A stretch of 64,000 nt of DNA. It comes from Allosphingosinicella indica. GTDB lineage: Bacteria; Pseudomonadota; Alphaproteobacteria; Sphingomonadales; Sphingomonadaceae. Under the pieces are notes generated by a model. It searched no databases. It was not told the origin of the DNA and worked only from the letters and a program-made list of their open reading frames with translations. The stretch is taken from contig NZ_LT840185.1 of the NCBI RefSeq assembly GCF_900177405.1, positions 2,657,501 through 2,721,500 on the forward strand. Reading direction: 5' to 3'. Within the stretch, counting starts at the first letter, position 1; each line of letters opens with the position of its first letter. A program made the position numbers and the translations under genes. Positions 1-64,000 of this stretch are shown here, in pieces.

Positions 1-1285
1 AAGCGCGGCCGCACATGCCATAATTGCCCGCGCCGAAGCTGCCGCCGATCAGCACGGTGATCTTGGGCACCTGCGCGGTCGCAACCGCGGTCACCAGCTT
101 GGCGCCGTTCTTGGCGATGCCCTCCGCCTCATATTTGCCGCCGACCATGAAGCCCGAGATGTTTTGGAGGAACAGCAGGGGCACGCGCCGCTGGCAGGCG
201 AGCTCGATGAAATGGGCGCCCTTCAGCGCGCTTTCCGAAAACAGGATCCCGTTGTTGGCGAGGATCGCGACCGGCATGCCCCAGATACGCGCGAAGCCGC
301 ACACCAGGGTGGTACCGTAGAGCGGCTTGAACGGATGAAACTCGCTGCCATCGACGATCCGCGCGATCACCTCGTGCACGTCATAGGGCGTGCGCACGTC
401 GTCCGGCAGGATGCCGTAAAGCTCGTCGGGATCGAATTTTGGCGGCACCGGATCGGCGATGTCGATGTCCGGCGCCTTCACCGTGTTCAGCCGCGAGACG
501 ATGTCGCGGACGATGCTGAGCGCATGATCGTCATTCTCGGCGAGATGATCGGCGACGCCGGATTTCCGCGCGTGGAGATCGCCGCCGCCAAGATCCTCAG
601 CGCTGATCACTTCGCCGGTCGCCGCCTTCACCAGCGGCGGGCCGCCGAGGAAGATCGTGCCCTGGTTCTTCACGATCACGCTCTCGTCCGACATCGCCGG
701 CACATAAGCGCCACCCGCGGTGCAGCTTCCCATCACACATGCGATCTGCGCCAACCCCTCGGCCGACATCTGCGCCTGATTGTAGAAGATGCGGCCGAAA
801 TGCTCGCGATCGGGAAAGACCTCGGCCTGGTGCGGCAGGTTGGCGCCGCCGCTGTCCACCAGATAGACCGACGGCAGGCGGTTCTGCAGCGCGATCTCCT
901 GCGCGCGCAGATGCTTCTTCACCGTCATCGGGAAATAGGCGCCGCCCTTCACCGTCGGGTCGTTGGCGACGATCATCGTGTCGCGGCCGGAGACGCGGCC
1001 GATGCCGGCGATCATCCCCGCCCCCGGCGCCTCGCCGCCATACATGTCGCAGGCGGCGAGCTGGCCGATCTCGAGGAAGGGCGATCCGGGATCGAGCAGC
1101 CGGGTGACGCGATCGCGCGGCAGCAGCTTGCCACGGCTGACGTGCCGGTCGCGATGCTTGTCCGGCCCGCCGCGCGCCGACACCACGACCCGTGCCCGCA
1201 GCTCCTCCGCCAGCGCGCGATTGTGCGCGGCATTGGCGCGATAGGCGTCCGAGGCTTCGTCGATCTTGCTCGTCAATATCGTCAT
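1..1285 (-). CDS. mccB: Methylcrotonyl-CoA carboxylase, carboxyltransferase (beta) subunit; 3' end outside window
   Basis: This is the carboxyltransferase half of the biotin enzyme that converts 3-methylcrotonyl-CoA to 3-methylglutaconyl-CoA in leucine/isovalerate breakdown. About 428 residues are visible from an ATG; the C-terminal end runs off the left edge. Visible family marks are the early [13 protein letters not shown] segment, [29 protein letters not shown], the [17 protein letters not shown] block, [12 protein letters not shown] and [15 protein letters not shown]. All are typical of the MCC/propionyl-CoA carboxylase beta family, and the ivd neighbour favours MCC. The start codon overlaps the stop of the small gene upstream (ATGA), so translation is probably coupled. 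The biotinylated alpha subunit is not visible and should lie to the left. The family is very secure; substrate rests mainly on context. Confidence 0.93.
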
Positions 1286-1533
1286 GCCGCCTCCGGGGCG
1301 CGTTTGCGGATGAGGTAGCGGTAAACGCCGAGCAGGTTGATGCCCAGCAGCACGATATTCTGCGTCATCAGCCCCGTCTCCTCATCCATCAGGCCGTAAG
1401 CGATCCACGACAGGCTGGCGAACACGAACAGGACGAAACCCCAGCCGGTGATCCGCCGCCCGTTGTCGAGCGAGATCATGAAGGCCGCGATGATTCCTCC
1501 GATGGTCGCGAACCATTCGAGTGTGCCGCTCAC
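1282..1533 (-). CDS. Small three-helix membrane protein, function unknown
   Basis: An 83-residue frame starts at a GTG that overlaps the ivd stop (GTGA) and ends in a TGA that overlaps the mccB start (ATGA), so it sits exactly between two real genes. It has three hydrophobic stretches, roughly residues 5-22 ([14 protein letters not shown]), 29-48 ([18 protein letters not shown]) and 54-72 ([17 protein letters not shown]), and a short basic tail (IRKRAPEAA). The WIAYG and [15 protein letters not shown] pattern loosely recalls one triple-helix bundle of SWEET/SemiSWEET or PnuC-like proteins, but I cannot assign it. The double overlap and clear membrane pattern argue it is translated. A role in the leucine/isovalerate pathway is inference from position only. 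No strong ribosome-binding site precedes the GTG, consistent with coupling to ivd. Confidence 0.7.
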
Positions 1534-2681
1534 GCGCCGATCAATTCGCGGCCGATGAGCATGCGGCGGATCTCGTTGGTGCCGGCGCCGATGTCGAGCA
1601 GCTTGGCGTCGCGCGCATAGCGTTCGACCGGCCAGTCCTTGGTATAACCGGCGCCGCCCAGCGCCTGGATCGCCTCGAGGCTGCTCTTCACCGCATTTTC
1701 GGAAGCGAGCAGGATAGCGCCCGCGGCGTCGAAGCGCGTCGTCTTGCCTGCGTCGCACGCCCGCGCCACCGCATAGACATAGGCGCGCGCCGAATTGAGC
1801 GCGACATACATGTCGGCGACCTTCGCCTGGATGAGCTGGAAGCTGCCGATCGCCTTCCCGAACTGCTTGCGCTCGCGGACGAAGGGGATCACGACATCGA
1901 GGCAGGCCTGCATGATGCCGAGCTGGATGCCGGCGAGCACCGTCCGCTCGTAATCGAGCCCCGACATGAGAACGCCGACGCCGCCGTTCTCCGGACCCAT
2001 CACATTCTCTTCCGGCACCTCGCAATCGTCGAACAGAAGCTCAGCCGTGGGGCTGCCGCGCATCCCCATCTTGTCGAGCTTCTGGCCGATCGCGAAACCC
2101 TTCATGTCCTTCTCGATAAGGAAGGTGGTGATGCCGCGGCTCCCCTCGCCCGTCTTCGCATAGACTACGAGGGTATCGGCATAAGCGGCGTTGGTGATCC
2201 AGAATTTGGTGCCGTTGAGGACGTAGCGATCGCCCTTCTTCTCAGCCTTGAGTTTCATCGAGACGACGTCCGAACCGGCCCCAGCCTCGGACATGGCGAG
2301 GCTGCCGACATGCTCGCCGGAAATGAGCTTGGGCAGATAGCGCGCCTTCTGCTCGGCGTTTGCCCAGCGGCGGATCTGGTTGACGCAAAGGTTGGAATGC
2401 GCGCCGTAGCTGAGTCCGATCGAGGCGGACGCGCGCGCGACCTCCTCCTGCGCGACGACATGCTCCAGATAGCCGAGCCCCAGCCCGCCATCCTCTTCGG
2501 CGACGGTGATGCCATGGAGGCCGAGTGCGCCCATCTCTGGCCACAGCTCGGTCGGAAACCAGTCCTCGGCGTCGATCTTCGCGGCGAGCGGCGCGATCCG
2601 GTCCTCGGCGAAGCGGCGGGTGGTGTCGCGGATCGTGTCCGCCATTTCCCCCAGCGCGAAATCCAGCCCCATGTCGGACAT
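1530..2681 (-). CDS. ivd: Isovaleryl-CoA dehydrogenase
   Basis: FAD acyl-CoA dehydrogenase of 383 residues, the usual length, predicted to oxidise isovaleryl-CoA to 3-methylcrotonyl-CoA in leucine catabolism. Family signatures are SYGAHSNLCVNQI, AMSEAGAGSDV, FWITNAAYADTLVVYAKT, GMRGSPTAELLFDDCEVP, the FRERKQFG-like FVRERKQFGKAIGSFQLIQ, ALGGAGYTKDWPVERYARD and the C-terminal GAGTNEIRRMLIGREL. The Glu in LDYERTVLAG falls where isovaleryl-CoA dehydrogenases carry their catalytic base. The ATG at 2681 is preferred over the in-frame codon at 2735 because GGAGA lies 7-8 bases upstream and the longer N-terminus is unlike the family. It is the first gene of an ivd / small membrane protein / mccB run with overlapping ends. 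Confidence 0.94.
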   Translation of the reverse strand: MSDMGLDFALGEMADTIRDTTRRFAEDRIAPLAAKIDAEDWFPTELWPEMGALGLHGITVAEEDGGLGLGYLEHVVAQEEVARASASIGLSYGAHSNLCVNQIRRWANAEQKARYLPKLISGEHVGSLAMSEAGAGSDVVSMKLKAEKKGDRYVLNGTKFWITNAAYADTLVVYAKTGEGSRGITTFLIEKDMKGFAIGQKLDKMGMRGSPTAELLFDDCEVPEENVMGPENGGVGVLMSGLDYERTVLAGIQLGIMQACLDVVIPFVRERKQFGKAIGSFQLIQAKVADMYVALNSARAYVYAVARACDAGKTTRFDAAGAILLASENAVKSSLEAIQALGGAGYTKDWPVERYARDAKLLDIGAGTNEIRRMLIGRELIGA

Positions 2682-2791
2682 TATATTCTCTCCTGACTCG
2701 TCCGGCGCGTAGCAGAGCCGCCAAGGTTTGAACAAGGCGGCGCGGCAGCCTATGTGCTTGAAGCACCGCTCATCCCGAGCCAGCGTCGAGC

Positions 2792-2863
2792 CATGTCGAG
2801 ACGCGGCGTCGAGGGACGTGTCTCGACGCGGCTTCTCGGCTTCGCTCGAACCCTGCTCGACAT
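2792..2863. repeat. Intergenic palindromic repeat (REP-like)
   Basis: The gap between the divergent ivd and thiolase genes contains nested inverted repeats: CATGTCGAG at 2792-2800 with CTCGACATG at 2855-2863, and GTCGAGAC at 2795-2802 with GTCTCGAC at 2820-2827. The element can fold into a cruciform. It looks like one of the short GC-rich repeats common in sphingomonad genomes. No T-run follows, so it is not an obvious terminator. Confidence 0.65.
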
Positions 2864-2884
2864 GAGCGGCAAGGAGTTTCGAAT

Positions 2885-4072
2885 ATGTCCGCCGATCCGA
2901 TCGTCATTCTCTCTTACGCGCGCACGCCGATGGGCTCGTTCCAGGGCAGCCTCTCCGGTGCGTCCGCGACCGAGCTCGGTGCCGCCTCCGTCAAGGCCGC
3001 GGTCGAGCGCGCCGGCGTCGAGGCGCAGGCGATCGACAAGATCTACATGGGCTGCGTGCTGCCCGCCGGGCTCGGCCAGGCCCCTGCCCGGCAGGCCGCG
3101 ATCAAGGCCGGCCTCGGCGACCATATCGAGGCGACTACGGTCAACAAGATGTGCGGCAGCGGCATGCAGGCGGCGATCATGGCGGCGGATACGCTCGCCG
3201 CCGGATCGGCCGATATCATCATCGCGGGCGGCATGGAGAGCATGACCAACGCTCCCTATCTCAGCCACAAGCACCGCGGCGGGGCGCGCATCGGCCACGA
3301 CCGGCTGATCGACCATATGTTCTTCGACGGACTCGAGGACGCCTATGAGCAGGGCCGGCTGATGGGAAGCTTCGCCGAGGAAGCCGCGCAGAGCTACCAG
3401 TTCACCCGCGAAGCGCAGGACGATTACGCCATCGCCTCGCTGGAGCGCGCGCAGAAAGCGCAGCAGCAAGGCTGGTTCGATCGCGAGATCACCGCCGTCG
3501 AGATCGCCGGCCGCAAGGGCGTGGTCACCATCGACCGGGACGAACAGCCCGCCAAGGGCGATGCGTCCAAGATTCCGACGCTGAAGCCCGCCTTCGCCAA
3601 GGACGGGACGATCACTGCCGCCAACGCCTCGTCGATCTCGGACGGCGCCGCGGCGATGCTGCTCACCCGTCAGAGCGTCGCCGACCGGCTCGGCCTCAAG
3701 CCGGTCGCGCGGATTACGGGCCATGCCGCGCATGCGCACCAGCCGGCGCTGTTCACCACCGCCCCCGTCGGCGCGATGCAGAAAGCGCTCGACCGCGCCG
3801 GCTGGGCGATCGGCGACGTCGATCTGTTCGAGGTCAACGAGGCCTTCGCCTGCGTCGCGATGATCGCGATGCGCGATCTCGGCATCCCCCACGACAAGAT
3901 CAACGTCCACGGCGGCGCCACCGCGCTTGGTCACCCGATCGGCGCCAGCGGCGCGCGCGTTATGGCGACGCTCCTGAGCGCGCTCCAGACCCACGGTGGC
4001 AGGCGCGGCCTCGCCTCGCTCTGCATCGGCGGCGGAGAAGCGACCGCAGTCGCGGTGGAACTGGTGGAATGA
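2885..4072 (+). CDS. Acetyl-CoA C-acetyltransferase / thiolase family
   Basis: Thiolase of 395 residues, full length. It condenses two acetyl-CoA to acetoacetyl-CoA or cleaves 3-ketoacyl-CoA. The nucleophile is Cys90 in NKMCGSGMQA, the catalytic His is His350 in GHPIGASGARV, and the second Cys is Cys380 in SLCIGGGEA. NEAFACVAM and GGATALGHPIGASG are further thiolase marks. The start at 2885 is supported by AAGGAG about 8 bases upstream. It is divergent from ivd. Short-chain biosynthetic-type thiolase (PhaA/AtoB) is the best reading, which would fit both the end of leucine catabolism (acetoacetate/acetyl-CoA) and supply of PHA precursors for the phaC further along. Which role dominates cannot be read from sequence. 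Confidence 0.92.
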   Translation: MSADPIVILSYARTPMGSFQGSLSGASATELGAASVKAAVERAGVEAQAIDKIYMGCVLPAGLGQAPARQAAIKAGLGDHIEATTVNKMCGSGMQAAIMAADTLAAGSADIIIAGGMESMTNAPYLSHKHRGGARIGHDRLIDHMFFDGLEDAYEQGRLMGSFAEEAAQSYQFTREAQDDYAIASLERAQKAQQQGWFDREITAVEIAGRKGVVTIDRDEQPAKGDASKIPTLKPAFAKDGTITAANASSISDGAAAMLLTRQSVADRLGLKPVARITGHAAHAHQPALFTTAPVGAMQKALDRAGWAIGDVDLFEVNEAFACVAMIAMRDLGIPHDKINVHGGATALGHPIGASGARVMATLLSALQTHGGRRGLASLCIGGGEATAVAVELVE

Positions 4073-4250
4073 GATCCGCGCGAAGGAAGATGGCCCACAG
4101 TGCCGGGTTAGACCGAGCGAGAGCGGCGCTGCGGGAAACCGCGGCGCTACGCTTTTCCGCCCGCAGGCCGTTGCATCCCCAAATATCCCATGCTAGCGGG
4201 CACCCGCCCAGCCGCCAGAAGGCCGCTGGCATCGCGGCGGTCGCCGGCGT

Positions 4251-4326
<76 letters not shown>

Positions 4327-4361
4327 TTTTTGCGAAGCAATCTGTCGCGATGCAACTTGTG

Positions 4362-4955
4362 TCACCGCACAAGCGCCGCATCTTTGGCTCGGGGTACTGC
4401 CATCACACCGTCTGAAATGACTGGGCGGAAGAAAATCGGCAGCCGTCCTTTTTCGAAATCGAGATCGTACAAAATCCAGCCGACATCATCCTTGCCAAAT
4501 CTCCAAAAAGCATTTGCGATTTCTCCCAGTTTCTCCTCTTTGAGCCATACTATTGCTGGAAATTCCGCCGCCCCAAACAAGGAGGTCTGTGAAATCGGCC
4601 TTGCGAGAGCCGACGACGAAACATCGCTGCGTGTTTCGCTTCAGTTTCGCCCGGCGAGGCATACGACGTCATCGCGAAGTGTGCTTCACGCAATAATCGA
4701 CGTCGGCCAAAGCAATCGTTCTCTGGCCGCTAATCTCGAGCCGTTATCGACCGATTTTGACTCATCGTCGAATCGGACTGGGTTGAAGATGGTGATGCTG
4801 TCCACGATCCATCGGATCGCCGGCTTCCAGTGTATTGCTTCCAGGATTGCTCGTGCGGCGTAGGGCGTCATGACATCATAGCTGACACGAGCTTCCCGAA
4901 TTTCCGGTCGGGCAAAACACGCCATTGGCCCGACAACCCGCAATCGTACAGACAT
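4362..4955 (-). pseudogene. cas5: Frameshifted relic of type I-C CRISPR protein Cas5 (Cas5d/Cas5c)
   Basis: An ATG at 4955 (AGGAG about 9 bases upstream) opens MSVRLRVVGPMACFARPE, then VSYDVMTPYAARAILEAIHWKP and IRWIVDSITIFNPVRF. This is the N-terminal signature of type I-C Cas5, the crRNA-processing Cascade subunit. The frame then drifts to a stop at 4686. In other frames the missing parts continue in order: QRTIALADVDYCVKH (near 4685-4730), then EAKHAAMFRRRLSQGRFHRPPCLG (near 4575-4650; positions, not a continuous frame), then VGWILYDLDFEKG and LPIFFRPVISDGV to a TGA at 4362. At least three frame changes are needed, in a span (594 bp) close to an intact cas5. No other cas gene or CRISPR array is visible. 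Base composition is clearly lower in GC than flanks, which suggests acquired DNA. Confidence 0.8.
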
Positions 4956-5123
4956 GTAATGGCTCCTCGCGAGCCACTTTGTTCCCATATTGTTCGCGCG
5001 CAAATCCAATCTTGTCCGAAATCGGGCTGGTTATGTCCGAAGTGGATCGTTTTGGAATCAGCGATGCGGCCTTGCCGGTTTGAGAAGACGCGTCACTGCC
5101 ATGCGGTGTGGATAGGAGATCAA

Positions 5124-5270
5124 ATGATCGAATTCCAGATTTCGCAGTCTCGCGGAAAAGCTTGCTTGACCTTGATCGTTGAAGCGTCGTCTAAACCTCC
5201 GCCGCGACTGCGGCGAACTGCGAATGGCGAAGCGATCATCCGCATCACGCTAGATAGACTTTGCCGCTGA
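5124..5270 (+). CDS. Possible small protein (48 aa) in the low-GC scar, unassigned
   Basis: A short frame opens at an ATG at 5124 preceded by AGGAG at 5114-5118, a good ribosome-binding spacing. The product begins MIEFQISQSRGKACL and has a strand-like first half and a basic, proline-rich second half. A longer in-frame version could begin upstream; its segment IGDQMIEFQI faintly resembles the start of CsrA-like barrels, but this is too weak to name it. It lies between the cas5 relic and the oxygenase gene. It may equally be debris. The rest of 4956-5315 shows no convincing gene. Confidence 0.25.
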   Translation: MIEFQISQSRGKACLTLIVEASSKPPPRLRRTANGEAIIRITLDRLCR

Positions 5271-5315
5271 CAGCGCAACAAGTCTGTCTATAACTCGTCG
5301 GCAACGTCGAAGCGA

Positions 5316-5981
5316 TCAGGGCGTGTTCATCCACATCCGGTAGAGGTTGGCCTGCACCGTCTGGAGCCGCGTGAAATTCTCGGGCGCCATGGTGAGGCCC
5401 TCGAGCGCGGCGACCTCGTTGAGATCGTAGAGGAGCTCGCGGCGCGCGGTGTCGGCGACGCGGCTCTGGATGAAGGTGATGCCGACGAGGCGCTGGCCCT
5501 TGGTCACCGGTTCGACCTGATGGAGCGTCGTCGAGGGATAGACGATTGCCGAGCCGGGCGGGCCTTTGAACCGCAGTTCCGCGGTGCCGAGCAGGAGGTG
5601 CAACGCCCCGCCATCATAATCCGCGGGATCGTTGATGAAGAGCGTGCAGGAGAGGTCCGAGCGGAGCGGGCCGGTGTGGAGCGGAATGAGCGCCGAATCC
5701 GGATGCAGGCCGTAGCCCATGCCGACCTCGTACCGCGTCATCAGCGGCGGCGCGATCTGGTGGGGGAAGGCAAAATCGACGAACTCGGGCGTCTGGAACA
5801 GGCCGTGCGCCATGATCTGCGCGGCGCGGTCCCCCGCTTGTTGATCGTGGAGCTGGAGGTTGTTCTTGACGCGCGAATTGGGGTTGCTGACCCGCCCGTC
5901 GACGAAATCGGACGCCGCCGCGATCCGCTTCAGCTCGGTAATTTCGGCCGGGCCCAGCACATTCTCGATCAGCCTGAACAT
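5316..5981 (-). CDS. PKHD-type (PiuC/YbiX-like) Fe(II)/2-oxoglutarate-dependent dioxygenase
   Basis: A 221-residue protein with the double-stranded beta-helix core of the PKHD-hydroxylase family, close to the usual 225 residues. Iron ligands are His93 and Asp95 (GLHPDSA) and His154 (TTLHQVEP); Arg164 (KGQRLVG) is placed to hold 2-oxoglutarate. DLSCTLFINDPADYDGG is a conserved family stretch. PiuC relatives are often linked to iron or siderophore uptake, but no TonB receptor is nearby. Instead it lies 1 base downstream of a sulfotransferase-like gene in the same direction, so the two are probably co-transcribed and may act on one substrate. The substrate is unknown. Confidence 0.85.
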   Translation of the reverse strand: MFRLIENVLGPAEITELKRIAAASDFVDGRVSNPNSRVKNNLQLHDQQAGDRAAQIMAHGLFQTPEFVDFAFPHQIAPPLMTRYEVGMGYGLHPDSALIPLHTGPLRSDLSCTLFINDPADYDGGALHLLLGTAELRFKGPPGSAIVYPSTTLHQVEPVTKGQRLVGITFIQSRVADTARRELLYDLNEVAALEGLTMAPENFTRLQTVQANLYRMWMNTP

Positions 5982-5982
5982 G

Positions 5983-7032
5983 TCATCCTCGCTTGGCTGC
6001 CGCGCGGGCGAGCGCGCGGCCGATGAGATCGTGATCGGCGCCGGCAGCGTCGATCCATCGCGCGCCGCGATCCAGCTCCTCCGCCCAATCGCGCTCCGCC
6101 TGGGCGAGCACTTCGCGCCGCAATTCCGCGCTGTAGCCGTGCTCGGGCGCCTTGGAATAGCGCTGCATGATGGGGCCCGACGTCAACCGGGTTGCCTCGG
6201 CCGCATCGAGCGGTTCGCCAAAATGACCGGCGATCCGCATCAACACATCCGCCGGCGTGGCGAGGAATGCGTCGAAGTCCATCCATAGCACATCGTCGTT
6301 CGCCGCAGCCTCCAGCGCCGCCATCTCGCACGCCCAGGCCAGCGCGGCACGCTCGCCGGTGGAAAGCGCCCACAGCCGCCACGGCTCGGCGCCGATCCGC
6401 TCGTGCAGCCGGGTGAGCCTGGAGGCGCTCAGGCTCGCCAGTTCGCGCACCGAATTCTCGCCCGCCAGGATCGTGCGCATATAGGTCGCGGGATTGACAT
6501 AGAGGAACAGCGCCTTGGTGCCCGGCCGCAGCACGGCGGGCGCGACGTCGCTGGCGAAGCTCGTCGCCTTGACGAGGGCGCGCTGCTCCTGCCGGAAGGT
6601 CCGCGACAGCCAGCCCAGCGCATCGCCGACGCGGCGATCGAACCGCTCCGGCGACCAAGGCGATTCCGCCCTCCCCTTCAGCCGCGCCAGCTCGGCTAGC
6701 GCGCGCAGGATTAGCGGCTCGCGCAACGCCAGTACGCCGGGCAGCTCGCCGAGCAGCCGCGCGATCAGCGTCGATCCGACATGGCCGATGTGGAAGATGA
6801 ACTGCGCATCCTGCCGCAGCCCGTTCGATACCGCGGCGAGATCGTCCCAGCCCGCCCATTCGGCGGCGCGGCCCTGCGTCATGATCCGCTCATCGAGAAA
6901 GCTCGCCGCTCTATAATCCGCCTCGCTCATCATCGCGATCAAAGCCTGATCCGTTGCGCTGTCATAGGCCTGGACGAAAATGCTCGCGTCGGCGCGGAAG
7001 CGATCGGCGAAGGGCGCGCGGGCATCGGTCAT
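5983..7032 (-). CDS. Sulfotransferase-like P-loop protein
   Basis: A 349-residue protein. Residues 78-95 (FIFHIGHVGSTLIARLLG) match the 5'-phosphosulfate-binding loop of PAPS-dependent sulfotransferases, where a small-residue loop follows a buried strand. Later segments such as ALVKATSFASDV and KALFLYVNPATYMRTIL resemble the second, 3'-phosphate-binding strand-helix region. No signal peptide is seen, so it should be cytosolic. The ATG at 7032 is chosen; a GTG 18 bases further up is possible. The gene is divergent from cysNC, whose product makes PAPS, and is followed after 1 base by the dioxygenase gene. The acceptor substrate is unknown, and a non-sulfotransferase kinase-like role cannot be excluded. 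Confidence 0.65.
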   Translation of the reverse strand: MTDARAPFADRFRADASIFVQAYDSATDQALIAMMSEADYRAASFLDERIMTQGRAAEWAGWDDLAAVSNGLRQDAQFIFHIGHVGSTLIARLLGELPGVLALREPLILRALAELARLKGRAESPWSPERFDRRVGDALGWLSRTFRQEQRALVKATSFASDVAPAVLRPGTKALFLYVNPATYMRTILAGENSVRELASLSASRLTRLHERIGAEPWRLWALSTGERAALAWACEMAALEAAANDDVLWMDFDAFLATPADVLMRIAGHFGEPLDAAEATRLTSGPIMQRYSKAPEHGYSAELRREVLAQAERDWAEELDRGARWIDAAGADHDLIGRALARAAAKRG

Positions 7033-7109
7033 CGGCCGCGGCTTTCGCACGCACGATGCGCGGCGACAAGCGGATGCAAAGCGCGGCGACGCTGCTAAGA
7101 AGCGCAGCG

Positions 7110-8951
7110 ATGACCGAACGCTCCCTCCTGCGCATCCTCGCCTGCGGCTCGGTGGACGACGGCAAGTCGAGCCTGCTCGGCCGCCTGCTCGCCGAGACCG
7201 GCGCGATCCCCAGCGATCAGCTCGCCGAGCTGGAGGCGGATTCGCGGCGCTTCGGCACGCTGGGCGGCGCGGTGGATTATGCGCTGCTGCTCGACGGGCT
7301 TTCGGCAGAACGCGAGCAGGGCATCACCATCGACGTGGCATGGCGCTATTTCGGCACTGCGCGGCGCAGCTTCATCGTCGCCGACGCGCCGGGCCACGAA
7401 CAATATACCCGCAACATGGCGACCGCGGCCTCGATTGCCGATCTCGCCCTGCTGCTGGTCGATGCCACCAAGGGCCTGCTCACCCAGACTCGCCGCCACG
7501 CCACGATCGCGGCGCTGATGGGCGTCCGCGCGATCGTGCTGGCCGTCAACAAGATGGACCGCGCGGGTTACGACCAGGCGACGTTCGACGCGATCGTCGC
7601 GGACTTCGCTGCCTATGCCGCGGGGATCGGTATCCAGGCTTTCACCGCGATCCCCGTTTCGGCGACCGCGGGCGACAATATCGCCACGCGCTCCGCAGCG
7701 ATGCCCTGGTATGATGGGCCGACGGTGCTGGAGCATCTGGAGCAAGTCGACGCGCCGGGCGCCGGCGCGGACGGCGCGTTCCGGATGCCGGTGCAACTCG
7801 CCATCCGGCCCGATGCGAGCTTTCGCGGCTATGCGGGGACGATCGCGGCGGGACGCATCGCACCCGGCGATCCCGTGCTGCTCATCCCCTCCGGCCGCCG
7901 CACGACGATCGCCCGGCTGCTGGATGCGGGCGAGGATTGCGCCGAGGCGGGCCCCGGCGCGGCGGTGACGCTGACCTTTGCCGACGAGGTGGAATGCGGC
8001 CGGGGCGAGCTCCTCTGCGCGCCCGACGATCCGCCCCAAGTTTCCGACCAGTTCGAGGCGACGCTGATCTGGATGGGCGAGGAGGAGATGCTGCCCGGCC
8101 GCCAATATTGGCTGAAGCTCGGCACGCGCACCGTCGCCGCCACCGTCCAGGCGCCGAAATATGAGATCGACGTCGATACGATGGGCCACCTCGCGGCGAA
8201 AACGCTCGGCCTCAACGCGATCGGCGTCGTGCATCTGTGGACCGACGCGCCGCTGCCGTTTGAGCCTTACGAGCAGAGCCGCGCGCTCGGCGGGTTCATC
8301 CTGATCGACCGGATCAGCCATGCGACCGTCGCCGCGGGCCTCATCCATTTCGCGCTGCGCCGGGCGACCAACGTGCATTGGCAGACCCTCGACGTGACCC
8401 GCGCCGCGCGCGCCGCGATCAAGCACCAGCGGCCGCGCGTGTTGTGGTTCACCGGGCTTTCGGGCGCGGGCAAGTCGACCATCGCCAATCTCGTCGAAAA
8501 ACGGCTTCACGCGCTCGACCGCCATTCCTTCCTGCTTGACGGCGACAACCTCCGCCTCGGGCTCAATCGCGATCTTGGCTTCACCGATGCCGACCGCTCG
8601 GAGAATATCCGCCGCGTCGGCGAGGTTGCGCGGCTGATGGCCGATGCGGGCCTGATCGTGCTGGTCGCGGTGATCAGTCCGTTCGCCGCCGAGCGCCGCG
8701 CCGTGCGTGAGCGGATGGCGCCGGGCGAGTTCGTCGAAATCTTCGTCGATACGCCGCTGGACGAGGCCGAGCGGCGCGATGTGAAGGGCCTCTACGCCAA
8801 GGCCCGCACCGGCCAGCTCGCCAACTTCACGGGTGTGGATTCGCCCTACGAGCCGCCCAAGACGCCCGAGCTGCGCATCGACACGACGCGGACCAGCCCC
8901 GAAGATGCCGCGCAGGCGATCGTGGACTATTTGCTTAAGCTCGAAACCTGA
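7110..8951 (+). CDS. cysNC: Bifunctional sulfate adenylyltransferase large subunit / adenylylsulfate kinase (CysN-CysC fusion)
   Basis: A 613-residue fusion. The N-terminal GTPase (CysN) has GSVDDGKSSLLGRLL (G1), the DAPGHEQYTRNM switch (G3) and NKMD (G4), followed by two beta-barrel domains. From about residue 435 comes an APS kinase with P-loop FTGLSGAGKST, LLDGDNLRLGLN and FVDTPLDEAERRDVKGLYAKAR. Together these activate sulfate to APS and phosphorylate it to PAPS. The small ATP-sulfurylase subunit CysD, which CysN normally needs, is not next to it in either direction. The ATG at 7110 is chosen because the frame upstream (to 6954) does not look like CysN. The divergent sulfotransferase-like gene suggests use of PAPS for sulfation as well as, or instead of, cysteine synthesis. 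Confidence 0.93.
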   Translation: MTERSLLRILACGSVDDGKSSLLGRLLAETGAIPSDQLAELEADSRRFGTLGGAVDYALLLDGLSAEREQGITIDVAWRYFGTARRSFIVADAPGHEQYTRNMATAASIADLALLLVDATKGLLTQTRRHATIAALMGVRAIVLAVNKMDRAGYDQATFDAIVADFAAYAAGIGIQAFTAIPVSATAGDNIATRSAAMPWYDGPTVLEHLEQVDAPGAGADGAFRMPVQLAIRPDASFRGYAGTIAAGRIAPGDPVLLIPSGRRTTIARLLDAGEDCAEAGPGAAVTLTFADEVECGRGELLCAPDDPPQVSDQFEATLIWMGEEEMLPGRQYWLKLGTRTVAATVQAPKYEIDVDTMGHLAAKTLGLNAIGVVHLWTDAPLPFEPYEQSRALGGFILIDRISHATVAAGLIHFALRRATNVHWQTLDVTRAARAAIKHQRPRVLWFTGLSGAGKSTIANLVEKRLHALDRHSFLLDGDNLRLGLNRDLGFTDADRSENIRRVGEVARLMADAGLIVLVAVISPFAAERRAVRERMAPGEFVEIFVDTPLDEAERRDVKGLYAKARTGQLANFTGVDSPYEPPKTPELRIDTTRTSPEDAAQAIVDYLLKLET

Positions 8952-9923
8952 TCAAAAGTCGACAGGCTCAGTCCCCGCTGCCAACGCGGCACGATAGACG
9001 TGCCAGGCGCTCGCCAAATCCTGCACGACATGGCCTAGCGATTTGTAGATCGTCACATCCTCCTCCCCCACGCGGCCGGCAAGGCGCCCATCCATCACAT
9101 CGCCGATCTCGCCGAGCAGGTGATCGCCGCCGACGGCGCCCGCCGCGATCGCGCGGCGCAGCTCGGCGCCCTGCCGCTCCACCGAATCGCGATGATCGGC
9201 GAAGAAGCGTGCCTTGGCGACCAGAACAACGTCCGCCTCGGTCGGCCCGTCGCGGCCCGATCCGACGAGATTGACGTGCGTGCCGGGCCGGACCTCGGCG
9301 CCGTGCAGGATCGGTTCGGACGCCGCTGTCACCGCGCAGACGATGTCCGCAACGGCGACCGCTTCTGCCACGCTCGGCGCATATTCCGCCGCAAGGCCGA
9401 GTTCGGCCTCGACCCGCGCGGCAAACGCCCGTGCCTTGGCTGTGTCGCGGCCCCAGACCGTCACCGACGCGATCGGGCGGACGGTGCGGATCGCCTCGAC
9501 ATGCCGCCACGCCTGCTCGCCATAGCCGAGGATCGCGAGCGTCCGCGCATCCGCCCGCGCCAGCACGTCGCTCGCCGCGGCCGAAGCGGCGGCGGTGCGG
9601 ATCGCGGTGAGTTCGTTGGCGTCGAGCACGGCAAGCGGCGCGCCGCTATTGGGATCGAACAGCGCTACCACGCCCTGATGCGAGGGGCGCCCGGCCGCGA
9701 AGTTGTCGGGGAAGACGCTGATCAGCTTGGCGCCGAACACGCCATCCGCTGCCAGCGCACCGGGCATCGTCCCGAACATCCGCCCGCCGGCGAGATCGAC
9801 GATGCCGCGGGGAAGCTGCCGCGTCTCGCCGCGCGACAATGCCGTCATCGCCTCGCGCATCAACGCGATGCAGGTGTCGCAAGGCAGATGCCGGGCGACC
9901 GCGTCCCGGCCGATGACGATCAT
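8952..9923 (-). CDS. Ornithine cyclodeaminase / mu-crystallin family enzyme
   Basis: A 323-residue NAD(P)-dependent enzyme of the family that includes ornithine cyclodeaminase, alanine dehydrogenase (archaeal) and Delta1-pyrroline-2-carboxylate reductase. Visible marks: GAKLISVFPDN (with the substrate-contacting Lys), LFDPNSGAPLAVLDANELTAIRTAAASA, the Rossmann loop ILGYGEQAW, and HVNLVGSGRDG near the C-terminal half. It overlaps the transporter gene upstream by 4 bases (ATGA), so it is the last member of a coupled run amidohydrolase - M19 protein - BASS transporter - this enzyme. A likely job is oxidation or reduction of an amino or cyclic imino acid brought in by that module; which one is unknown. 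Confidence 0.88.
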   Translation of the reverse strand: MIVIGRDAVARHLPCDTCIALMREAMTALSRGETRQLPRGIVDLAGGRMFGTMPGALAADGVFGAKLISVFPDNFAAGRPSHQGVVALFDPNSGAPLAVLDANELTAIRTAAASAAASDVLARADARTLAILGYGEQAWRHVEAIRTVRPIASVTVWGRDTAKARAFAARVEAELGLAAEYAPSVAEAVAVADIVCAVTAASEPILHGAEVRPGTHVNLVGSGRDGPTEADVVLVAKARFFADHRDSVERQGAELRRAIAAGAVGGDHLLGEIGDVMDGRLAGRVGEEDVTIYKSLGHVVQDLASAWHVYRAALAAGTEPVDF

Positions 9924-10798
9924 GCCGCGGTCCGCGCGCGGAACCAGCGGATGAGGATCATCGCATTCACCAGCATCACCACGCCGTAGATATTCTGCGT
10001 CACCGCGAGCGGCAGGCTGTTGAGCACGGTCAGCGTCAGGAAGGTCGCGAGCGTGACGTTGTGGACGCCGACCTCGATCGCGAGCGTCATCGAATCGCGG
10101 CCGCCGACGCCGATCAGTCTGGCGAGCAGCAGCCCGGTCCCCATCGCCAGCACGTTGAGCACCCAGAGCGGCGGGCCGGCCTGGATCAGATTGGCGAGCA
10201 CCATATCGAGGCTCACCACCACCGCGAAGACGATCACGCCGATGAGCACGATGAAGGAGGTGGGCCGCAACCAGTGCGCCATGCGGCTCGCGAAACCGGG
10301 CGCGAGGCGGTGGACCAGCATACCAACCGCCATCGGCAGGATAGTGATGCGTAGCAGCTGGAGGATGGTCGTCGGGATCGACAGCTCGGGCACCGTGCCG
10401 CCGCCGTCACCCAAGAAATGCGGCAGCGCCCAGCTCAACAGGATCGGGATCGAGAAAACGGTGATCAGGCTGGAAAGCGCGGTCAGCACCACCGCAAGCG
10501 CGACATTGCCCTTGCCGACGAAGGTCAGCGCGTTCGAGGTCGTCCCCGCCGGGGTGATGCCGAGGATGAAGACACCCAATGCCAGCTCGGGCGGGAGCCG
10601 GAAGACGATGCCGATGGCGAGCGCGAGCAGCGGCATCACCAGCAATTGCCCGAACAGCCCCGCCCCCACGGCGCGGCCGTTGCCGAGGACGAGGCCGAAA
10701 TCCTTGAGCGCCAGGGTCAGTCCCATGCTGAACATGATCAGCATCAGGCCCACCGGCACGAAGACGGTGTTGACGAACTCGATAGTCTCCGGCGGCAT
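9920..10798 (-). CDS. Bile acid:sodium symporter (BASS) family transporter
   Basis: A 292-residue integral membrane protein with about nine to ten hydrophobic helices. BASS hallmarks are MLIMFSMGLTLALKDF near the start, FILGITPAGTTSNALTFVGKGNVALAVVLTALSSL in the first half (the discontinuous helix with Thr-rich sodium site), and AIEVGVHNVTLATFLTLTV in the second half (the E-G-x-x-N repeat). Members carry organic anions with sodium; few bacterial substrates are known. The start overlaps the dipeptidase stop by one base (TGATG) and the stop overlaps the next start by four, so it is fixed inside the four-gene module. Uptake of the product released by the two exported hydrolases is the simplest inference. 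Confidence 0.9.
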   Translation of the reverse strand: MPPETIEFVNTVFVPVGLMLIMFSMGLTLALKDFGLVLGNGRAVGAGLFGQLLVMPLLALAIGIVFRLPPELALGVFILGITPAGTTSNALTFVGKGNVALAVVLTALSSLITVFSIPILLSWALPHFLGDGGGTVPELSIPTTILQLLRITILPMAVGMLVHRLAPGFASRMAHWLRPTSFIVLIGVIVFAVVVSLDMVLANLIQAGPPLWVLNVLAMGTGLLLARLIGVGGRDSMTLAIEVGVHNVTLATFLTLTVLNSLPLAVTQNIYGVVMLVNAMILIRWFRARTAA

Positions 10799-11958
10799 CA
10801 GGCGCCCCAGACGTCGCGCGCATAACGCAGGAAGTTGGTGCCGAGGATCTTCTCGATCCGCGCTTCCTTATAACCCTTGGCGGCGAGCAGATCGGCGAGC
10901 TTGTAGAATTGGGTCGGCCCGGCGAGATCCTCGACGAAGGGCATGGTGTCCGGCTTCTCGCCGGTCGCCGCGATCCCCGCTTTCTGCCGCGCCGCATTCT
11001 GCTCGAGCAGTTTCTTGCGATAGGCGGCCATGTCGTCGATCGCGGTGGTGCCGCCGTCGGTGCCGATGCCGACATGATCTTCGCCGCAGACGTTCACCGC
11101 ATGGTCGATATGCGCGACGACGTCGCTCGCCTTGGCGACGCTGTTCGCATCGAGGAAGGGCATGAAATAGATGCCGACAAAGCCGCCTTTCGAGGCGACC
11201 AGCCGCAATTCCTCGTCGGTCTTGTTGCGCGGCAGATCGATCAGCGCCCGGCAGCCGGTGTGGTTGATCGAGATCGGCTGTTTCGATGCGCGCGCGGCGT
11301 CGAGGCAAATGCGCTGCCCGCTGTGCGAGAGATCGACCATCACCCGGTTGAGGTTCAGCCGCTCGACCACCTCGTGGCCGAACTTGGTCAGCCCGCGGTT
11401 TGCCGGCGCCATCGATCCGTCGCCGAGCTGGTTGGCGAGATTGTAGGTGAGCTGGATAATGCGGACGCCGAGATTGGCGAAGATGTCGGCGCGCGCCGCG
11501 TCGTCGCCCATCATCGCGGCATTCTGGAAGCCGTAAATGAGGCCGATGCGGTCGCTTGCCCGCGCGCGCTCGATGTCGGCGGCGGTCAGGACCTTCATCA
11601 GATCCTTCGGGCGCGAGCGGATCGCAGCGTCCCACTGGCCGATTTCCTTGACGCTATATTCGAAGGGCTCGTCCTCGCCAGCGACATAGCCGAGCGTGGT
11701 GTTGACCGCGTTCATCCCCGATGCGCGCGCATCCGCGATCACCCGGTCGGAAAGCCGGATCTGGTCGGCGCCGGGGACGGCCTTGTCGCCCCGCTCCGGG
11801 CCGGGCGAAGGGTTGGGATTGTAGAGGCCGCCGAGCGCGTTGACGATCAGCATGTCGCGCCGTCCCGGCTGCGCTGCTGCCGCCAAGGCGGACGGCGCCG
11901 TCATCAGCCCCGCCGCCGCGCCCGCCATGAACAGCCGCCTGTCGATCCCCTGCCCCAA
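10798..11958 (-). CDS. Exported M19 (membrane dipeptidase) family protein with altered first metal site
   Basis: A 386-residue TIM-barrel protein. The N-terminus RRLFMAGAAAGLM followed by a hydrophobic stretch and ALAAAA looks like a Tat-type export signal cleaved near residue 28. M19 marks kept: His212 (VDLSHSG), His233 (INHTGCR) and Asp301 (HVGIGTDGG), matching the second zinc ligands and catalytic Asp of renal dipeptidase. The usual His-x-Asp near the N-terminus is replaced (VNALGG, residues 39-44), and the bridging Glu is Gln145 (YGFQNAA). So the first zinc site appears lost or rebuilt. Activity on dipeptides is therefore uncertain. It lies 9 bases after the exported amidohydrolase and overlaps the BASS transporter. 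Confidence 0.85.
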   Translation of the reverse strand: MGQGIDRRLFMAGAAAGLMTAPSALAAAAQPGRRDMLIVNALGGLYNPNPSPGPERGDKAVPGADQIRLSDRVIADARASGMNAVNTTLGYVAGEDEPFEYSVKEIGQWDAAIRSRPKDLMKVLTAADIERARASDRIGLIYGFQNAAMMGDDAARADIFANLGVRIIQLTYNLANQLGDGSMAPANRGLTKFGHEVVERLNLNRVMVDLSHSGQRICLDAARASKQPISINHTGCRALIDLPRNKTDEELRLVASKGGFVGIYFMPFLDANSVAKASDVVAHIDHAVNVCGEDHVGIGTDGGTTAIDDMAAYRKKLLEQNAARQKAGIAATGEKPDTMPFVEDLAGPTQFYKLADLLAAKGYKEARIEKILGTNFLRYARDVWGA

Positions 11959-11967
11959 TGCGCCCTC

Positions 11968-13320
11968 CTATTGCTCCGTCCGGTAATCCATCCGCTGAAA
12001 CCGCCGCCCGCGCTTCACCGTCATCTCGAGCGATTTGAGATTGGCGATGTCGGCGAGCGGATCCTTGGCGGTGACGATCATGTTGGCAAGCTTGCCCGGC
12101 GCGATGCTCCCCATCCGCGCTTCCTCGCCGATGGTCTGCGCGCCGGTCAACGTCGCCGCCCGGATCACCGCCGCATTGGACAGGCCCGCTTTCTTCGCCA
12201 GCAAGTCCAGCTCGCCGTAGAGCGCTGGCCAGGGATCGCCCTTGGCGCTGAACCCGTCGGTTCCGGCGGAGACGATCACGCCCTCGCGCACTGCCTGTGC
12301 CGTCAGCCGCGCGGCGAGATCGGACGTGCAGTGCACCGGCTTTGCATTCGGATCGCTCCGCGCCCGCTCCTCGGCCGCTGCATAGACGCGGATCGTCGCG
12401 TCGAGGATCATCCCGCGCTTCGCGATGTCCCGGAACAGCGCGGTCATCGCCGGATTGTCGCGCGCGAACAGCGAGGCGTCGACGGGAAAGCGCGCCTGAT
12501 AGCTCTCCGGGCGGCGGTCCATCGCCTGATAGGCGAGGTAGCAGACATGGCTGATGACGTCCGGCCCGGCCCCGACCACGTCGGCGGGCGGCGTCGGGAA
12601 GACCATGCCATGCGCCCAGACCTTGAACTTCTGGCGATGCGCCTCGGCGGTGATCGTCTTCACCAGATGCGGCGGCAGGTTCGCGTAGATCTTGATCGCG
12701 GTGGCGCCGGTGCCGCGCGCCATCGCCACCGCGAGCGGCAGATCGGTCGCGTCGTCGATCGCCTGCATCCACGGCACATGGCCGGGCTCGGCACCCGCCG
12801 TCACCGCGCGGGTGCGCGGATCGTCGAAGAAGCTCGGCCCAGCCATCACCGCAGCGAAGAAGATGTCCGGCCCCGGCATCTCGCCGACGCGCGATGCGCG
12901 GGCGAGATCGGCGATCTGGCGCAGATCGTCCGCCATATCGCGTACCGCCGTGATCCCGCCGTAGAGATCGCGCCGCATCATCGCCTCGGCGAACGGCCGG
13001 TCGGGCGGCGTCGCGAGGTGGACGTGGCTGTCGATCAAGCCAGGGAGAAGATACCGGCCTTTGAGATCAACGACTTCCGCACCATTGCGGAGATTTGCAT
13101 CGAGATCGCGAACAGGGACGACCGCGCGGATCGTCTCGCCCTCCACCACCACCGCCATGTCGCGGCGCGGCGGCGCGCCGGTGCCGTCGATCAGCGTCGC
13201 GCCGCTGTAGATGACGCGCGTGTCCGCCGCGGGCGGCGCATAGGGCGGCGGCGCGGCCTGGGCGGGAAGCAGCGCGAGCGCGAGGCCAAGCAGCATCGCC
13301 CGCGCTGCTCCCCGCATCAC
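11968..13320 (-). CDS. Exported metal-dependent amidohydrolase
   Basis: A 450-residue amidohydrolase-superfamily protein with a clear signal peptide (LLGLALALLPAQAAP). Metal ligands are complete: His99 and His101 (IDSHVHL), the likely carboxylated Lys210 (TAIKIYANL), His237 (VWAHGM), His258 (VISHVCY) and Asp355 (SAGTDGF). The C-terminal GSIAPGKLANMIVT returns to the small beta-sandwich domain typical of the group that contains imidazolonepropionase-like and Xaa-Pro/Xaa-Arg dipeptidases. It begins only 5 bases after the gatB stop and 9 bases precede the M19 gene, so it seems to be transcribed with gatCAB yet belongs by function to the downstream transport/catabolic module. Substrate unknown. 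Confidence 0.88.
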   Translation of the reverse strand: MMRGAARAMLLGLALALLPAQAAPPPYAPPAADTRVIYSGATLIDGTGAPPRRDMAVVVEGETIRAVVPVRDLDANLRNGAEVVDLKGRYLLPGLIDSHVHLATPPDRPFAEAMMRRDLYGGITAVRDMADDLRQIADLARASRVGEMPGPDIFFAAVMAGPSFFDDPRTRAVTAGAEPGHVPWMQAIDDATDLPLAVAMARGTGATAIKIYANLPPHLVKTITAEAHRQKFKVWAHGMVFPTPPADVVGAGPDVISHVCYLAYQAMDRRPESYQARFPVDASLFARDNPAMTALFRDIAKRGMILDATIRVYAAAEERARSDPNAKPVHCTSDLAARLTAQAVREGVIVSAGTDGFSAKGDPWPALYGELDLLAKKAGLSNAAVIRAATLTGAQTIGEEARMGSIAPGKLANMIVTAKDPLADIANLKSLEMTVKRGRRFQRMDYRTEQ

Positions 13321-13325
13321 GCGCG

Positions 13326-14795
13326 TCAGCCCAGTTTCTTCTTGAGGAGTTCGTTCACGACGCCCGGATTGGCCTTGCCGCCCATCGCCTTCATCGTCTG
13401 GCCGACGAAGAAGCCGAACAATTTGTCCTTACCGCCGCGATAGTCGGCGACCTTGTCTTGGTTCGCCGTGATGACGCTATCGATCGCCGCCTCGATCGCG
13501 CCGGTGTCGCTGGTCTGCTTGAGGCCGCGTTCCTCGACGATCGCGTCGGGATCCTGCCCCGTCTCGAGCATGACCTCGAATACCTGCTTCGAGAGCGTAC
13601 CCGAGATCGTGCCATCGGCGACGAGCCCGATCAGCCGTGCGCCCTGCTCCGGCGTCACCGGGCTCGATCCGATGTCCTTGCCGAGGCGGTTGAGCGCGCC
13701 GAACAGGTCCGAGATCACCCAGTTGGATGCCGCGCGGCCCACATCCGCGGCGGGTTTTCCCGTCGCGGCGAGCAAGGTCTCGAACCAGCGCGCCGTCTCG
13801 GCATCGGCGGTGAGCACGCTGGCGTTATAATGGCTGAGGCCCAGCTCGCTCTCGTAGCGGCTGCGCTTGGCGTCGGGCAGTTCGGGCAGGCTCTCGCGGC
13901 AATCGCGCAAAAACGCCTCGTCGAGCTCGACCGGAAGCAGATCGGGATCGGGGAAGTAGCGGTAATCATGCGCTTCTTCCTTGGAGCGCAGGCTCCGCGT
14001 CTCGCCCTTGTCGGGATCGAACAGCCGGGTTTCCTGGACGATGCTGCCGCCGCTCTCGAGCACGTCGACCTGGCGGTTCGCCTCATATTCGATCGCGGCC
14101 TGGATGAAGCGCACCGAATTGACGTTCTTGGTCTCGGTGCGCGTGCCGAACTCGGCGCCAGGCTTGCGCACGCTGACGTTGACGTCGGCGCGCATCGAGC
14201 CCTGCTCCATATTGCCATCGCACGATCCGACGTAGCGGAGAATCGATCTCAGCTTACGGACGTAAGCCCCAGCCTCTTCCGGCGATCGCATGTCGGGCTT
14301 CGACACGATCTCCATCAGCGCGACCCCCGACCGGTTGAGATCGACGTAGGAGAAGCTCGGATGCTGGTCGTGCATCATCTTGCCCGCATCCTGCTCGAGA
14401 TGGATGCGCTCGATGCCGATCGTCTTGGTCGTCTCGCCCGCCTCGATCTCGATCGTGCCCTCGCCGACGATCGGGTGGTAGAGCTGGCTGATCTGATAGC
14501 CCTGCGGCAGATCGGCGTAGAAATAATTCTTGCGGTCGAACCGCGACCAGGCGTGGATCTCCGCCTCCAGCGCCATGCCGGTGCGCACCGCCTGCCGGAT
14601 GCACTCGCGGTTCGGCACCGGCAGCATCCCCGGCATCGCTGCGTCGATCAGGCTCACCTGGCTGTTCGGCTCCGCGCCAAATTCGGTCGCCGCGCCGGAG
14701 AAGAGCTTGGAGTTGGACGTCACCTGCGCGTGGACCTCGAGGCCGATCACGACCTCCCACTCGCCCGTGGCACCCTGGATGCGATAACTGCTCAT
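13326..14795 (-). CDS. gatB: Asp/Glu-tRNA amidotransferase subunit B
   Basis: A 489-residue GatB. It binds misacylated Glu-tRNA(Gln) or Asp-tRNA(Asn), phosphorylates the side chain and accepts ammonia from GatA. Marks: [86 protein letters not shown] and the C-terminal YqeY-like helical tail ending [11 protein letters not shown]. The ATG at 14795 is chosen; a further 30 residues upstream would run into gatA and do not look like GatB. One base separates it from the gatA stop. It is the last gene of gatCAB. Confidence 0.97.
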
Positions 14796-14796
14796 C

Positions 14797-16290
14797 TTAC
14801 CACCATGCCTCCGGGCGTGCGGTGAAGCCGGCGCGGTGCTCGATGGCGAGGCCGGCGTTGAGGACGCCCTGCTCGTCGAAGGCACGGCCGATGATCTGGA
14901 GGCCGAGCGGCAGGCCCTGATCGTCGAGCGCCGCGGGCACCGACATCGCAGGGAGACCCGCGAGGCTCGCGGGCACCGCGAACACGTCGTTCAGATACAT
15001 GGCGATCGGATCGGCGCTCTTCTCGCCGAGCGCGAAGGAAGCCGACGGCGCGGTCGGCGTCAGGATCACGTCCACCGTCTCGAACGCCTTCTGGAAATCG
15101 CGGGCGATGAGCGCGCGCACCTTCTGCGCCTGGTTGAAATAGGCGTCGTAGAAGCCCGCCGAGAGCACATAGGTGCCGATCATGATCCGGCGCTTCACCT
15201 CGGCGCCGAAGCCCGCGGCGCGCGTCGCCTTGTACATTTCGGCAAGCCCCGCGCCGGTGCCGCTCCCCTCGCCCGCGACGCGTTGGCCGTAACGGACGCC
15301 GTCATAGCGCGCGAGGTTGGACGACGCCTCGGCGGGGGCGATGATGTAATAGGTCGGTAGCGCATATTTGGTGTGCGGCAGCGATATCTCGACGATCTCT
15401 GCGCCGGCGTCCTTCGCCCAGGCGATGCCCTGCTCCCACGCCCGGTCGATCTCGGCGGGAATGCCGTCGATCCGATATTCTTTGGGAATGCCGACCTTCT
15501 TGCCCCTGAGATCGGCACTAAGGTTCGCATCCCAGGCGGGAACGTCCATCTGCAGCGACGTCGAATCCTTGGGGTCGAACCCGCTCATCGCCTCCAGCAG
15601 GATGGCGCAATCGCGAACGTCGCGCGCCATCGGCCCGGCCTGGTCGAGGCTGGAGGAGAAAGCGACGATGCCCCAGCGCGAGCAGCGGCCGTAGGTCGGC
15701 TTGATGCCCGAAATGCCGGTGAATGCGGCGGGCTGGCGGATCGAGCCGCCGGTGTCGGTGCCGGTTGCGCCCGGGCAGAGCCGCGCCGCAACCGCCGCAG
15801 ACGAACCGCCCGACGATCCGCCGGGCGCGAGCGGCGCATTGCCGCCGTCGCCGCGCCGCCAGGGCGAGATGACGTTGCCGAAATAGCTTGTCTCGTTGGA
15901 CGAGCCCATCGCGAACTGGTCCATGTTGAGCTTGCCGAGCATGCCCGCGCCCGCGTCCCACAACCGCTGCGACACGGTTGATTCGTACACCGGCGTGAAC
16001 CCTTCGAGCATGTGACTGCCCGCGGTGGTCTGGACGCCCTTGGTGGCGAACAGGTCCTTCATGCCGATCGGCACGCCTGAAAGCGGCTTGAGCGTGCCGC
16101 CCGCGCGGTCGCGGTCCGCCTGATCGGCGGCGGCAAGCGCATGGTCGGGGGTTTCGATGACGAAGGCATTGAGCGCCTTTGCGCCGGCGACCGCGGCGTT
16201 ATACGCCTCCGCCACCTCGCGCGCCGAAAAGGCGCCGTCCTTCACCCCGTCGCGGATTGCCGCGACGCCGAGATCGGTCAGATTGCTCAT
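14797..16290 (-). CDS. gatA: Asp/Glu-tRNA amidotransferase subunit A (amidase)
   Basis: A 497-residue amidase-signature protein that releases ammonia from glutamine and channels it to GatB. The Ser-cisSer-Lys triad is visible: Lys78 (PIGMKDLF), the Ser pair at 159-160 ([15 protein letters not shown]) and the nucleophile Ser183 ([11 protein letters not shown]). [23 protein letters not shown] is a GatA hallmark. Its start overlaps the gatC stop by one base (TAATG), and gatB follows after one base, giving strict co-translation of the three subunits. Confidence 0.97.
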
Positions 16291-16577
16291 TATTCGATCA
16301 CCTTCGGCACGGCGAAAAAGCCGTGCTCTGCCGCCGGCGCATTCGCCAGCACTGCATCGCGCGCATTGCCGTCGGTCACCACGTCTTCACGCAGACGCAG
16401 GTGATTGGGGATCACTGCGGTCATCGGCGCGACACCGCTGACGTCAACCTCCTGCAATTGCTCGATCCAGCCGAGGATGTTGTTGAGCTCTGGAACCAGC
16501 GCCTCGACCTCGCCGTCGCTGACGGCGATGCGCGCAAGGTTCGCGATATGGCGGACGGTGGCCTGATCGACGGACAT
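16290..16577 (-). CDS. gatC: Asp/Glu-tRNA amidotransferase subunit C
   Basis: A 95-residue GatC, normal length, the scaffold that wraps between GatA and GatB. It shows the conserved N-terminal pattern [34 protein letters not shown] and the C-terminal [20 protein letters not shown]...[10 protein letters not shown]. It heads the leftward gatCAB run; the 130-base gap to the divergent DUF3089 gene should hold the promoters for both directions. Confidence 0.95.
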
Positions 16578-16707
16578 GCAATGCCTTTGCTGCGCCCGCG
16601 CCAGAATGATGCGCGGGAGAAGGCGGCGCTAGCATCGCCCCGCCCCCGCTTTCAAGCCGCGCCTTGCGCTGGGCACGCTCCTTCTGTTCTACGGGCGCGC
16701 GGACGAA

Positions 16708-17835
16708 GTGGAGTTATTGATGCTGGCGCGGCGGTTTCTGTGGGTTGTGGCGGGTCTGGTAGTGCTCGTGCTGGCAGGCGCGCTCGCCTACCGGCTGTTC
16801 CAGGCCGAGCTGATGGAGGCCTATTTCGTCCCGACCGCGAAGTTCGAGGAGACGGCGGCGCCGCCCGCCCCGTCCGCTTATGCCGATCGCGCCATGTGGA
16901 TCGCGCGGCCCGACATTCCCGGCAATGCCGCGCTCTGGGTGCCGGAAGGCTTCACCGCAACCGATGCACCGCAGGCATCGGTGTTCTTCATCCACCCGAC
17001 GAGCTTTCTCGACGGATCGCGCTGGAACGCGCCGCTCGACGACAAGGACTCGCAGGATCGCGCTGCGCTCTTCGTCCGCAGCCAGGCGAGCGCGTTCAAC
17101 GATGTCGGCGCGATCTGGGCGCCCAAATACCGCCAGGCGACCTTCGGCGCGTTCCTCACCACCAAGGAAGATGCCGAGCGCGCGCTCGACTTCGCCTATC
17201 GCGACGTCGTGGCGGCGTTCGACCAGTTCGTGAAGGAAGCGCCCGCCGATCGGCCGATCATCCTCGCCGCGCACAGCCAGGGCTCGCTCCACCTCACCCG
17301 CCTGCTCGCCGAGCGGATCGCCGGCACGCCGCTCGCAGACCGCATTGCCGCTGCTTATGTGATCGGCTGGCCGGTCTCGCTCACCACCGACATCCAGGCG
17401 CTGGGGCTGCCGGCGTGCGAAAGCGCGGGGCAACCGGGCTGCGTCGTCTCGTGGCAGAGCTTCGGCGAACCTGCCGATCCGAAGATGGTGACCGACGTCT
17501 ATGACGCTTCGGTCGCGCCCGACGGCCGCTCGCGGGCCGGGACGCCGATGCTGTGCGTCAATCCGCTGACCGGCAATGCGGGCGATTCGGCAGAGGCGAG
17601 TGCCGATCTCGGCACGCTCATCCCCAATGCCGATCTCACCGGCGCGGAGCTGAGGCCCGGCGCGGTCCCCGCGCGCTGCGACGTGCGCGGCTTCCTGCTG
17701 ATCGGCGAGAATCCGCCCGAGCTCGGCCCCTATGTGCTGCCCGGCAACAACTACCACGTCTTCGACTACGCCCTGTTCTGGGCGAACATCCGCGCCGACG
17801 CCGCCGCGCGGCTCGCCGCCTTCGTGGCGCGATGA
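16708..17835 (+). CDS. DUF3089 family alpha/beta-hydrolase, membrane-anchored
   Basis: A 375-residue protein with one N-terminal membrane anchor (about residues 8-27, [19 protein letters not shown]) and then a DUF3089 alpha/beta-hydrolase domain facing the periplasm. Marks are [18 protein letters not shown], the nucleophile elbow AAHSQGS with Ser190, and the C-terminal [15 protein letters not shown] that carries the likely catalytic His. The family is widespread in sphingomonads; substrates are unknown, though lipase/esterase activity is expected from the fold. Its stop overlaps the ruvX start (ATGA). Confidence 0.86.
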
Positions 17836-18293
17836 TCACCGCCGACCGCGCGCCCTTCCGCGCCGCGCTGCCCGGCGGCGGCCGACTGATGGGGCTGGAT
17901 GTCGGCACGCACACCATCGGCCTCGCCTATTGCGATGCCGCCTGGACGATCGCGACGCCCGCCGAGCTGATCCGGCGCGGCAAGTTTTCCAAGGACTTGG
18001 CGCGGCTTGCCGAGATCATGATCGAGCAGAGCATCGCAGGCCTCGTCGTCGGCCTGCCGCTCAATCTCGACGGCAGCGACAGCCCGCGCACGCAATCGGT
18101 CCGCGCCTTCGCGCGCAATCTCGCGCCGCTCGGCCTGCCGCTATTGCTGTGGGACGAGCGCTGGTCGACGCAAGCGGTGACCCGCACCCTCATCGCGGCG
18201 GATGCCAGCCGCGCCCGCCGCGCCGAACTGGTCGACAAGATGGCCGCCGCCTACATCCTCCAAGGCGCGATCGACGCGTTGACGATGGCCTGA
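17832..18293 (+). CDS. ruvX: Putative pre-16S rRNA nuclease / Holliday junction resolvase RuvX (YqgF)
   Basis: A 153-residue RNase H-fold nuclease. The three acidic positions are in [15 protein letters not shown], in [10 protein letters not shown] (Glu) and in [17 protein letters not shown] (Asp). [14 protein letters not shown] is the typical central strand. The ATG at 17832 overlaps the previous stop by 4 bases. It normally trims the 5' end of 16S rRNA precursor. It is followed after 46 bases by pyrB, a neighbourhood common in alphaproteobacteria. Confidence 0.93.
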
Positions 18294-18339
18294 TCCGCGC
18301 AGTTGTCGGGCTCCGGGCCGCGCCGTATAGCCGCACCTG

Positions 18340-19278
18340 ATGCCAGCCTATCGCCACCGCCATCTCCTCGGCATCGAGGGGCTTTCCGCAGCCGATCTAA
18401 CGCTGATTCTCGACGAGGCGGAGCAGTGGGTCTCGTTCAACCGCGGGCTTCGCAAGCAGGACGACCGGCTGGCCGGCCTCACCCAGATCAACGCCTTCTT
18501 CGAGAACAGCACGCGGACGCTCTTCTCGTTTGAGATCGCGGGTAAGAGGCTGGGCGCACAAGTCGCCAACTTCCACGTCGCCGCATCGAGCGTGAAGAAG
18601 GGCGAGAGCCTTGCCGACACCGCGCTGACGCTGAACGCGATGCGCCCCGACGTGATGGTCATCCGCCACGAGGCCAATGGCGCGGCGGCGGATGTCGCGG
18701 CGGTGATGGACTGCCCGGTCATCAATGCGGGCGACGGCACCGGCGAACACCCGACGCAAGCGCTGCTCGATGCGCTCGCCATCCGCCGCCGCCTGGGGAA
18801 GATCGAAGGCGTGAAGGTGGCGATCTGCGGCGACATCCGCCACAGCCGGGTCGCGGGTTCCAACCTCAAGTCGCTGCCGCTGCTCGGCGCCGAGGTGCGC
18901 GTGGTCGGCCCGCCGTCGCTGCTGCCCGACCGGCTACCCGAAGGCGTCGAAGGCTTCACCGATTTCGATCAGGGCATCGCCGGCGCGGACATCGTGATGA
19001 TGCTGCGCGTCCAGCGCGAGCGGATGGCCGCGGCGCTATCCGATTCGCTCGGCGACTATCACGCGCTCTACGGCCTCACCCGCGAACGGCTCGAGGCGGC
19101 GAATCCGTCGGCGATGGTGATGCATCCGGGTCCGATGAACCGCGGCGTCGAGATCGACGGCGCGCTCGCCGATGATCCACAGAAGTCGCTGATCGTGGAG
19201 CAGGTCGAGCTCGGCGTCGCCGTCCGCATGGCCTGCCTCGACCTGCTGACCCGCGAGCGACGAGGAGTAACCGCATGA
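18340..19278 (+). CDS. pyrB: Aspartate carbamoyltransferase, catalytic subunit
   Basis: A 312-residue ATCase catalytic chain, full length, joining carbamoyl phosphate and aspartate in pyrimidine synthesis. Carbamoyl-phosphate loop [13 protein letters not shown], the 80s-loop Ser/Lys region [22 protein letters not shown] and the 240s region [14 protein letters not shown] are all intact. No pyrI-like regulatory chain is visible. Instead of the usual pyrC, the next gene, overlapping by 4 bases, encodes a cupin. Confidence 0.96.
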
Positions 19279-19769
19279 AGCCGGTGCTCAACATCGACGA
19301 TGCCGAGTTCGACGATGTGGAAGAGAACGGCCGGTTCACCTCGAAGCGCGCCAGCCTCGCACCACACATCGGCGCGCGCGATCTCGGCTACAATCTGACC
19401 GTGCTGCCGCCCGGCAAGGTGCAATGCCCGTTCCACAACCATCATGGCGAGGAGGAGATGTTCTTCATCCTCGAGGGCGAGGGCGAATTGCGCTTCGGCA
19501 GCGAGCGCTATCCGATCCGCAAGCATGACGTGATCGCCTGCCCGACCGGCGGACCGGAGGTGGCGCACCAGATCATCAACACCGGCAGCACCGACATGCG
19601 CTATCTCGCGGTGTCGACGATGGTCGAGGTCGAGGTGTGCGAATATCCCGATTCGGGGAAGCTGCTCGCCGTCACCGGCAAGCCGGGCGAACACGGCTTG
19701 CGCAAGATGTACCGCGCTGGCGGCGACACCGATTATTATGAAGGCGAAACCGGCACGGCCGACGCCTGA
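19275..19769 (+). CDS. Cupin-domain protein
   Basis: A 164-residue single cupin barrel. Motif 1 is [25 protein letters not shown] (metal ligands His and Glu) and motif 2 is the [17 protein letters not shown] strand. Such proteins include isomerases, dioxygenases and small-molecule binders; the sequence alone does not pick one. The start overlaps the pyrB stop by 4 bases (ATGA), so it is translated with pyrB, but a role in pyrimidine synthesis is only a possibility. No signal peptide. Confidence 0.85.
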
Positions 19770-19791
19770 GCGCCGGCCGCCCTAGACCGGA

Positions 19792-21114
19792 TCAGCCGCG
19801 CGCCGTGTTGCGCGAGGCCCAGCGCACCGGCGCGTCGCCGGCGCTGGTCCGCACGAAGCAGGCCCCGCCCTTCGCCTTGATCGAAGCGCAGAGGTCGTTC
19901 GCATCGGAACGGCTTTCGAAGCCCGAGACGGCGAGACGATGGAAGACGCCGCGGCCCGGAATGGTGACGGTGGTGGTCAGCGGCGTCACGCTTTCGGCGA
20001 GACGATAGCGCGCCTGCGCCGCATCCCATGCGCGCTCGACCGAGCCCGGCGTGCTGTATGCGCCGATCTGGACGACGAACGGGCTATCGCCACGCGGCGC
20101 CTGAACCGCGCTGGCCTTGCGGATCGTGGCGCGTTTGACGGCCGGAGCTTCGGCGCGAGCAAAGCGCGGCACCGGCTTGTAATCGTTGGCAGCCGTGCCT
20201 TCGAAGACGGCCGCCGGCTGGACGACCGGCGCGACAATATCGGAAGATGCCAGCGTCACCGGCGCGGCGGGCACATCGGCGACCGGCACAACCGTTTGAG
20301 CAGCGGGCACGAAGGCCGGCTGCGGCTCGGCAGCGGCAAACGCGTGATTCTCGATTGGCGCGGGGGCGAGCGCGAGACGCGCCGGCTGGCCGGCATCGTC
20401 CACCACCGGCTGGACGCCGAGCAGCGTAGCGACCTGCGTATAGCCCTCGGCCGGCTTGGCCATCGCCGACCATTGCTCCATGCGACGCTCTAGCTGGATC
20501 GGCGAGACATCCTGCGCCGCGGTGACCCGCGCCTTTTGCCAATCGCCGCTCAACGCATAAGCGAGCGCAAGATTCTGGCGCGTGCGGCCGTTGGCATTGT
20601 GCTCACGAGCAGCCCGTTCGAGCAGCGCGATCGCACGGTCGGTGCGGCCGGCGAGCGCATAAGCGAGGCCGACATCGCTGGCCGCAGCGCGGTCCGCGAT
20701 CGAATCGAGGCGCGCGGACGCCTGGTACGTTTTGCCGAGCGCGATCTGGATCAGCGCCAGGCTCAGAGCAGCGCGGTTGTTGTCGGGCGCCAGCGTCAGT
20801 ACGTCCGAGAACGCGGTTTCGGCCGAAGCATAGCGGCCGTTCTTGAGATAGAGATCGGCCAGCATCAGCCGGTAACCGGCGTCGCGCGGCGCAAGCTCGA
20901 CGGCCTGTTCGGCACGCTCCAGCGCGGTCGCATAATCCTGCTTGCCGGCGAGCGCATAGGCTTCGGCATGCAGCTTGTTCGCCTGGCGTTCCCCGGCGGG
21001 CGCCTTGGCCGAGGCGGAAGCGATGCGCGGGCTGTGCTGCGTCGTGCAGCCCACCATCGTCATCCCCAGGATCAGGGTCGACGCGGCGATCTTGAGCGTG
21101 GCCGTGCGGATCAT
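19792..21114 (-). CDS. TPR lipoprotein with C-terminal SPOR domain
   Basis: A 440-residue protein. The N-terminus ends in the lipobox MTMVGC, so it should be a lipoprotein with acylated Cys23. Residues about 40-200 form tetratricopeptide repeats (for example YALAGKQDYATALERAEQAVELAP and DLYLKNGRYASAETAFSDVL). A Pro/Ala-rich linker follows, then a SPOR domain (about 348-428: FVVQIGAYSTPGSVERAWDAA ... GGACFVRT). SPOR domains bind stem-peptide-free septal peptidoglycan. It is third in a leftward operon: parA, RHH-like protein, this gene; GAGGGG, which includes the preceding stop codon, serves as its ribosome-binding site. Confidence 0.87.
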   Translation of the reverse strand: MIRTATLKIAASTLILGMTMVGCTTQHSPRIASASAKAPAGERQANKLHAEAYALAGKQDYATALERAEQAVELAPRDAGYRLMLADLYLKNGRYASAETAFSDVLTLAPDNNRAALSLALIQIALGKTYQASARLDSIADRAAASDVGLAYALAGRTDRAIALLERAAREHNANGRTRQNLALAYALSGDWQKARVTAAQDVSPIQLERRMEQWSAMAKPAEGYTQVATLLGVQPVVDDAGQPARLALAPAPIENHAFAAAEPQPAFVPAAQTVVPVADVPAAPVTLASSDIVAPVVQPAAVFEGTAANDYKPVPRFARAEAPAVKRATIRKASAVQAPRGDSPFVVQIGAYSTPGSVERAWDAAQARYRLAESVTPLTTTVTIPGRGVFHRLAVSGFESRSDANDLCASIKAKGGACFVRTSAGDAPVRWASRNTARG

Positions 21115-21125
21115 GTGATTTCCCC

Positions 21126-21713
21126 TCAGTGCCGCTTGCCGCCCGCAGCGGGCACCTGCCCGGCGAGCGAATCGAGTTCCGGCTGCGCGTCGAGGAAGGC
21201 GTCGAGCGCTTCGGTGACGATCTGCTGCGCGGAGCGATGGTTGACCGCGCAGGCGAGGCGCAGCTTCAGATGACGATCGGGATCGAGGCGGAGCGTGAAC
21301 GCCGCCTTACCCTTGGCGCCCGCGGCGGCGCGCGGAACCTGCGGCAAGGGCACGACCGCGGCGGTCGCCTGGACCTTGACGCGAACGGGCTTGTCGCTGC
21401 CCCCGAACTTGGCCTCGATGCTGCGCTGCTGCTCGACGACCGGAGGCGGCGTCGGTGCTTCGGGCGCGACTTCAGGGATGACATGCTCCTCGCTGTCCGA
21501 CGCCGACGGCGCCGGGGTCAGCGCGGCGATGGAGCTCGGCACGCGCTCGGGCTGCGGCTCGAAGCCGCCGGCCTGGCCCATATCGTTCCAGCCGAGATCC
21601 TCGATATTGCCACCGAAATGGCCGAAGCCCTGCGGACGCATCGCCGGCTTGGCCGCGCCCTTGCGGGCGAGCAGGCCGGAGGAGAGCGAGGCGAAGGGTT
21701 TGATGTCGGTCAT
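21126..21713 (-). CDS. ParA-associated protein with ribbon-helix-helix-like C-terminus
   Basis: A 195-residue protein. The first 140 residues are low-complexity and Pro/Ala-rich, with a conserved-looking start TDIKPFASLSSGLLARKGAAKPAM. The C-terminal 55 residues (FTLRLDPDRHLKLRLACAVNHRSAQQIVTEALDAFLD) have the strand-helix-helix pattern of ribbon-helix-helix DNA-binding or oligomerising proteins. The ATG at 21713 is chosen because AAGGGG is 6 bases upstream; the ATG at 21719 abuts that site. It lies 11 bases after the ParA gene. A ParA partner role, similar in arrangement to ParA/ParG or ParA/omega systems, is a reasonable inference; it is not a ParB. Confidence 0.72.
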   Translation of the reverse strand: MTDIKPFASLSSGLLARKGAAKPAMRPQGFGHFGGNIEDLGWNDMGQAGGFEPQPERVPSSIAALTPAPSASDSEEHVIPEVAPEAPTPPPVVEQQRSIEAKFGGSDKPVRVKVQATAAVVPLPQVPRAAAGAKGKAAFTLRLDPDRHLKLRLACAVNHRSAQQIVTEALDAFLDAQPELDSLAGQVPAAGGKRH

Positions 21714-21724
21714 GCCCATCCCCT

Positions 21725-22444
21725 TCACTGCCCCACCACGCGCCGGCCGAAGCCGCTGGCGGGCCGCTGCGCGGCGGCATGCGCCGGCATCATCCCCGGC
21801 GCGGCGAAGACGGTGCGGCGGAAATTCTTCTCGAGACGGTCGGAGACATACTCCCACAGCTCCTCGACCTCGCGGGCCGACTTGCTCTTGGGATCGACCT
21901 CCATCACCGTGCGGCCGTCGATCATCGAGGCGGCGAAATCGGTGCGGTGGTGGAGCGTGACCGGAGCGACGGTGCCGTGCTGCGACAGCGCGACCGCGGC
22001 CTCATAGGTGATCTTGGCCTTGGGCGTCGCCGCGTTGACGACGAAGATCAGCGGCTTGCCCGCGCGTTCGCACAGATCGACGGTGGCGCCGACGGCACGC
22101 AGGTCGTGCGGCGACGGGCGGGTCGGAATGACGATCAGTTCGGCGACCTGGATGACGCTCTGGATCGCCATCGTGATCGCCGGCGGCGTGTCGATGACGG
22201 CGAGCTTGAAGCCCTGCTGGCGCAGCACTTCGAGATCGGCGCCGAGCCGCGCGACCGTGGTCTGCGCGAAGGCGGGCATGTCGTCCTCGCGCTCGTTCCA
22301 CCAATCGGCGAGCGAGCCCTGCGGATCGATGTCGATCAGACAGACGGGGCCCGCGCCCGCGCGCTGCGCCTGAACGGCGAGGTGGCCGGAGAGCGTGGTC
22401 TTGCCCGATCCACCCTTCTGCGACGACAATGCGAGAACGCGCAT
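21725..22444 (-). CDS. ParA/MinD-type ATPase
   Basis: A 239-residue ParA-family ATPase without an N-terminal helix-turn-helix. The deviant Walker A is KGGSGKTT with signature Lys10 and catalytic Lys15. LIDIDPQGSLADWW is Walker A' and VIDTPPAIT is Walker B; IVIPTRPSPHDLRAVGAT is the ParA strand-helix that follows. The C-terminus (RTVFAAPGMMPAHAAAQRPASG) is an unusual tail. No parB or gidB/gidA neighbour is present, so this is not the chromosomal parAB locus. With the RHH-like and SPOR genes behind it, positioning of an envelope or surface complex is more likely than chromosome partition. Two CtrA-like boxes lie upstream. Confidence 0.85.
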   Translation of the reverse strand: MRVLALSSQKGGSGKTTLSGHLAVQAQRAGAGPVCLIDIDPQGSLADWWNEREDDMPAFAQTTVARLGADLEVLRQQGFKLAVIDTPPAITMAIQSVIQVAELIVIPTRPSPHDLRAVGATVDLCERAGKPLIFVVNAATPKAKITYEAAVALSQHGTVAPVTLHHRTDFAASMIDGRTVMEVDPKSKSAREVEELWEYVSDRLEKNFRRTVFAAPGMMPAHAAAQRPASGFGRRVVGQ

Positions 22445-22496
22445 GATTTCCCCTCGGCTTGCGGTTCGATTGCGGAGGGAATTGCGCCCGATGTCG

Positions 22497-22512
22497 CTAA
22501 TATCCGGTTAAC
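22497..22512 (+). promoter_or_regulatory. Candidate CtrA box 1 (CTAA-N7-TTAAC)
   Basis: CTAA at 22497-22500 and TTAAC at 22508-22512 with a 7-base spacer. This is one base off the alphaproteobacterial CtrA full site TTAA-N7-TTAAC. It lies 53 bases upstream of the parA start codon. Seen directly; function inferred. Confidence 0.55.
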
Positions 22513-22576
22513 TGGCCGGCGCGGCCGATCGCCAGGTCCATTTCGGAGACGATATCCGAAGCCGTTGAAAAACATG

Positions 22577-22592
22577 CTAAGAGCGCGTTAAC
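22577..22592 (+). promoter_or_regulatory. Candidate CtrA box 2 (CTAA-N7-TTAAC)
   Basis: CTAA at 22577-22580 and TTAAC at 22588-22592, again with exactly 7 bases between. It is identical to box 1 in both half-sites and lies 45 bases upstream of the divergent Sel1-SPOR start. A possible -35 TTGAAA is at 22565-22570. Together the boxes suggest joint cell-cycle control of both transcription units. Confidence 0.55.
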
Positions 22593-22636
22593 CATTCGCT
22601 TCTACACCGCGCTTCGTATCCAACGGAGAGACGCAC

Positions 22637-23608
22637 ATGTCCTTCACGCGACTGACTGCCCTGGCCTGCGCCGCCCTCGCCTGCATCGCGGCTGCGCCGC
22701 CTGCCGCGAGCGCGCCGGGCGCAAATCCGGTCAAGGCCGGCGTCGATGCCTGGGGCCGCAAGGACTTCACCGGCGCGGTGCGCGCTTGGCGCCCACTCGC
22801 CGACAAAGGCGATGCCGACGCGCAGTTCAATATGGGCCAGGCCTACAAGCTCGGCCGCGGCGTGCCCGCCGATCTCAAGATCGCGCAGAGCTGGTATCAG
22901 AAGGCCGCGCAGCAGGGTCACGATCAGGCGCAAGCCAATCTCGGCCTGCTGCTCTTCCAGAATGGCAAGCAGTTCGACGCCATGCCCTGGATCCGCAAAG
23001 CCGCCGATCGCGGCGATGCCCGCGCGCAATATGTTCTCGGCACCGCCATGTTCAACGGCGACTTCGTGCCGCAGGACCGCGCCCGCGCCTATGCGCTGAT
23101 GACCCGCGCCTCGGCGCAGGGGCTGCCGCCCGCCGCCAACAATCTCGCCCAGATGGACAAGCATATGGCGCAGGCGGACAAAACGCGCGGCATCGCGCTC
23201 GCCCGCCAGATGGAGGCCGCGGCGAAGCAACCGAACCCGGCCGCGATGGCGCGCGCCGATCTGCCACGCGCCGGCAGCGTCCTGAAGCCCGCCGAGCCGG
23301 TGAAGCCCAAGCCTGCGCCCGCACCTGCCGCCAAGGCAGCCACGAAGGCCCCGCAGCCTGCCGCCGCGCCTGCCGCGGGCGGACGCTGGCAGGTCCAGCT
23401 CGGCGCCTACAACAGCCCGGATGCCGCCCGCGCGCAGTGGAGCAAGCTCGGCAAGCTCTCCGCGCTGTCGGGCTTCACACCCTCCTATCAACCGGCAGGC
23501 AAGTTCACCCGCCTGCGCGTAGGTCCGATCGCCAGCAAATCCGCCGCCGACGGCGTCTGCGCGGCAGCCAAGGCTGCCGGCCAGGCCTGCTTCCCGGTCG
23601 CGCCCTGA
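22637..23608 (+). CDS. Exported Sel1-repeat protein with C-terminal SPOR domain
   Basis: A 323-residue protein with a signal peptide (LTALACAALACIAAAPPAASA). Residues about 55-170 contain three to four Sel1-like repeats (GDADAQFNMGQAYKLGRGV, HDQAQANLGLLLFQNG, GDARAQYVLGTAMFNG). A Lys/Pro/Ala linker leads to a SPOR domain at about 247-323 (GRWQVQLGAYNSPDAARAQW ... ACFPVAP). It should sit in the periplasm and bind denuded glycan at the septum. The ATG has CGGAGAG about 8 bases upstream. It is divergent from the parA operon, whose third gene is also a SPOR protein, so two septal-binding proteins share one promoter region. Confidence 0.87.
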   Translation: MSFTRLTALACAALACIAAAPPAASAPGANPVKAGVDAWGRKDFTGAVRAWRPLADKGDADAQFNMGQAYKLGRGVPADLKIAQSWYQKAAQQGHDQAQANLGLLLFQNGKQFDAMPWIRKAADRGDARAQYVLGTAMFNGDFVPQDRARAYALMTRASAQGLPPAANNLAQMDKHMAQADKTRGIALARQMEAAAKQPNPAAMARADLPRAGSVLKPAEPVKPKPAPAPAAKAATKAPQPAAAPAAGGRWQVQLGAYNSPDAARAQWSKLGKLSALSGFTPSYQPAGKFTRLRVGPIASKSAADGVCAAAKAAGQACFPVAP

Positions 23609-23670
23609 GTTTAACCTTATCTTTCCGCATCCCCGGTAAGACGGCGGCTCAATCGCGTAAGGGGGCGGTC

Positions 23671-23988
23671 ATGGGTGCACGGCGCAGGTTCATCGGGTCC
23701 ACGGCCATGGCCTCGCGCTGGCGTCGGCGCAGCATGTGCGTGCTGATCGCCGATCTCCCCAGCCCAGCGGCGCTCCGCGACGTGTCCGCCGCCGGCGCCT
23801 TCCTCGAAACCTGCGCACGGCCCCCGCTCGGCGCGGGCATCGAGCTGCATCACCCGGAAGCGGGCGCGATCCGCGGTGTGGTCAGCTCGCTCGCCAATGA
23901 CGGCATCGCGATCGGCTTCGAGCGCGGCGAGGCCTCAGTCGCCTTCGCGATGGCGGCGATCGCTTCGGACATGAGCCGCCCGGCCTGA
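23671..23988 (+). CDS. Small PilZ-domain protein (putative c-di-GMP binding)
   Basis: A 105-residue protein. An arginine-rich start (RRRFIGSTAM, SRWRRRS) is followed by a strand pattern including RDVSAAGAFLET and GVVSSLANDGIAIGFERG. These fit the PilZ RxxxR and D-x-S-x-x-G motifs with the second motif reduced to DVSAAG. The ATG at 23671 is supported by GGGGG 5-9 bases upstream. It follows the Sel1-SPOR gene by 62 bases in the same direction, so it may share its CtrA-controlled transcript. c-di-GMP binding is plausible but the second motif is not canonical. Confidence 0.65.
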   Translation: MGARRRFIGSTAMASRWRRRSMCVLIADLPSPAALRDVSAAGAFLETCARPPLGAGIELHHPEAGAIRGVVSSLANDGIAIGFERGEASVAFAMAAIASDMSRPA

Positions 23989-23992
23989 CCGC

Positions 23993-24868
23993 TCAGCGCC
24001 ACTCGGCGCGGGCATAGCCTTGCAGATAAAGCAACGCACCAAGATCATTGTGCGCGATGCGGACCTGCGCGGCGGCATTGACCGCGGCCTTGCCGTGATA
24101 AGCGACGCCGAGCCCCGCGGTCTCGATCATCGGAATGTCGTTGGCGCCATCGCCCACCGCCATCGTCTCGGACAGGTCGATGCTCATCGCGATCGCCTCG
24201 TCGATCAGCGCCTGCTTCTTCGCCTGAGCGCCCAGCACCGGGGGTAGCGCGGTGCCGGTAAGTGCGCCGTCCGCCACCTCCAGCCGGTTCGCCGCAGCGC
24301 GATCGAAACCCGCCCGCTGCGCCACGCGATCGGCAAAGTAAGTGAAACCACCCGAGACCAGCAGGCAGCGCGCGCCGTGCGCCCGCATCGTATGCGCCAG
24401 CGCCTTGGCGCCCGGCGTCAGCTTCACCCGCTCTTCATAGCAGCGCGCCAGCGTCCGCTCCGGCAGCCCCTTCAGCAGCGCCACCCGTTCCTCCAGCGCG
24501 CCTTCGAAATCGAACTCGCCGCGCATCGCCCGCTCGGTGACCTCGGCAACGCGGGCGCGCACCCCGGCGAAATCGGCAAGCTCGTCGATGCACTCGACGG
24601 TGATGACGGTCGAATCCATGTCGGCGACGAGCAGCCGCTTGCGCCGCCCCGCCTCGCCCTGGACGGCGATGTCGACGTGGGCGCGGAGCGGCTCCAGCGC
24701 CGCCTCGGCCGCGCGGGGCGATGCGGAGAACAGCAGATCGCAGGCGATGTCGCGCTCCACCCAGCTCCGCCCCATCGGCTCGATCCCGGCATCGCGCAGT
24801 GCATCCTCGGCGTCCGAAAGCAGCGCGCTCGATAGCCCGCCCGATGCTATCACCGTCGCGATGAACAT
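23993..24868 (-). CDS. serB: Phosphoserine phosphatase
   Basis: A 291-residue SerB, the last step of serine synthesis. The HAD core starts at [19 protein letters not shown] (DxDST nucleophile and acid), with motif 2 in [10 protein letters not shown], motif 3 Lys in AKKQALID, and motif 4 [13 protein letters not shown]. An N-terminal ACT-like region of about 75 residues precedes it. The ATG at 24868 has AAGGAAG about 9 bases upstream, so this start is well supported. It overlaps the start of the divergent miaA by 8 bases. Confidence 0.95.
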
Positions 24869-25820
24869 GGATTCGTCTTCCTTGCCAGCGGTGGCGCTTA
24901 TCGCGGGGCCGACGGCGAGCGGCAAGTCGGCGCTGGCGCTCGCCCTCGCCGAGCGGACCGGCGGTACGGTGATCAACGCCGACAGCGCGCAGCTCTACCG
25001 CGACCTTGCGATCGTCTCGGCGCGCCCGGATACGGCGGACGAGGCGCGCGCGCCGCACCGGCTCTACGGCATCCGCGACGGCGCCGAGGCCTGCTCGGCG
25101 GCGGATTGGGCGGCGCTCGCCAAGGCCGCGATCGCCAAGGTGCATGCCGAGGGGCGGCTGCCGATCCTGACGGGCGGCACCGGCCTCTATCTCCGCACCC
25201 TGCTCGACGGCATCGCGCCGGTGCCAGACATCGACCCCGCGGTACGTGCCACGGTGCGGGCGATGGCCGTCGCCGAGGCGCATGCGGCGCTGGCGATCGA
25301 GGATCCCGATGCCGCGGCGCGCCTTCGCCCGACCGACGCGACGCGCAATGCCCGCGCGCTGGAGGTGGTCCGATCGACCGGCCGGACGCTCGCCGACTGG
25401 CAGGCCAAACGATCGGGCGGGATCGGCGGCGATATCGCGCTCGCGCCGCTCGTCCTGCTGCCGCCGCGCGACTGGCTCTACGAACGCTGCGACCGCCGCT
25501 TCGCCGCGATGATGGCGCCTGAGGGGATCGCGGAGGTCGAAGCCTTGCTTGACCGCGCGCTCGATCCGGACCTGCCGGTGATGCGCGCGATCGGCGTCCG
25601 CGAGATCGCCGCCTTCGTCCGCGGCGAAGCGACCCGCGAAGAAGCGCTCGAAGCCGGCCGCACCGCGACTCGGCGCTACGCCAAGCGCCAATACACCTGG
25701 TTCCGCCACCAGCCGCCGGCGGAATGGCCGCGGTTCGAGGCGGCGCTGGAGGGGGATAAAGTGGAAGAGGCATTGGGCCTTATACTCGCTAAATCCCCCC
25801 TCCTTTCCCTCGGCGAATGA
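24861..25820 (+). CDS. miaA: tRNA dimethylallyltransferase
   Basis: A 319-residue MiaA that prenylates A37 of tRNAs reading UNN codons. P-loop [45 protein letters not shown], and [14 protein letters not shown] near the end are all typical. The ATG at 24861 gives the normal distance to the P-loop; the ATG at 24867 is an alternative. No ribosome-binding site is visible. Because serB starts at 24868 on the other strand, the 5' end of miaA lies inside serB's translation start, so its promoter must be within serB. Confidence 0.94.
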
Positions 25821-25841
25821 CGGACAGTTGCCATCGGTTGC

Positions 25842-25906
25842 GAGGGAGGGGTTGGGGGTGGGTTATGCCCGGAGAAGGAGCGAAACCCACCCCCGGCCCC
25901 TCCCTC
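25842..25906. repeat. Long GC-rich palindrome between miaA and ilvC
   Basis: Arms at 25842-25864 (GAGGGAGGGGTTGGGGG...) and 25884-25906 (...CCCCTCCCTC) are inverted copies of about 23 bases with one or two mismatches around a 19-base loop. It resembles the CCCTCCC-type palindromes abundant in sphingomonad genomes. The gap of 180 bases before ilvC otherwise shows nothing. It could fold in RNA and limit read-through, but lacks a T-run. Confidence 0.75.
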
Positions 25907-26000
25907 TCCGACGGTTCGACCTTTCCGCCTGTCCCCCGCGAAGGGAGGGGAGTTCGGCCTTAAGATTGCCGCCCTGCCCCGCATCGCCTAATCCCCCGCC

Positions 26001-26984
26001 ATGCGCGCCTTGTTTGATGCCGATGCCGACCTTGCCCTCATCCGCGACCGCAAAGTCGCGATATTCGGATACGGCAACCAGGGGCGGCCGCAGGCGCTGA
26101 ATCTCAGCGACAGCGGCGTCGGCGAACTCGTCGTCGCGCTGCGCGAGGGCAGCGCCAGCAGGGCACGGGCCGAGGCGGACAGGCTTGGGGTGACGAACCT
26201 CGCCGATGCGGCAGCTTGGGCGGACGTCGCGGTGATGCTGTTTCCCGACGAGGATCAGGCCGAAGTCTACGAGCGCCACCTCGCGCCCCATCTGAAACAG
26301 GGCGCCGCGCTCGTCTTCGCGCACGGCCTCGCGATCCGCTTCGGGCTGATCGTGCCGCGTGCCGATCTCGACGTGATGCTGGTCGCGCCCAAGGGGCCCG
26401 GCACCGCGCTTCGCTCCGAATATGCGGCGGGCCGCGGGCTCGTCACCCTGTTCGCGGTGGCGCAGGACGCATCGGGCGGCGCCGAGGCGCTGGCGCTCTC
26501 CTATGCCGCGGCGCTGGGCGGCGGGCGCGCGGGCATGATCGAGACCAGCTTCGCCGAGGAATGCGAGGCCGATCTGTTCAACGAGGCGGCGGTGATCTGG
26601 GGCGCGATCCCCGAGCTGATCCAGGCCGGGTTCGACACCCTGGTCGAGGCGGGCTTCTCGCCCGAAGTCGCCTATTTCGAATGCCTCACCGAAGTGAAGC
26701 TGATCGCCGACCTCATCACCGAGCGCGGAATCGCGGGGATGCGCGAGGCGATCAGCAACACCGCCGAGTTCGGCGCGCTGGAGGGCGGCCGCCGCATCGT
26801 CACCGCCGAAACGCGCACCGAGATGCGCCGCATCCTCCGCGACGTCCGCGAAGGCCATCTCGCCCAGCGGCTGATCGCCGACGCCAAGGCCGGCTACCCC
26901 CGCCTCAAAGCCAGCCGCGCCGAAGCCGCCGCCCACCCGATCGAAGCCGCCGGCGCCCGACTGAGAAATCTCGCCAAGCCGTGA
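26001..26984 (+). CDS. Divergent class I ketol-acid reductoisomerase (IlvC-like)
   Basis: A 327-residue protein that aligns end to end with class I KARI (second step of valine/isoleucine synthesis), 10 or so residues shorter than usual. The Rossmann loop is IFGYGNQGRPQALNL, where most have GSQGHAHALNL. Catalytic positions are kept: His108 (FAHG), Lys131 (APKGPG), Asp191 and Glu195 (EADLFNEAAV), Glu227 and Glu231 (FECLTEVKLIADL), and Ser252 (EAISNTAEFG). Several otherwise strict residues differ (IRFG for IHFG, ECLTE for ECLHE). No ilvB/ilvH is near, so this may be a second copy or a paralogue with a changed 2-hydroxy-3-keto acid substrate. Confidence 0.82.
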   Translation: MRALFDADADLALIRDRKVAIFGYGNQGRPQALNLSDSGVGELVVALREGSASRARAEADRLGVTNLADAAAWADVAVMLFPDEDQAEVYERHLAPHLKQGAALVFAHGLAIRFGLIVPRADLDVMLVAPKGPGTALRSEYAAGRGLVTLFAVAQDASGGAEALALSYAAALGGGRAGMIETSFAEECEADLFNEAAVIWGAIPELIQAGFDTLVEAGFSPEVAYFECLTEVKLIADLITERGIAGMREAISNTAEFGALEGGRRIVTAETRTEMRRILRDVREGHLAQRLIADAKAGYPRLKASRAEAAAHPIEAAGARLRNLAKP

Positions 26985-27177
26985 TGGAGGCAGCCGAAAG
27001 GTCCCAATGTTCGCACTGGCCATGAGGTTTGCGCGGATCAACTTGCTAGGGCTGAACTCGAGTTCAAAAAAGCGGATGATGGGAAGAGTTCGAGTTGCTC
27101 GTTATCGCAGAATTCGTACGTGTAGGAAAACAGCCGCTGCCACCTGCGGCCGGCACCTCTCCGCGGTAGAAACAGCC

Positions 27178-27492
27178 TTATCGAATATAGCTTTCGTTCG
27201 AGAAGATTTCGCGGATACCCCTGCCAATTATAACGATCGCGTTGAAACCTATCCCAACTACGAGGAGAAATAATAAAACGATTACAGATGCAAAACATCC
27301 ACCTCCAGGGCAACCGTCTTGCCTATCCAAAACCTGCAAAATGCCTTCAAAGAAGATCATCCAAATAGCGTAAAAAAGAATGACGAATATAATCCAAAAT
27401 ATCAGCCACCTTCGGGGTATAAAGCCTGTTACGATTGGCCCTGGGAATGCCATCGCCATTACTGACAGATTGATGAAATCAGACACGTCCAT
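27178..27492 (-). CDS. Hypothetical membrane protein in a low-GC patch
   Basis: A 104-residue frame with two or three hydrophobic segments: about 27-50 (RWLIFWIIFVILFYAIWMIFF, positions approximate) and 68-92 (VIVLLFLLVVGIGFNAIVII), joined by a Cys/Gly loop DGCPGGGC. No family recognised. Third-position composition is much lower in GC than neighbours, so this is probably recently acquired or poorly constrained. The flanks 26985-27177 and 27493-27559 show nothing else; an opposing frame at 27007-27273 has no protein-like pattern. Confidence 0.45.
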   Translation of the reverse strand: MDVSDFINLSVMAMAFPGPIVTGFIPRRWLIFWIIFVILFYAIWMIFFEGILQVLDRQDGCPGGGCFASVIVLLFLLVVGIGFNAIVIIGRGIREIFSNESYIR

Positions 27493-27559
27493 GTCGTGCT
27501 AAAACCCGCGCTTATAGCAGACACTTATAGCAGCAATGGCAATAGGCGGAAACTGGCCC

Positions 27560-29353
27560 TCACTTTCGCCCGAACAGCTTTTCGATATCACCATGCGCCA
27601 GTTTCACCCAGGTCGGTCGGCCGTGGTTGCATTGGCCGGAGTGGGGGGTGACTTCCATTTCGCGGAGGATCGCGTTCATCTCAGCGACCGAGAGGATGCG
27701 GCCGGCGCGGACGCTGCCGTGGCAGGCCATGGTCGCGGCGACATGGTCGAGCCGCTCGCGAAGGCTCAGCGCGTCGTCATAGGCGGCCAGCTCGTCGGCG
27801 AGATCGGTGACGAGGCCCTTGGAATCGCCCTGACCCAAGAGCGCCGGGGTCGCGCGGACCAGCATCGCGCGCGGGCCGAAGCGTTCCACCTCCAGCCCCA
27901 TTTCGGCGAGCTCGGCGGCGCGCGCTTCCAGCCGGTCGCACGCCGGCTCATCGAGTTCGACCACTTCGGGGAGCAGGAGCGCCTGGCGCGCAACGCCGCC
28001 GTCGGCCATCGCGCGGCGCATCCGCTCCAGCACCAGCCGCTCGTGCGCCGCGTGCTGATCGACGATGACGAGGCCGTCCTCCGCCTCGGCGACGATATAG
28101 GTCGCCGCGACCTGCCCGCGCGCGACGCCGAGCGGGTGCGCGGCGGCTTGCGGCGGTGGCTCGGTGGCGGGCTCGGCGCGGGCCTGGGGGGCGTAGTCGA
28201 GGAACTGCTCCCGCACCTCCCCTGTCACCCCCGCGAAAGCGGGGGCCCAGCCTTCTAAGTGAGCCGAGAAGAAAGAAGCTGGGTTCCCGCTTTCGCGGGA
28301 ATGGCGGAGGGGAGAGGTTTCGGTCTGCCAGTTCCCCAAGGCGGCGGCGCTCGGGCGTTGGGCGCTGCGGTGGCCGGCGGCGTCGAGGGCGTGGCGGAGG
28401 CCGCCGACGATGAGGCCGCGGACACCGCCAGGATCGCGGAAGCGGACCTCGGTCTTGGCCGGGTGGACGTTGACGTCGACCTCGCTCGCCGGGAGATCGA
28501 CGAACAAAGCGAGCAAGGGATGGCGATCCCGCGGGATCATTTCGGCATAGGCGCCGCGCACCGCGCCGATCAGCAGCCGGTCCTTTACCGGACGGCCGTT
28601 GACGAAGAGATATTGATGATCGGCGACGCCGCGGTTGAAGGTCGGCAGCCCGGCGACCCCGCCGAGCCGCATATCGCCGCGCAAATGGTCCACCGCCACG
28701 CTGTTGTCGGCGAGGCCGCGATCGGTGAGCGCCGCCACCCTATCGGGCCGCGACTCGCCCGGCTGGACCGCGAGCGTCCGCCTCCCGTCATGCTCCAGCG
28801 TGAAGCCGATGTCGGGCCGCGCCATCGCGAGCCGCTTCACCGCATCGACGCAGGCGGCATATTCGGATCGGGGCGAGCGCAGGAACTTGCGCCTCGCGGG
28901 TACCCGGGCGAACAGATCCTCGACCGTGATCCGCGTGCCCGGCGGGAGCGCCGCCGGCCCCTCTTCCGCCACCACACCATTGTCGACGGTGCGCTGCCAG
29001 CCGTCGGCGCCCCTCACCCGGCTTTCGATCCGCATCCGCGCGACGCTGGCGATCGAAGGCAGCGCCTCGCCGCGGAAGCCGAGCGTCGCGACTTGATCGA
29101 TGGCGTCGTCCGGGAGCTTGGAGGTGGCGTGCCGCTCCAGCGCCAGCGCCATCTCATCCCGGTCCATGCCGCAGCCGTCGTCGGCGACCTCGATCCGCTC
29201 CGTCCCGCCCGCCTGGAGCGCGATCGCGATGCGCGTCGCGCCCGCGTCGATCGCATTTTCGACCAGCTCCTTCAGCGCGCTGGCGGGCCGCTCGACCACC
29301 TCGCCGGCGGCGATGCGGTTGACCAGATGTTCGGGCAGGCGGCGTATTGACAT
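27560..29353 (-). CDS. mutL: DNA mismatch repair protein MutL (endonuclease type), with in-frame repeat insert
   Basis: A 597-residue MutL. The N-terminal GHKL ATPase has ELVENAIDAGA, VADDGCGMD, RHATSKL and TLGFRGEALPSIASV. The C-terminal domain carries the nicking-endonuclease motif DQHA-x2-E-x4-E (Asp432 to Glu443) plus ACHGSVRAG and CNHGRP, as expected in bacteria lacking MutH. The ATG at 29353 is preceded by GGGGAGG and gives the standard N-terminus MSIRRLPEHLVNRIAAGEVVE. Between the two domains, residues about 350-377 (RHSRESGNPASFF ... GWAPAFAGVTGE) are not MutL: they are a translated genomic palindrome (see repeat at 28223). Confidence 0.95.
   Translation of the reverse strand: MSIRRLPEHLVNRIAAGEVVERPASALKELVENAIDAGATRIAIALQAGGTERIEVADDGCGMDRDEMALALERHATSKLPDDAIDQVATLGFRGEALPSIASVARMRIESRVRGADGWQRTVDNGVVAEEGPAALPPGTRITVEDLFARVPARRKFLRSPRSEYAACVDAVKRLAMARPDIGFTLEHDGRRTLAVQPGESRPDRVAALTDRGLADNSVAVDHLRGDMRLGGVAGLPTFNRGVADHQYLFVNGRPVKDRLLIGAVRGAYAEMIPRDRHPLLALFVDLPASEVDVNVHPAKTEVRFRDPGGVRGLIVGGLRHALDAAGHRSAQRPSAAALGNWQTETSPLRHSRESGNPASFFSAHLEGWAPAFAGVTGEVREQFLDYAPQARAEPATEPPPQAAAHPLGVARGQVAATYIVAEAEDGLVIVDQHAAHERLVLERMRRAMADGGVARQALLLPEVVELDEPACDRLEARAAELAEMGLEVERFGPRAMLVRATPALLGQGDSKGLVTDLADELAAYDDALSLRERLDHVAATMACHGSVRAGRILSVAEMNAILREMEVTPHSGQCNHGRPTWVKLAHGDIEKLFGRK
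28223..28305. repeat. Palindromic repeat inserted in frame in mutL
   Basis: About 83 bases. One arm is TGTCACCCCCGCGAAAGCGG followed by GGGCCCAG; the other is CTGGGTTCCCGC followed by TTTCGCGGGAATGG, inverted. This is the widespread bacterial repeat of the form CATTCCCGCGAAAGCGGGAA-CCCAG. It lies inside mutL and is read without a stop as HSRESGNP ... APAFAGVTG. The host position is the flexible linker between the ATPase and dimerisation domains. Confidence 0.85.
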
Positions 29354-29435
29354 GCGCCCTCCCCTAGACCAAGGCGCGCCGTCCTGCGAGCGCCCTTCAA
29401 CTGTGGTGGACGCCGCCCCGGACGGCACCCTATAG

Positions 29436-30542
<1,107 letters not shown>

Positions 30543-30561
30543 TCGGGCAGAGGAACGGATA

Positions 30562-31473
30562 ATGGCGCCGCCATCCAAACGGCGCCCGGGCTTTTCCCGG
30601 CGGGCGCAATACGGCCTGTTCCTGTCTTATGTCGTGGCGGCCGGCGGCGTCATCCTCGCGCTGCTGCTGCTGATCGTCGCGGTCATCGATCCGCGCGGGT
30701 TCAACGGGCTCAAGGGCCTTGCGCTTGATCTCACCGCGCCGGTCTCCTCGGCCGGGCGCGGAGCGGTGCGCGGAATCGGCGACGGCATCGACTCGGTGAA
30801 CGCCTATTTCTTCGCTGCCTCGCAGAACGAGGCGTTGCGGAGCGAGCTCGCCCAGCGGCGCCGCGCGGCGATCGAGGCGCAGGCGCTGCGGCAGGAGAAT
30901 AGGCGGCTGAAGGCGCTGCTCGGCATCAGCCAGCGCGCCGAGACGGCGGTCGCCACCGGCCGCGTCGTCGGATCGACGTTCGATAGCGCGCGCCGGCTGG
31001 CGACGATCGACGTCGGCGGCAGCGACGGGGTGGTGATCGGCCAGCCAGTGCGCTCGGTCGACGGGCTCGTCGGCCGCGTCGTCGAGACCGGCCGCTCGGC
31101 AGCGCGCGTGCTGCTCGTCACCGACGGCGGCAACAGCGTCCCCATCGTCCTCGCGCGCGACGGCACGCCCGCCTTCGCCACCGGGCGCGGCGACGGCACG
31201 ATCGAGCTGCGCACCCTCGAGGTCGGCCAGAGCCCGTTCCGCCGCGGCGACGTGGTGTTCACATCCGGCGTCGGCGGCATCTATCCGCCCGGCATTCCGG
31301 TGGCGCGGGTGCTCAAGGTGACGCGCGACCTCACCATTGCTCAGCCGCTCGCCGATCCGGGCAAGCTCGATTTCGCGATCGTGCTTCCCGCATACATGCC
31401 GCAGGCGAACGCGCCGATCGCGCCGACCGCGCCGACCGCTCCGCCGCCCGCACCGGCGCCTCCCCGCCCGTGA
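30562..31473 (+). CDS. mreC: Rod shape-determining protein MreC
   Basis: A 303-residue MreC. A cytosolic basic start is followed by one membrane helix (about 22-42, YVVAAGGVILALLLLIVAVID), a periplasmic coiled coil (about 80-120, NEALRSELAQRRRAAIEAQALRQEN split by charges) and the two beta-barrel domains (GRVVGSTFDS, TIDVGGSDGVVIGQPV, LLVTDGGNSVPIVLA, FTSGVGGIYPPGIPVARV). The C-terminal 25 residues are an Ala/Pro tail. MreC links MreB filaments to PBP2. It ends in GTGA shared with mreD. Confidence 0.93.
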   Translation: MAPPSKRRPGFSRRAQYGLFLSYVVAAGGVILALLLLIVAVIDPRGFNGLKGLALDLTAPVSSAGRGAVRGIGDGIDSVNAYFFAASQNEALRSELAQRRRAAIEAQALRQENRRLKALLGISQRAETAVATGRVVGSTFDSARRLATIDVGGSDGVVIGQPVRSVDGLVGRVVETGRSAARVLLVTDGGNSVPIVLARDGTPAFATGRGDGTIELRTLEVGQSPFRRGDVVFTSGVGGIYPPGIPVARVLKVTRDLTIAQPLADPGKLDFAIVLPAYMPQANAPIAPTAPTAPPPAPAPPRP

Positions 31474-31985
31474 GCCGGATCGCCCTCACCCCGCACGACA
31501 TGCGGATGAAATATGTCCGCCGGTCCTACGTCCCCGTCGGTTCGATCCTCTTCGCCATCGCGCTCTCGATCCTGCCGATCGTGATCGAGACGCCGCTGGT
31601 TCCCGATTTCGCCTTCCTCACCGCGCTCGCCTGGCGGTTGCTGCGGCCCGAGATGTGGACCGCCAAGGCCGCGCTGGCGCTGGGCTTCGTCGATGACGTG
31701 TTCGCCGGCCATCCCATCGGCCAGGCGATGGCGCTCTGGACGATCGCCTTCCTGATCGTCGATCTGATCGACAGCCGCGCCATCTATCGCGATTATTGGA
31801 TGGACTGGCTGCTCGCCGCGGTCCTCGTCATTCTCCATACAGCCGGCGGCTGGTATATCGCCTGGCTCATGGGAAGCCGGATCGAATTCGCCATCATGCT
31901 GCCGCAGATCGGGCTGGCGATCCTCGCCTATCCGATCGTGTCGCGCATCGTCGTCGGGCTCGACCGGTGGAGACTTACGCGATGA
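31470..31985 (+). CDS. mreD: Rod shape-determining protein MreD
   Basis: A 171-residue membrane protein with about five helices (for example PVGSILFAIALSILPIVI, WTIAFLIVDLIDS, LLAAVLVILHTAGGWYIAWLM). The FVDDVFAGHPIGQAMALW segment is typical of MreD. It starts at a GTG that overlaps the mreC stop and ends in ATGA shared with mrdA, giving tight coupling in the elongasome operon. Confidence 0.9.
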   Translation: MSRIALTPHDMRMKYVRRSYVPVGSILFAIALSILPIVIETPLVPDFAFLTALAWRLLRPEMWTAKAALALGFVDDVFAGHPIGQAMALWTIAFLIVDLIDSRAIYRDYWMDWLLAAVLVILHTAGGWYIAWLMGSRIEFAIMLPQIGLAILAYPIVSRIVVGLDRWRLTR

Positions 31986-33928
31986 GGCGCCGCGCCCCGC
32001 CGCTGATCACCGAGAATTCGCAGGCTTTCACCTTCACCCGCCGCGCCATGGTCCTTGGTGCGTTGCAGGGCGGCGTCGCGGCGATCCTCGCCGGGCGGCT
32101 CGGCTATATCGCGATCGCCGAAAACGAGCGCTACAAATTGCTCGCCGAGGGCAACCGCGTCCACATGCAGCTCATTCCGCCGCGGCGCGGCTGGATCGTC
32201 GACCGGCAGGGCCAGCCGATCGCGATCAACCGCAGCGATTTCCGGGTCGATCTCATCCCCGATCGTCTGCGCGACAGTGAGCGGATCATCGCCGAGCTCA
32301 CCAAGATCCTCGGGCTCAGCAGCGACGAGATCGAGCGCATCCATGACGATCTGAAGGGTGCCGCAGGCTATCAGCCGGTCGCAGTGGCGGAGAACCTCTC
32401 GTTCGAGAAATTCGCCGCGGTGACGGTGCGACTGCCCGAACTTCCCGGCGTCTCGCCGCTCCGCGCTTTCTCGCGCTTCTACCCCGATGGCGCCGCGGTC
32501 GGCCACCTGATCGGCTATGTCGGCATCCCCAACCGCAAGGAATATGAAGCCGAGAACAAGGCGCCGCTACTGCTGACGCCTGGTTTCAAGATCGGCAAGC
32601 AGGGTCTTGAAAAGACGATGGAGGAGCGCCTGCGCGGCCAACCCGGCGCCAAGCGCGTCGAAGTCACCGCGCGCGGCAAGCTGGTGCGCGAGCTTTCCAC
32701 CCTCGCCGACAAGAGCGGCGCGCCGATGCCGCTCACCATCGACGCGGGGCTTCAAACCTATGCGGCGCGGCGGCTCGGCAACGAATCCGGATCGGTGGTC
32801 GTCATCGATCTCCACAACGGCGACATCCTCGCGATGGCGTCGATGCCGGCTTACGATCCCAACAGCTTCTCCGACGGGATCAGCCACGACGAGTGGAACA
32901 TGCTCTCCGCCGATCAGCGCCACCCTCTGATCAACAAGTCGCTCAACGCGCTCTACCCGCCGGGCTCGACGATCAAGCCGATGGTGGCGATGGCGCTGCT
33001 GGGTGCGGGCGTTAAACCCGAAGAGACGGTGAGCTGCGGCGGCGGCTACAATCTCGGCAACCGCTTCTTCCGCTGCCTCGGCCGCCACGGGCCGATGAAC
33101 ATGCACCGGGCGATCGCGAAGAGCTGCAACACTTACTTCTACGCGATGGGGCGGCGGGTCGGTTACGATCATATCGCAGGCTATGCGCGCCAGCTCGGCC
33201 TCGGCGCCAAATATGATCTTCCGGTAGAATCGCAGAGCTTCGGCACGGTGCCAGATTCCGAGTGGAAGCGGCGGAAATACAAGCAGGAATGGACGCAGTC
33301 CGACACGCTCAACGCGTCGATCGGCCAGGGCTATCTGATCGTCAATCCGCTCCAGCTCGCGGTGATGTCAGCGCGGATCGCATCGGGCAAGAACCTCCAG
33401 CCGAGATTGATCGGCGGCGACAGGACCGTGCCTAAAGCACTGCCGATGCCCGCCGAGCATTTCGAGACGGTGCGCAGCGGCATGTGGGAAGTAGTCAACG
33501 GCAACGGCACCGCGGGGCGCAGCCGCCTCCAGCTTCCCGGCATCGAGATGGGCGGCAAGACCGGCACCGCGCAGGTGCGCCGCATCGCCGGATCGCAGCG
33601 CGGCCAGGGCGGCGAGTGGAAATATCGCGATCACGGCCTGTTCGTATGCTTCGCGCCCACCGACAATCCGCGCTACGCCGCATCGGTGGTGATCGAGCAT
33701 GGCATGGGCGGATCGCGCGCCGCCGCGCCGGTCGCCAAGGACGTGCTCACCTACCTCTTCGACAAGCAGAAGGCGATGGAAGCGCTGCTGCCGATGGAGG
33801 AAGGCTGGGGCGGCGACATCGCCAAGCGGATGGAGGCGCAGGCGGCCGCCTGGGTGGCGGGCAAGCCGGCGCGCGAAGCACAAGCCGCCGCCGAAGCCGC
33901 GCTCAAGGCATCGCAGGGCACCGCCTGA
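31982..33928 (+). CDS. mrdA: Penicillin-binding protein 2 (elongasome transpeptidase)
   Basis: A 648-residue class B PBP. One N-terminal membrane helix (MVLGALQGGVAAILAGRLGYI, about 23-42) precedes the pedestal domain (RRGWIVDRQGQPIAINRSDF) and the transpeptidase domain. Catalytic motifs are S329-T-I-K332 (PPGSTIKPM), S381-C-N383 (AKSCNTYFYAM) and K526-T-G (GGKTGTAQ). It cross-links peptidoglycan during side-wall growth with RodA. The ATG at 31982 overlaps mreD. The C-terminus has an Ala-rich tail (about 60 residues) that extends past the usual fold. Confidence 0.96.
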   Translation: MRRRAPPLITENSQAFTFTRRAMVLGALQGGVAAILAGRLGYIAIAENERYKLLAEGNRVHMQLIPPRRGWIVDRQGQPIAINRSDFRVDLIPDRLRDSERIIAELTKILGLSSDEIERIHDDLKGAAGYQPVAVAENLSFEKFAAVTVRLPELPGVSPLRAFSRFYPDGAAVGHLIGYVGIPNRKEYEAENKAPLLLTPGFKIGKQGLEKTMEERLRGQPGAKRVEVTARGKLVRELSTLADKSGAPMPLTIDAGLQTYAARRLGNESGSVVVIDLHNGDILAMASMPAYDPNSFSDGISHDEWNMLSADQRHPLINKSLNALYPPGSTIKPMVAMALLGAGVKPEETVSCGGGYNLGNRFFRCLGRHGPMNMHRAIAKSCNTYFYAMGRRVGYDHIAGYARQLGLGAKYDLPVESQSFGTVPDSEWKRRKYKQEWTQSDTLNASIGQGYLIVNPLQLAVMSARIASGKNLQPRLIGGDRTVPKALPMPAEHFETVRSGMWEVVNGNGTAGRSRLQLPGIEMGGKTGTAQVRRIAGSQRGQGGEWKYRDHGLFVCFAPTDNPRYAASVVIEHGMGGSRAAAPVAKDVLTYLFDKQKAMEALLPMEEGWGGDIAKRMEAQAAAWVAGKPAREAQAAAEAALKASQGTA

Positions 33929-35031
33929 TGGTCGACGGCGTCGTCCCGCAGACGATCGCGCGGCTGCCCTGGCGGCTGCTGCTGCTCGTCGTCGCGGTCG
34001 GCATGTTCGGCGGCGTCACGCTCTTCTCCGCCGCCGGCGGATCGATCACGCCCTGGGCGCTCAACCATTTCGTCCGCTTCTTCGCGCTGCTCGGCATGGC
34101 GGTGCTGATCTCCTACGTGCGCATCGACACATTCAAGCGCGCCGCCTTCCCGGCCTACGGTATCATCATGCTGCTGCTCGTGGTCGTCCAGACCATCGGC
34201 GCAGTCCGCGGCGGCGCGCAGAGCTGGCTGGAGCTCGGCCCGCTCCGGCTCCAGCCCTCCGAACTGATGAAGCCGGTGCTCGTGCTCGTGCTCGCCTCCT
34301 TCTACGCCGCGCTCCCGGCGGGCGAGATACGGCGGTTCAGCGCGATCTGGCCGGCGGCGGCGCTGACGATGGTGCCGGGCGTGCTCATCCTCATCCAGCC
34401 CGATCTCGGCACCGCGCTGTTGCTGATCTTCTCGGCGATCGTGGTGATGTTTCTCGCCGGACTGCCGCTGCGGCTGTTCCTCGGCGGCATGGCCGCGGTC
34501 GCCGCCTTGGTGCCGCTGGCTTACTCCTTCCTGCTGCCACACCAGCAGAAGAGGCTGCTGATCTTCCTCAATCCCGAGGACGATCCGCTCGGCGCGGGCT
34601 ATCACATCACCCAGTCCAAGATCGCGATCGGATCGGGCGGGCTGTTCGGCAAGGGCTTCCTCAACGGCACCCAGAGCCACCTCAACTACCTTCCCGAGCA
34701 GCATACCGACTTCATCTTCCCGGCGATGGCGGAGGAGTGGGGACTGGCCGGCGGACTGTTCCTCATCGCCTGCTTCACGCTCATCTTCCGTTGGGGCATG
34801 CGCGTCGCGCTCGACGCCAAGGGCCGCTTCTCGCGCCTCACCGCCGCCGGGCTGACGCTCACCATCTTCTTCTATTTCGCGATCAACCTCCTGATGGTGA
34901 TGGGGCTCGCCCCGGTGGTGGGCATTCCCCTCCCCCTCTTCTCCTACGGCGGATCGGCGATGCTGACGGTGATGATCTGCCTCGGCATCATGATGGCCAT
35001 CGACCGCGACAACCGCGCCAACCGGCGCTGA
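33928..35031 (+). CDS. rodA: Peptidoglycan glycosyltransferase RodA
   Basis: A 367-residue SEDS-family polymerase with about ten membrane helices. SEDS marks: GAQSWLELGPLRLQPSELMKP, LIQPDLGTALLLI, KIAIGSGGLFGKGFLNGTQSHLNYLPEQHTDFIF and the C-terminal GIPLPLFSYGGSAMLTVMICLGI. The conserved Asp of QPDLGT and the PEQHTDFIF loop are intact, so it should polymerise lipid II. ATG at 33928 overlaps the mrdA stop by one base (TGATG). Last gene of the operon. Confidence 0.96.
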   Translation: MVDGVVPQTIARLPWRLLLLVVAVGMFGGVTLFSAAGGSITPWALNHFVRFFALLGMAVLISYVRIDTFKRAAFPAYGIIMLLLVVVQTIGAVRGGAQSWLELGPLRLQPSELMKPVLVLVLASFYAALPAGEIRRFSAIWPAAALTMVPGVLILIQPDLGTALLLIFSAIVVMFLAGLPLRLFLGGMAAVAALVPLAYSFLLPHQQKRLLIFLNPEDDPLGAGYHITQSKIAIGSGGLFGKGFLNGTQSHLNYLPEQHTDFIFPAMAEEWGLAGGLFLIACFTLIFRWGMRVALDAKGRFSRLTAAGLTLTIFFYFAINLLMVMGLAPVVGIPLPLFSYGGSAMLTVMICLGIMMAIDRDNRANRR

Positions 35032-35139
35032 GGCCGCCCCGCGGAGGCTTTTGCAACCTTCCGCCGCATCGCGCTTTCTCCCTGAGCAGACGCGTGGCAC
35101 AATGAGGTCGTTTGTAACGCGTATCTAGGAGATTGACCC

Positions 35140-35661
35140 ATGCGGACCAGCCTTGTCGCCCTCGCGGCGCTTGCCGCCATCCCCGCCTTCACCGCCCCCG
35201 CCGTCGCCCAGACGCGCGCCGAGGAAGCCCGCTGGCAGGCGGCCCAGGAACGGTTCGACAACGAGCGCGCGCTCTACGAGCGCGAGCGCCAGCGCTATGA
35301 GGACGCGCGCAGCCGCCGCGGCGGCTATTATCGCGACCGGGACTATCGCGACCGCGATTATGGCGCGCGCGATCCTTACGCGACCGACTATGACGCCGCG
35401 CGCTATTATCGCGACGATCCGCGCTATCAGGAGCGTTTGCTGTCCGAGAACGACTATGTCTATCGCGGATCGGACGGCCGCTATTATTGCCGCCGGACCG
35501 ACGGCACGACCGGCCTCATCATCGGCGGCGCGGGTGGCGCGCTGTTCGGCAATCTGATCGACGGCGGCCGCAACCGTACCGCTGGCACGCTGATCGGCGG
35601 TGCGCTCGGCGCGCTGCTCGGCCGCGGAGTCGAGCGCAGCAACGACGTGCGCTGCCGCTAA
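35140..35661 (+). CDS. Exported Tyr/Arg/Asp-rich protein with glycine-zipper membrane segment
   Basis: A 173-residue protein. A signal peptide (VALAALAAIPAFTAPAVAQ) is followed by a charged coiled region (about 25-60, ARWQAAQERFDNERALYERERQRYEDAR), a Tyr/Arg/Asp repeat region (YYRDRDYRDRDYGARDPY) and a C-terminal glycine zipper (GLIIGGAGGALFGNLIDGG, GTLIGGALGALLGRGVERS). Such ends resemble the 17-kDa surface antigen/glycine-zipper 2TM family of outer-membrane proteins. AGGAG lies 8 bases upstream of the ATG. Role unknown, probably envelope structure. Confidence 0.8.
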   Translation: MRTSLVALAALAAIPAFTAPAVAQTRAEEARWQAAQERFDNERALYERERQRYEDARSRRGGYYRDRDYRDRDYGARDPYATDYDAARYYRDDPRYQERLLSENDYVYRGSDGRYYCRRTDGTTGLIIGGAGGALFGNLIDGGRNRTAGTLIGGALGALLGRGVERSNDVRCR

Positions 35662-35669
35662 AGGCGTTC

Positions 35670-35691
35670 GGCCCCGGCACGAGCCGGGGCC
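35670..35691. terminator. Strong hairpin between convergent genes
   Basis: GGCCCCGGC (35670-35678), loop ACGA, GCCGGGGCC (35683-35691): a perfect 9-bp GC stem between the ends of the glycine-zipper gene and the convergent LysR gene. There is no T-run, so intrinsic termination is likely but not certain; it could serve both strands. Confidence 0.5.
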
Positions 35692-35700
35692 CGCGCTGGC

Positions 35701-36588
35701 TCAGGCTTTCGCCAGCCGGGTCAGTCTCTCACCGAGGAAATCGAGCACGGTCCGGATGCGCGGCACGTGGCGCAGGCGTTCGTGCGTCAGCAGCCACATC
35801 GCGGCCGGATCGCCTTCGCGGGGCGGCAGGCAGCGGATGAGATCGGGATCGCGGTCGGCGACGAAGCTCGGCAGGATCGCGAGCCCGATCCCCGACCGCA
35901 CCGCGGCGAGCAGCCCGATCACCGAGCCCTGATGCATCGCGACTGCGCCTTCGAGATCGTGGCGCTGCAGCCAGGCGCGATAGGCGCGCCACACCTTGTC
36001 CCCGCCCCCGCCGACGATCGGATGCTGCGCAAGTTGGTCGCGGCTGCGCGGGACGCCGTGCGCATCGGCAAAGGCGCGGCTGCAGTAGAGCGTCCAGGGA
36101 TCGTCGGCGACCTTGCGGCGGACAAGGCCCGGGCCGTCGGGCGCGGCGGCGTTGCGGAGCGCGATATCGGCAGCGCCGGCGGCGAGATCGCGCGGCTCCT
36201 CGCTCATGTCGAGCTCGATCTGAATGCCGGGGTGGGCGTCGTGCAGATCGCGGAGGATCGGCGGCAGGATGGTCACCGCGTAGATTTCGAGCGTGGTGAT
36301 CCGCACAGCGCCGCTGACGTCGCGCGCCGCGCCGGATGCGGCATCGGCGAAGCGTCCGGCGGCCGAAGCGACTTCCCGCGCAGCCTCGACCAGCGCCTGG
36401 CCGATCGGGGTCAGCGCATAGCCAGCCTGCCGCTTCTCGAACAAGGTCAGCCCGATCGCTGCCTCCAGCGCAGCGATGCGTCGCGCGACCGTGGTCTGGC
36501 TGACACGCAGCGCACGGGCGGCGGCGAGCGTGCTCCCCGCTTCGGCGACCGCCAGGAAGGCGCGCAGGTCGTTCCAATCGAACATCAT
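35701..36588 (-). CDS. LysR-family transcriptional regulator
   Basis: A 295-residue LTTR. The N-terminal winged helix-turn-helix is DWNDLRAFLAVAEAGSTLAAARALRVSQTTVARRIAALEAAIGLTLF; the effector domain follows from about residue 90 (VRITTLEIYAVTILPPIL, ADIALRNAAAPDGPGLVRRKVADDPWTLYCS). It belongs to the group without a strict tetramer tail. ATG at 36588 (or 36585) is chosen from the N-terminal pattern. It is divergent from a UrcA-family gene; a perfect inverted repeat in the 144-base gap is a good candidate operator, so it probably controls itself and urcA. Confidence 0.9.
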   Translation of the reverse strand: MMFDWNDLRAFLAVAEAGSTLAAARALRVSQTTVARRIAALEAAIGLTLFEKRQAGYALTPIGQALVEAAREVASAAGRFADAASGAARDVSGAVRITTLEIYAVTILPPILRDLHDAHPGIQIELDMSEEPRDLAAGAADIALRNAAAPDGPGLVRRKVADDPWTLYCSRAFADAHGVPRSRDQLAQHPIVGGGGDKVWRAYRAWLQRHDLEGAVAMHQGSVIGLLAAVRSGIGLAILPSFVADRDPDLIRCLPPREGDPAAMWLLTHERLRHVPRIRTVLDFLGERLTRLAKA

Positions 36589-36622
36589 CCCAATCCCAAT
36601 GCGCCATCCCGGTACCGCGATC

Positions 36623-36642
36623 ATTCTGCACTTTCGCAGAAT
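36623..36642. promoter_or_regulatory. Inverted repeat, candidate LysR operator
   Basis: ATTCTGC (36623-36629), 6-base spacer, GCAGAAT (36636-36642): a perfect 7-bp dyad that fits the LTTR T-N11-A pattern. It lies 35 bases upstream of the regulator's start codon and about 90 bases upstream of urcA. Confidence 0.55.
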
Positions 36643-36732
36643 GGTCGCGCAACATCGTTGCTCCCGCGGCCGCGGACGGCGGACTATCTGGGCACTCCGC
36701 CGGCACGATCCGGCGCCAAGCGGAGACATACA

Positions 36733-37050
36733 ATGCGAAACGCCCTCTTCCTTCTCGCGCTGACCGGTGCAGCCGTCACCGCGCCCGCGTCGGCTCAGCT
36801 CGCCGCGCAACCCTCGCTAGTGGTGCTCACCGTCGACCTCGATCTCACGTCTGCAAATGGCCGCGCGCGGCTCGACCAGCGCATCGCGCGTGCCGTGCGC
36901 GAGGTGTGCGGGCATCCGTCGGACGCGGACGCCGAGGGGCGCAGCAAGGTCCGCGAGTGCCGGGACGCGACGCTGGCCGCGATTTCCGAGCAACGCGCGA
37001 TCGCGATAGCCGCGGCCGAGCGTCCGGTGCGGCTCGCCGGATCGCAGTGA
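36733..37050 (+). CDS. UrcA-family exported small protein
   Basis: A 105-residue protein with a signal peptide (LFLLALTGAAVTAPASAQ). The mature part has the UrcA pattern: VDLDLTSANGRARLDQRIARAVREVCGHPSDADAEGR (two Cys likely disulfide-linked: one in REVCG and one in VRECRDA) and a C-terminal Ala-rich helix. The family is common in Sphingomonadales and of unknown function. CGGAG lies about 8 bases before the ATG. It is divergent from the LysR regulator and convergent with otsA (4-base gap). Confidence 0.82.
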   Translation: MRNALFLLALTGAAVTAPASAQLAAQPSLVVLTVDLDLTSANGRARLDQRIARAVREVCGHPSDADAEGRSKVRECRDATLAAISEQRAIAIAAAERPVRLAGSQ

Positions 37051-37054
37051 CGGG

Positions 37055-38440
37055 TCAGGCGGCCACCTTGACCCCTTCGAGCGCCGCGACGAAATCGCGC
37101 CGCCAGGCGACGACGTCGTCGCGCTTGACGCTTTCGATGAGCGCATTCCAGCGGCGGATGCGCTCCTCCCGCGGCATTTCGAGCGCCGAGCGGATCGCGT
37201 CGGACAGCTCGTCCTTGCTGTAGGGATTGATGATGATCGCCTCGCGAAGCTGGTGCGCGGCGCCCGCGAAGCGCGAAAGGATGAGGACGCCGGGATCGTC
37301 GGGGTTTTGTGAGGCGACATATTCCTTGGCGACTAGATTCATGCCGTCGCGCAAGGGGGTGACCAGCGCGACATCCGCAGCGCGGTAGAAGCCGGCGAGC
37401 GCGGCGCGGCCATAACCCTGGTTGACATAGCGGATCGGCACCCAGTCGACATGCGCGAACTCGCCGTTGATGCGTCCGCTCAATTCGTCGAGCCGCTCAC
37501 GGATAGCTTCATAAGCGTGGACTTCGCCGCGCGAGGGCGGCGCAATTTGGAGCAAGGTCACATTGCCGCGCCAATTGTCATTCTCTTCCAGGAAGCGGCG
37601 GTAGCCGTTGAACCGTTCCTCGATGCCCTTCGAATAATCGAGCCGGTCGACGCCGATGATGACCTTCTTGAGTTCAGCAGAGTCCTGAAGCGTCGCGCAG
37701 GCCTCGGCGGCTTCCTGACTGGCGGCGGTGTCGGCGAAATCCTTGTAATCGACGCCGATCGGAAAAGCCGCGGCCCTGAGTGTGCGATCGCCGACACGGA
37801 CAGTGCCGTCGGGGTCCACGGTGCCGCCAAGCTCCTCCTCGATATAGTGGCGGAAAGAGAGCAACCATTCCTCGGTCTGAAAGCCGATGAGATCATAGGC
37901 TAGCATTGAGCGCACCAACCGCTGGTGAAACGGCAGCGCCGTCAGGAGGCGCGCCGGCGGCCACGGCGTGTGCAGGAAGAAGCCGATCCGGTTCTTGAGC
38001 CCGCGTTGGCGAAGCTGCTGGCCGAGCGGGATGAGATGATAATCGTGCACCCAGACGAGATCGTCGGGCTCGATCAGCGGCGCGACCGTCTCGGCAAAAC
38101 GCTCGTTGACCCGCTCGTAGCCGCTGCCGAAACTGCGGTCATATTCGGCGAGATCGATGCGATAGTGAAAGAGCGGCCACAGCGTCTTGTTGGCATAGCC
38201 GTTGTAATATTCGTCGACGTCCTGCCCTTCGAGGTCGATCGTCGCAGTGGTCACGCCCTCGTGCCGCTGCAGATCGATGTGGCCGGTGAAATGATCGGTC
38301 ATGCCGCCCGACCAGCCGAACCAGATGCCGCGATATTCACGCAGCGCCGCGGCGAGCGCGACCGCAAGCCCGCCCTGCGATCCGCCGCTTTGGCCCTTGG
38401 GCGCCGAGACGCGGTTGGAAATGACGATCAGGCGGCTCAC
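37055..38440 (-). CDS. otsA: Trehalose-6-phosphate synthase
   Basis: A 461-residue GT20 enzyme joining UDP-glucose and glucose-6-phosphate. Marks: [102 protein letters not shown] and [12 protein letters not shown]. The start is a GTG at 38440 that overlaps the preceding stop (GTGA). It is the last gene of otsB-GH15-otsA, so trehalose synthesis is complete here; a stress (osmotic/desiccation) role is usual. Confidence 0.95.
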
Positions 38441-40227
38441 CGTATCGCGCTCCACGGCCGGGAGAGCAGCCCGGCGCAATTGATCAGGCCGACGAGCGAA
38501 TAAGTCTGCGGATAATTGCCCCACAGTTCGCCGGTCGTGAAATCGGTGTCCTCGGATAGCAGCCCGGCGGGGGTGCGCCGCTCAAGCATGTTAAGGTAAA
38601 GCGCCCGCGCTTCCTCCTCGCGGCCGACGAGATGCAGCGCCTCGATCAGCCAGAAGGTGCAGAAGTTGAACGCGGTTTCGGGCAGGCCGAAATCGTCCTC
38701 CGCGGCATAGCGCAGCATATGTTCGCCGCGCCGCAGCCCCTTCTCGACCGCGGCGAAGGTGGCGAGGAAGCGGGGATCGTCGCGGCCGAGGAATTGCATG
38801 TCGATGAGCTGGAGCAGGCTCGCGTCAAGCTCGTCACCGCCAAACGTAGCCGCGAACCGCTCCTCGCCGGCGTGCCAGGCCTTCTCCTCGATGACGGCGC
38901 GCACTTCGTCGGCACGCTCGCGCCAGTAGGAGGCGCGCTCGTCCAGGCCCATCGCGTCCGCCGCCTTGGCGAGCCGGTCGCACGCCGCCCAGCACATCAC
39001 CGAACTGTAGGTGTGGACGCTGGTGCGCGTGCGGAATTCCCATAGCCCCGCATCGGGCTGGTCATACATCTCGAACGCGCGCGCTCCGACCCGCTCCAGC
39101 GCCGTGAAATCGTCGGTCGTTGCCTTGCGCAATAGCCGCTCGTCGAAGAAAGCTTGGACGTTGGAAAGGACGATCTGGCCATAGGCATCGTGCTGGATCT
39201 GGGTGTAGGCGGCGTTGCCGACGCGCACCGGGCCCATGCCGCGATAGCCCGCCAGCCCTTCGGCCACCCACTCCTCCAGCTTCGGATCGCCATTGACGGT
39301 GTAGAGCGGCTGGATGTGGCCGCCCTGCGCCTCGTCGACGATGTTGCGCAGGTAGGAGAGGTAATTCTCCAGCACGTCGAGCGCGCCCAGCCGGTTGAGC
39401 GCCTGGACGGTGTAATAAGCGTCGCGGATCCAGCAGTAGCGATAGTCCCAGTTGCGGCCGGAACTCGCCGCCTCCGGAATCGAAGTGGTCATTGCGGCGA
39501 CGATCGCGCCAGTCTCCTCATGCTGGCAGAGCTTGAGCGTGATCGCGGCGCGGATCACGACCTTCTGCCACTCCAAAGGAATGGCGAGGCCGCGCACCCA
39601 CAGCCGCCATTCGTCCGACGTCTGGTGAAGCATTGCCGCAAGCGTATGGCCGACATTGCCGACGAACGGCTCGTCGGGTCCGAGAAAGAAATGATGCGCC
39701 TTCTCGACCCGGAACGCGCGCCCTTCGAGAACGTGGCCGATCGGCGCGTCCGTGGTGAGGCGAAGCGGCTGGGGCTTGAGCAGATAGCGGATGTGGTTGG
39801 TGCCGTTGGTCCGCTCGGCCGCTTCCGATCCCCAATTCTTCGCTGGATTGAGCCGCACGCGCATCCGCGGCGCGCCCGAGACGGGGCGGACAATGCGGAC
39901 GAACGCCACCGGCCGATACATCCGGCCGGAGCGCGGAAAGCGCGGGCAGAAGTCGAGTATTTCGATCGCGCCGCCATCGGTGTCGGTGATCCGCGTCGAG
40001 AGGATTGGCGTGTTGCCGAGATAGCGCTGCTCGACCTTGTCCTGATTTTCGAGCGTGATGCGCCATTCGCCGAGCGCACTCTCGCCGTCGCTGCGCGGCT
40101 CGAGCAGGCCGCAGAACAGAGGGTCGCCGTCGATCCGCGGCGCGCAACCCCAGACGAAGGTGCCCGTGTCGTCGATCAGCGCGCTCACCTGGCAATTGCC
40201 GATCGGCCAGAGCGACAGGTTCCTCAT
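38437..40227 (-). CDS. GH15 family glucoamylase/trehalase-like glycoside hydrolase
   Basis: A 596-residue, cytosolic (no signal peptide) GH15 protein. An N-terminal beta-sandwich (ALIDDTGTFVWGCAPRIDGDPLFCGLL) precedes the (alpha/alpha)6 barrel with NWDYRYCWIRDAYYTVQALNRLGALDV, GLAGYRGMGPVRVGNAA and the C-terminal TTGELWGNYPQTYSLVGLINCAGLLS. Some bacterial members are trehalases or trehalose-linked glucosidases. It sits between otsB and otsA with 4-base overlaps on both sides, so it is locked to trehalose metabolism: turnover of trehalose or trimming of a trehalose-based glucan is the likely role. Confidence 0.9.
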   Translation of the reverse strand: MRNLSLWPIGNCQVSALIDDTGTFVWGCAPRIDGDPLFCGLLEPRSDGESALGEWRITLENQDKVEQRYLGNTPILSTRITDTDGGAIEILDFCPRFPRSGRMYRPVAFVRIVRPVSGAPRMRVRLNPAKNWGSEAAERTNGTNHIRYLLKPQPLRLTTDAPIGHVLEGRAFRVEKAHHFFLGPDEPFVGNVGHTLAAMLHQTSDEWRLWVRGLAIPLEWQKVVIRAAITLKLCQHEETGAIVAAMTTSIPEAASSGRNWDYRYCWIRDAYYTVQALNRLGALDVLENYLSYLRNIVDEAQGGHIQPLYTVNGDPKLEEWVAEGLAGYRGMGPVRVGNAAYTQIQHDAYGQIVLSNVQAFFDERLLRKATTDDFTALERVGARAFEMYDQPDAGLWEFRTRTSVHTYSSVMCWAACDRLAKAADAMGLDERASYWRERADEVRAVIEEKAWHAGEERFAATFGGDELDASLLQLIDMQFLGRDDPRFLATFAAVEKGLRRGEHMLRYAAEDDFGLPETAFNFCTFWLIEALHLVGREEEARALYLNMLERRTPAGLLSEDTDFTTGELWGNYPQTYSLVGLINCAGLLSRPWSAIR

Positions 40228-40961
40228 CTTGCTCCCTCTTCAAGCCAGGCCGCTACCGCCGCGACATCGGCGAGACGCCAGCGCGCCGCGGTCTTGCGCG
40301 GCGGACCGACGAGTATGCCGGCGCCGTTGATCGACGCGGCTGCGGCGAACGCGTCTTCATCGGTAAGATCGTCTCCCACGAAGAGAGGACGCGCGCCCGC
40401 GAACTTCGGTTCCCTCATCAAGCGGCGAAGCGCAGCGCCCTTGTCGGCCCCGCGCGGGCGCAGCTCTGCCACCATCTTGCCGCGCTGGAGGACGAAGCCG
40501 TCGCCCTCGGCCAGCTCGGTCATCAGAGCGATCACGGCATCCTGGGCCTCAGGCACGCGGCGATAGTGGACGGCGATACCAGCCGGCTTTTCTTCGACGA
40601 TCAGCAAGGGAAAACGCGTAGCCAGCGCACGCACTGCGATCCGCGCGGCGGACAGCGATTCCGGCGTCTCGACTGGGAGCGACGTGCCGTCGCCCAGGCG
40701 CAGCTCGGCACCGTGCGAGCCGGAGACAGCGAAGCCGCGGCAATCGAGATGGCGTTCGAGATCGGCGAGCGCGCGGCCCGAGATGATCCCGATGCGTCCG
40801 TCGAGTCGTTCTCCCAGCCGGGTCAGCAGGCGCGGCAGATGATGCGGCACCGAAATCGCGTCGGGCGCTTCGGCAAGCTCGACGAGCGTCCCGTCGAAAT
40901 CGAGGAACAGCGCCACGTCGGGCGCAAGCGGCGGTGGGGGGGAGAGATCGGTTATTGGCAC
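40224..40961 (-). CDS. otsB: Trehalose-6-phosphate phosphatase
   Basis: A 245-residue HAD phosphatase. Motif I is FLDFDGTLVEL with nucleophile Asp21 and acid Asp23; GIISGRALADLERHL, GSHGAELRLGDG, and the C-terminal FVGDDLTDEDAFAAA (motif IV) complete the site. Removes phosphate from trehalose-6-phosphate. The first gene of the leftward trehalose operon; its stop overlaps the GH15 start (ATGA). Confidence 0.95.
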   Translation of the reverse strand: MPITDLSPPPPLAPDVALFLDFDGTLVELAEAPDAISVPHHLPRLLTRLGERLDGRIGIISGRALADLERHLDCRGFAVSGSHGAELRLGDGTSLPVETPESLSAARIAVRALATRFPLLIVEEKPAGIAVHYRRVPEAQDAVIALMTELAEGDGFVLQRGKMVAELRPRGADKGAALRRLMREPKFAGARPLFVGDDLTDEDAFAAAASINGAGILVGPPRKTAARWRLADVAAVAAWLEEGAR

Positions 40962-40985
40962 GAAGCAGACAGAAGCGTCAGACCC

Positions 40986-41474
40986 TCAATCGAGTTCCTC
41001 GCCCGGCTTCAGACCGTAAAGATTGCGTGCCTCGATGAAGCCCGCCTTGCCTTTCACGTCGAGCCGGCACCAGCCCGCCTTGCAGCGGCTGATCCGGCCG
41101 ACGACGCCAGGCTGCACGCGATAGGCGACAGGCGCGCCGGCCTCCGGCTTCTTGTGCATCGTGAGTTCGCCCGATCCCTGCACGATGGCGGTGCGCGTGT
41201 CGCTCAACAGGTTGACGAGCATCCAGCCCTCGGTGCCGCCCGGATCGCGGATCTTGCGCCAATTGGGGTAGACTTCGATCACCTCGATGGGGAGATCGGC
41301 GCGCTGGTAGAGCCAAGTGGCGGGAAAGTTGCGTCCCGGGCCGGTGCGCATCAGCGCCTTGCCCGCGGAGATCGAAGCCCAATAGGGCGTCTTACGCTTT
41401 TCCTGCGCTGCCGCCGGCATCGCGGCCAGCGCCACCGCGGTGATTGCGGCAGCAAGCATCGCGGGCCTCAACAT
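40986..41474 (-). CDS. Exported SH3-like (bacterial SH3) domain protein
   Basis: A 162-residue protein. A signal peptide (AAAITAVALAAMPAAAQ) leads to an SH3b pattern: SAGKALMRTGPGRNFPATWLYQRADLPIEVIEVYPNWRKIRDPGGTEGWMLVNLL (shown here as consecutive family features), and a second weaker repeat (KPEAGAPVAYRVQPGVVGRISRCKAGWCRLDVKGKAGFIEARNLYGL). Such proteins bind cell-wall or peptide ligands in the periplasm. The ATG at 41474 has GGGAGG 6 bases upstream, so the longer frame to 41534 is rejected. Lies 24 bases beyond otsB's start, same direction. Confidence 0.82.
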   Translation of the reverse strand: MLRPAMLAAAITAVALAAMPAAAQEKRKTPYWASISAGKALMRTGPGRNFPATWLYQRADLPIEVIEVYPNWRKIRDPGGTEGWMLVNLLSDTRTAIVQGSGELTMHKKPEAGAPVAYRVQPGVVGRISRCKAGWCRLDVKGKAGFIEARNLYGLKPGEELD

Positions 41475-41565
41475 GACGTGCCTCCCCTCGCGGTCCACGC
41501 GCCAGCCATAGGCCCGCAACCCGCGTCTGTTCAACCGGTGTGGACGATATGTCCCGGCGCTGGAC

Positions 41566-42975
41566 TCAGTCGCCGGTCAGGATGCGGTCGACGAGCTGCT
41601 TCACCGTCGGCACGAATCCGTTCGAGTAGAAGGGATCCTTGCGGAAGCGGAACGCGGCGTGGCCCGCGAACATGAGATTCTCCTCGACCGGCCCGCCGTG
41701 CGCGATGTCCTGCAGCGTCTTCTGGATGCAGAAGCTGCGCGGATCGGCGAGACGGCCGGTCGAGTTCTTCTCGTTGTCCGCCCAGGACGAAAAGGCGCAC
41801 TGGCTGAGGCAGCCCATGCAATCCGCCTGGTCCTTGCGGATGATCGTCTTTTCCTCGGGCGTCACGAAGACGAGCGTTTCGTCGGGCGTCTTCACCGCCT
41901 CGGTGAAGCCCTGCGCGTACCATTCGCGTGCGTGGAGGAGATCGCCGCGCGTTACCCAATGGTTCTTCTTGGTGCCGATGCCGACGTCGAGCTCGAACGC
42001 ATGGTCGCCGAGCGATTCCTTGGTGAATGCAATCTGGCGGTGCGAGCGTGCCTCGAGATTGCGCAGGAACGGATTGCGGACCGCGGAGGAATAAAAGCCG
42101 GTCGGCGAGAAGCGGTGGAGCAGCACGTCGCCCTCCTCCAGCGTCATCAGCCGCGCCTTCCAATCATCGGGGATCGGGCTTTCCTGGGTGAGCAGCGGCC
42201 GGGTGCCGAACTGGAAGGCGATCTGGCCGAGCTCCGGATTGTCGATCCAGTCGTTCCATTCCTTGAGGTTCCAGACGCCGCCCGCCATGACGATCGGGAC
42301 TTCGTCGGAAATGCCGCCGGCGCGCATCGCATCGCGCAGCGCCTTGACGCGCGGATAGGGATCCTGCGGCTGGAGTGGGTCTTCGGCATTGGACAGACCA
42401 TTGTGGCCGCCCGCGAGCCAGGGATCCTCGTAGACCACCGCCGCGAGCCAGTCCGCGGCCTTCGAATAGGCGCGTTTCCAGAGCGCGCTGAACGCGCGTG
42501 CGGAACTGATGATCGGCAGATAGTTGACGCCGTAGGAGGCGGCGATCTCGGAGAGCTTGTAGGGCATGCCCGCGCCGCAGGTGACACCCGCAACGAGACC
42601 CTTTGTCCGTTCGAGAACGCCGTGGAGCACGCGCTGCGCACCGCCCATTTCCCATAGCACGTTGATGTTGATCGCGCCCTTGCCGCCGGCCATGTCATAG
42701 GCGCGGCGCACCTGCTCGACTGCGCCGTCGACGGCGTAGCGGATCAGCTCCTCGTGCCGGTCGCGCCGGGTGAGCGCATTGTAGACCTGCGGCACGATGC
42801 GGCCTTCCGGATCGTAGCTGTCGGCGTTGACGGCGGAGACGGTGCCGATGCCGCCGGCCGCGGCCCACGCGCCCGAACTCATGTGATTGGTCGCCGATAC
42901 GCCCTTGCCGCCCTCTACGAGCGGCCAGACTTCGCGGCCAGCGTAGCGGATGGGCCTCAGACCCTTGAACATCAT
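41566..42975 (-). CDS. Nitronate monooxygenase (2-nitropropane dioxygenase) family flavoprotein with Cys-rich C-terminus
   Basis: A 469-residue protein, about 120 residues longer than common nitronate monooxygenases. The FMN TIM barrel shows TNHMSSGAWAAAGGIGTVSAVN near the start, GVTCGAGMPYKLSEIAASYG, VYEDPWLAGGHNGLSN and VPIVMAGGVWNL; IAFQFGTRPLL is the phosphate-end strand. The C-terminal third contains ADCMGCLSQCAF and a later Cys (RSFCIQK), a pattern that could hold an iron-sulfur cluster. It may be a reductase acting on an enoyl/nitro substrate. Stands alone, followed by a 57-base gap. Confidence 0.82.
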   Translation of the reverse strand: MMFKGLRPIRYAGREVWPLVEGGKGVSATNHMSSGAWAAAGGIGTVSAVNADSYDPEGRIVPQVYNALTRRDRHEELIRYAVDGAVEQVRRAYDMAGGKGAININVLWEMGGAQRVLHGVLERTKGLVAGVTCGAGMPYKLSEIAASYGVNYLPIISSARAFSALWKRAYSKAADWLAAVVYEDPWLAGGHNGLSNAEDPLQPQDPYPRVKALRDAMRAGGISDEVPIVMAGGVWNLKEWNDWIDNPELGQIAFQFGTRPLLTQESPIPDDWKARLMTLEEGDVLLHRFSPTGFYSSAVRNPFLRNLEARSHRQIAFTKESLGDHAFELDVGIGTKKNHWVTRGDLLHAREWYAQGFTEAVKTPDETLVFVTPEEKTIIRKDQADCMGCLSQCAFSSWADNEKNSTGRLADPRSFCIQKTLQDIAHGGPVEENLMFAGHAAFRFRKDPFYSNGFVPTVKQLVDRILTGD

Positions 42976-43032
42976 GCCTCCGAATTGACGAAAGCCCGTC
43001 TATAGGCACGACGAGGCGTTAGCGCAAAAAGA

Positions 43033-44172
43033 TCAGCCGCGCGGCCGATACAACGCGCCGGGGCGGCTGATCGCTCCCTCGTAAAGCGCGGCATAATCGC
43101 GGATCATCGCATCCTCGTCATGCTCCGCGACAGCGCGCGCGCGATTAGCGGCCCCGATCGTCCGGCGCAGATCGCGCCGCTCGGCGAGCGTGCGGAGCGC
43201 AGCCGCGAAACCGGCCTCGTCTTCGGGCGCGACGATCAGCGGGCGATTGTCGTCCGCGACCATCGCGGGCACGTCGCCGACGGCCGTCGCGACCACCGGA
43301 AGGCCGGCCGCCATCGCCTCGATCAGCGAGATCGGCGCCTGCTCGCTGTCCGACGAGAGCGCGAAGATATCGAAATGACCGATCCAGCGGTGCGGATCGG
43401 CAAGGAAGCCGGGAAGCAGCACGCGGTTGCCGATGCCGAGCGCGCCCGCCTCGCGCGCGATCCGCTCCGCCTCCGGCCCCTCGCCGACGATGACGAGCCG
43501 CGCATCGGCGAGATCCGCGGCGGCGAAGCAGCGTACGAGGCGCGGAAGATTCTTGACTGCGCGGAGGCCCGCGACGGTGCCGACGACCAGCTCGCCCGGG
43601 CGACGCTCGAAGCCGGGGATCGCGCCCGGCTCGGGCGGCTGCGCATAACGGCCCACCGCAATGCCGTTTGCGATGAGCACGATACGCTCGGCAGGCTGCG
43701 CCCAGGCCGTGCGCGCGACCGTTTCGAGGCGCGCGGAGGGCACGACGAGGCGGTGCGTACCCGATAGCCCCAGCCGCCGGTAGAGGTTGCGGCGCGGCTT
43801 GAGCCGCGCGGCCTCGTCTTCGTTGAAACCGTCCTCGTGATGGATGAGCGGCGGGCCGCCGAAGAGATAGCGCGCCATCACCGCATCGAACGCGCCCCAA
43901 TTGTAGCTGAGCACCAGATCGAAGCGTTTGAGATACCGCGAAAGGCGGAACAGCCGCGGCAGGCCCGGCATCCCGGTGAGCGGAGGCGCATCGTCAGGAT
44001 ATTGAGCGACGACACCCTGCGCCACCGCGTCGCGCGCCTCGAGACGATCGGGCATGGCGGAGAGGATGCTATGCTCCGCGGCATCGCCAAAGGCATTCAT
44101 CAGGCGGGTCGCGCGCGCCTCCTTCCCGCCGAGCGAGAAGGTGGAATGGGCGTGGAGGATGCGCACGGGCAT
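43033..44172 (-). CDS. Group 1 (GT4-like) glycosyltransferase
   Basis: A 379-residue GT-B enzyme. N-terminal Rossmann start RILHAHSTFSLGGKEARATRL; C-terminal donor domain with VVGTVAGLRAVKNLPRLVRCF, RLVIVGEGPEAERI, VLLPGFLADPHRWIGHFDIFALSSDSEQAPISLIEAMAAGLPVVAT (E-x7-E region). No membrane helix. Probably adds a sugar in exopolysaccharide or lipid-linked glycan synthesis, but no other polysaccharide genes flank it and acceptor/donor cannot be read. ATG with no strong ribosome-binding site. Confidence 0.88.
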   Translation of the reverse strand: MPVRILHAHSTFSLGGKEARATRLMNAFGDAAEHSILSAMPDRLEARDAVAQGVVAQYPDDAPPLTGMPGLPRLFRLSRYLKRFDLVLSYNWGAFDAVMARYLFGGPPLIHHEDGFNEDEAARLKPRRNLYRRLGLSGTHRLVVPSARLETVARTAWAQPAERIVLIANGIAVGRYAQPPEPGAIPGFERRPGELVVGTVAGLRAVKNLPRLVRCFAAADLADARLVIVGEGPEAERIAREAGALGIGNRVLLPGFLADPHRWIGHFDIFALSSDSEQAPISLIEAMAAGLPVVATAVGDVPAMVADDNRPLIVAPEDEAGFAAALRTLAERRDLRRTIGAANRARAVAEHDEDAMIRDYAALYEGAISRPGALYRPRG

Positions 44173-44225
44173 GGCCGCCTTATGCCCCGACGGGGCGGCG
44201 CCGTCATCCGTGGCCTGCCATTCCG

Positions 44226-44495
44226 TCAGTGCAGCAGATTCTCGCGATGCGCCTCGGCCATCTTCACTTCCTGCCAGAAGACGTCGAGGAGACCGCTGAG
44301 CTCGGCTATATGCGGCACGTCGTGGCGGCGGACGCAGCGATACTTCTTAGTGAGCATCGCGACTTCCGCGAGGATCAGCCGAGCCACCTCGCCATGGGCA
44401 TCGAGCGAGGGGATGGCGTCATAGGCCTCGAAGGTCTCGGCGCGTTCGAGCGCATCCTTGTTGGCCACATCGAGTGTCTTGGTTTCGGGGGTCAT
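44226..44495 (-). CDS. Conserved-looking small soluble protein, unknown
   Basis: An 89-residue, charged, mostly helical protein (VANKDALERAETFEAYDAIPSLDAHGEVARLILAEVAML) ending AEAHRENLLH. No family recognised. Its start overlaps the stop of the upstream gene by 4 bases (ATGA), so the two form an operon. Codon use matches the neighbours, so it is likely real. Confidence 0.65.
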   Translation of the reverse strand: MTPETKTLDVANKDALERAETFEAYDAIPSLDAHGEVARLILAEVAMLTKKYRCVRRHDVPHIAELSGLLDVFWQEVKMAEAHRENLLH

Positions 44496-45049
44496 GGCAG
44501 CAGCGGGTCCAAAAGCCCGAGCGCGAAAGCGATCGCGCCCGCGGCGAGGGTGAGAAGGAGGAGCGCGAAGAGGAAGCGAGGAACCCAGGACGAGAGCTCG
44601 GGTTCGGCCTGTTCCAGCGGGCGCACCGGCTCGGCGGCGATCACCTGATCGCGGCCAAGCTCGAGCGGCGGTTCCAAGTCCGCTCCGGTGCGCAGCGCGG
44701 GGCCGCTCTTGCCCCGCGCCAGAACGAGGCGATCGGCGACGACCGCCTTCTTTTGCTCGTCGACCCAGCGGCTCATTCGTCCGGAGTCGGCGGGCGGGGT
44801 CGCGGGGATCGATGCGACGAAATGACTGAGCTCGCGATCGAGGCCGACGAGGTCGTCCATCGCCGCCATCGTCTCGCGGCGGTCCCGCTTCTCCATCGCG
44901 AGCTGGAGCCGCATCACGTTCATGTTGCTGGCGCGCAGCAAGGTCATGCCGCGCGCGAGATCGGCGCCGTTGACCGCGCGTATCTGACTGCCCGGCGCCG
45001 AAAATGGATCGCGCCGCTGAAGCCCCGCCTGTTCCTGAACCATCGTCAT
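44492..45049 (-). CDS. Unknown protein with C-terminal membrane anchor
   Basis: A 185-residue protein. The N-terminal two thirds are soluble with helical stretches (GMTLLRASNMNVMRLQLAMEKRDRRETMAAMDDLVGLDRELSHF), then a variable linker, then one membrane helix at about 161-182 (FLFALLLLTLAAGAIAFALGLL) near the C-terminus, i.e. a tail anchor. No family recognised. Coupled to the 89-residue gene downstream. It starts 281 bases from the divergent Nudix-DUF47 gene. Confidence 0.65.
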   Translation of the reverse strand: MTMVQEQAGLQRRDPFSAPGSQIRAVNGADLARGMTLLRASNMNVMRLQLAMEKRDRRETMAAMDDLVGLDRELSHFVASIPATPPADSGRMSRWVDEQKKAVVADRLVLARGKSGPALRTGADLEPPLELGRDQVIAAEPVRPLEQAEPELSSWVPRFLFALLLLTLAAGAIAFALGLLDPLLP

Positions 45050-45287
45050 CGTTCTTGCCCCTTGGCGACGGACCTACTCCGCCCGAATCGCCGCCTGACT
45101 ATGGTTAACCCCGCTGCCGCACCGGCTGCGATAGGCCGGAGCCGAGCCGTTGCGGTCGCGAGACGAGAGCAGAATCTCGTGCTTTTTGCGCGACGAAGCG
45201 AGTCCGAACGGGCGTTGCCCAGCAATCCGCCCCCAATGATCCGCCCTTGCCGACTCACATCGAAAGATGCAGAGGCGCGGCCTTCGC

Positions 45288-45305
45288 GTGACGTTTTTGT
45301 TACGG
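45288..45305 (-). promoter_or_regulatory. Pho-box-like 7-4-7 direct repeat
   Basis: Read on the minus strand: CCGTAAC, four A, ACGTCAC. Two 7-base half-sites separated by 4 AT-rich bases match the layout of PhoB boxes (CTGTCAT/C type), with about two mismatches in each half. It is 25-42 bases upstream of the Nudix-DUF47 start codon. The remaining bases of 45050-45330 show no gene. Confidence 0.35.
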
Positions 45306-45330
45306 ACGCTTCTTTCCGGAGAGCCGCATC

Positions 45331-46449
45331 GTGATCCGCCAATATGGCGCGCTGGCCTATGAAGTGGCCGAAGGCGCCGAACCGCGCTTCCTGCTGACGA
45401 CATCGCGGACGACGCGCCGCTGGATCATTCCTCGCGGCAATCCGATCCCCGGTCTCTCGCCCGCCCAATCGGCGGCCGAGGAGGCATTCGAGGAAGCTGG
45501 CATCACCGGACTCGTCTCGCCCGAGGAGATCGGCGCCTACAGATATGAGAAGAAACGGAAGAACGGGACGAGCGATACCGCGAACGTCCACGTCTTCGGC
45601 TTGCGTATCACCATCCAAAGCGGCCGATTTCCCGAGCGGCAGGAGCGAGAGACGCGCTGGTTCACCCGCGAGGAAGCGATCGCGGCCGTGGAGGAACCCG
45701 GGCTGAAGGACATCATCCGCACCTTCAACCCGGCGCCGCTGGCAGCGGGCCGCGTCCCGGTGGCGATGCTTTCCGCGCCGCCGCCTCCGCCTGCCCGCTT
45801 CCCGCTGCTCAAGTGGTTTCGGCGGGTGATGCCGCGCGAGGACGGCTTCTTCGAGATGTTCGCGGCGCACGCCACGACGATCGTGGGCGGCGCGGATGCG
45901 ATGACGGCGATGCTGGGCGGTCAGACGAGTATCGAGGAGGGTAGCAAGCTCATCTTCGCTTATGAGGATCAGGCTGACGACGTCACGCGCGACGTGCTCC
46001 ACGCGGTGCGCCGCAGCTTCATCACTCCGTTCGACCGCAGCGCGATCACGAAGCTCATCAACGCGATGGACGACACGATCGACGAGATGCAGCAGACCGC
46101 CAAGGCGATCACACTATACGAGGTGACGAGCTTCGAGCCGCCGATGTGCGAGATGGCGGCGCTCGCCGGCCAAGCCGCGCGGCTCGTGACCGAAGCGATC
46201 CCGCTGCTCCGTTCGGTCGGCAAGAACGGCGGGCGGCTCGATCGCATCACCGGCAACATTGTCCATCTCGAAGGCGTCGGCGACGATCTCCACGCCAAGG
46301 GTCTGAAGACCGCCTTCCAGCAATATGGCGAGACGCGGCCGATGGCCTATTTCATCCAGCGCGAGATCTATAGCCATCTGGAGCGCGTGCTCGACGGGTT
46401 CGAGGACGTCGCGAACGAGATCCAGGGCATCGTGATCGATCACGCCTGA
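45331..46449 (+). CDS. Nudix hydrolase - DUF47 (PhoU-like) fusion protein
   Basis: One 372-residue frame. Residues 1-133 are a Nudix domain of the diphosphoinositol-polyphosphate/diadenosine-polyphosphate type (RQYGALAYEV, RRWIIPRGNPIPG). The Nudix box runs Gly36 to Ile58 and keeps metal-binding Glu51, Glu54 and Glu55, but the usual Arg before them is Glu50. A Pro/Ala linker (134-155) leads to a complete DUF47 domain (about 158-372: KWFRRVMPREDGFFEMFAAHA, DDTIDEMQQTAKAI, HLEGVGDDLHAKGLK, EDVANEIQGIVIDHA). DUF47 proteins partner PiT phosphate transporters, and a pit gene follows after 11 bases. The start is GTG at 45331 (GGAGAG upstream). Suggested role: coupling a phosphate-status metabolite to phosphate uptake. 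Confidence 0.88.
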   Translation: MIRQYGALAYEVAEGAEPRFLLTTSRTTRRWIIPRGNPIPGLSPAQSAAEEAFEEAGITGLVSPEEIGAYRYEKKRKNGTSDTANVHVFGLRITIQSGRFPERQERETRWFTREEAIAAVEEPGLKDIIRTFNPAPLAAGRVPVAMLSAPPPPPARFPLLKWFRRVMPREDGFFEMFAAHATTIVGGADAMTAMLGGQTSIEEGSKLIFAYEDQADDVTRDVLHAVRRSFITPFDRSAITKLINAMDDTIDEMQQTAKAITLYEVTSFEPPMCEMAALAGQAARLVTEAIPLLRSVGKNGGRLDRITGNIVHLEGVGDDLHAKGLKTAFQQYGETRPMAYFIQREIYSHLERVLDGFEDVANEIQGIVIDHA

Positions 46450-46460
46450 GCCGCCGCGCG

Positions 46461-47465
46461 ATGGACCCGACACTCGCCTTTCCCCTGCTCGTCGCGCTGA
46501 TCGGCGTCGCGCTGCTGTTCGATTTTCTGAACGGTCTGCACGACGCCGCCAATTCGATCGCGACCGTGGTCTCCACCCGCGTGCTACGGCCGCACATCGC
46601 GGTCGCCTGGGCCGCCTTCTTCAACTTCATCGCTTTCCTGTTCTTCGGCCTTCATGTCGCCGAGACCGTGGGCAAGGGGATCGTCGATGCGAGCGTGATC
46701 GACCCGTCGGTGATCTTCGGTGCGCTGATGGGGGCGATAAGCTGGAACATCATCACCTGGGCGGCGGGCATCCCATCGTCGAGCAGCCACGCGCTTATCG
46801 GCGGGCTGCTCGGCGCCGGCGTCGCCAAGGCAGGCCTGTCGGCGGTGATCTGGAACGGCGTCACCAAGACCACGGTCGCGATCTTCCTCTCCCCGACGCT
46901 TGGGCTGCTGCTCGCATTACTGCTCGTCCTGGCGAGCTCGTGGGTTTTTCGGCGGGTGAATGCGCCGTTCGCCGACCGCATCTTCCGCAAGCTGCAGCTC
47001 GTCTCGGCGGCGCTATACTCGCTCGGCCACGGCGGCAACGATGCGCAGAAGACAATGGGAATCATCGCGGTGCTGCTCTTCTCGCAGGGGCTGCTCGGCG
47101 ACACCTTCTACGTGCCCTTCTGGGTGGTGATCTCGGCGCAGGCGGCGATGGGCCTCGGCACCTTGTTCGGCGGCTGGCGGATCGTCCACACGATGGGATC
47201 GAAAATCACCCGGCTGACCCCGCACCAGGGCTTCTGCGCCGAAAGCGGCGGCGCGATCATGCTCTTTTCGGCAACCTGGCTCGGCATTCCGGTCTCGACC
47301 ACACACACGATCACCGGCTGCATCGTCGGCGTCGGCGCGGCGCGGCGCGCATCGGCGGTGCGGTGGGGCGTCGCCGGCAATATCGTCATCGCCTGGGTGG
47401 TGACGCTGCCTTCGGCGGCGCTGATCGGCGCGGGTTTCTACATGCTGACGACGCTCGTCGCCTGA
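46461..47465 (+). CDS. Low-affinity inorganic phosphate transporter, PiT family
   Basis: A 334-residue membrane protein with about ten helices and the two inverted PiT repeats: FDFLNGLHDAANSIATVVSTRVL near the N-terminus and LYSLGHGGNDAQKTMGIIAVLLF in the second half (the GxNDAxN-type signatures), plus IPSSSSHALIGGLLGAG and IPVSTTHTITGCIVGVG. It symports phosphate with protons or as metal-phosphate. It lies 11 bases after the Nudix-DUF47 gene, so the two are one transcript. Ends immediately against the convergent hydrolase gene. Confidence 0.94.
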   Translation: MDPTLAFPLLVALIGVALLFDFLNGLHDAANSIATVVSTRVLRPHIAVAWAAFFNFIAFLFFGLHVAETVGKGIVDASVIDPSVIFGALMGAISWNIITWAAGIPSSSSHALIGGLLGAGVAKAGLSAVIWNGVTKTTVAIFLSPTLGLLLALLLVLASSWVFRRVNAPFADRIFRKLQLVSAALYSLGHGGNDAQKTMGIIAVLLFSQGLLGDTFYVPFWVVISAQAAMGLGTLFGGWRIVHTMGSKITRLTPHQGFCAESGGAIMLFSATWLGIPVSTTHTITGCIVGVGAARRASAVRWGVAGNIVIAWVVTLPSAALIGAGFYMLTTLVA

Positions 47466-48335
47466 TCAGCCTGCGGCGGCGACCTTCGCCAGCAACCGGT
47501 CGATCGCCGCGACAGCCTCGGGCTCTTCCAACGTCGGCGCGTGGCCGACGCCGGGCACCGTCACCGCCTCCATCGCCGGGTTGCGGCGGATCATCTCTGC
47601 GACCGTCGCCGCGGTCAGCAGGTCCGACCGCTCCCCGCGCACGACCAGCGACGGAATGCCGTCCAGCCCTGCGAATGCCTGCCACAGATCGAACCCCGCG
47701 GGGCCCTGCGCGGGCGCCTTGAACGGTTCGGCGATGCGCATGTCGTAATCGAATACGATGCGGCCTTTGGAATTGAGCCGGCACACGCGCTTGGCGAAGG
47801 CCAACCATTGGTCGCGTGTCCAGCCCGGAAAGACGTCGCGCTGCGCTTCGGAGAAATAGCGGGCGGCGTGCATCCAGGTCGGCCAGTTCTGCGAGCGGCC
47901 GACGTAGCCGCGGATCCGCTCCAGCCCGCCCTCCTCCATCACGGGCCCGATGTCGTTGATCATCGCCCCCGCGATCCTGCCCCCGTCGTTCATCGACAGC
48001 AGCATGGTGATGAGCCCGCCGAGCGAAGTACCGAACATGACGAAGCGGTCGAGGCCCAACTCCGCGATCAGCGCCTCGATGTCAGCGACATAGGTGATCG
48101 GCATGTAGCTCATCGCGTCCTTGGCATGCTGGCTCTCGCCACGGCCGCGAAGCTCGATGCACAGCACCCGCCACTCGGGCGAGAGCCGCTCGGCCACCGC
48201 CGCGAAGTCGCGCGCGTTACGGGTGAGGCCGGGGACGCAAAGGATCGGTGGGCGCGTAGCGGGGCCGGGATAATCGCGATAGTGGAGCTTCAGCCCGTCG
48301 CTCGAGTTCCAGTAACCGTCGGACCAGTCCGCCAT
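47466..48335 (-). CDS. Alpha/beta-fold hydrolase
   Basis: A 289-residue cytosolic hydrolase. Oxyanion region ILCVPGLTRNARDF, nucleophile elbow FGTSLGGLITM (Ser), acid in VVRGERSDLLT (Asp) and catalytic His in VPGVGHAPTLEEPEAV. Residues 140-210 form the lid. Similar to esterase/epoxide-hydrolase-type proteins; substrate unknown. It starts 37 bases from the divergent selO, and its stop touches the pit stop. Confidence 0.9.
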   Translation of the reverse strand: MADWSDGYWNSSDGLKLHYRDYPGPATRPPILCVPGLTRNARDFAAVAERLSPEWRVLCIELRGRGESQHAKDAMSYMPITYVADIEALIAELGLDRFVMFGTSLGGLITMLLSMNDGGRIAGAMINDIGPVMEEGGLERIRGYVGRSQNWPTWMHAARYFSEAQRDVFPGWTRDQWLAFAKRVCRLNSKGRIVFDYDMRIAEPFKAPAQGPAGFDLWQAFAGLDGIPSLVVRGERSDLLTAATVAEMIRRNPAMEAVTVPGVGHAPTLEEPEAVAAIDRLLAKVAAAG

Positions 48336-48372
48336 CTAACGCCCCTCTTCACGCGAAAGCCCCTATCGCCCG

Positions 48373-49833
48373 ATGCGCGCCACCCCGCAACCATATCGCC
48401 CCGATCCCGCCATCCTCGAACTGGGCGACGCCTTTTACGATCGCGTCGAAGCAGCGGATTTTCCGCAGACGATCCTCCGCTTCCGCAATCAGCGCCATGC
48501 GGGGACGGTGGGACTCGGCGAGCTGACGGACGACGAGTGGCTCCAGCATTTTGGGCGGTTTGCGGCGCTGCCAGACAATCTGCCGGAGCCGCTGGCGCTT
48601 CGCTACCACGGCCATCAGTTCCGTGTGTACAACCCGGATATCGGCGACGGACGCGGCTTTCTGTTCGCACAGCTCCGCGACGCGCGGGATCGGCTGCTCG
48701 ATCTCGGCACCAAGGGATCGGGCCAGACGCCCTATAGCCGTTTCGGCGACGGGCGGCTGACGCTGAAGGGCGGCGTGCGCGAAGTGCTGGCGACCGAGAT
48801 GCTCGAGGCGCTCGGCGTCGAGACCAGCAAGAGCTTCTCGCTCATCGATACGGGCGAAGCGCTAGAGCGGGGTGACGAGCCCTCGCCCACCCGCTCGGCG
48901 GTGCTCGTCCGGCTGCAGCACAGCCACATCCGCATCGGCACCTTCCAGCGGCTTGCGATGCTCGACCAGCCGGAGGAGATGCGGCGGCTGACGGACTGGT
49001 GCCTGAAGCAATATTATCTCGACCGTCATCGCGAGGAGAAAAGCGACGAAGCAATCCAGGCGTCGGAGGCCGGAGCTGGATTGCTTCGCTCCGCTCGCAA
49101 TGACGGAGAGCCTGCGGCGCGATTGCTGGGCCACGTCGTCAATGCGGCGGCGCGGCTTGCCGCTTCCTATATCGCGGCGGGCTTCGTCCACGGCGTGCTC
49201 AACAGCGACAATATCGCGATCACCGCGGAAAGCTTCGACTATGGGCCGTGGCGCTTCACGCCCTTCTGGGACGGCCATTTCACCGCCGCCTATTTCGATC
49301 ACAACGGCCTCTACAGCTTCGGCCGCCAGCCCGAGGCAATCCACTGGGACGTCGCCCAACTGGCCCGCGCGCTGACGGCGATCGCCGATCCGGAAACGCT
49401 CCAGCCGCTGCTCGACGGATTTCCCGCAGCATTTCAGACGGCGTTGCGGGACACAGTGTTCGCGCGGCTCGGCATCGCGCCGCGGAACGAGGAAGCCGAC
49501 GAGGCACTGCTTCTCGCCATCCAGACCGCGCTGGCCCGCCGCACCGTCGAGATCGACCGTTTCTTCTTCGACTGGCGCGGCGGCGCGTTGCGGCGGAGCG
49601 AGCCGACGTATGACGACGAGGCCTTCGCGGATTTACGCGCCGCGATCGGCGACTACACGTCCACCGGTTCGCTCGATCATGCTTATTGGTCCGACGCGGC
49701 GCCCTGCTCGATGCATATCGAGGAGGTGGAGACGATCTGGTCTCGGATCGACGAGGCGGACGACTGGTCGGCGTTCGAGGCCAAGATCGCGGGGATCCGG
49801 CGGATGGGCGACGCCCTGGCCGGCCGCGCGTGA
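48373..49833 (+). CDS. selO: Protein adenylyltransferase SelO (YdiU family), with in-frame repeat insert
   Basis: A 486-residue pseudokinase-fold AMPylator. Marks: RYHGHQFRVYNPDIGDGRGFLFAQL, LDLGTKGSGQTPYSRFGDGRLTLKGGVREVLATEML, the catalytic FVHGVLNSDN with Asp279, and SFDYGPWRFTPFWD with the second metal Asp. Known members AMPylate redox proteins. Residues about 218-245 (RHREEKSDEAIQAS ... LLRSARNDGE) interrupt the conserved KQYY ... LLGHVVNAAARLAASYIAAGF region and come from a genomic palindrome (see 49024). Without it Asp279 would be near 252, close to the usual spacing. The C-terminus (DDWSAFEAKIAGIRRMGDAL) lacks the Cys-containing end some members have. Confidence 0.93.
   Translation: MRATPQPYRPDPAILELGDAFYDRVEAADFPQTILRFRNQRHAGTVGLGELTDDEWLQHFGRFAALPDNLPEPLALRYHGHQFRVYNPDIGDGRGFLFAQLRDARDRLLDLGTKGSGQTPYSRFGDGRLTLKGGVREVLATEMLEALGVETSKSFSLIDTGEALERGDEPSPTRSAVLVRLQHSHIRIGTFQRLAMLDQPEEMRRLTDWCLKQYYLDRHREEKSDEAIQASEAGAGLLRSARNDGEPAARLLGHVVNAAARLAASYIAAGFVHGVLNSDNIAITAESFDYGPWRFTPFWDGHFTAAYFDHNGLYSFGRQPEAIHWDVAQLARALTAIADPETLQPLLDGFPAAFQTALRDTVFARLGIAPRNEEADEALLLAIQTALARRTVEIDRFFFDWRGGALRRSEPTYDDEAFADLRAAIGDYTSTGSLDHAYWSDAAPCSMHIEEVETIWSRIDEADDWSAFEAKIAGIRRMGDALAGRA
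49024..49105. repeat. Palindromic repeat inserted in frame in selO
   Basis: About 82 bases with inverted arms: CGTCATCGCGAGGAGAAAAG followed by CGACGAAGCAATCCAG, and CTGGATTGCTTCGCTCCGC followed by TCGCAATGACG. This is the common genomic repeat of the form CGTCATTGCGAGC-GAAGCAATCCAG. It is read through without a stop inside selO. It differs in family from the mutL and rnr inserts. Confidence 0.87.
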
Positions 49834-49905
49834 CGCGGCGACGCCGGGGGTGGCCTTTGTCCCGCCCATTTCCTACGTCATCTCCAGACCTGTAGCGGAG
49901 TAACC

Positions 49906-51339
49906 ATGGCCGAAAGCCTGATCTCGACCGAACCGGCGACCGGCGCCGAGCTGTGGCGCGGTGCGATCGGCGATGCCGATGCCGAGGTGCGCACAGCGCG
50001 CGCCGCCTGGGGAAGCTGGGCCTCCAAGCCGCTCGCCGTGCGCGTCGAGACGCTACGCCGCTTCGCCAATGTGGTGCGCGCCGCCAAGGACGATTTCGCC
50101 GATCTCATCGCGCGCGAGACGGGCAAGCCTCTGTGGGAGGCGGGCACCGAGGTCGATGCCGTCGTCGGCAAGGTCGACATTTCAGTCTCGGCTTATTCCG
50201 AACGCACGTCGCAGCGCCGCATGGAGGGCGCGATGGGCGCGCGCGTCGCCGTCCGCCACAAGCCGCATGGCGTGCTCGGCGTGCTGGGCCCGTATAATTT
50301 CCCCGCGCATCTTCCCAACGGCCACATCGTCCCCGCGCTGCTCGCCGGCAATGCAGTGGTGTTCAAGCCCTCCGAGAAGACGCCCGCGGTCGGCGAACGG
50401 CTGGTGCGCTATTTCCACGAGGCGGGCGTACCCGAAGGCGTGGTGCGCTGCCTGATCGGCGGACCGGAGCAGGGCAAGTCGCTAGCGGGGCATCCGGGGC
50501 TCGACGGGCTTTTGTTCACCGGATCAGCCCGCGCCGGGATGGCGCTGCACCGGCAATTTGCCGAGACGCCGCACAAGATCCTTGCGCTGGAGCTGGGCGG
50601 CAACAACCCGCTCGTCGTCTGGCAGGCGCCCGATATCCACGCTGCCGCGGTGATCGCGGTCCAGTCGGCCTTCCTGTCGGCCGGCCAGCGCTGCACGGCG
50701 GCGCGGCGGCTGATCGTCGAGGACGGCAAGCACGAGCAGCTTGTGGAGACGATCCTGAAGCTGACCGACCGGATCATCGTCGATCATCCGCACGCCAATC
50801 CGGCGCCGTTCATGGGGCCGGTGGTGGACAATGGCGCCGCGGATCAGCTCCAGGCCGCCTACCTCGATCTCGTGCTCAAGGGCGGCAAGCCGCTGAAGCA
50901 TCTCGAGCGGCCGGACGATGGCAAGCCGTTCCTCACTCCCTCTATTCTCGACGTCACCGGCGTCTCCGATCGCCCCGACGCCGAGCTGTTCGGCCCGGTG
51001 CTGCAGATCGTCCGCGTCGCCGATTTCGACGCCGCGCTCGCCGAGGCGAACAACACTCGCTTCGGCCTCGCCGCCTCGCTGATCGGCGGCAGCCCGCAGC
51101 TCTACGACCGCTTCTGGGCGAACGTCCGCGCGGGTGTCGTCAACTGGAACAAGCCGACCAACGGCGCGCCTTCTAGCGCACCGTTCGGCGGCGTCGGCAT
51201 CAGCGGAAACCACCGCCCAAGCGCCTTCTACGCCGCCGATTATTGCGCCTATCCGGTGACGAGCAGCGAGGCCGAACAGGCCCGCGCGGCGATCGGCGTG
51301 GGCCTGCGCGATCCCTATGCGGAGAATGCGGGGGCGTAA
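49906..51339 (+). CDS. astD: N-succinylglutamate 5-semialdehyde dehydrogenase
   Basis: A 477-residue aldehyde dehydrogenase. AstD marks: GVLGPYNFPAHLPNGHIVPALLAGNAVVFKPSEKTP, LLFTGSARAG, LELGGNNPLVVW and the nucleophile Cys263 in SAGQRCTAARR. Fourth step of the arginine succinyltransferase pathway (succinylglutamate semialdehyde to succinylglutamate). The other ast genes are not in the window, so it is either a solitary copy or lies apart from them. Convergent with dnaB, 7 bases between stops. Confidence 0.9.
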   Translation: MAESLISTEPATGAELWRGAIGDADAEVRTARAAWGSWASKPLAVRVETLRRFANVVRAAKDDFADLIARETGKPLWEAGTEVDAVVGKVDISVSAYSERTSQRRMEGAMGARVAVRHKPHGVLGVLGPYNFPAHLPNGHIVPALLAGNAVVFKPSEKTPAVGERLVRYFHEAGVPEGVVRCLIGGPEQGKSLAGHPGLDGLLFTGSARAGMALHRQFAETPHKILALELGGNNPLVVWQAPDIHAAAVIAVQSAFLSAGQRCTAARRLIVEDGKHEQLVETILKLTDRIIVDHPHANPAPFMGPVVDNGAADQLQAAYLDLVLKGGKPLKHLERPDDGKPFLTPSILDVTGVSDRPDAELFGPVLQIVRVADFDAALAEANNTRFGLAASLIGGSPQLYDRFWANVRAGVVNWNKPTNGAPSSAPFGGVGISGNHRPSAFYAADYCAYPVTSSEAEQARAAIGVGLRDPYAENAGA

Positions 51340-51346
51340 GCGCCCG

Positions 51347-52858
51347 TTAGCCGCGCGCTTCGGGGAGGTAGCTCTCGTCGATATAGTCGGAGAATTTGGT
51401 GATCCGGCTGTCGAACTTGAGCTTCACCTTGCCGGTGGCGCCGTGGCGCTGCTTGGCGATGATCAGCTCGGAAAGGCCGTAGGCGCGCTCCATGTCTCGG
51501 GCCCAGGCTTCGTGCGCTTCGAAGGTCTTGGCGTCATCGCCGTCGATTGGCCGCTTGGGCTCGCGCGAGGCGACGTAATATTCCTCGCGGTAGACGAAGA
51601 GCACGATGTCCGCGTCCTGCTCGATCGACCCGGATTCGCGCAGATCGGAGAGCTGCGGGCGTTTGTCCTCGCGCTGCTCGACCGCGCGGCTGAGCTGCGA
51701 CAGCGCGAGCACCGGAACCGACAGCTCCTTGGCCAGCGTCTTGAGGCCGCGGCTGATCTCGGAAATCTCTTGCACGCGGTTGGAATCGCCGCCCTTGCCG
51801 GTCCCCTGTAGAAGCTGGAGATAATCGACGACGATCAGCCCAATCCCCTTCTGGCGCTTCATCCGGCGCGCGCGGGTGCGCAGCGCCGCGATGGTGAGGC
51901 CGGGCGTGTCGTCGATGTAGAGGGGCAGACCCTCGAGTTCCGCCGCAGCGCGCGCGAGGCCGCGGAAGTCCTGCTGGCTGATCCGGCCCATGCGCAGGTT
52001 CTCGGAGCTGATCCCCGATTGCTCGGAGAGGATGCGGGTGGCGAGCTGGTCCGCCGACATTTCCAGGCTGAAGAATGCAACCGCGGCACCGGCCGACTTC
52101 TCCTGCGCGATGCCATCCTCCAGATCGCGGACCAGCCGCGTCGCCGCGTTGAAGGCAATATTGGTGGCGAGCGAGGTCTTGCCCATGCCGGGACGGCCGG
52201 CGAGGATCAATAAGTCGGAAGGGTGGAGGCCGCCGGTGCGGGTGTTGACCGTCTCCAGCCCGGTGGTGACGCCCGACAGGCCACCGCCGGTGCTGAGCGC
52301 CTTCTCGGCGAGCTGGACGGCCATGCGCGTCGCGACCGCGAAGCTCTTGACCGAGCCCTCGCCGCCGCCTTCCTCTGCGACACGGTAAAGCGCCGCCTCG
52401 GCATCCTCGATCTGGCTCTTGGGGTCGATGTCCTGGCTGGTATCCAGCGCACATTCGACCATCTCTCGCCCGACGCCGACCAAGGCGCGCAGCAACGCCA
52501 GCTCGTAGATTTGATCGGCGAAGTCGCGCGCGCCGATGATCGCCGCGCCCGATCCGGTGAGCTGCGCGAGCCAGGCGGGGCCGCCAAGCTGCTTCATCTC
52601 CTCGTCCGCCTCGAACATAGGCCTCAGCGTCACCGGCGAGGCGATCATATTCTTGTCGACCAGTTTCAGGATCGATTCGTAGACGCGGCCGTGCAGCGGC
52701 TCGAAGAAATGATCGGGGCGGAGCTTGAGCTGAATGTCTTCGGCCAGCCTGTTGTCGATCATCAGCGCGCCGAGCAGCGCGGCTTCCGCCTCGACATTAT
52801 GGGGCAGCACGGGCGCAGGCGTTTCGGCGGATTCGACGACGGAGAAGGGAGTGGCCAT
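51347..52858 (-). CDS. dnaB: Replicative DNA helicase DnaB
   Basis: A 503-residue hexameric helicase. The N-terminal dimerisation domain (PHNVEAEAALLGALMIDNR) precedes the RecA-like core: Walker A GRPGMGKTSLATN, FSLEMSADQLATRILSEQSG, Walker B region IGLIVVDYLQLLQG, LALSQLSRAVEQREDKRPQLSDLRESGSIEQDAD and FDSRITKF near the end. No intein is present. Divergent from the UPF0262 gene. Confidence 0.97.
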   Translation of the reverse strand: MATPFSVVESAETPAPVLPHNVEAEAALLGALMIDNRLAEDIQLKLRPDHFFEPLHGRVYESILKLVDKNMIASPVTLRPMFEADEEMKQLGGPAWLAQLTGSGAAIIGARDFADQIYELALLRALVGVGREMVECALDTSQDIDPKSQIEDAEAALYRVAEEGGGEGSVKSFAVATRMAVQLAEKALSTGGGLSGVTTGLETVNTRTGGLHPSDLLILAGRPGMGKTSLATNIAFNAATRLVRDLEDGIAQEKSAGAAVAFFSLEMSADQLATRILSEQSGISSENLRMGRISQQDFRGLARAAAELEGLPLYIDDTPGLTIAALRTRARRMKRQKGIGLIVVDYLQLLQGTGKGGDSNRVQEISEISRGLKTLAKELSVPVLALSQLSRAVEQREDKRPQLSDLRESGSIEQDADIVLFVYREEYYVASREPKRPIDGDDAKTFEAHEAWARDMERAYGLSELIIAKQRHGATGKVKLKFDSRITKFSDYIDESYLPEARG

Positions 52859-52962
52859 GCGCTGCCCTTACGCGCTTCGGCCGCTGGCGGGAACGGCCGC
52901 GCGTGGGGAATGCGGGGATAAGTCGGCTTTCCCGCTCATGCTGCACCCGCTAACAAAGACGC

Positions 52963-53424
52963 ATGGCCCGGATCATCGACATCGAGCTCGACGAGCGCAG
53001 CATCCTGCGCCGCAGCGACGATATCGAGCGCGAGAAGCGTGTCGCGGTCTTCGATCTTCTCGAAGACAACAGCTTTGCCGCCAATGGGCATCCAGGGCCG
53101 TACCGGTTGTTCCTGAGGATCGAGGAAGGGCGCCTAGCAATCGAACTCAAAGACGAGGACGGAGCGCCACTGGACACCATCCGTCTCGGCCTCGCGCGCT
53201 TCCGCCGACCGATCCGCGACTATTTCGCGATCTGCGATTCCTACTTCAAGGCAATCCGCGGCGACCGGCCCGAAGGGATCGAGACCGTCGACATGGCCCG
53301 GCGCGGGCTGCACAACGATGGCGCCGAGCTGCTCAGGGACGCGCTCACCGACCGGGTAGAGATGGACTTCGACACCGCGCGGCGCCTGTTCACGCTGCTC
53401 TGCGTGCTGCACATCAAGGCGTGA
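52963..53424 (+). CDS. UPF0262 family protein
   Basis: A 153-residue cytosolic protein of a family restricted mainly to alphaproteobacteria. The start [35 protein letters not shown] and the C-terminal [43 protein letters not shown] are its conserved blocks. Function unknown. It lies 64 bases before dcd, in the same direction; this neighbourhood (UPF0262 near dnaB/dcd) carries no clear functional hint. Confidence 0.9.
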
Positions 53425-53488
53425 CCTTGCCCTCGCCCGCCATTCCGGCGAAAGCCCGACCGGCAAAACAAGGGAATCGATCCGCGCA

Positions 53489-54043
53489 ATGAGCATCATG
53501 TCCGACAAGTGGATCCGCGATCGGGCGACGCGGGATGCGATGATCGAACCGTTCGTTGATTCGCAGCGGCGCGAGGGGACAATCAGCTACGGCCTCTCCT
53601 CCTACGGCTATGACGCGCGCGTGGCGGACGAGTTCAAGATCTTCACCAACGTCGACAATGCGATCGTCGATCCGAAGGACTTCGCGCACAACAGCTTCGT
53701 CGATCGCAAGACCGACGTCTGCATCATCCCGCCGAACAGCTTCTGCCTGGCGCGAACGGTGGAATATTTCCGCGTACCGCACGACGTGCTGGTCATCTGT
53801 CTCGGCAAGTCGACCTATGCACGGTGCGGGATAATCGTGAACGTCACACCGCTGGAGCCGGGCTGGGAAGGCCATGTCACGCTGGAGTTCAGCAACACGA
53901 CGCCCCTCCCCGCCAAGGTCTATGCCAACGAGGGCGCGTGTCAGTTCCTGTTTCTGCAGGGCAACGAGCCTTGCGAGACGACCTATGCCGACCGCGCGGG
54001 CAAATATATGGGCCAGCGCGGCGTGACGCTGCCCAAGCTGTGA
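53489..54043 (+). CDS. dcd: dCTP deaminase
   Basis: A 184-residue trimeric enzyme making dUTP from dCTP. Marks: [44 protein letters not shown], the active-site [44 protein letters not shown] with catalytic Glu in LEPGWEG, and [13 protein letters not shown] at the end. Full length. Its stop overlaps the GTG of the next gene (GTGA). Confidence 0.95.
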
Positions 54044-54354
54044 GGGCGCTGTTCGGCGCCGCCACGCCGACCAAGGTCGTGAGCTATGCGCTGTTCGGCG
54101 GCGGTGCCGCGGCCGCGATCGGATCGCGGTTCATCGACGACGGCCGATCTTGGTGGCTGGGGCTTGGGCTAATCCTCATCGGTCTTTCGATGGTGCTTGA
54201 TGCGATCCTGCCGGGCGGATCGGAGCTGAGCGACGAGCAGCAGGTGCTCGTCCGGCAGGTCGGCATCCCACAGCCGGCGAAAGCGCATAAGCTCCTCAGC
54301 CTGATCCTCGGCCTGCCGCTGACCGCATGGGGCGTCTGGACGATGCTCGGCTGA
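54040..54354 (+). CDS. Small membrane protein coupled to dcd, unknown
   Basis: A 104-residue protein starting at a GTG that overlaps the dcd stop. Two membrane segments near 14-55 ([19 protein letters not shown] and [20 protein letters not shown]) and one at the C-terminus ([19 protein letters not shown]), with a charged loop between. No family recognised. Coupling suggests translation together with dcd, though the function need not be related. Confidence 0.7.
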
Positions 54355-54410
54355 GCGTTGACGCGTTTCGCGTTCCGGCTAGCATCGCGTCGTCACAGGA
54401 GGGTCGGACG

Positions 54411-54800
54411 ATGAACACCCGCCAACTGAACGCCTGGTCGCCGAAGATGCTGAGTATCCTGCGCATCGTCTCCGGTCTGATTTTTCTCGAGCATGGCACG
54501 CAGAAGCTCCTTGGTTTCCCGCCGGGCAAACTTGCCAACATCCCGATCAATAACATGGGCGCCTATGCCGGGCTCGTCGAATTCGCGTGCGGCGCGCTGA
54601 TTGCGCTGGGATTGTTCACCAGGCCCGCGGCGTTCCTCGCTTCGGGCACGATGGCGGTCGCCTACTGGACCGCGCACGCGCCGCAGAATGCTTTCCCGGT
54701 CAACAACGGCGGCGACGCAGCGATCCTCTACTGCTTCGTCTTCCTCTATCTGGTGTTCGCCGGGCCCGGCGCATGGAGCGTCGACGGCCGGCGACGCTGA
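54411..54800 (+). CDS. DoxX family membrane protein
   Basis: A 129-residue protein with four membrane helices and DoxX marks: SILRIVSGLIFLEHGTQKLLG, GAYAGLVEFACGALIALGLFTRPAAFLASGTMAVAYWTAHAP and NGGDAAILYCFVFLYLVFAGPG. The ATG at 54411 has AGGAGGG 7 bases upstream, so the start is firm. DoxX-like proteins act in membrane redox or as small subunits; the role here is unknown. Followed by a bidirectional terminator. Confidence 0.88.
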   Translation: MNTRQLNAWSPKMLSILRIVSGLIFLEHGTQKLLGFPPGKLANIPINNMGAYAGLVEFACGALIALGLFTRPAAFLASGTMAVAYWTAHAPQNAFPVNNGGDAAILYCFVFLYLVFAGPGAWSVDGRRR

Positions 54801-54835
54801 CGGCCTAATTCGCCGCAAGCAGCTTAGCTCAAAGG

Positions 54836-54870
54836 AAAAAGGCGCCCCGGCCTGAGCCGGAGCGCCTTTT
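54836..54870. terminator. Bidirectional rho-independent terminator
   Basis: AAAAA, then GGCGCCCCGGC (54841-54851), loop CTGA, GCCGGAGCGCC (54856-54866), then TTTT. An 11-bp stem with one mismatch flanked by A-run and T-run serves the doxX gene on + and rnr on -. The stretch 54880-54960 holds a degenerate GGGGTGGGGGAGGGG / CCCTCCCCTGCCCC palindrome resembling the 25842 repeat. Confidence 0.8.
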
Positions 54871-54967
54871 GGGTGATAGCCAGCTGGGGTGGGGGAGGGG
54901 CTGGTCTATCGTTGGGGTGCGGTGAGAACGTCCCTCCCCTGCCCCGGTTCCAGCTCACGGAATTTTT

Positions 54968-57364
54968 TCAGCGGCGTCCGCGATGGCGGATGTTGGAAGG
55001 CCTGCCGCGCCGCCCTTGTGTCCGTTTGCCATCGCGGATCGGGCCGCTCCGCGGCGATGTAGCCGCCTCGCTGTCCGGAAGCTCGAAACGCAGCGCGCCG
55101 CTCACCGGATTGGCCTCCGCCAACCGTAGGTCTAGGCGCTGGCCGGGCTTGAATGTCGTGCCGGTATCGTCGCCGATCAGGCCCTGGCTCGCCTCGTCAT
55201 ACCGGAAATATTCGCCGCCCAAGGTAGCGGCCGGCACCAGCCCGTCGCCCCCAAGGCCTTCCACGGTTGCGAAGAAGCCGAACGGCTGGACGCCCGAGAT
55301 GCGGCAGCGAACGATCTGGCCCACGCGGTCGGCAAGATAGGCGGCGACGTAGCGATCGATCGTCTCGCGCTCGGCCTCCATCGCGCGGCGTTCCAGCGAC
55401 GAGATGAGTTCGCCGGTAACCGACATAGATGACGCTTCGTCGTCGCTGAGACCGCCTTCGCCCAGGCCATAAGCGCGGACAAGCGAGCGATGGACGACCA
55501 GATCGGCATAGCGCCGGATCGGCGACGTGAAATGGCCGTAGGAGCCGAGCGCAAGGCCGAAATGGCCGTGGTTCTCGGGCGCATAATAGGCCTGCGTCTG
55601 GGTGCGCAGCACCTGCTCCATGATCTCCGGGCGTGAGTCAGACTCCCCTACCCGCTCGAGCAACCGGTTGAAGGTCGCGGGCCGAATCACTTGGCCGAGC
55701 GCGAAGGCGATCTCGAACGTCTCGAGATAGTCCTTGAGCGCAACCAGCTTCTCGCGGCTCGGGGCCTCATGGACGCGGTACATGACGGGCGCATTCTTCG
55801 CCTCCAGCGCCTTGGCGGCGGCGACATTGGCGGCGATCATATAATCCTCGATCAGCTTGTGCGCATCGAGCCGCTCGCGCGGCGCGACCGAGGCGATCCG
55901 CCCCTTCTCGTCCAGCTCGACCCGGCGCTCGGGGAGGTCGAGCTCCAGCGGCTCGCGCTTTTCCCGAGCCTTCAACAGCGCGCGCCAGCACGCCCAAAGC
56001 GGCTTCAGCGCCTGTTCCACCAGATCGGGATGCACGGGCGCAAGATCGTCATCGGACAGCGCGCAGGGAGAGGAAGCGACTTCTGCCAGATCCTCCCCGG
56101 CACGGGGAGGGGGACCGCTCGCGCCAGCGAGGGGTGGAGGGGGCTCTCCGCCCGCACGGCAGGTCTCGGATCCCCCTCCACCAGCTTCGCTGGCCCCCCT
56201 CCCCGTACCGGGGAGGATTTGATCCATCGCCGCCTGCGCATCCTCATAGGCAATGTTCGCCGCGACTCGGATGCGAGCGCGGGTGAAGCGCCAAGCCTTG
56301 AGCTGGCCGTCCTTCGCAATCGTCAGATGGCAGGCGAGCGCGGCGCGGTCCTTGCCGGCCTTCAGCGAGCAGATGTCCGCGGACAGTTCCTCCGGCAGCA
56401 TCGGAACGACGCGATCGGGGAAATAGACGCTGTTGCCGCGCTTGCGCGCTTCCTTGTCGAGCGCGGAGCCGGGGCGGACGTAGAAACTGACGTCGGCGAT
56501 CGCGACGATCGCTTTCCAGCCACCCGCGTTGGCGAGATCGTCGTCCGGCGCCGCCCAGACCGCATCGTCATGATCGCGCGCGTCGGCCGGGTCGATCGCC
56601 ACAATCGGAAGATGCGTCAGATCCTCCCGCGCCCCAAGATCGCGCTTCGCGACCCGCTCGGCCTCCTCGACCACCGCATCGGGAAATTCGTGCGGGATAC
56701 CATGCTTGTGGATGGCAATGAGGCTGAAGCTGCGCGGCGCGAACGGATCGCCGAGGATGTCGGTGACCCGCGCGGTGATCCGCGGCGGGCGCCCAGTCTT
56801 CTCGGCCAGCACCAGATCACCGGGCTCGGCCTTGCCGGCGTCGGACACAGGAAGCTCGCGCCGCTCCTTCTTCTCGACCGGGCGGAGCCACAGCCCCTTC
56901 CCTTCGGCGTGGAGCACGCCGAGCACCAGCTCGCTGCCCTTGAGCAGCTTCTTCATCGGATGCGCGACGATGCCATTGCCGCGCTCTTCGGTCCGCGCCA
57001 GCACGCGATCGCCGACGCCGAGCGCACCTCTGCGGCCGCGCTCCAGCAGCCGCAGCCGCGGTTCGGGCGCTTCGGCCTCCCACCGTTCGGGCACCGCCCA
57101 GACCTGCCCCGATTCGTCCACGTCGGTCACGCGCAGCACCGTCACCTTCGGTACGCCGCCCATCTTGTGGAAGGCGCGCCCGGGGGCGCTGTCGATCAGC
57201 CCCTCGTCGCCCATGTCGCGGAGCAAGTGCTTGAGCGCGATCTTCTCATTGCCCTTCAGCCCGAAGGCACGCGCGATCTCGCGCTTTCCGGCCGGCTGGT
57301 CGGATGCGCTGATGAAATCGAGGATCTGCTGCCGCGTCGGGAGACCGGCGGGTTTCTTGGCCAT
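54968..57364 (-). CDS. rnr: Ribonuclease R, with in-frame repeat insert
   Basis: A 798-residue exoribonuclease. An N-terminal winged helix (KREIARAFGLKGNEKIALKHLLRDMGDEGLI) and cold-shock domains precede the RNB domain, with active-site DPADARDHDDAVWA and later MYRVHEAPSREKLVALKDYLE, HFGLALGSYGHFTSPIRRYADLVVHRSL; an S1 domain follows (RCRISGVQPFGFFATVEGLGGDGLVP) and a basic tail. Residues about 383-425 (ILPGTGRGASEAGGGGSET ... PPPRAGED) are not RNase R but a translated palindrome placed in the RNB domain between AAMDQ and the helix that reads HPDLVEQALKPLW. Degrades structured RNA. Confidence 0.95.
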   Translation of the reverse strand: MAKKPAGLPTRQQILDFISASDQPAGKREIARAFGLKGNEKIALKHLLRDMGDEGLIDSAPGRAFHKMGGVPKVTVLRVTDVDESGQVWAVPERWEAEAPEPRLRLLERGRRGALGVGDRVLARTEERGNGIVAHPMKKLLKGSELVLGVLHAEGKGLWLRPVEKKERRELPVSDAGKAEPGDLVLAEKTGRPPRITARVTDILGDPFAPRSFSLIAIHKHGIPHEFPDAVVEEAERVAKRDLGAREDLTHLPIVAIDPADARDHDDAVWAAPDDDLANAGGWKAIVAIADVSFYVRPGSALDKEARKRGNSVYFPDRVVPMLPEELSADICSLKAGKDRAALACHLTIAKDGQLKAWRFTRARIRVAANIAYEDAQAAMDQILPGTGRGASEAGGGGSETCRAGGEPPPPLAGASGPPPRAGEDLAEVASSPCALSDDDLAPVHPDLVEQALKPLWACWRALLKAREKREPLELDLPERRVELDEKGRIASVAPRERLDAHKLIEDYMIAANVAAAKALEAKNAPVMYRVHEAPSREKLVALKDYLETFEIAFALGQVIRPATFNRLLERVGESDSRPEIMEQVLRTQTQAYYAPENHGHFGLALGSYGHFTSPIRRYADLVVHRSLVRAYGLGEGGLSDDEASSMSVTGELISSLERRAMEAERETIDRYVAAYLADRVGQIVRCRISGVQPFGFFATVEGLGGDGLVPAATLGGEYFRYDEASQGLIGDDTGTTFKPGQRLDLRLAEANPVSGALRFELPDSEAATSPRSGPIRDGKRTQGRRGRPSNIRHRGRR
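56090..56218. repeat. 129-bp palindromic repeat inserted in frame in rnr
   Basis: Inverted arms: ATCCTCCCCGGCACGGGGAG followed by GGGGACC...CCAGCGAGGGGTGGAGGGG, and CCCCTCCACCAGCTTCGCTGG followed by CCCCCCTCCCCGTACCGGGG and AGGAT (given here in parts). Each tip holds a small CCCCGG-ACGGGG hairpin. Length is exactly 43 codons. The translated product is Gly/Pro/Ala-rich and would form a disordered loop. Confidence 0.88.
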
Positions 57365-57404
57365 GCGCCCATGTCGGGCGCGGGCGCGCCCGGTGCAAGA
57401 CGAT

Positions 57405-58412
57405 TCAGGCTGAAACCACCTCCTGCTCGATAGTGCCGAAGATCGGATGACCGCTCTCGTCGTCCATCCAGATGCGGACGCTGTCGCCGGCTTTCAGGAA
57501 CGGCGTCGCGGGCTTGCCATCGAGGATCGTCTCCACCGTGCGCACTTCGGCAAGGCACGAATAGCCCTTACCCCCGCGCGCGATCGGCTTGCCGGGGCCG
57601 CCATCGGCGTCGCGGTTGGAGACGGTGCCTGAGCCAACGATCGTCCCCGCACCGAGATTGCGCGTCTTGGCGAGGTGCGCGACCAGGGTACCGAAATCGA
57701 AGGTCATGTCCTCGCCCGCATCGGCGCGTCCGAAGGGCTCGCCGTTGAGATCGACCTTGAGCTCGCCGTGCAGCTTGCCGTCCTTCCAGCGATCGCCGAG
57801 CTCGTCAGGCGTGACGAACACCGGCGAGAGCGCGCTCGCCGGCTTCGACTGGAGAAAACCGAACCCCTTGGTGAGTTCGGCCGGGATGAGATTGCGGAGC
57901 GACACGTCGTTGACGAGGCCAATGAGCCGGACCGCGCCGAGCGCCGCCTCCCGCGATGCGCCGCGCGGCACGTCGCCGGTAACGACCACAACCTCCGCCT
58001 CGAGATCGCAGCCCCAGGCTTCGTCTGCGAGCGGGATGGGATCGCGCGGGCCAAGCATCTCGTCCGATGCGCCCTGATACATCAGCGGGTCGCTCCAGAA
58101 GCTTTCCGGCATTTCGGCGCCGCGTGCCTGCCGCACCAGCGCGACATGGTTCACATAGGCTGATCCGTCCGCCCACTGATAAGCGCGCGGAAGCGGCGCG
58201 GCTGCCATCCGCTCGTGGAAGCGCATCATCGGGATCGTCTCGTGCGCGAGATCGATGGCGAGCAGCTCCAGCGCGGGCGCGACATTCGCCCAATCGTCGA
58301 GCGCCGCCTGCAGCGTCGGCGCGATATGGCCGGCGTCCGCGCACCAGGCGAGGTCGCGGCTCACCACGACCAGCCGGCCATCGCGGCCCTTCTTGAGCGA
58401 TCCGAGCTTCAT
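57405..58412 (-). CDS. Fumarylacetoacetate hydrolase family protein
   Basis: A 335-residue FAH-fold enzyme. Marks: LPRAYQWADGSAYVNHVALVRQARGAEMPESFWSDPLMYQG, metal site DEAWGCDLEAEVVVVTGDVPRG (E-x-E), GLVNDVSLRNLIPAELTKGFGFLQSKPASALSPVFV and GSGTVSNRDADGG. It resembles true fumarylacetoacetase (tyrosine/homogentisate end step) more than the acylpyruvase branch, judged from its long N-terminal part. No hmgA or maiA is adjacent. Lies 40 bases from rnr's start, same direction. Confidence 0.88.
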   Translation of the reverse strand: MKLGSLKKGRDGRLVVVSRDLAWCADAGHIAPTLQAALDDWANVAPALELLAIDLAHETIPMMRFHERMAAAPLPRAYQWADGSAYVNHVALVRQARGAEMPESFWSDPLMYQGASDEMLGPRDPIPLADEAWGCDLEAEVVVVTGDVPRGASREAALGAVRLIGLVNDVSLRNLIPAELTKGFGFLQSKPASALSPVFVTPDELGDRWKDGKLHGELKVDLNGEPFGRADAGEDMTFDFGTLVAHLAKTRNLGAGTIVGSGTVSNRDADGGPGKPIARGGKGYSCLAEVRTVETILDGKPATPFLKAGDSVRIWMDDESGHPIFGTIEQEVVSA

Positions 58413-58510
58413 GCACCTGTCTCCTCTTCACGCGGCAACTGGCATTTGCCGCCCCGCTTGGCTAGTGCCTGCCCGCAATCCCCCATCACCCGAAGGACTC
58501 GGACCCAGAC

Positions 58511-60007
58511 ATGCGCGACATCGACCATTTCATCGACGGCGGCCCACATGCGTCGGGCGATCGTCACGGCGACGTGTTCGATCCGAACAGCGGCCAGGTG
58601 CAGGCGCGCGTCCGACTGGGCACCGCCGCCGATCTCGAGAAGGCGATGGAGCGCGCCCGCGCCGCGCAGCCGGAATGGGCGGCGACCAACCCGCAGCGCC
58701 GCGCGCGGGTGATGTTCAAATTCAAGGAGCTGGTCGAGGCCAATATGGAAAGCCTCGCCGCGCTCCTCTCCTCCGAGCATGGCAAGGTAATCGCCGATTC
58801 CAAGGGCGACGTGCAGCGCGGGCTGGAAGTGATTGAGTTCGCCTGCGGCATCCCGCATGTGCTGAAGGGCGAATATACGCAGGGCGCGGGCCCGGGCATC
58901 GACGTATATTCGATGCGCCAGCCGCTCGGCATCGTCGCCGGCATCACGCCGTTCAACTTCCCGGCGATGATCCCGATGTGGATGTTCGGTGTCGCCATCG
59001 CCTGCGGCAACGCCTTCATCCTGAAGCCTTCCGAGCGCGACCCTTCGGTGCCGGTACGCCTCGCCGAGCTGATGAAGGAAGCGGGACTTCCCGACGGCGT
59101 GCTCCAGGTCGTCCACGGCGACAAGGAGATGGTCGACGCGATCCTCGACCATGACGACATCAAGGCGATCAGCTTCGTCGGCTCCTCCGACATCGCCCAC
59201 TACATCTACTCGCGCGGCACCGCGAACGGGAAGCGGGTGCAGGCCTTCGGCGGCGCCAAGAACCACGGCATCGTCATGCCGGACGCCGATCTCGACATGG
59301 TGGTCAACGACCTCGCCGGCGCCGCCTTCGGATCGGCGGGCGAGCGCTGCATGGCGCTGCCGGTGGTCGTTCCGGTCGGCGACAAGACCGCCAATGCCCT
59401 GCGCGAAAAGCTGGTGCCCGCGATCGAGGGGCTGCGCGTCGGCGTCTCGACCGATGCCGAGGCACACTACGGCCCGGTCGTCACCCAGGCGCACAAGGAA
59501 AAGGTCGAAAGCTACATCCAGATGTGCGCCGACGAGGGCGGCGAGCTGGTGATCGACGGCCGCGGCTTCACGTTGCAGGGGCACGAGAAAGGCTTCTTCG
59601 TCGGTCCGACCTTCTTCGATCACGTGAAGCCGAGCTTCCGTTCCTACCAGGAAGAGATTTTCGGGCCGGTGCTCCAGATGGTCCGTGCCGAGAGTTTCGA
59701 GGATGCGGTGCGGCTGCCCAGCGAGCACCAATATGGCAACGGCGTCGCCATCTTCACCCGCAACGGCCACGCCGCGCGCGAGTTCGCGGCGCGCGTCAAC
59801 GTCGGCATGGTTGGCATCAACGTGCCGATCCCGGTGCCGGTCGCCTATCACACCTTCGGCGGGTGGAAGCGTTCGGGCTTCGGCGACATCGACCAGCACG
59901 GGCCGGAGGGCGTGCGCTTCTGGACCAAGTCCAAGAAGATCACCCAGCGCTGGCCCGACGGGAGCGCCACGGGCGAGAATGCGTTCGTCATCCCGACGAT
60001 GGGCTGA
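58511..60007 (+). CDS. mmsA: Methylmalonate-semialdehyde dehydrogenase (CoA-acylating)
   Basis: A 498-residue aldehyde dehydrogenase. MmsA marks: FIDGGPHA near the start, YSMRQPLGIVAGITPFNFPAMIPMWMFGVAIACGNAFILKPSERDPS, ISFVGSSDIAHYIYSRG, the nucleophile Cys280 in GSAGERCMALPV, and FGGWKRSGFGDIDQHGPEGVRFWTKSKKITQRWP at the C-terminus. Converts methylmalonate semialdehyde to propionyl-CoA at the end of valine breakdown. First of the rightward valine operon. Confidence 0.95.
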   Translation: MRDIDHFIDGGPHASGDRHGDVFDPNSGQVQARVRLGTAADLEKAMERARAAQPEWAATNPQRRARVMFKFKELVEANMESLAALLSSEHGKVIADSKGDVQRGLEVIEFACGIPHVLKGEYTQGAGPGIDVYSMRQPLGIVAGITPFNFPAMIPMWMFGVAIACGNAFILKPSERDPSVPVRLAELMKEAGLPDGVLQVVHGDKEMVDAILDHDDIKAISFVGSSDIAHYIYSRGTANGKRVQAFGGAKNHGIVMPDADLDMVVNDLAGAAFGSAGERCMALPVVVPVGDKTANALREKLVPAIEGLRVGVSTDAEAHYGPVVTQAHKEKVESYIQMCADEGGELVIDGRGFTLQGHEKGFFVGPTFFDHVKPSFRSYQEEIFGPVLQMVRAESFEDAVRLPSEHQYGNGVAIFTRNGHAAREFAARVNVGMVGINVPIPVPVAYHTFGGWKRSGFGDIDQHGPEGVRFWTKSKKITQRWPDGSATGENAFVIPTMG

Positions 60008-60038
60008 GCCCGTCGGTTAGGACGAGAGGAGCCGAGTG

Positions 60039-60605
60039 ATGCGTAACGCCCTTCCCTTCGCGCTGGTGCTGGCGCTCGCAGCCTGCGGATCGCCGCCGGC
60101 TGAGCAGACCGCGCCGGTGACGAACGACATCGTGGCGAATGATGCCGAACCCGTGACCGACACGCCTGTGGCGCAGCCCACCGAGGCGAGCGGCGAAGCG
60201 ACCCCAACGCCCTCCCCCGCCCCATCCGCATCGCCGATGCCGGAGCCCACCGCGACCGCGACGCCGGACGAACTCTCGGGCACGGCGACGATCCCCGCCG
60301 CCCTGCGCGGCCGCTGGGGCCTCGTGGCGGCGGATTGCACGTCCACGCGTGGCGACGCCAAGGGCCTGCTGCGGATCGCAGCAGACACCATCCGCTTCTA
60401 CGAATCCCGCGCGAAGCTCGGCCGCGTCGTCGAACGCGACCGCTCGCGCATCGTCGCCGACTTCGATTTCGAGGGCGAAGGGCAGACGTGGGAACGCCGC
60501 CTGACGCTCGACGGACAGGATGGCGGCAAGACGCTCATCCGCCGCGACCAGGGCGACGACGCGATGCCCGGCCCGCTCCGCTACACGAGGTGCGAAACGC
60601 AATGA
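60039..60605 (+). CDS. Lipoprotein of unknown function inside the valine operon
   Basis: A 188-residue protein with a short signal and lipobox LALAAC (Cys17). Residues 20-80 are a low-complexity Thr/Pro/Ala/Glu spacer; the C-terminal 100 residues form a small beta-rich domain (IPAALRGRWGLVAADCTSTRGDAKGLLRIAADTIRFYESRAKLGRV ... FEGEGQTWERRLTLDG, in parts), with a possible Cys pair (ADC, TRC). The pattern W-G-L then strands suits a lipocalin/META-like barrel. The stop overlaps the isobutyryl-CoA dehydrogenase start (ATGA). GAGAGGA lies 9 bases before the ATG at 60039. Confidence 0.78.
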   Translation: MRNALPFALVLALAACGSPPAEQTAPVTNDIVANDAEPVTDTPVAQPTEASGEATPTPSPAPSASPMPEPTATATPDELSGTATIPAALRGRWGLVAADCTSTRGDAKGLLRIAADTIRFYESRAKLGRVVERDRSRIVADFDFEGEGQTWERRLTLDGQDGGKTLIRRDQGDDAMPGPLRYTRCETQ

Positions 60606-61744
60606 GCCAGTTCGATCTCACCGAAGAGCAGCGCCAGATCCAGGAGATGGCGCAGCAATTCACCGCCGACGCCATCACGCCGCATGCGGCGGAGTGGGAC
60701 GAGAAGCACATCTTCCCGCGCGACACGATCCGCTCCGCCGCCGAGCTCGGCTTCGGCAGCATCTATGTTTCCGAGGAATCGGGCGGTATCGGGCTGGGCC
60801 GGCTGGAAGCCGCGCTGATCATGGAGGCGATGGCCTATGGCTGCCCTTCGACCAGCGCCTTCATCTCGATCCACAACATGGCGTCGTGGATGATCGACCG
60901 CTTCGGCGCGCAGGCAGTGAAGGATAAATATCTGCCGTCGATGGTGACGATGGAGCGGATCGGCTCCTACTGCCTCACCGAGCCCGGCTCGGGATCGGAC
61001 GCCGCGGCGCTCAAGACCAAGGCAGTAAAAGACGGCAACCATTATGTCGTCACCGGCTCCAAGGCGTTCATCTCCGGCGGCGGCGAGAACGAGGTCTACG
61101 TCTGCATGGTCCGCACCGGCGTCGAGGGGCCCAAGGGCATTTCGTGCCTGGTGATCGAGAAGGACATGCCCGGCGTCAGCTTCGGCGCCAACGAGAAGAA
61201 GCTCGGCTGGCATTCGCAGCCGACCGCGCAGGTCAATTTCGACAGCGTCCGCGTGCCGGCGGAGAACCTCGTCGGCGGCGAGGGCGAGGGCTTCCGCATC
61301 GCCATGATGGGGCTCGACGGCGGCCGCCTTAACATCGGCGCGTGCAGCCTCGGCGGCGCGCAACGCTGCCTGGACGAAGCCATTGCCTACACCAAGGAGC
61401 GCAAGCAGTTCGGCCAGCCGATCGCCGATTTCCAGAACACCCAGTTCACGCTCGCCGACATGGATACAGACCTGCAAGCGGCGCGGATGCTGCTCTATGC
61501 GGCGGCGGTGAAGGTGACCGAGAATGCGCCCGACAAGACGCGGTTTGCGGCGATGGCCAAGCGGCTCGCCACCGACAGCGGCTCATCGATCGTCGACCGC
61601 GCGCTCCAGCTTCACGGCGGCTATGGCTATCTGCAGGATTACCCGATCGAGCGTTTCTGGCGCGATCTTCGCGTCCATTCGATCCTGGAAGGTACAAATC
61701 AGGTCATGCGGATGATCGTTGGCCGGGAGTTGACCCGCCAGTGA
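60602..61744 (+). CDS. Isobutyryl-CoA dehydrogenase (acyl-CoA dehydrogenase family)
   Basis: A 380-residue FAD acyl-CoA dehydrogenase, predicted to oxidise isobutyryl-CoA to methacrylyl-CoA. Marks: GGIGLGRLEAALIMEAMAYGCPSTSAFISIHNMASWMIDRFG, YCLTEPGSGSDAAALKTKAV, FISGGGENEVYVCMVRTG, KLGWHSQPTAQVNFDSVRVP, ERKQFGQPIADFQNTQF, LHGGYGYLQDYPIERFWRDLRVHSILEGTNQVMRMIVGREL. The Glu in ILEGTNQ is the catalytic base position. The ATG at 60602 overlaps the lipoprotein stop; the frame opens further upstream but that part is not enzyme-like. Confidence 0.92.
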   Translation: MSQFDLTEEQRQIQEMAQQFTADAITPHAAEWDEKHIFPRDTIRSAAELGFGSIYVSEESGGIGLGRLEAALIMEAMAYGCPSTSAFISIHNMASWMIDRFGAQAVKDKYLPSMVTMERIGSYCLTEPGSGSDAAALKTKAVKDGNHYVVTGSKAFISGGGENEVYVCMVRTGVEGPKGISCLVIEKDMPGVSFGANEKKLGWHSQPTAQVNFDSVRVPAENLVGGEGEGFRIAMMGLDGGRLNIGACSLGGAQRCLDEAIAYTKERKQFGQPIADFQNTQFTLADMDTDLQAARMLLYAAAVKVTENAPDKTRFAAMAKRLATDSGSSIVDRALQLHGGYGYLQDYPIERFWRDLRVHSILEGTNQVMRMIVGRELTRQ

Positions 61745-63480
61745 GCAGCGATGCGATGGAGAGCGGCGAGCGGATCGCCGCGCAGTGGAGTGCGGCGCTC
61801 GACAAGGTGAGTGCCGCGGCACAGGCTGCCGCGACGGCGCCGGCCGCAGCGGCGGCGACGAAGCCGTATGATCCCCTGGCGCTGTTCAAGACGATGGCGG
61901 AGTTCGCCGCTGGTTTCCGTCCCGAGCAGCTTTTGCAGGTGCAGATGGACGCCGCACGCGAGTGGACGAGCTTCTGGACCAACGCGCTGACACCCGGTGC
62001 GACGCCCACCGAAAAGCCGCGCGACCGGCGGTTCTCGCATCCCGAATGGCAGGAGCAGCCTTACTTCCGGACGCTGCGCGACGCCTATCTGCTCGCATCG
62101 AAGCAGCTTCGCGAGACGGTGCGCGCGGCGGGCGGCGACGGGCCGAATGCGGCGATGATGAACTTCCTCGCCGATCAATATCTGAATGCGATCGCTCCGA
62201 CCAATTTTGCGATGACCAATCCCGAGGTCGTCCAGCGGACGATCGAGACGGGCGGCGCTAATCTCGCCGCGGGTTTCGGCAATCTGCTGGAGGATGTCGC
62301 GGCGGGCAAGGGCATCGTCCGGCGGCGGACGGACAGCGATTTCGTGGTCGGCGAGACATTGGCGGCGACGCCGGGATCGGTCGTCTTCAAAAACGACCTG
62401 TTCCAGCTCATCCAATATGATCCGGCGACCAAGGACGTCGCGGCAGAGCCCCTGCTCTACGTCCCGCCGCTGGTGAACAAATATTACATGATCGACCTTC
62501 AGCCGAAGTCGAGCCTCGTCAAATGGCTGGTCGATCAGGGGCGGACGGTCTTCGTTATCTCGTGGGTCAATCCCGACGAGCGCCACCGCGACATGGGCGT
62601 CGAACAATATGTGTTGGACGGGATCGTGGAGGCGATCGGCGCGGCGCGCGAGGCCGCGAAGGCGGACAAAGTGGATCTGTTCAGTTTCTGCCTCGGCGGA
62701 ACGTTGGTCGCAATCACGCTGGCATGGCTCGCCGCGAAGGGCCGGGCGGAAGAGGTGAACAGCGCGACCTTAATCGGATCGATGGTCGATTTCGCGGACA
62801 TGCGCGACTGGTCGGCCTTCGTCCACGAAGCGCATCTCGACGCGCTCGAGGATCATCTCGCCAAGCGCGGCTTCATCGACTCGACCGAGTTGCAGCAACT
62901 CTTCGCCGCGGTGCGCTCGAACGATCTCATCTGGTCATCGGTGGTGAATCATTATCTGCTCGACAAGCCCGCGCCGGCTTCGGATCTGCTCCACTGGTTC
63001 GAGGACGGCGCGCGCATCCCGGCGGAATTCCTCAAAAGCTACAACCGCGGCCTTCTCGCCAGCAACGCGCTGAAGGCCGGCGTCGGCTTCGAGGTCGGCG
63101 GCGTCGTCATCGATCTCGGTGTGATCGAGACGCCGGTCATGGTCATCGCGCTCAAGGACGACCACGTGTCGGCCTGGGAAGCGGTCTATGACGGGACCAA
63201 GCTTTTCGGCGGGCCGGTGCAGTTCATCCTCGGCGGGTCGGGCCACAATGCCGGCGTCATCAATCCGCCAGCGGCCAATAAACATGGCTATTGGACCAGC
63301 GAAGCGCGGCCCGACAGCGGGGCGGAATGGCTGGAGGGCGCGGAGCGGCACGAAGGTTCGTGGTGGCCGGCATGGACGGCGTGGCTCGATGCGCACAGCT
63401 CGGGCAAGGTCAAGGCGCGGAAGCCCCAGAATGCGATCGAAGCGGCGCCGGGAAGCTATGTGCGGGTGGTGCACGGTTAG
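61741..63480 (+). CDS. phaC: Class I poly(3-hydroxyalkanoate) synthase
   Basis: A 579-residue PhaC, typical class I length. A variable Ala-rich start precedes the conserved PQWQ-like N-domain (PFFRTLRDAYLLASKQL-type: QPYFRTLRDAYLLASKQLRETV). Active site: Cys317 in FSFCLGGTLVAI (lipase-box-like), Asp474 in KDDHVSAW, His502 in GGSGHNAGVINPP. Polymerises 3-hydroxyacyl-CoA into granules. The GTG at 61741 overlaps the dehydrogenase stop (GTGA); an ATG at 61756 is possible. No phaR, phasin or phaB is adjacent; instead it lies within the valine degradation operon. Confidence 0.94.
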   Translation: MSSDAMESGERIAAQWSAALDKVSAAAQAAATAPAAAAATKPYDPLALFKTMAEFAAGFRPEQLLQVQMDAAREWTSFWTNALTPGATPTEKPRDRRFSHPEWQEQPYFRTLRDAYLLASKQLRETVRAAGGDGPNAAMMNFLADQYLNAIAPTNFAMTNPEVVQRTIETGGANLAAGFGNLLEDVAAGKGIVRRRTDSDFVVGETLAATPGSVVFKNDLFQLIQYDPATKDVAAEPLLYVPPLVNKYYMIDLQPKSSLVKWLVDQGRTVFVISWVNPDERHRDMGVEQYVLDGIVEAIGAAREAAKADKVDLFSFCLGGTLVAITLAWLAAKGRAEEVNSATLIGSMVDFADMRDWSAFVHEAHLDALEDHLAKRGFIDSTELQQLFAAVRSNDLIWSSVVNHYLLDKPAPASDLLHWFEDGARIPAEFLKSYNRGLLASNALKAGVGFEVGGVVIDLGVIETPVMVIALKDDHVSAWEAVYDGTKLFGGPVQFILGGSGHNAGVINPPAANKHGYWTSEARPDSGAEWLEGAERHEGSWWPAWTAWLDAHSSGKVKARKPQNAIEAAPGSYVRVVHG

Positions 63481-63502
63481 CGTTGCTAGCTTCGGCCGCT
63501 TG

Positions 63503-63569
63503 CCCTGAGCTTGTCGAAGGGCTGCCCTGTCTTCGGCACCGAAACGGCAGGGCTTCGACGGGCTTAGCC
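63503..63569. repeat. Intergenic palindromic repeat (CCCTGAGC-TTGTCGAAGGG type)
   Basis: CCCTGAGCTTGTCGAAGGG (63503-63521) is imperfectly inverted at 63551-63569 (GGCTTCGACGGGCTTAGCC). Between them is a hairpin GCCCTG...CAGGGC (63524-63529/63548-63553) with inner TTCGG/CCGAA. This is a very common repeat in Sphingomonadales. It separates phaC and the hydrolase gene and could attenuate or stabilise the transcript. Confidence 0.78.
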
Positions 63570-63608
63570 CGGACGGATTTGAAAATGAGCGGGGACCAAG
63601 AGACAAGA

Positions 63609-64000
63609 ATGATCGACGACGCCAGTACCGACACCCTGACCTATATCGACGGCCGCGCGGGGCGGCTGCGGCTCAACCGGCCGAAGGCGCTCCACGCGCT
63701 CAACCTGCCGATGGTCCGTCAAATGACACAGGCGCTGCTCGAATGGCAGGACGATCCCAGCGTCCGGCTCGTCATCATCGACCATGCCGAAGGCCGCGGC
63801 TTCTGCGCCGGCGGCGACGTGGTGACAATCGCGAAGAGCGCGCAGGGCCACGGCGCTGCGGGCCAGGCCTTCTTTTTCCAGGAATATCGGCTCAACCATC
63901 TCATGTACACCTACGCCAAGCCCGGCGTAGTGTTCATGGACGGGATCACGATGGGCGGCGGCGTCGGCATCGCCTGCCCCTGCCGCTATCGCGTCGCCAC
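63609..64000 (+). CDS. 3-Hydroxyisobutyryl-CoA hydrolase / enoyl-CoA hydratase family; 3' end outside window
   Basis: An open frame of 130 codons continuing past the right edge. Crotonase-fold marks: RLRLNRPKALHALNLPMVRQM, GRGFCAGGDVVTIAKSA (oxyanion Gly), FFQEYRLNHLMYTYAKPGVVFMDGITMGGGVGIACPCRYRVA. The RLNHLMYTYAKP and GITMGGGVGI pattern is typical of HIBCH rather than ordinary enoyl-CoA hydratase, and mmsA plus the isobutyryl-CoA dehydrogenase upstream support valine breakdown. An in-frame ATG at 63585 is an alternative start (adds 8 residues); neither has a strong ribosome-binding site. Confidence 0.88.
   Translation, partial: MIDDASTDTLTYIDGRAGRLRLNRPKALHALNLPMVRQMTQALLEWQDDPSVRLVIIDHAEGRGFCAGGDVVTIAKSAQGHGAAGQAFFFQEYRLNHLMYTYAKPGVVFMDGITMGGGVGIACPCRYRVA

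Follow-up and report, generated by a model that had tools for sequence, protein, structure and literature searches.

How PiT importers and their partner protein PitR sense internal phosphate is, to our knowledge, an open question. In Allosphingosinicella indica, the reading frame directly upstream of the importer gene pit encodes PitR (DUF47, PF01865) joined to an N-terminal Nudix domain, which raises the question of what a Nudix protein might do at a phosphate importer. PitR works with PiT in the phosphate homeostasis of S. aureus and almost always adjoins pitA, as reported in a 2026 survey (PMC13170248). The A. indica fusion resembles these proteins in its complete PF01865 domain and in the pit gene directly downstream, but it differs in its extra Nudix domain: the survey took in proteins with a single PF01865 domain only, and the word 'nudix' is absent from its text. 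Our search of the open-licence PMC literature found no report of a Nudix-DUF47 fusion or of a Nudix-PiT linkage, and no 'nudix' was found in the accessible text of a Caulobacter phosphate paper (PMC11208175). One candidate literature match for Nudix plus DUF47 was rejected, as it actually concerned DUF4743.

The Nudix-PitR fusion gene and its locus

The window, i.e. the whole stretch of 64,000 nucleotides of A. indica DNA analyzed here, carries the fusion gene at 45331..46449 (+), an open reading frame of 372 codons with a GTG start and no internal stop, which encodes a product of 372 aa. GGAGAG at 45318..45323 (+), read by eye 7 nt upstream of the start, is its likely Shine-Dalgarno sequence. 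The N-terminal Nudix domain (45334..45729, +) was recognized by profile match, Pfam, PDB sequence matches and Foldseek; the Pfam NUDIX match (PF00293) covers residues 16-130 with E 9e-7 and 29.4 bits against a cut-off of 21.1. It is followed by a Pro/Ala-rich linker (residues 138-157; 45742..45801, +), predicted to be disordered (pLDDT <50), and by an all-helical DUF47/PitR domain at 45805..46446 (+), identified by Pfam, structure model and Foldseek. The PhoU_div/DUF47 match (PF01865; residues 164-369, 135 bits, E 3e-39) spans profile positions 4-213 of 214, and the DUF47 half is thus complete. Its natural N-terminus is likewise present: in the alignment, LLKWFRRVMPREDGFF falls on MLKWFQAVMPKEDAFF, where an unfused gene from the same genus starts. 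The stop of the fusion gene ends at 46449 and the ATG of pit lies at 46461, which leaves a gap of 11 bp; pit itself (46461..47465, +) encodes an inorganic phosphate transporter (PHO4/PiT, Pfam E 4e-95). The architecture given in the preliminary description, an uninterrupted frame with a Nudix domain, a linker and a whole DUF47 protein followed closely by pit, was thus confirmed throughout.

Modeled in full with AlphaFold2 (pLDDT 91, pTM 0.60), the protein shows two confident domains connected by the disordered linker. Foldseek matched the C-terminal half to the DUF47 structure BT4638 of Bacteroides (3l39; TM 0.94 by target length), which differs from the fusion in that its listed chain contains no Nudix domain. 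The host genome is a single contig of 2.81 Mb, listed as 100% complete. In profile searches it yielded one PhoU_div match, one PHO4 match, which is the pit gene described above, and one Nudix match to our Nudix profile A1 at E<=1e-12. The genome also encodes a separate two-domain PhoU and ppk1, and the profile search gave no match to PPK2. Named relatives at 48-49% identity, such as Sphingomonas sp. QA11 and Hephaestia mangrovi, indicate the family Sphingomonadaceae.

Two small open reading frames divergent from the fusion gene (44226-45049, -) had no Pfam match. Further downstream, a palindromic element (49026-49108) with perfect 13-nt arms (49047-49059 and 49076-49088) lies in frame inside a SelO-family open reading frame (48373-49833) and contains a motif that we take to be a dispersed alphaproteobacterial repeat.

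Fold and active site of the Nudix domain

Yeast DDP1 and human DIPP1 (NUDT3) are Nudix hydrolases of inositol pyrophosphates (PP-InsP), ApnA and polyphosphate (polyP). Human DIPP1 is the best PDB sequence match of the fused Nudix domain (E 4e-6), while an Ap4A hydrolase matches more weakly (E 7e-4). DIPP1 and DDP1 also rank among the best matches by fold: Foldseek gave TM values by target of 0.76 for DIPP1 (2q9p) and 0.58-0.71 for DDP1, which among these matches has also been solved with polyP15. These results agree with the earlier assignment of the domain to the DIPP/ApnA/polyP-hydrolase group. The substrate class is left undecided by the fold, because the Ap4A hydrolase of Aquifex (TM 0.77) is about as close as DIPP1. 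DDP1 and DIPP1 differ from the fusion in being single-domain, eukaryotic proteins of about 20-24% identity in the Foldseek alignments, and the fused proteins do not have the Arg of the Nudix box.

The full Nudix box follows the motif GX5EX7REUXEEXGU. In the window protein, the box (residues 36-58; 45436..45504, +) departs from it twice, with Leu in place of the first Glu and Glu50 in place of the Arg; the metal-binding Glu51, Glu54 and Glu55 are present, as first described. We examined these positions in an alignment of 136 Nudix rows, of which 36 are fused (34 distinct; one genome appears twice, as L004 and L033). Ser25, Glu51, Glu54, Glu55, Lys74 and Arg106 are kept in all 36 fused rows, and Arg106 is invariant across the entire alignment (136/136). 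Arg26 occurs in 34/36 fused rows, and position 35 is Lys in 35/36, the window protein having Arg there. The box Arg is found in 0/36 fused rows, in 2/12 rows beside a DUF47-pit pair, in 14/30 beside PiT (two of these 30 rows, L088 and L199, do have a weak or broken DUF47), in 13/38 unlinked rows and in 0/20 rows from outside the class, where Lys takes its place. The suggestion that Glu50 marks a slow enzyme or a sensor is therefore weak: Arg is indeed missing from every fused row, but position 50 varies across the whole family while the three metal-binding Glu are invariant in the fused proteins. Glu50 as proof of inactivity is thereby ruled out.

The metal-binding Glu and several phosphate-contact positions of DDP1 and DIPP1 align with the fused domain. 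By sequence alignment and motif order, Ser25, Lys/Arg35 and Arg106 would correspond to phosphate contacts described in PMC8064635, according to which DDP1 cuts polyP, ApnA and PP-InsP via shared phosphate sites. The same source reports that in DDP1 two catalytic Glu make up a triad together with the box Arg, and loss of this Arg could therefore slow the fused enzyme. Judged by these residues, our default assumption is that the Nudix part is an active hydrolase, perhaps a slowed one.

Conservation of the fusion and the Nudix family beside PiT

The preliminary description had proposed a search for other proteins containing both domains and an inspection of their neighbors. In a sample of 296 genomes from the order, 81 matched, and the full-length fusion was present in 54 (host included), none of them with an internal stop; a sequencing or assembly artifact can thus be dismissed. 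Another 19 genomes encode DUF47 without an adjoining Nudix, one of which (G112) has a Nudix relative elsewhere. The Nudix part is therefore dispensable, because these 19 family genomes retain DUF47-pit without it. The remaining matches comprise three genomes with Nudix only, four with weak DUF47 matches, and one (G173) in which Nudix and DUF47 are separate neighboring genes. G173, which belongs to the same genus as the window, has a true tandem: the Nudix gene ends in its own stop and is followed by a Shine-Dalgarno sequence, an ATG and DUF47, and then by pit. In all 35 fused loci read, a same-strand PiT gene follows within 298 nt of the DUF47 domain, and the linker measures 22-29 residues in 35/35 fused genes.

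In a quick tree built from 74 DUF47 rows, the 37 fused rows all fall into a single 57-row clade (SH-aLRT 92), whose first branch consists of the window and the tandem case G173. This topology fits either a single fusion that was later lost several times and split once, or two fusions, one in the window lineage and one in the rest. Confinement of the fusion to a single family is ruled out, since three genomes of family group f46 carry it; their fused DUF47 branches within that of the sphingomonads, a position compatible with transfer.

The association of this Nudix family with PiT extends well beyond the fusion. When 385 genomes of the class were searched with profile A1, built from 20 Nudix domains, 58 of them gave a total of 65 Nudix places, and we read the surroundings of 61 of these places (60 plus the window; four were left out). 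The nearest PiT or DUF47 frame lies less than 500 bp away in 36 of these 61 loci: four are fused, six adjoin a DUF47-pit pair with the Nudix gene upstream, downstream or divergent, and 26 adjoin PiT with no DUF47 in view. Among these 26 PiT frames, 25 encode 493-566 aa and one is stop-broken. One further locus has PiT/DUF47 at a distance of 2.5 kb, and 24 show no PiT in view, so partnership with PiT is not universal in the family. In these 385 genomes, a search for PiT gave at least 146 places. Among the PiT matches listed, coordinates place 37/65 Nudix places within 1.5 kb of PiT, against about 0.07 expected from random placement in 3.9-Mb genomes; 27 of these 37 have no nearby PhoU_div match, Nudix adjoins 27 of the 89 PiT places that lack DUF47, and the linked cases, oriented in many ways, come from about 20 family groups. 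The Nudix family is thus recurrently tied to PiT in Alphaproteobacteria, mostly without DUF47, and this tie is stronger than the preliminary description had claimed from the fusion, as unfused relatives neighbor PiT as well.

A comparable situation may be that of SCO1846, which PMC13170248 places beside some pitA genes that lack PitR. The unfused Nudix likewise neighbors PiT where PitR is missing, but SCO1846 is described there as an uncharacterized membrane protein and not as a Nudix-type enzyme. Outside the class, none of 20 Nudix loci from 19 of the 44 matching genomes had PiT or DUF47 at E<=1e-4, some of the contigs being short. Clustering of the neighbors of 38 PiT-less Nudix loci revealed local synteny, in which nothing phosphate-related was recognized by eye, and no Nudix is annotated within 5 kb of the pit locus on pSymB of S. 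meliloti (one place in the record).

Some individual loci deviate from these arrangements. One of the 37 PiT-adjoining places (G599; L201:1886-3112), located at the end of a contig of 3.1 kb, joins half a Nudix domain to PiT in one frame and may be a deletion fusion or an assembly fault. A plasmid of Lichenicola cladoniae (L199:5890-8030) carries transposase genes and, downstream of them, nudix followed by DUF47 and pit, whose frames are both broken; this looks like a decaying copy. In L197:5804-6835 (-), a family Nudix is fused behind a histidine-phosphatase domain; five loci (L179-L183) have a similar N-terminal extension, which in L182 is below the Pfam threshold.

We also asked where translation of DUF47 might begin in the 34 fused genes in which it aligns from its first column. 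In 32 of them (31 ATG, one GTG), a start codon is kept in frame at the position where unfused relatives start. Predicted anti-Shine-Dalgarno pairing at this junction has a median of -6.5 kcal/mol, the same value as for 20 starts of unfused relatives, compared to -2.65 kcal/mol for 308 other in-frame ATGs of the same fused genes (p 5e-11, which overstates independence because the fused genes are related), and the scan peaks at the junction. Pairing of <=-4.5 kcal/mol is found in 29/34 genes; there is no pairing signal in L022 (-0.7 kcal/mol) or in the window (+1.4 kcal/mol), where CTG (45805..45807, +) stands in place of the ancestral start codon. An earlier test for four short Shine-Dalgarno words, which turned up at the junction in 18/34 genes vs 12.6 by shuffling, gave only a slight excess; pairing energy, calculated afterwards, is the stronger test. 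Because start codon and ribosome-binding signal are both kept, most fused relatives probably make free PitR in addition to the fusion, whereas the window gene, having lost both, probably makes the fused form only. Neither this internal start and its loss in the window nor the PiT linkage without DUF47 had been part of the preliminary description.

Possible roles of the Nudix domain at the importer

Our preferred reading, to which we give a probability of roughly 0.45, sees in the Nudix domain an enzyme accessory to PiT, which PitR tethers and which breaks down a polyphosphate-like signal at the importer. A DIPP-like, PiT-associated phosphohydrolase attached to the N-terminus of PitR would be held at the cytoplasmic side of PiT, where it would bind and cut a signal with a polyphosphate chain whose level goes up under ample phosphate, most likely polyP made by PPK1, or else ApnA. 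Cleavage of the signal would then locally set the PitR-dependent control of PiT, and in most relatives free PitR from the internal start would probably dilute the fused form. The disordered linker in the structure model is more in keeping with a tethered enzyme than with a rigid switch. The reading draws further on the conserved fusion, the kept metal-binding and putative phosphate-clamp positions, the recurrent tie of the family to PiT and the internal start; against it count the missing box Arg, the fold that separates DIPPs no better from Ap4A hydrolases, the Nudix loci with no PiT in view and the family genomes that do without the Nudix part. The functional proposal of the preliminary description is partly retained: the conserved fusion, the DIPP-like Nudix domain and the tie to PiT support it, but its argument from Glu50 is weak and inositol pyrophosphates as ligand are not supported.

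PolyP is favored as the substrate by the co-occurrence of the fusion with ppk1, which is itself not phylogenetically independent. The gene is present in 54/54 fused genomes (the host and 53 others) and in the tandem genome G173, compared to 11 of the 19 genomes with DUF47 but no adjoining Nudix (Fisher 5e-6); among genomes of <=3.3 Mb the ratio is 19/19 vs 4/12 (p 6e-5). For PPK2 there is no clear difference (48/55 vs 13/19, p 0.08). On the tree, ppk1 and Nudix provide only three independent pairs, with which no test can reach significance. With relatedness taken into account, the link thus carries no statistical weight, and it may stem from shared ancestry or genome reduction. CHAD domains bind polyP. 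In one locus outside the class (L182:1-12501), a family Nudix lies in a run with PhoU+APH kinase-like, RimK-like ATP-grasp, histidine phosphatase, metallophosphatase, AAA and CHAD proteins, possibly a polyphosphate-linked operon.

The same tethered accessory enzyme could instead act on Ap4A-Ap6A or another nucleotide alarm signal and report the energy state rather than stored phosphate. Ap4A hydrolases, which match the fold about as well as DIPP1 does and also appear among the PDB sequence matches, speak for this version; we nevertheless hold it to be rather unlikely, as the DIPPs are the stronger sequence matches and the co-occurrence with ppk1 would require another cause. Far less probable still is an inositol-pyrophosphate-like ligand, a bacterial counterpart of eukaryotic PP-InsP/SPX control, which the preliminary description had brought into play. 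The resemblance to DIPPs, i.e. that the best PDB relatives hydrolyze PP-InsP, is the sole pointer in this direction, but these enzymes cut polyP and ApnA as well, and the authors of a review of the Nudix clan state that they know of no evidence that bacteria or archaea use PP-InsP5 (PMC5389931).

Two further explanations are, in our view, both improbable. The Nudix domain could be a non-catalytic or very slow sensor whose ligand binding alone alters PitR; this would agree with the missing box Arg in all fused rows and with the triad that this Arg and two catalytic Glu form in DDP1 (PMC8064635), but the fused proteins all retain Glu51/54/55, a flexible linker would be a poor path for a binding signal, and position 50 varies in unlinked relatives too. 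Alternatively, a housekeeping Nudix gene upstream of pitR-pit may have lost its stop codon and the resulting fusion been tolerated without any coupling. The tandem order within the same genus, the 19 genomes with no Nudix part beside DUF47 and the internal start, which lets relatives make free PitR regardless of Nudix, are all compatible with such an origin. A chance run-on, however, leaves unexplained that about 20 family groups have this Nudix beside PiT, variously oriented and without DUF47. The frame is furthermore open in 54/54 fused genomes.

Taken further, the preferred reading of a tethered, signal-degrading accessory enzyme would describe a previously unreported alphaproteobacterial module of PiT control, in which a DIPP-like Nudix reads and erases a polyP signal at the importer, whether PitR is present or not; a nested sphingomonad gene would give both Nudix-PitR and free PitR, the window gene would be locked in the fused form, and the whole would be the bacterial analogue of how eukaryotes control phosphate uptake through DIPP/SPX. 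We put this wider picture forward tentatively and consider it doubtful as a whole. A Nudix domain that is fused to PitR and also stands beside PiT genes without PitR hints at a chemical signal. If this signal is polyP, import would be coupled to the cell's phosphate store, with a bearing on phosphate toxicity and phosphorus removal. The nested start would offer a natural way to set the dose of the fusion protein. The Nudix domain may thus be an overlooked part of phosphate-uptake control in A. indica and its relatives.
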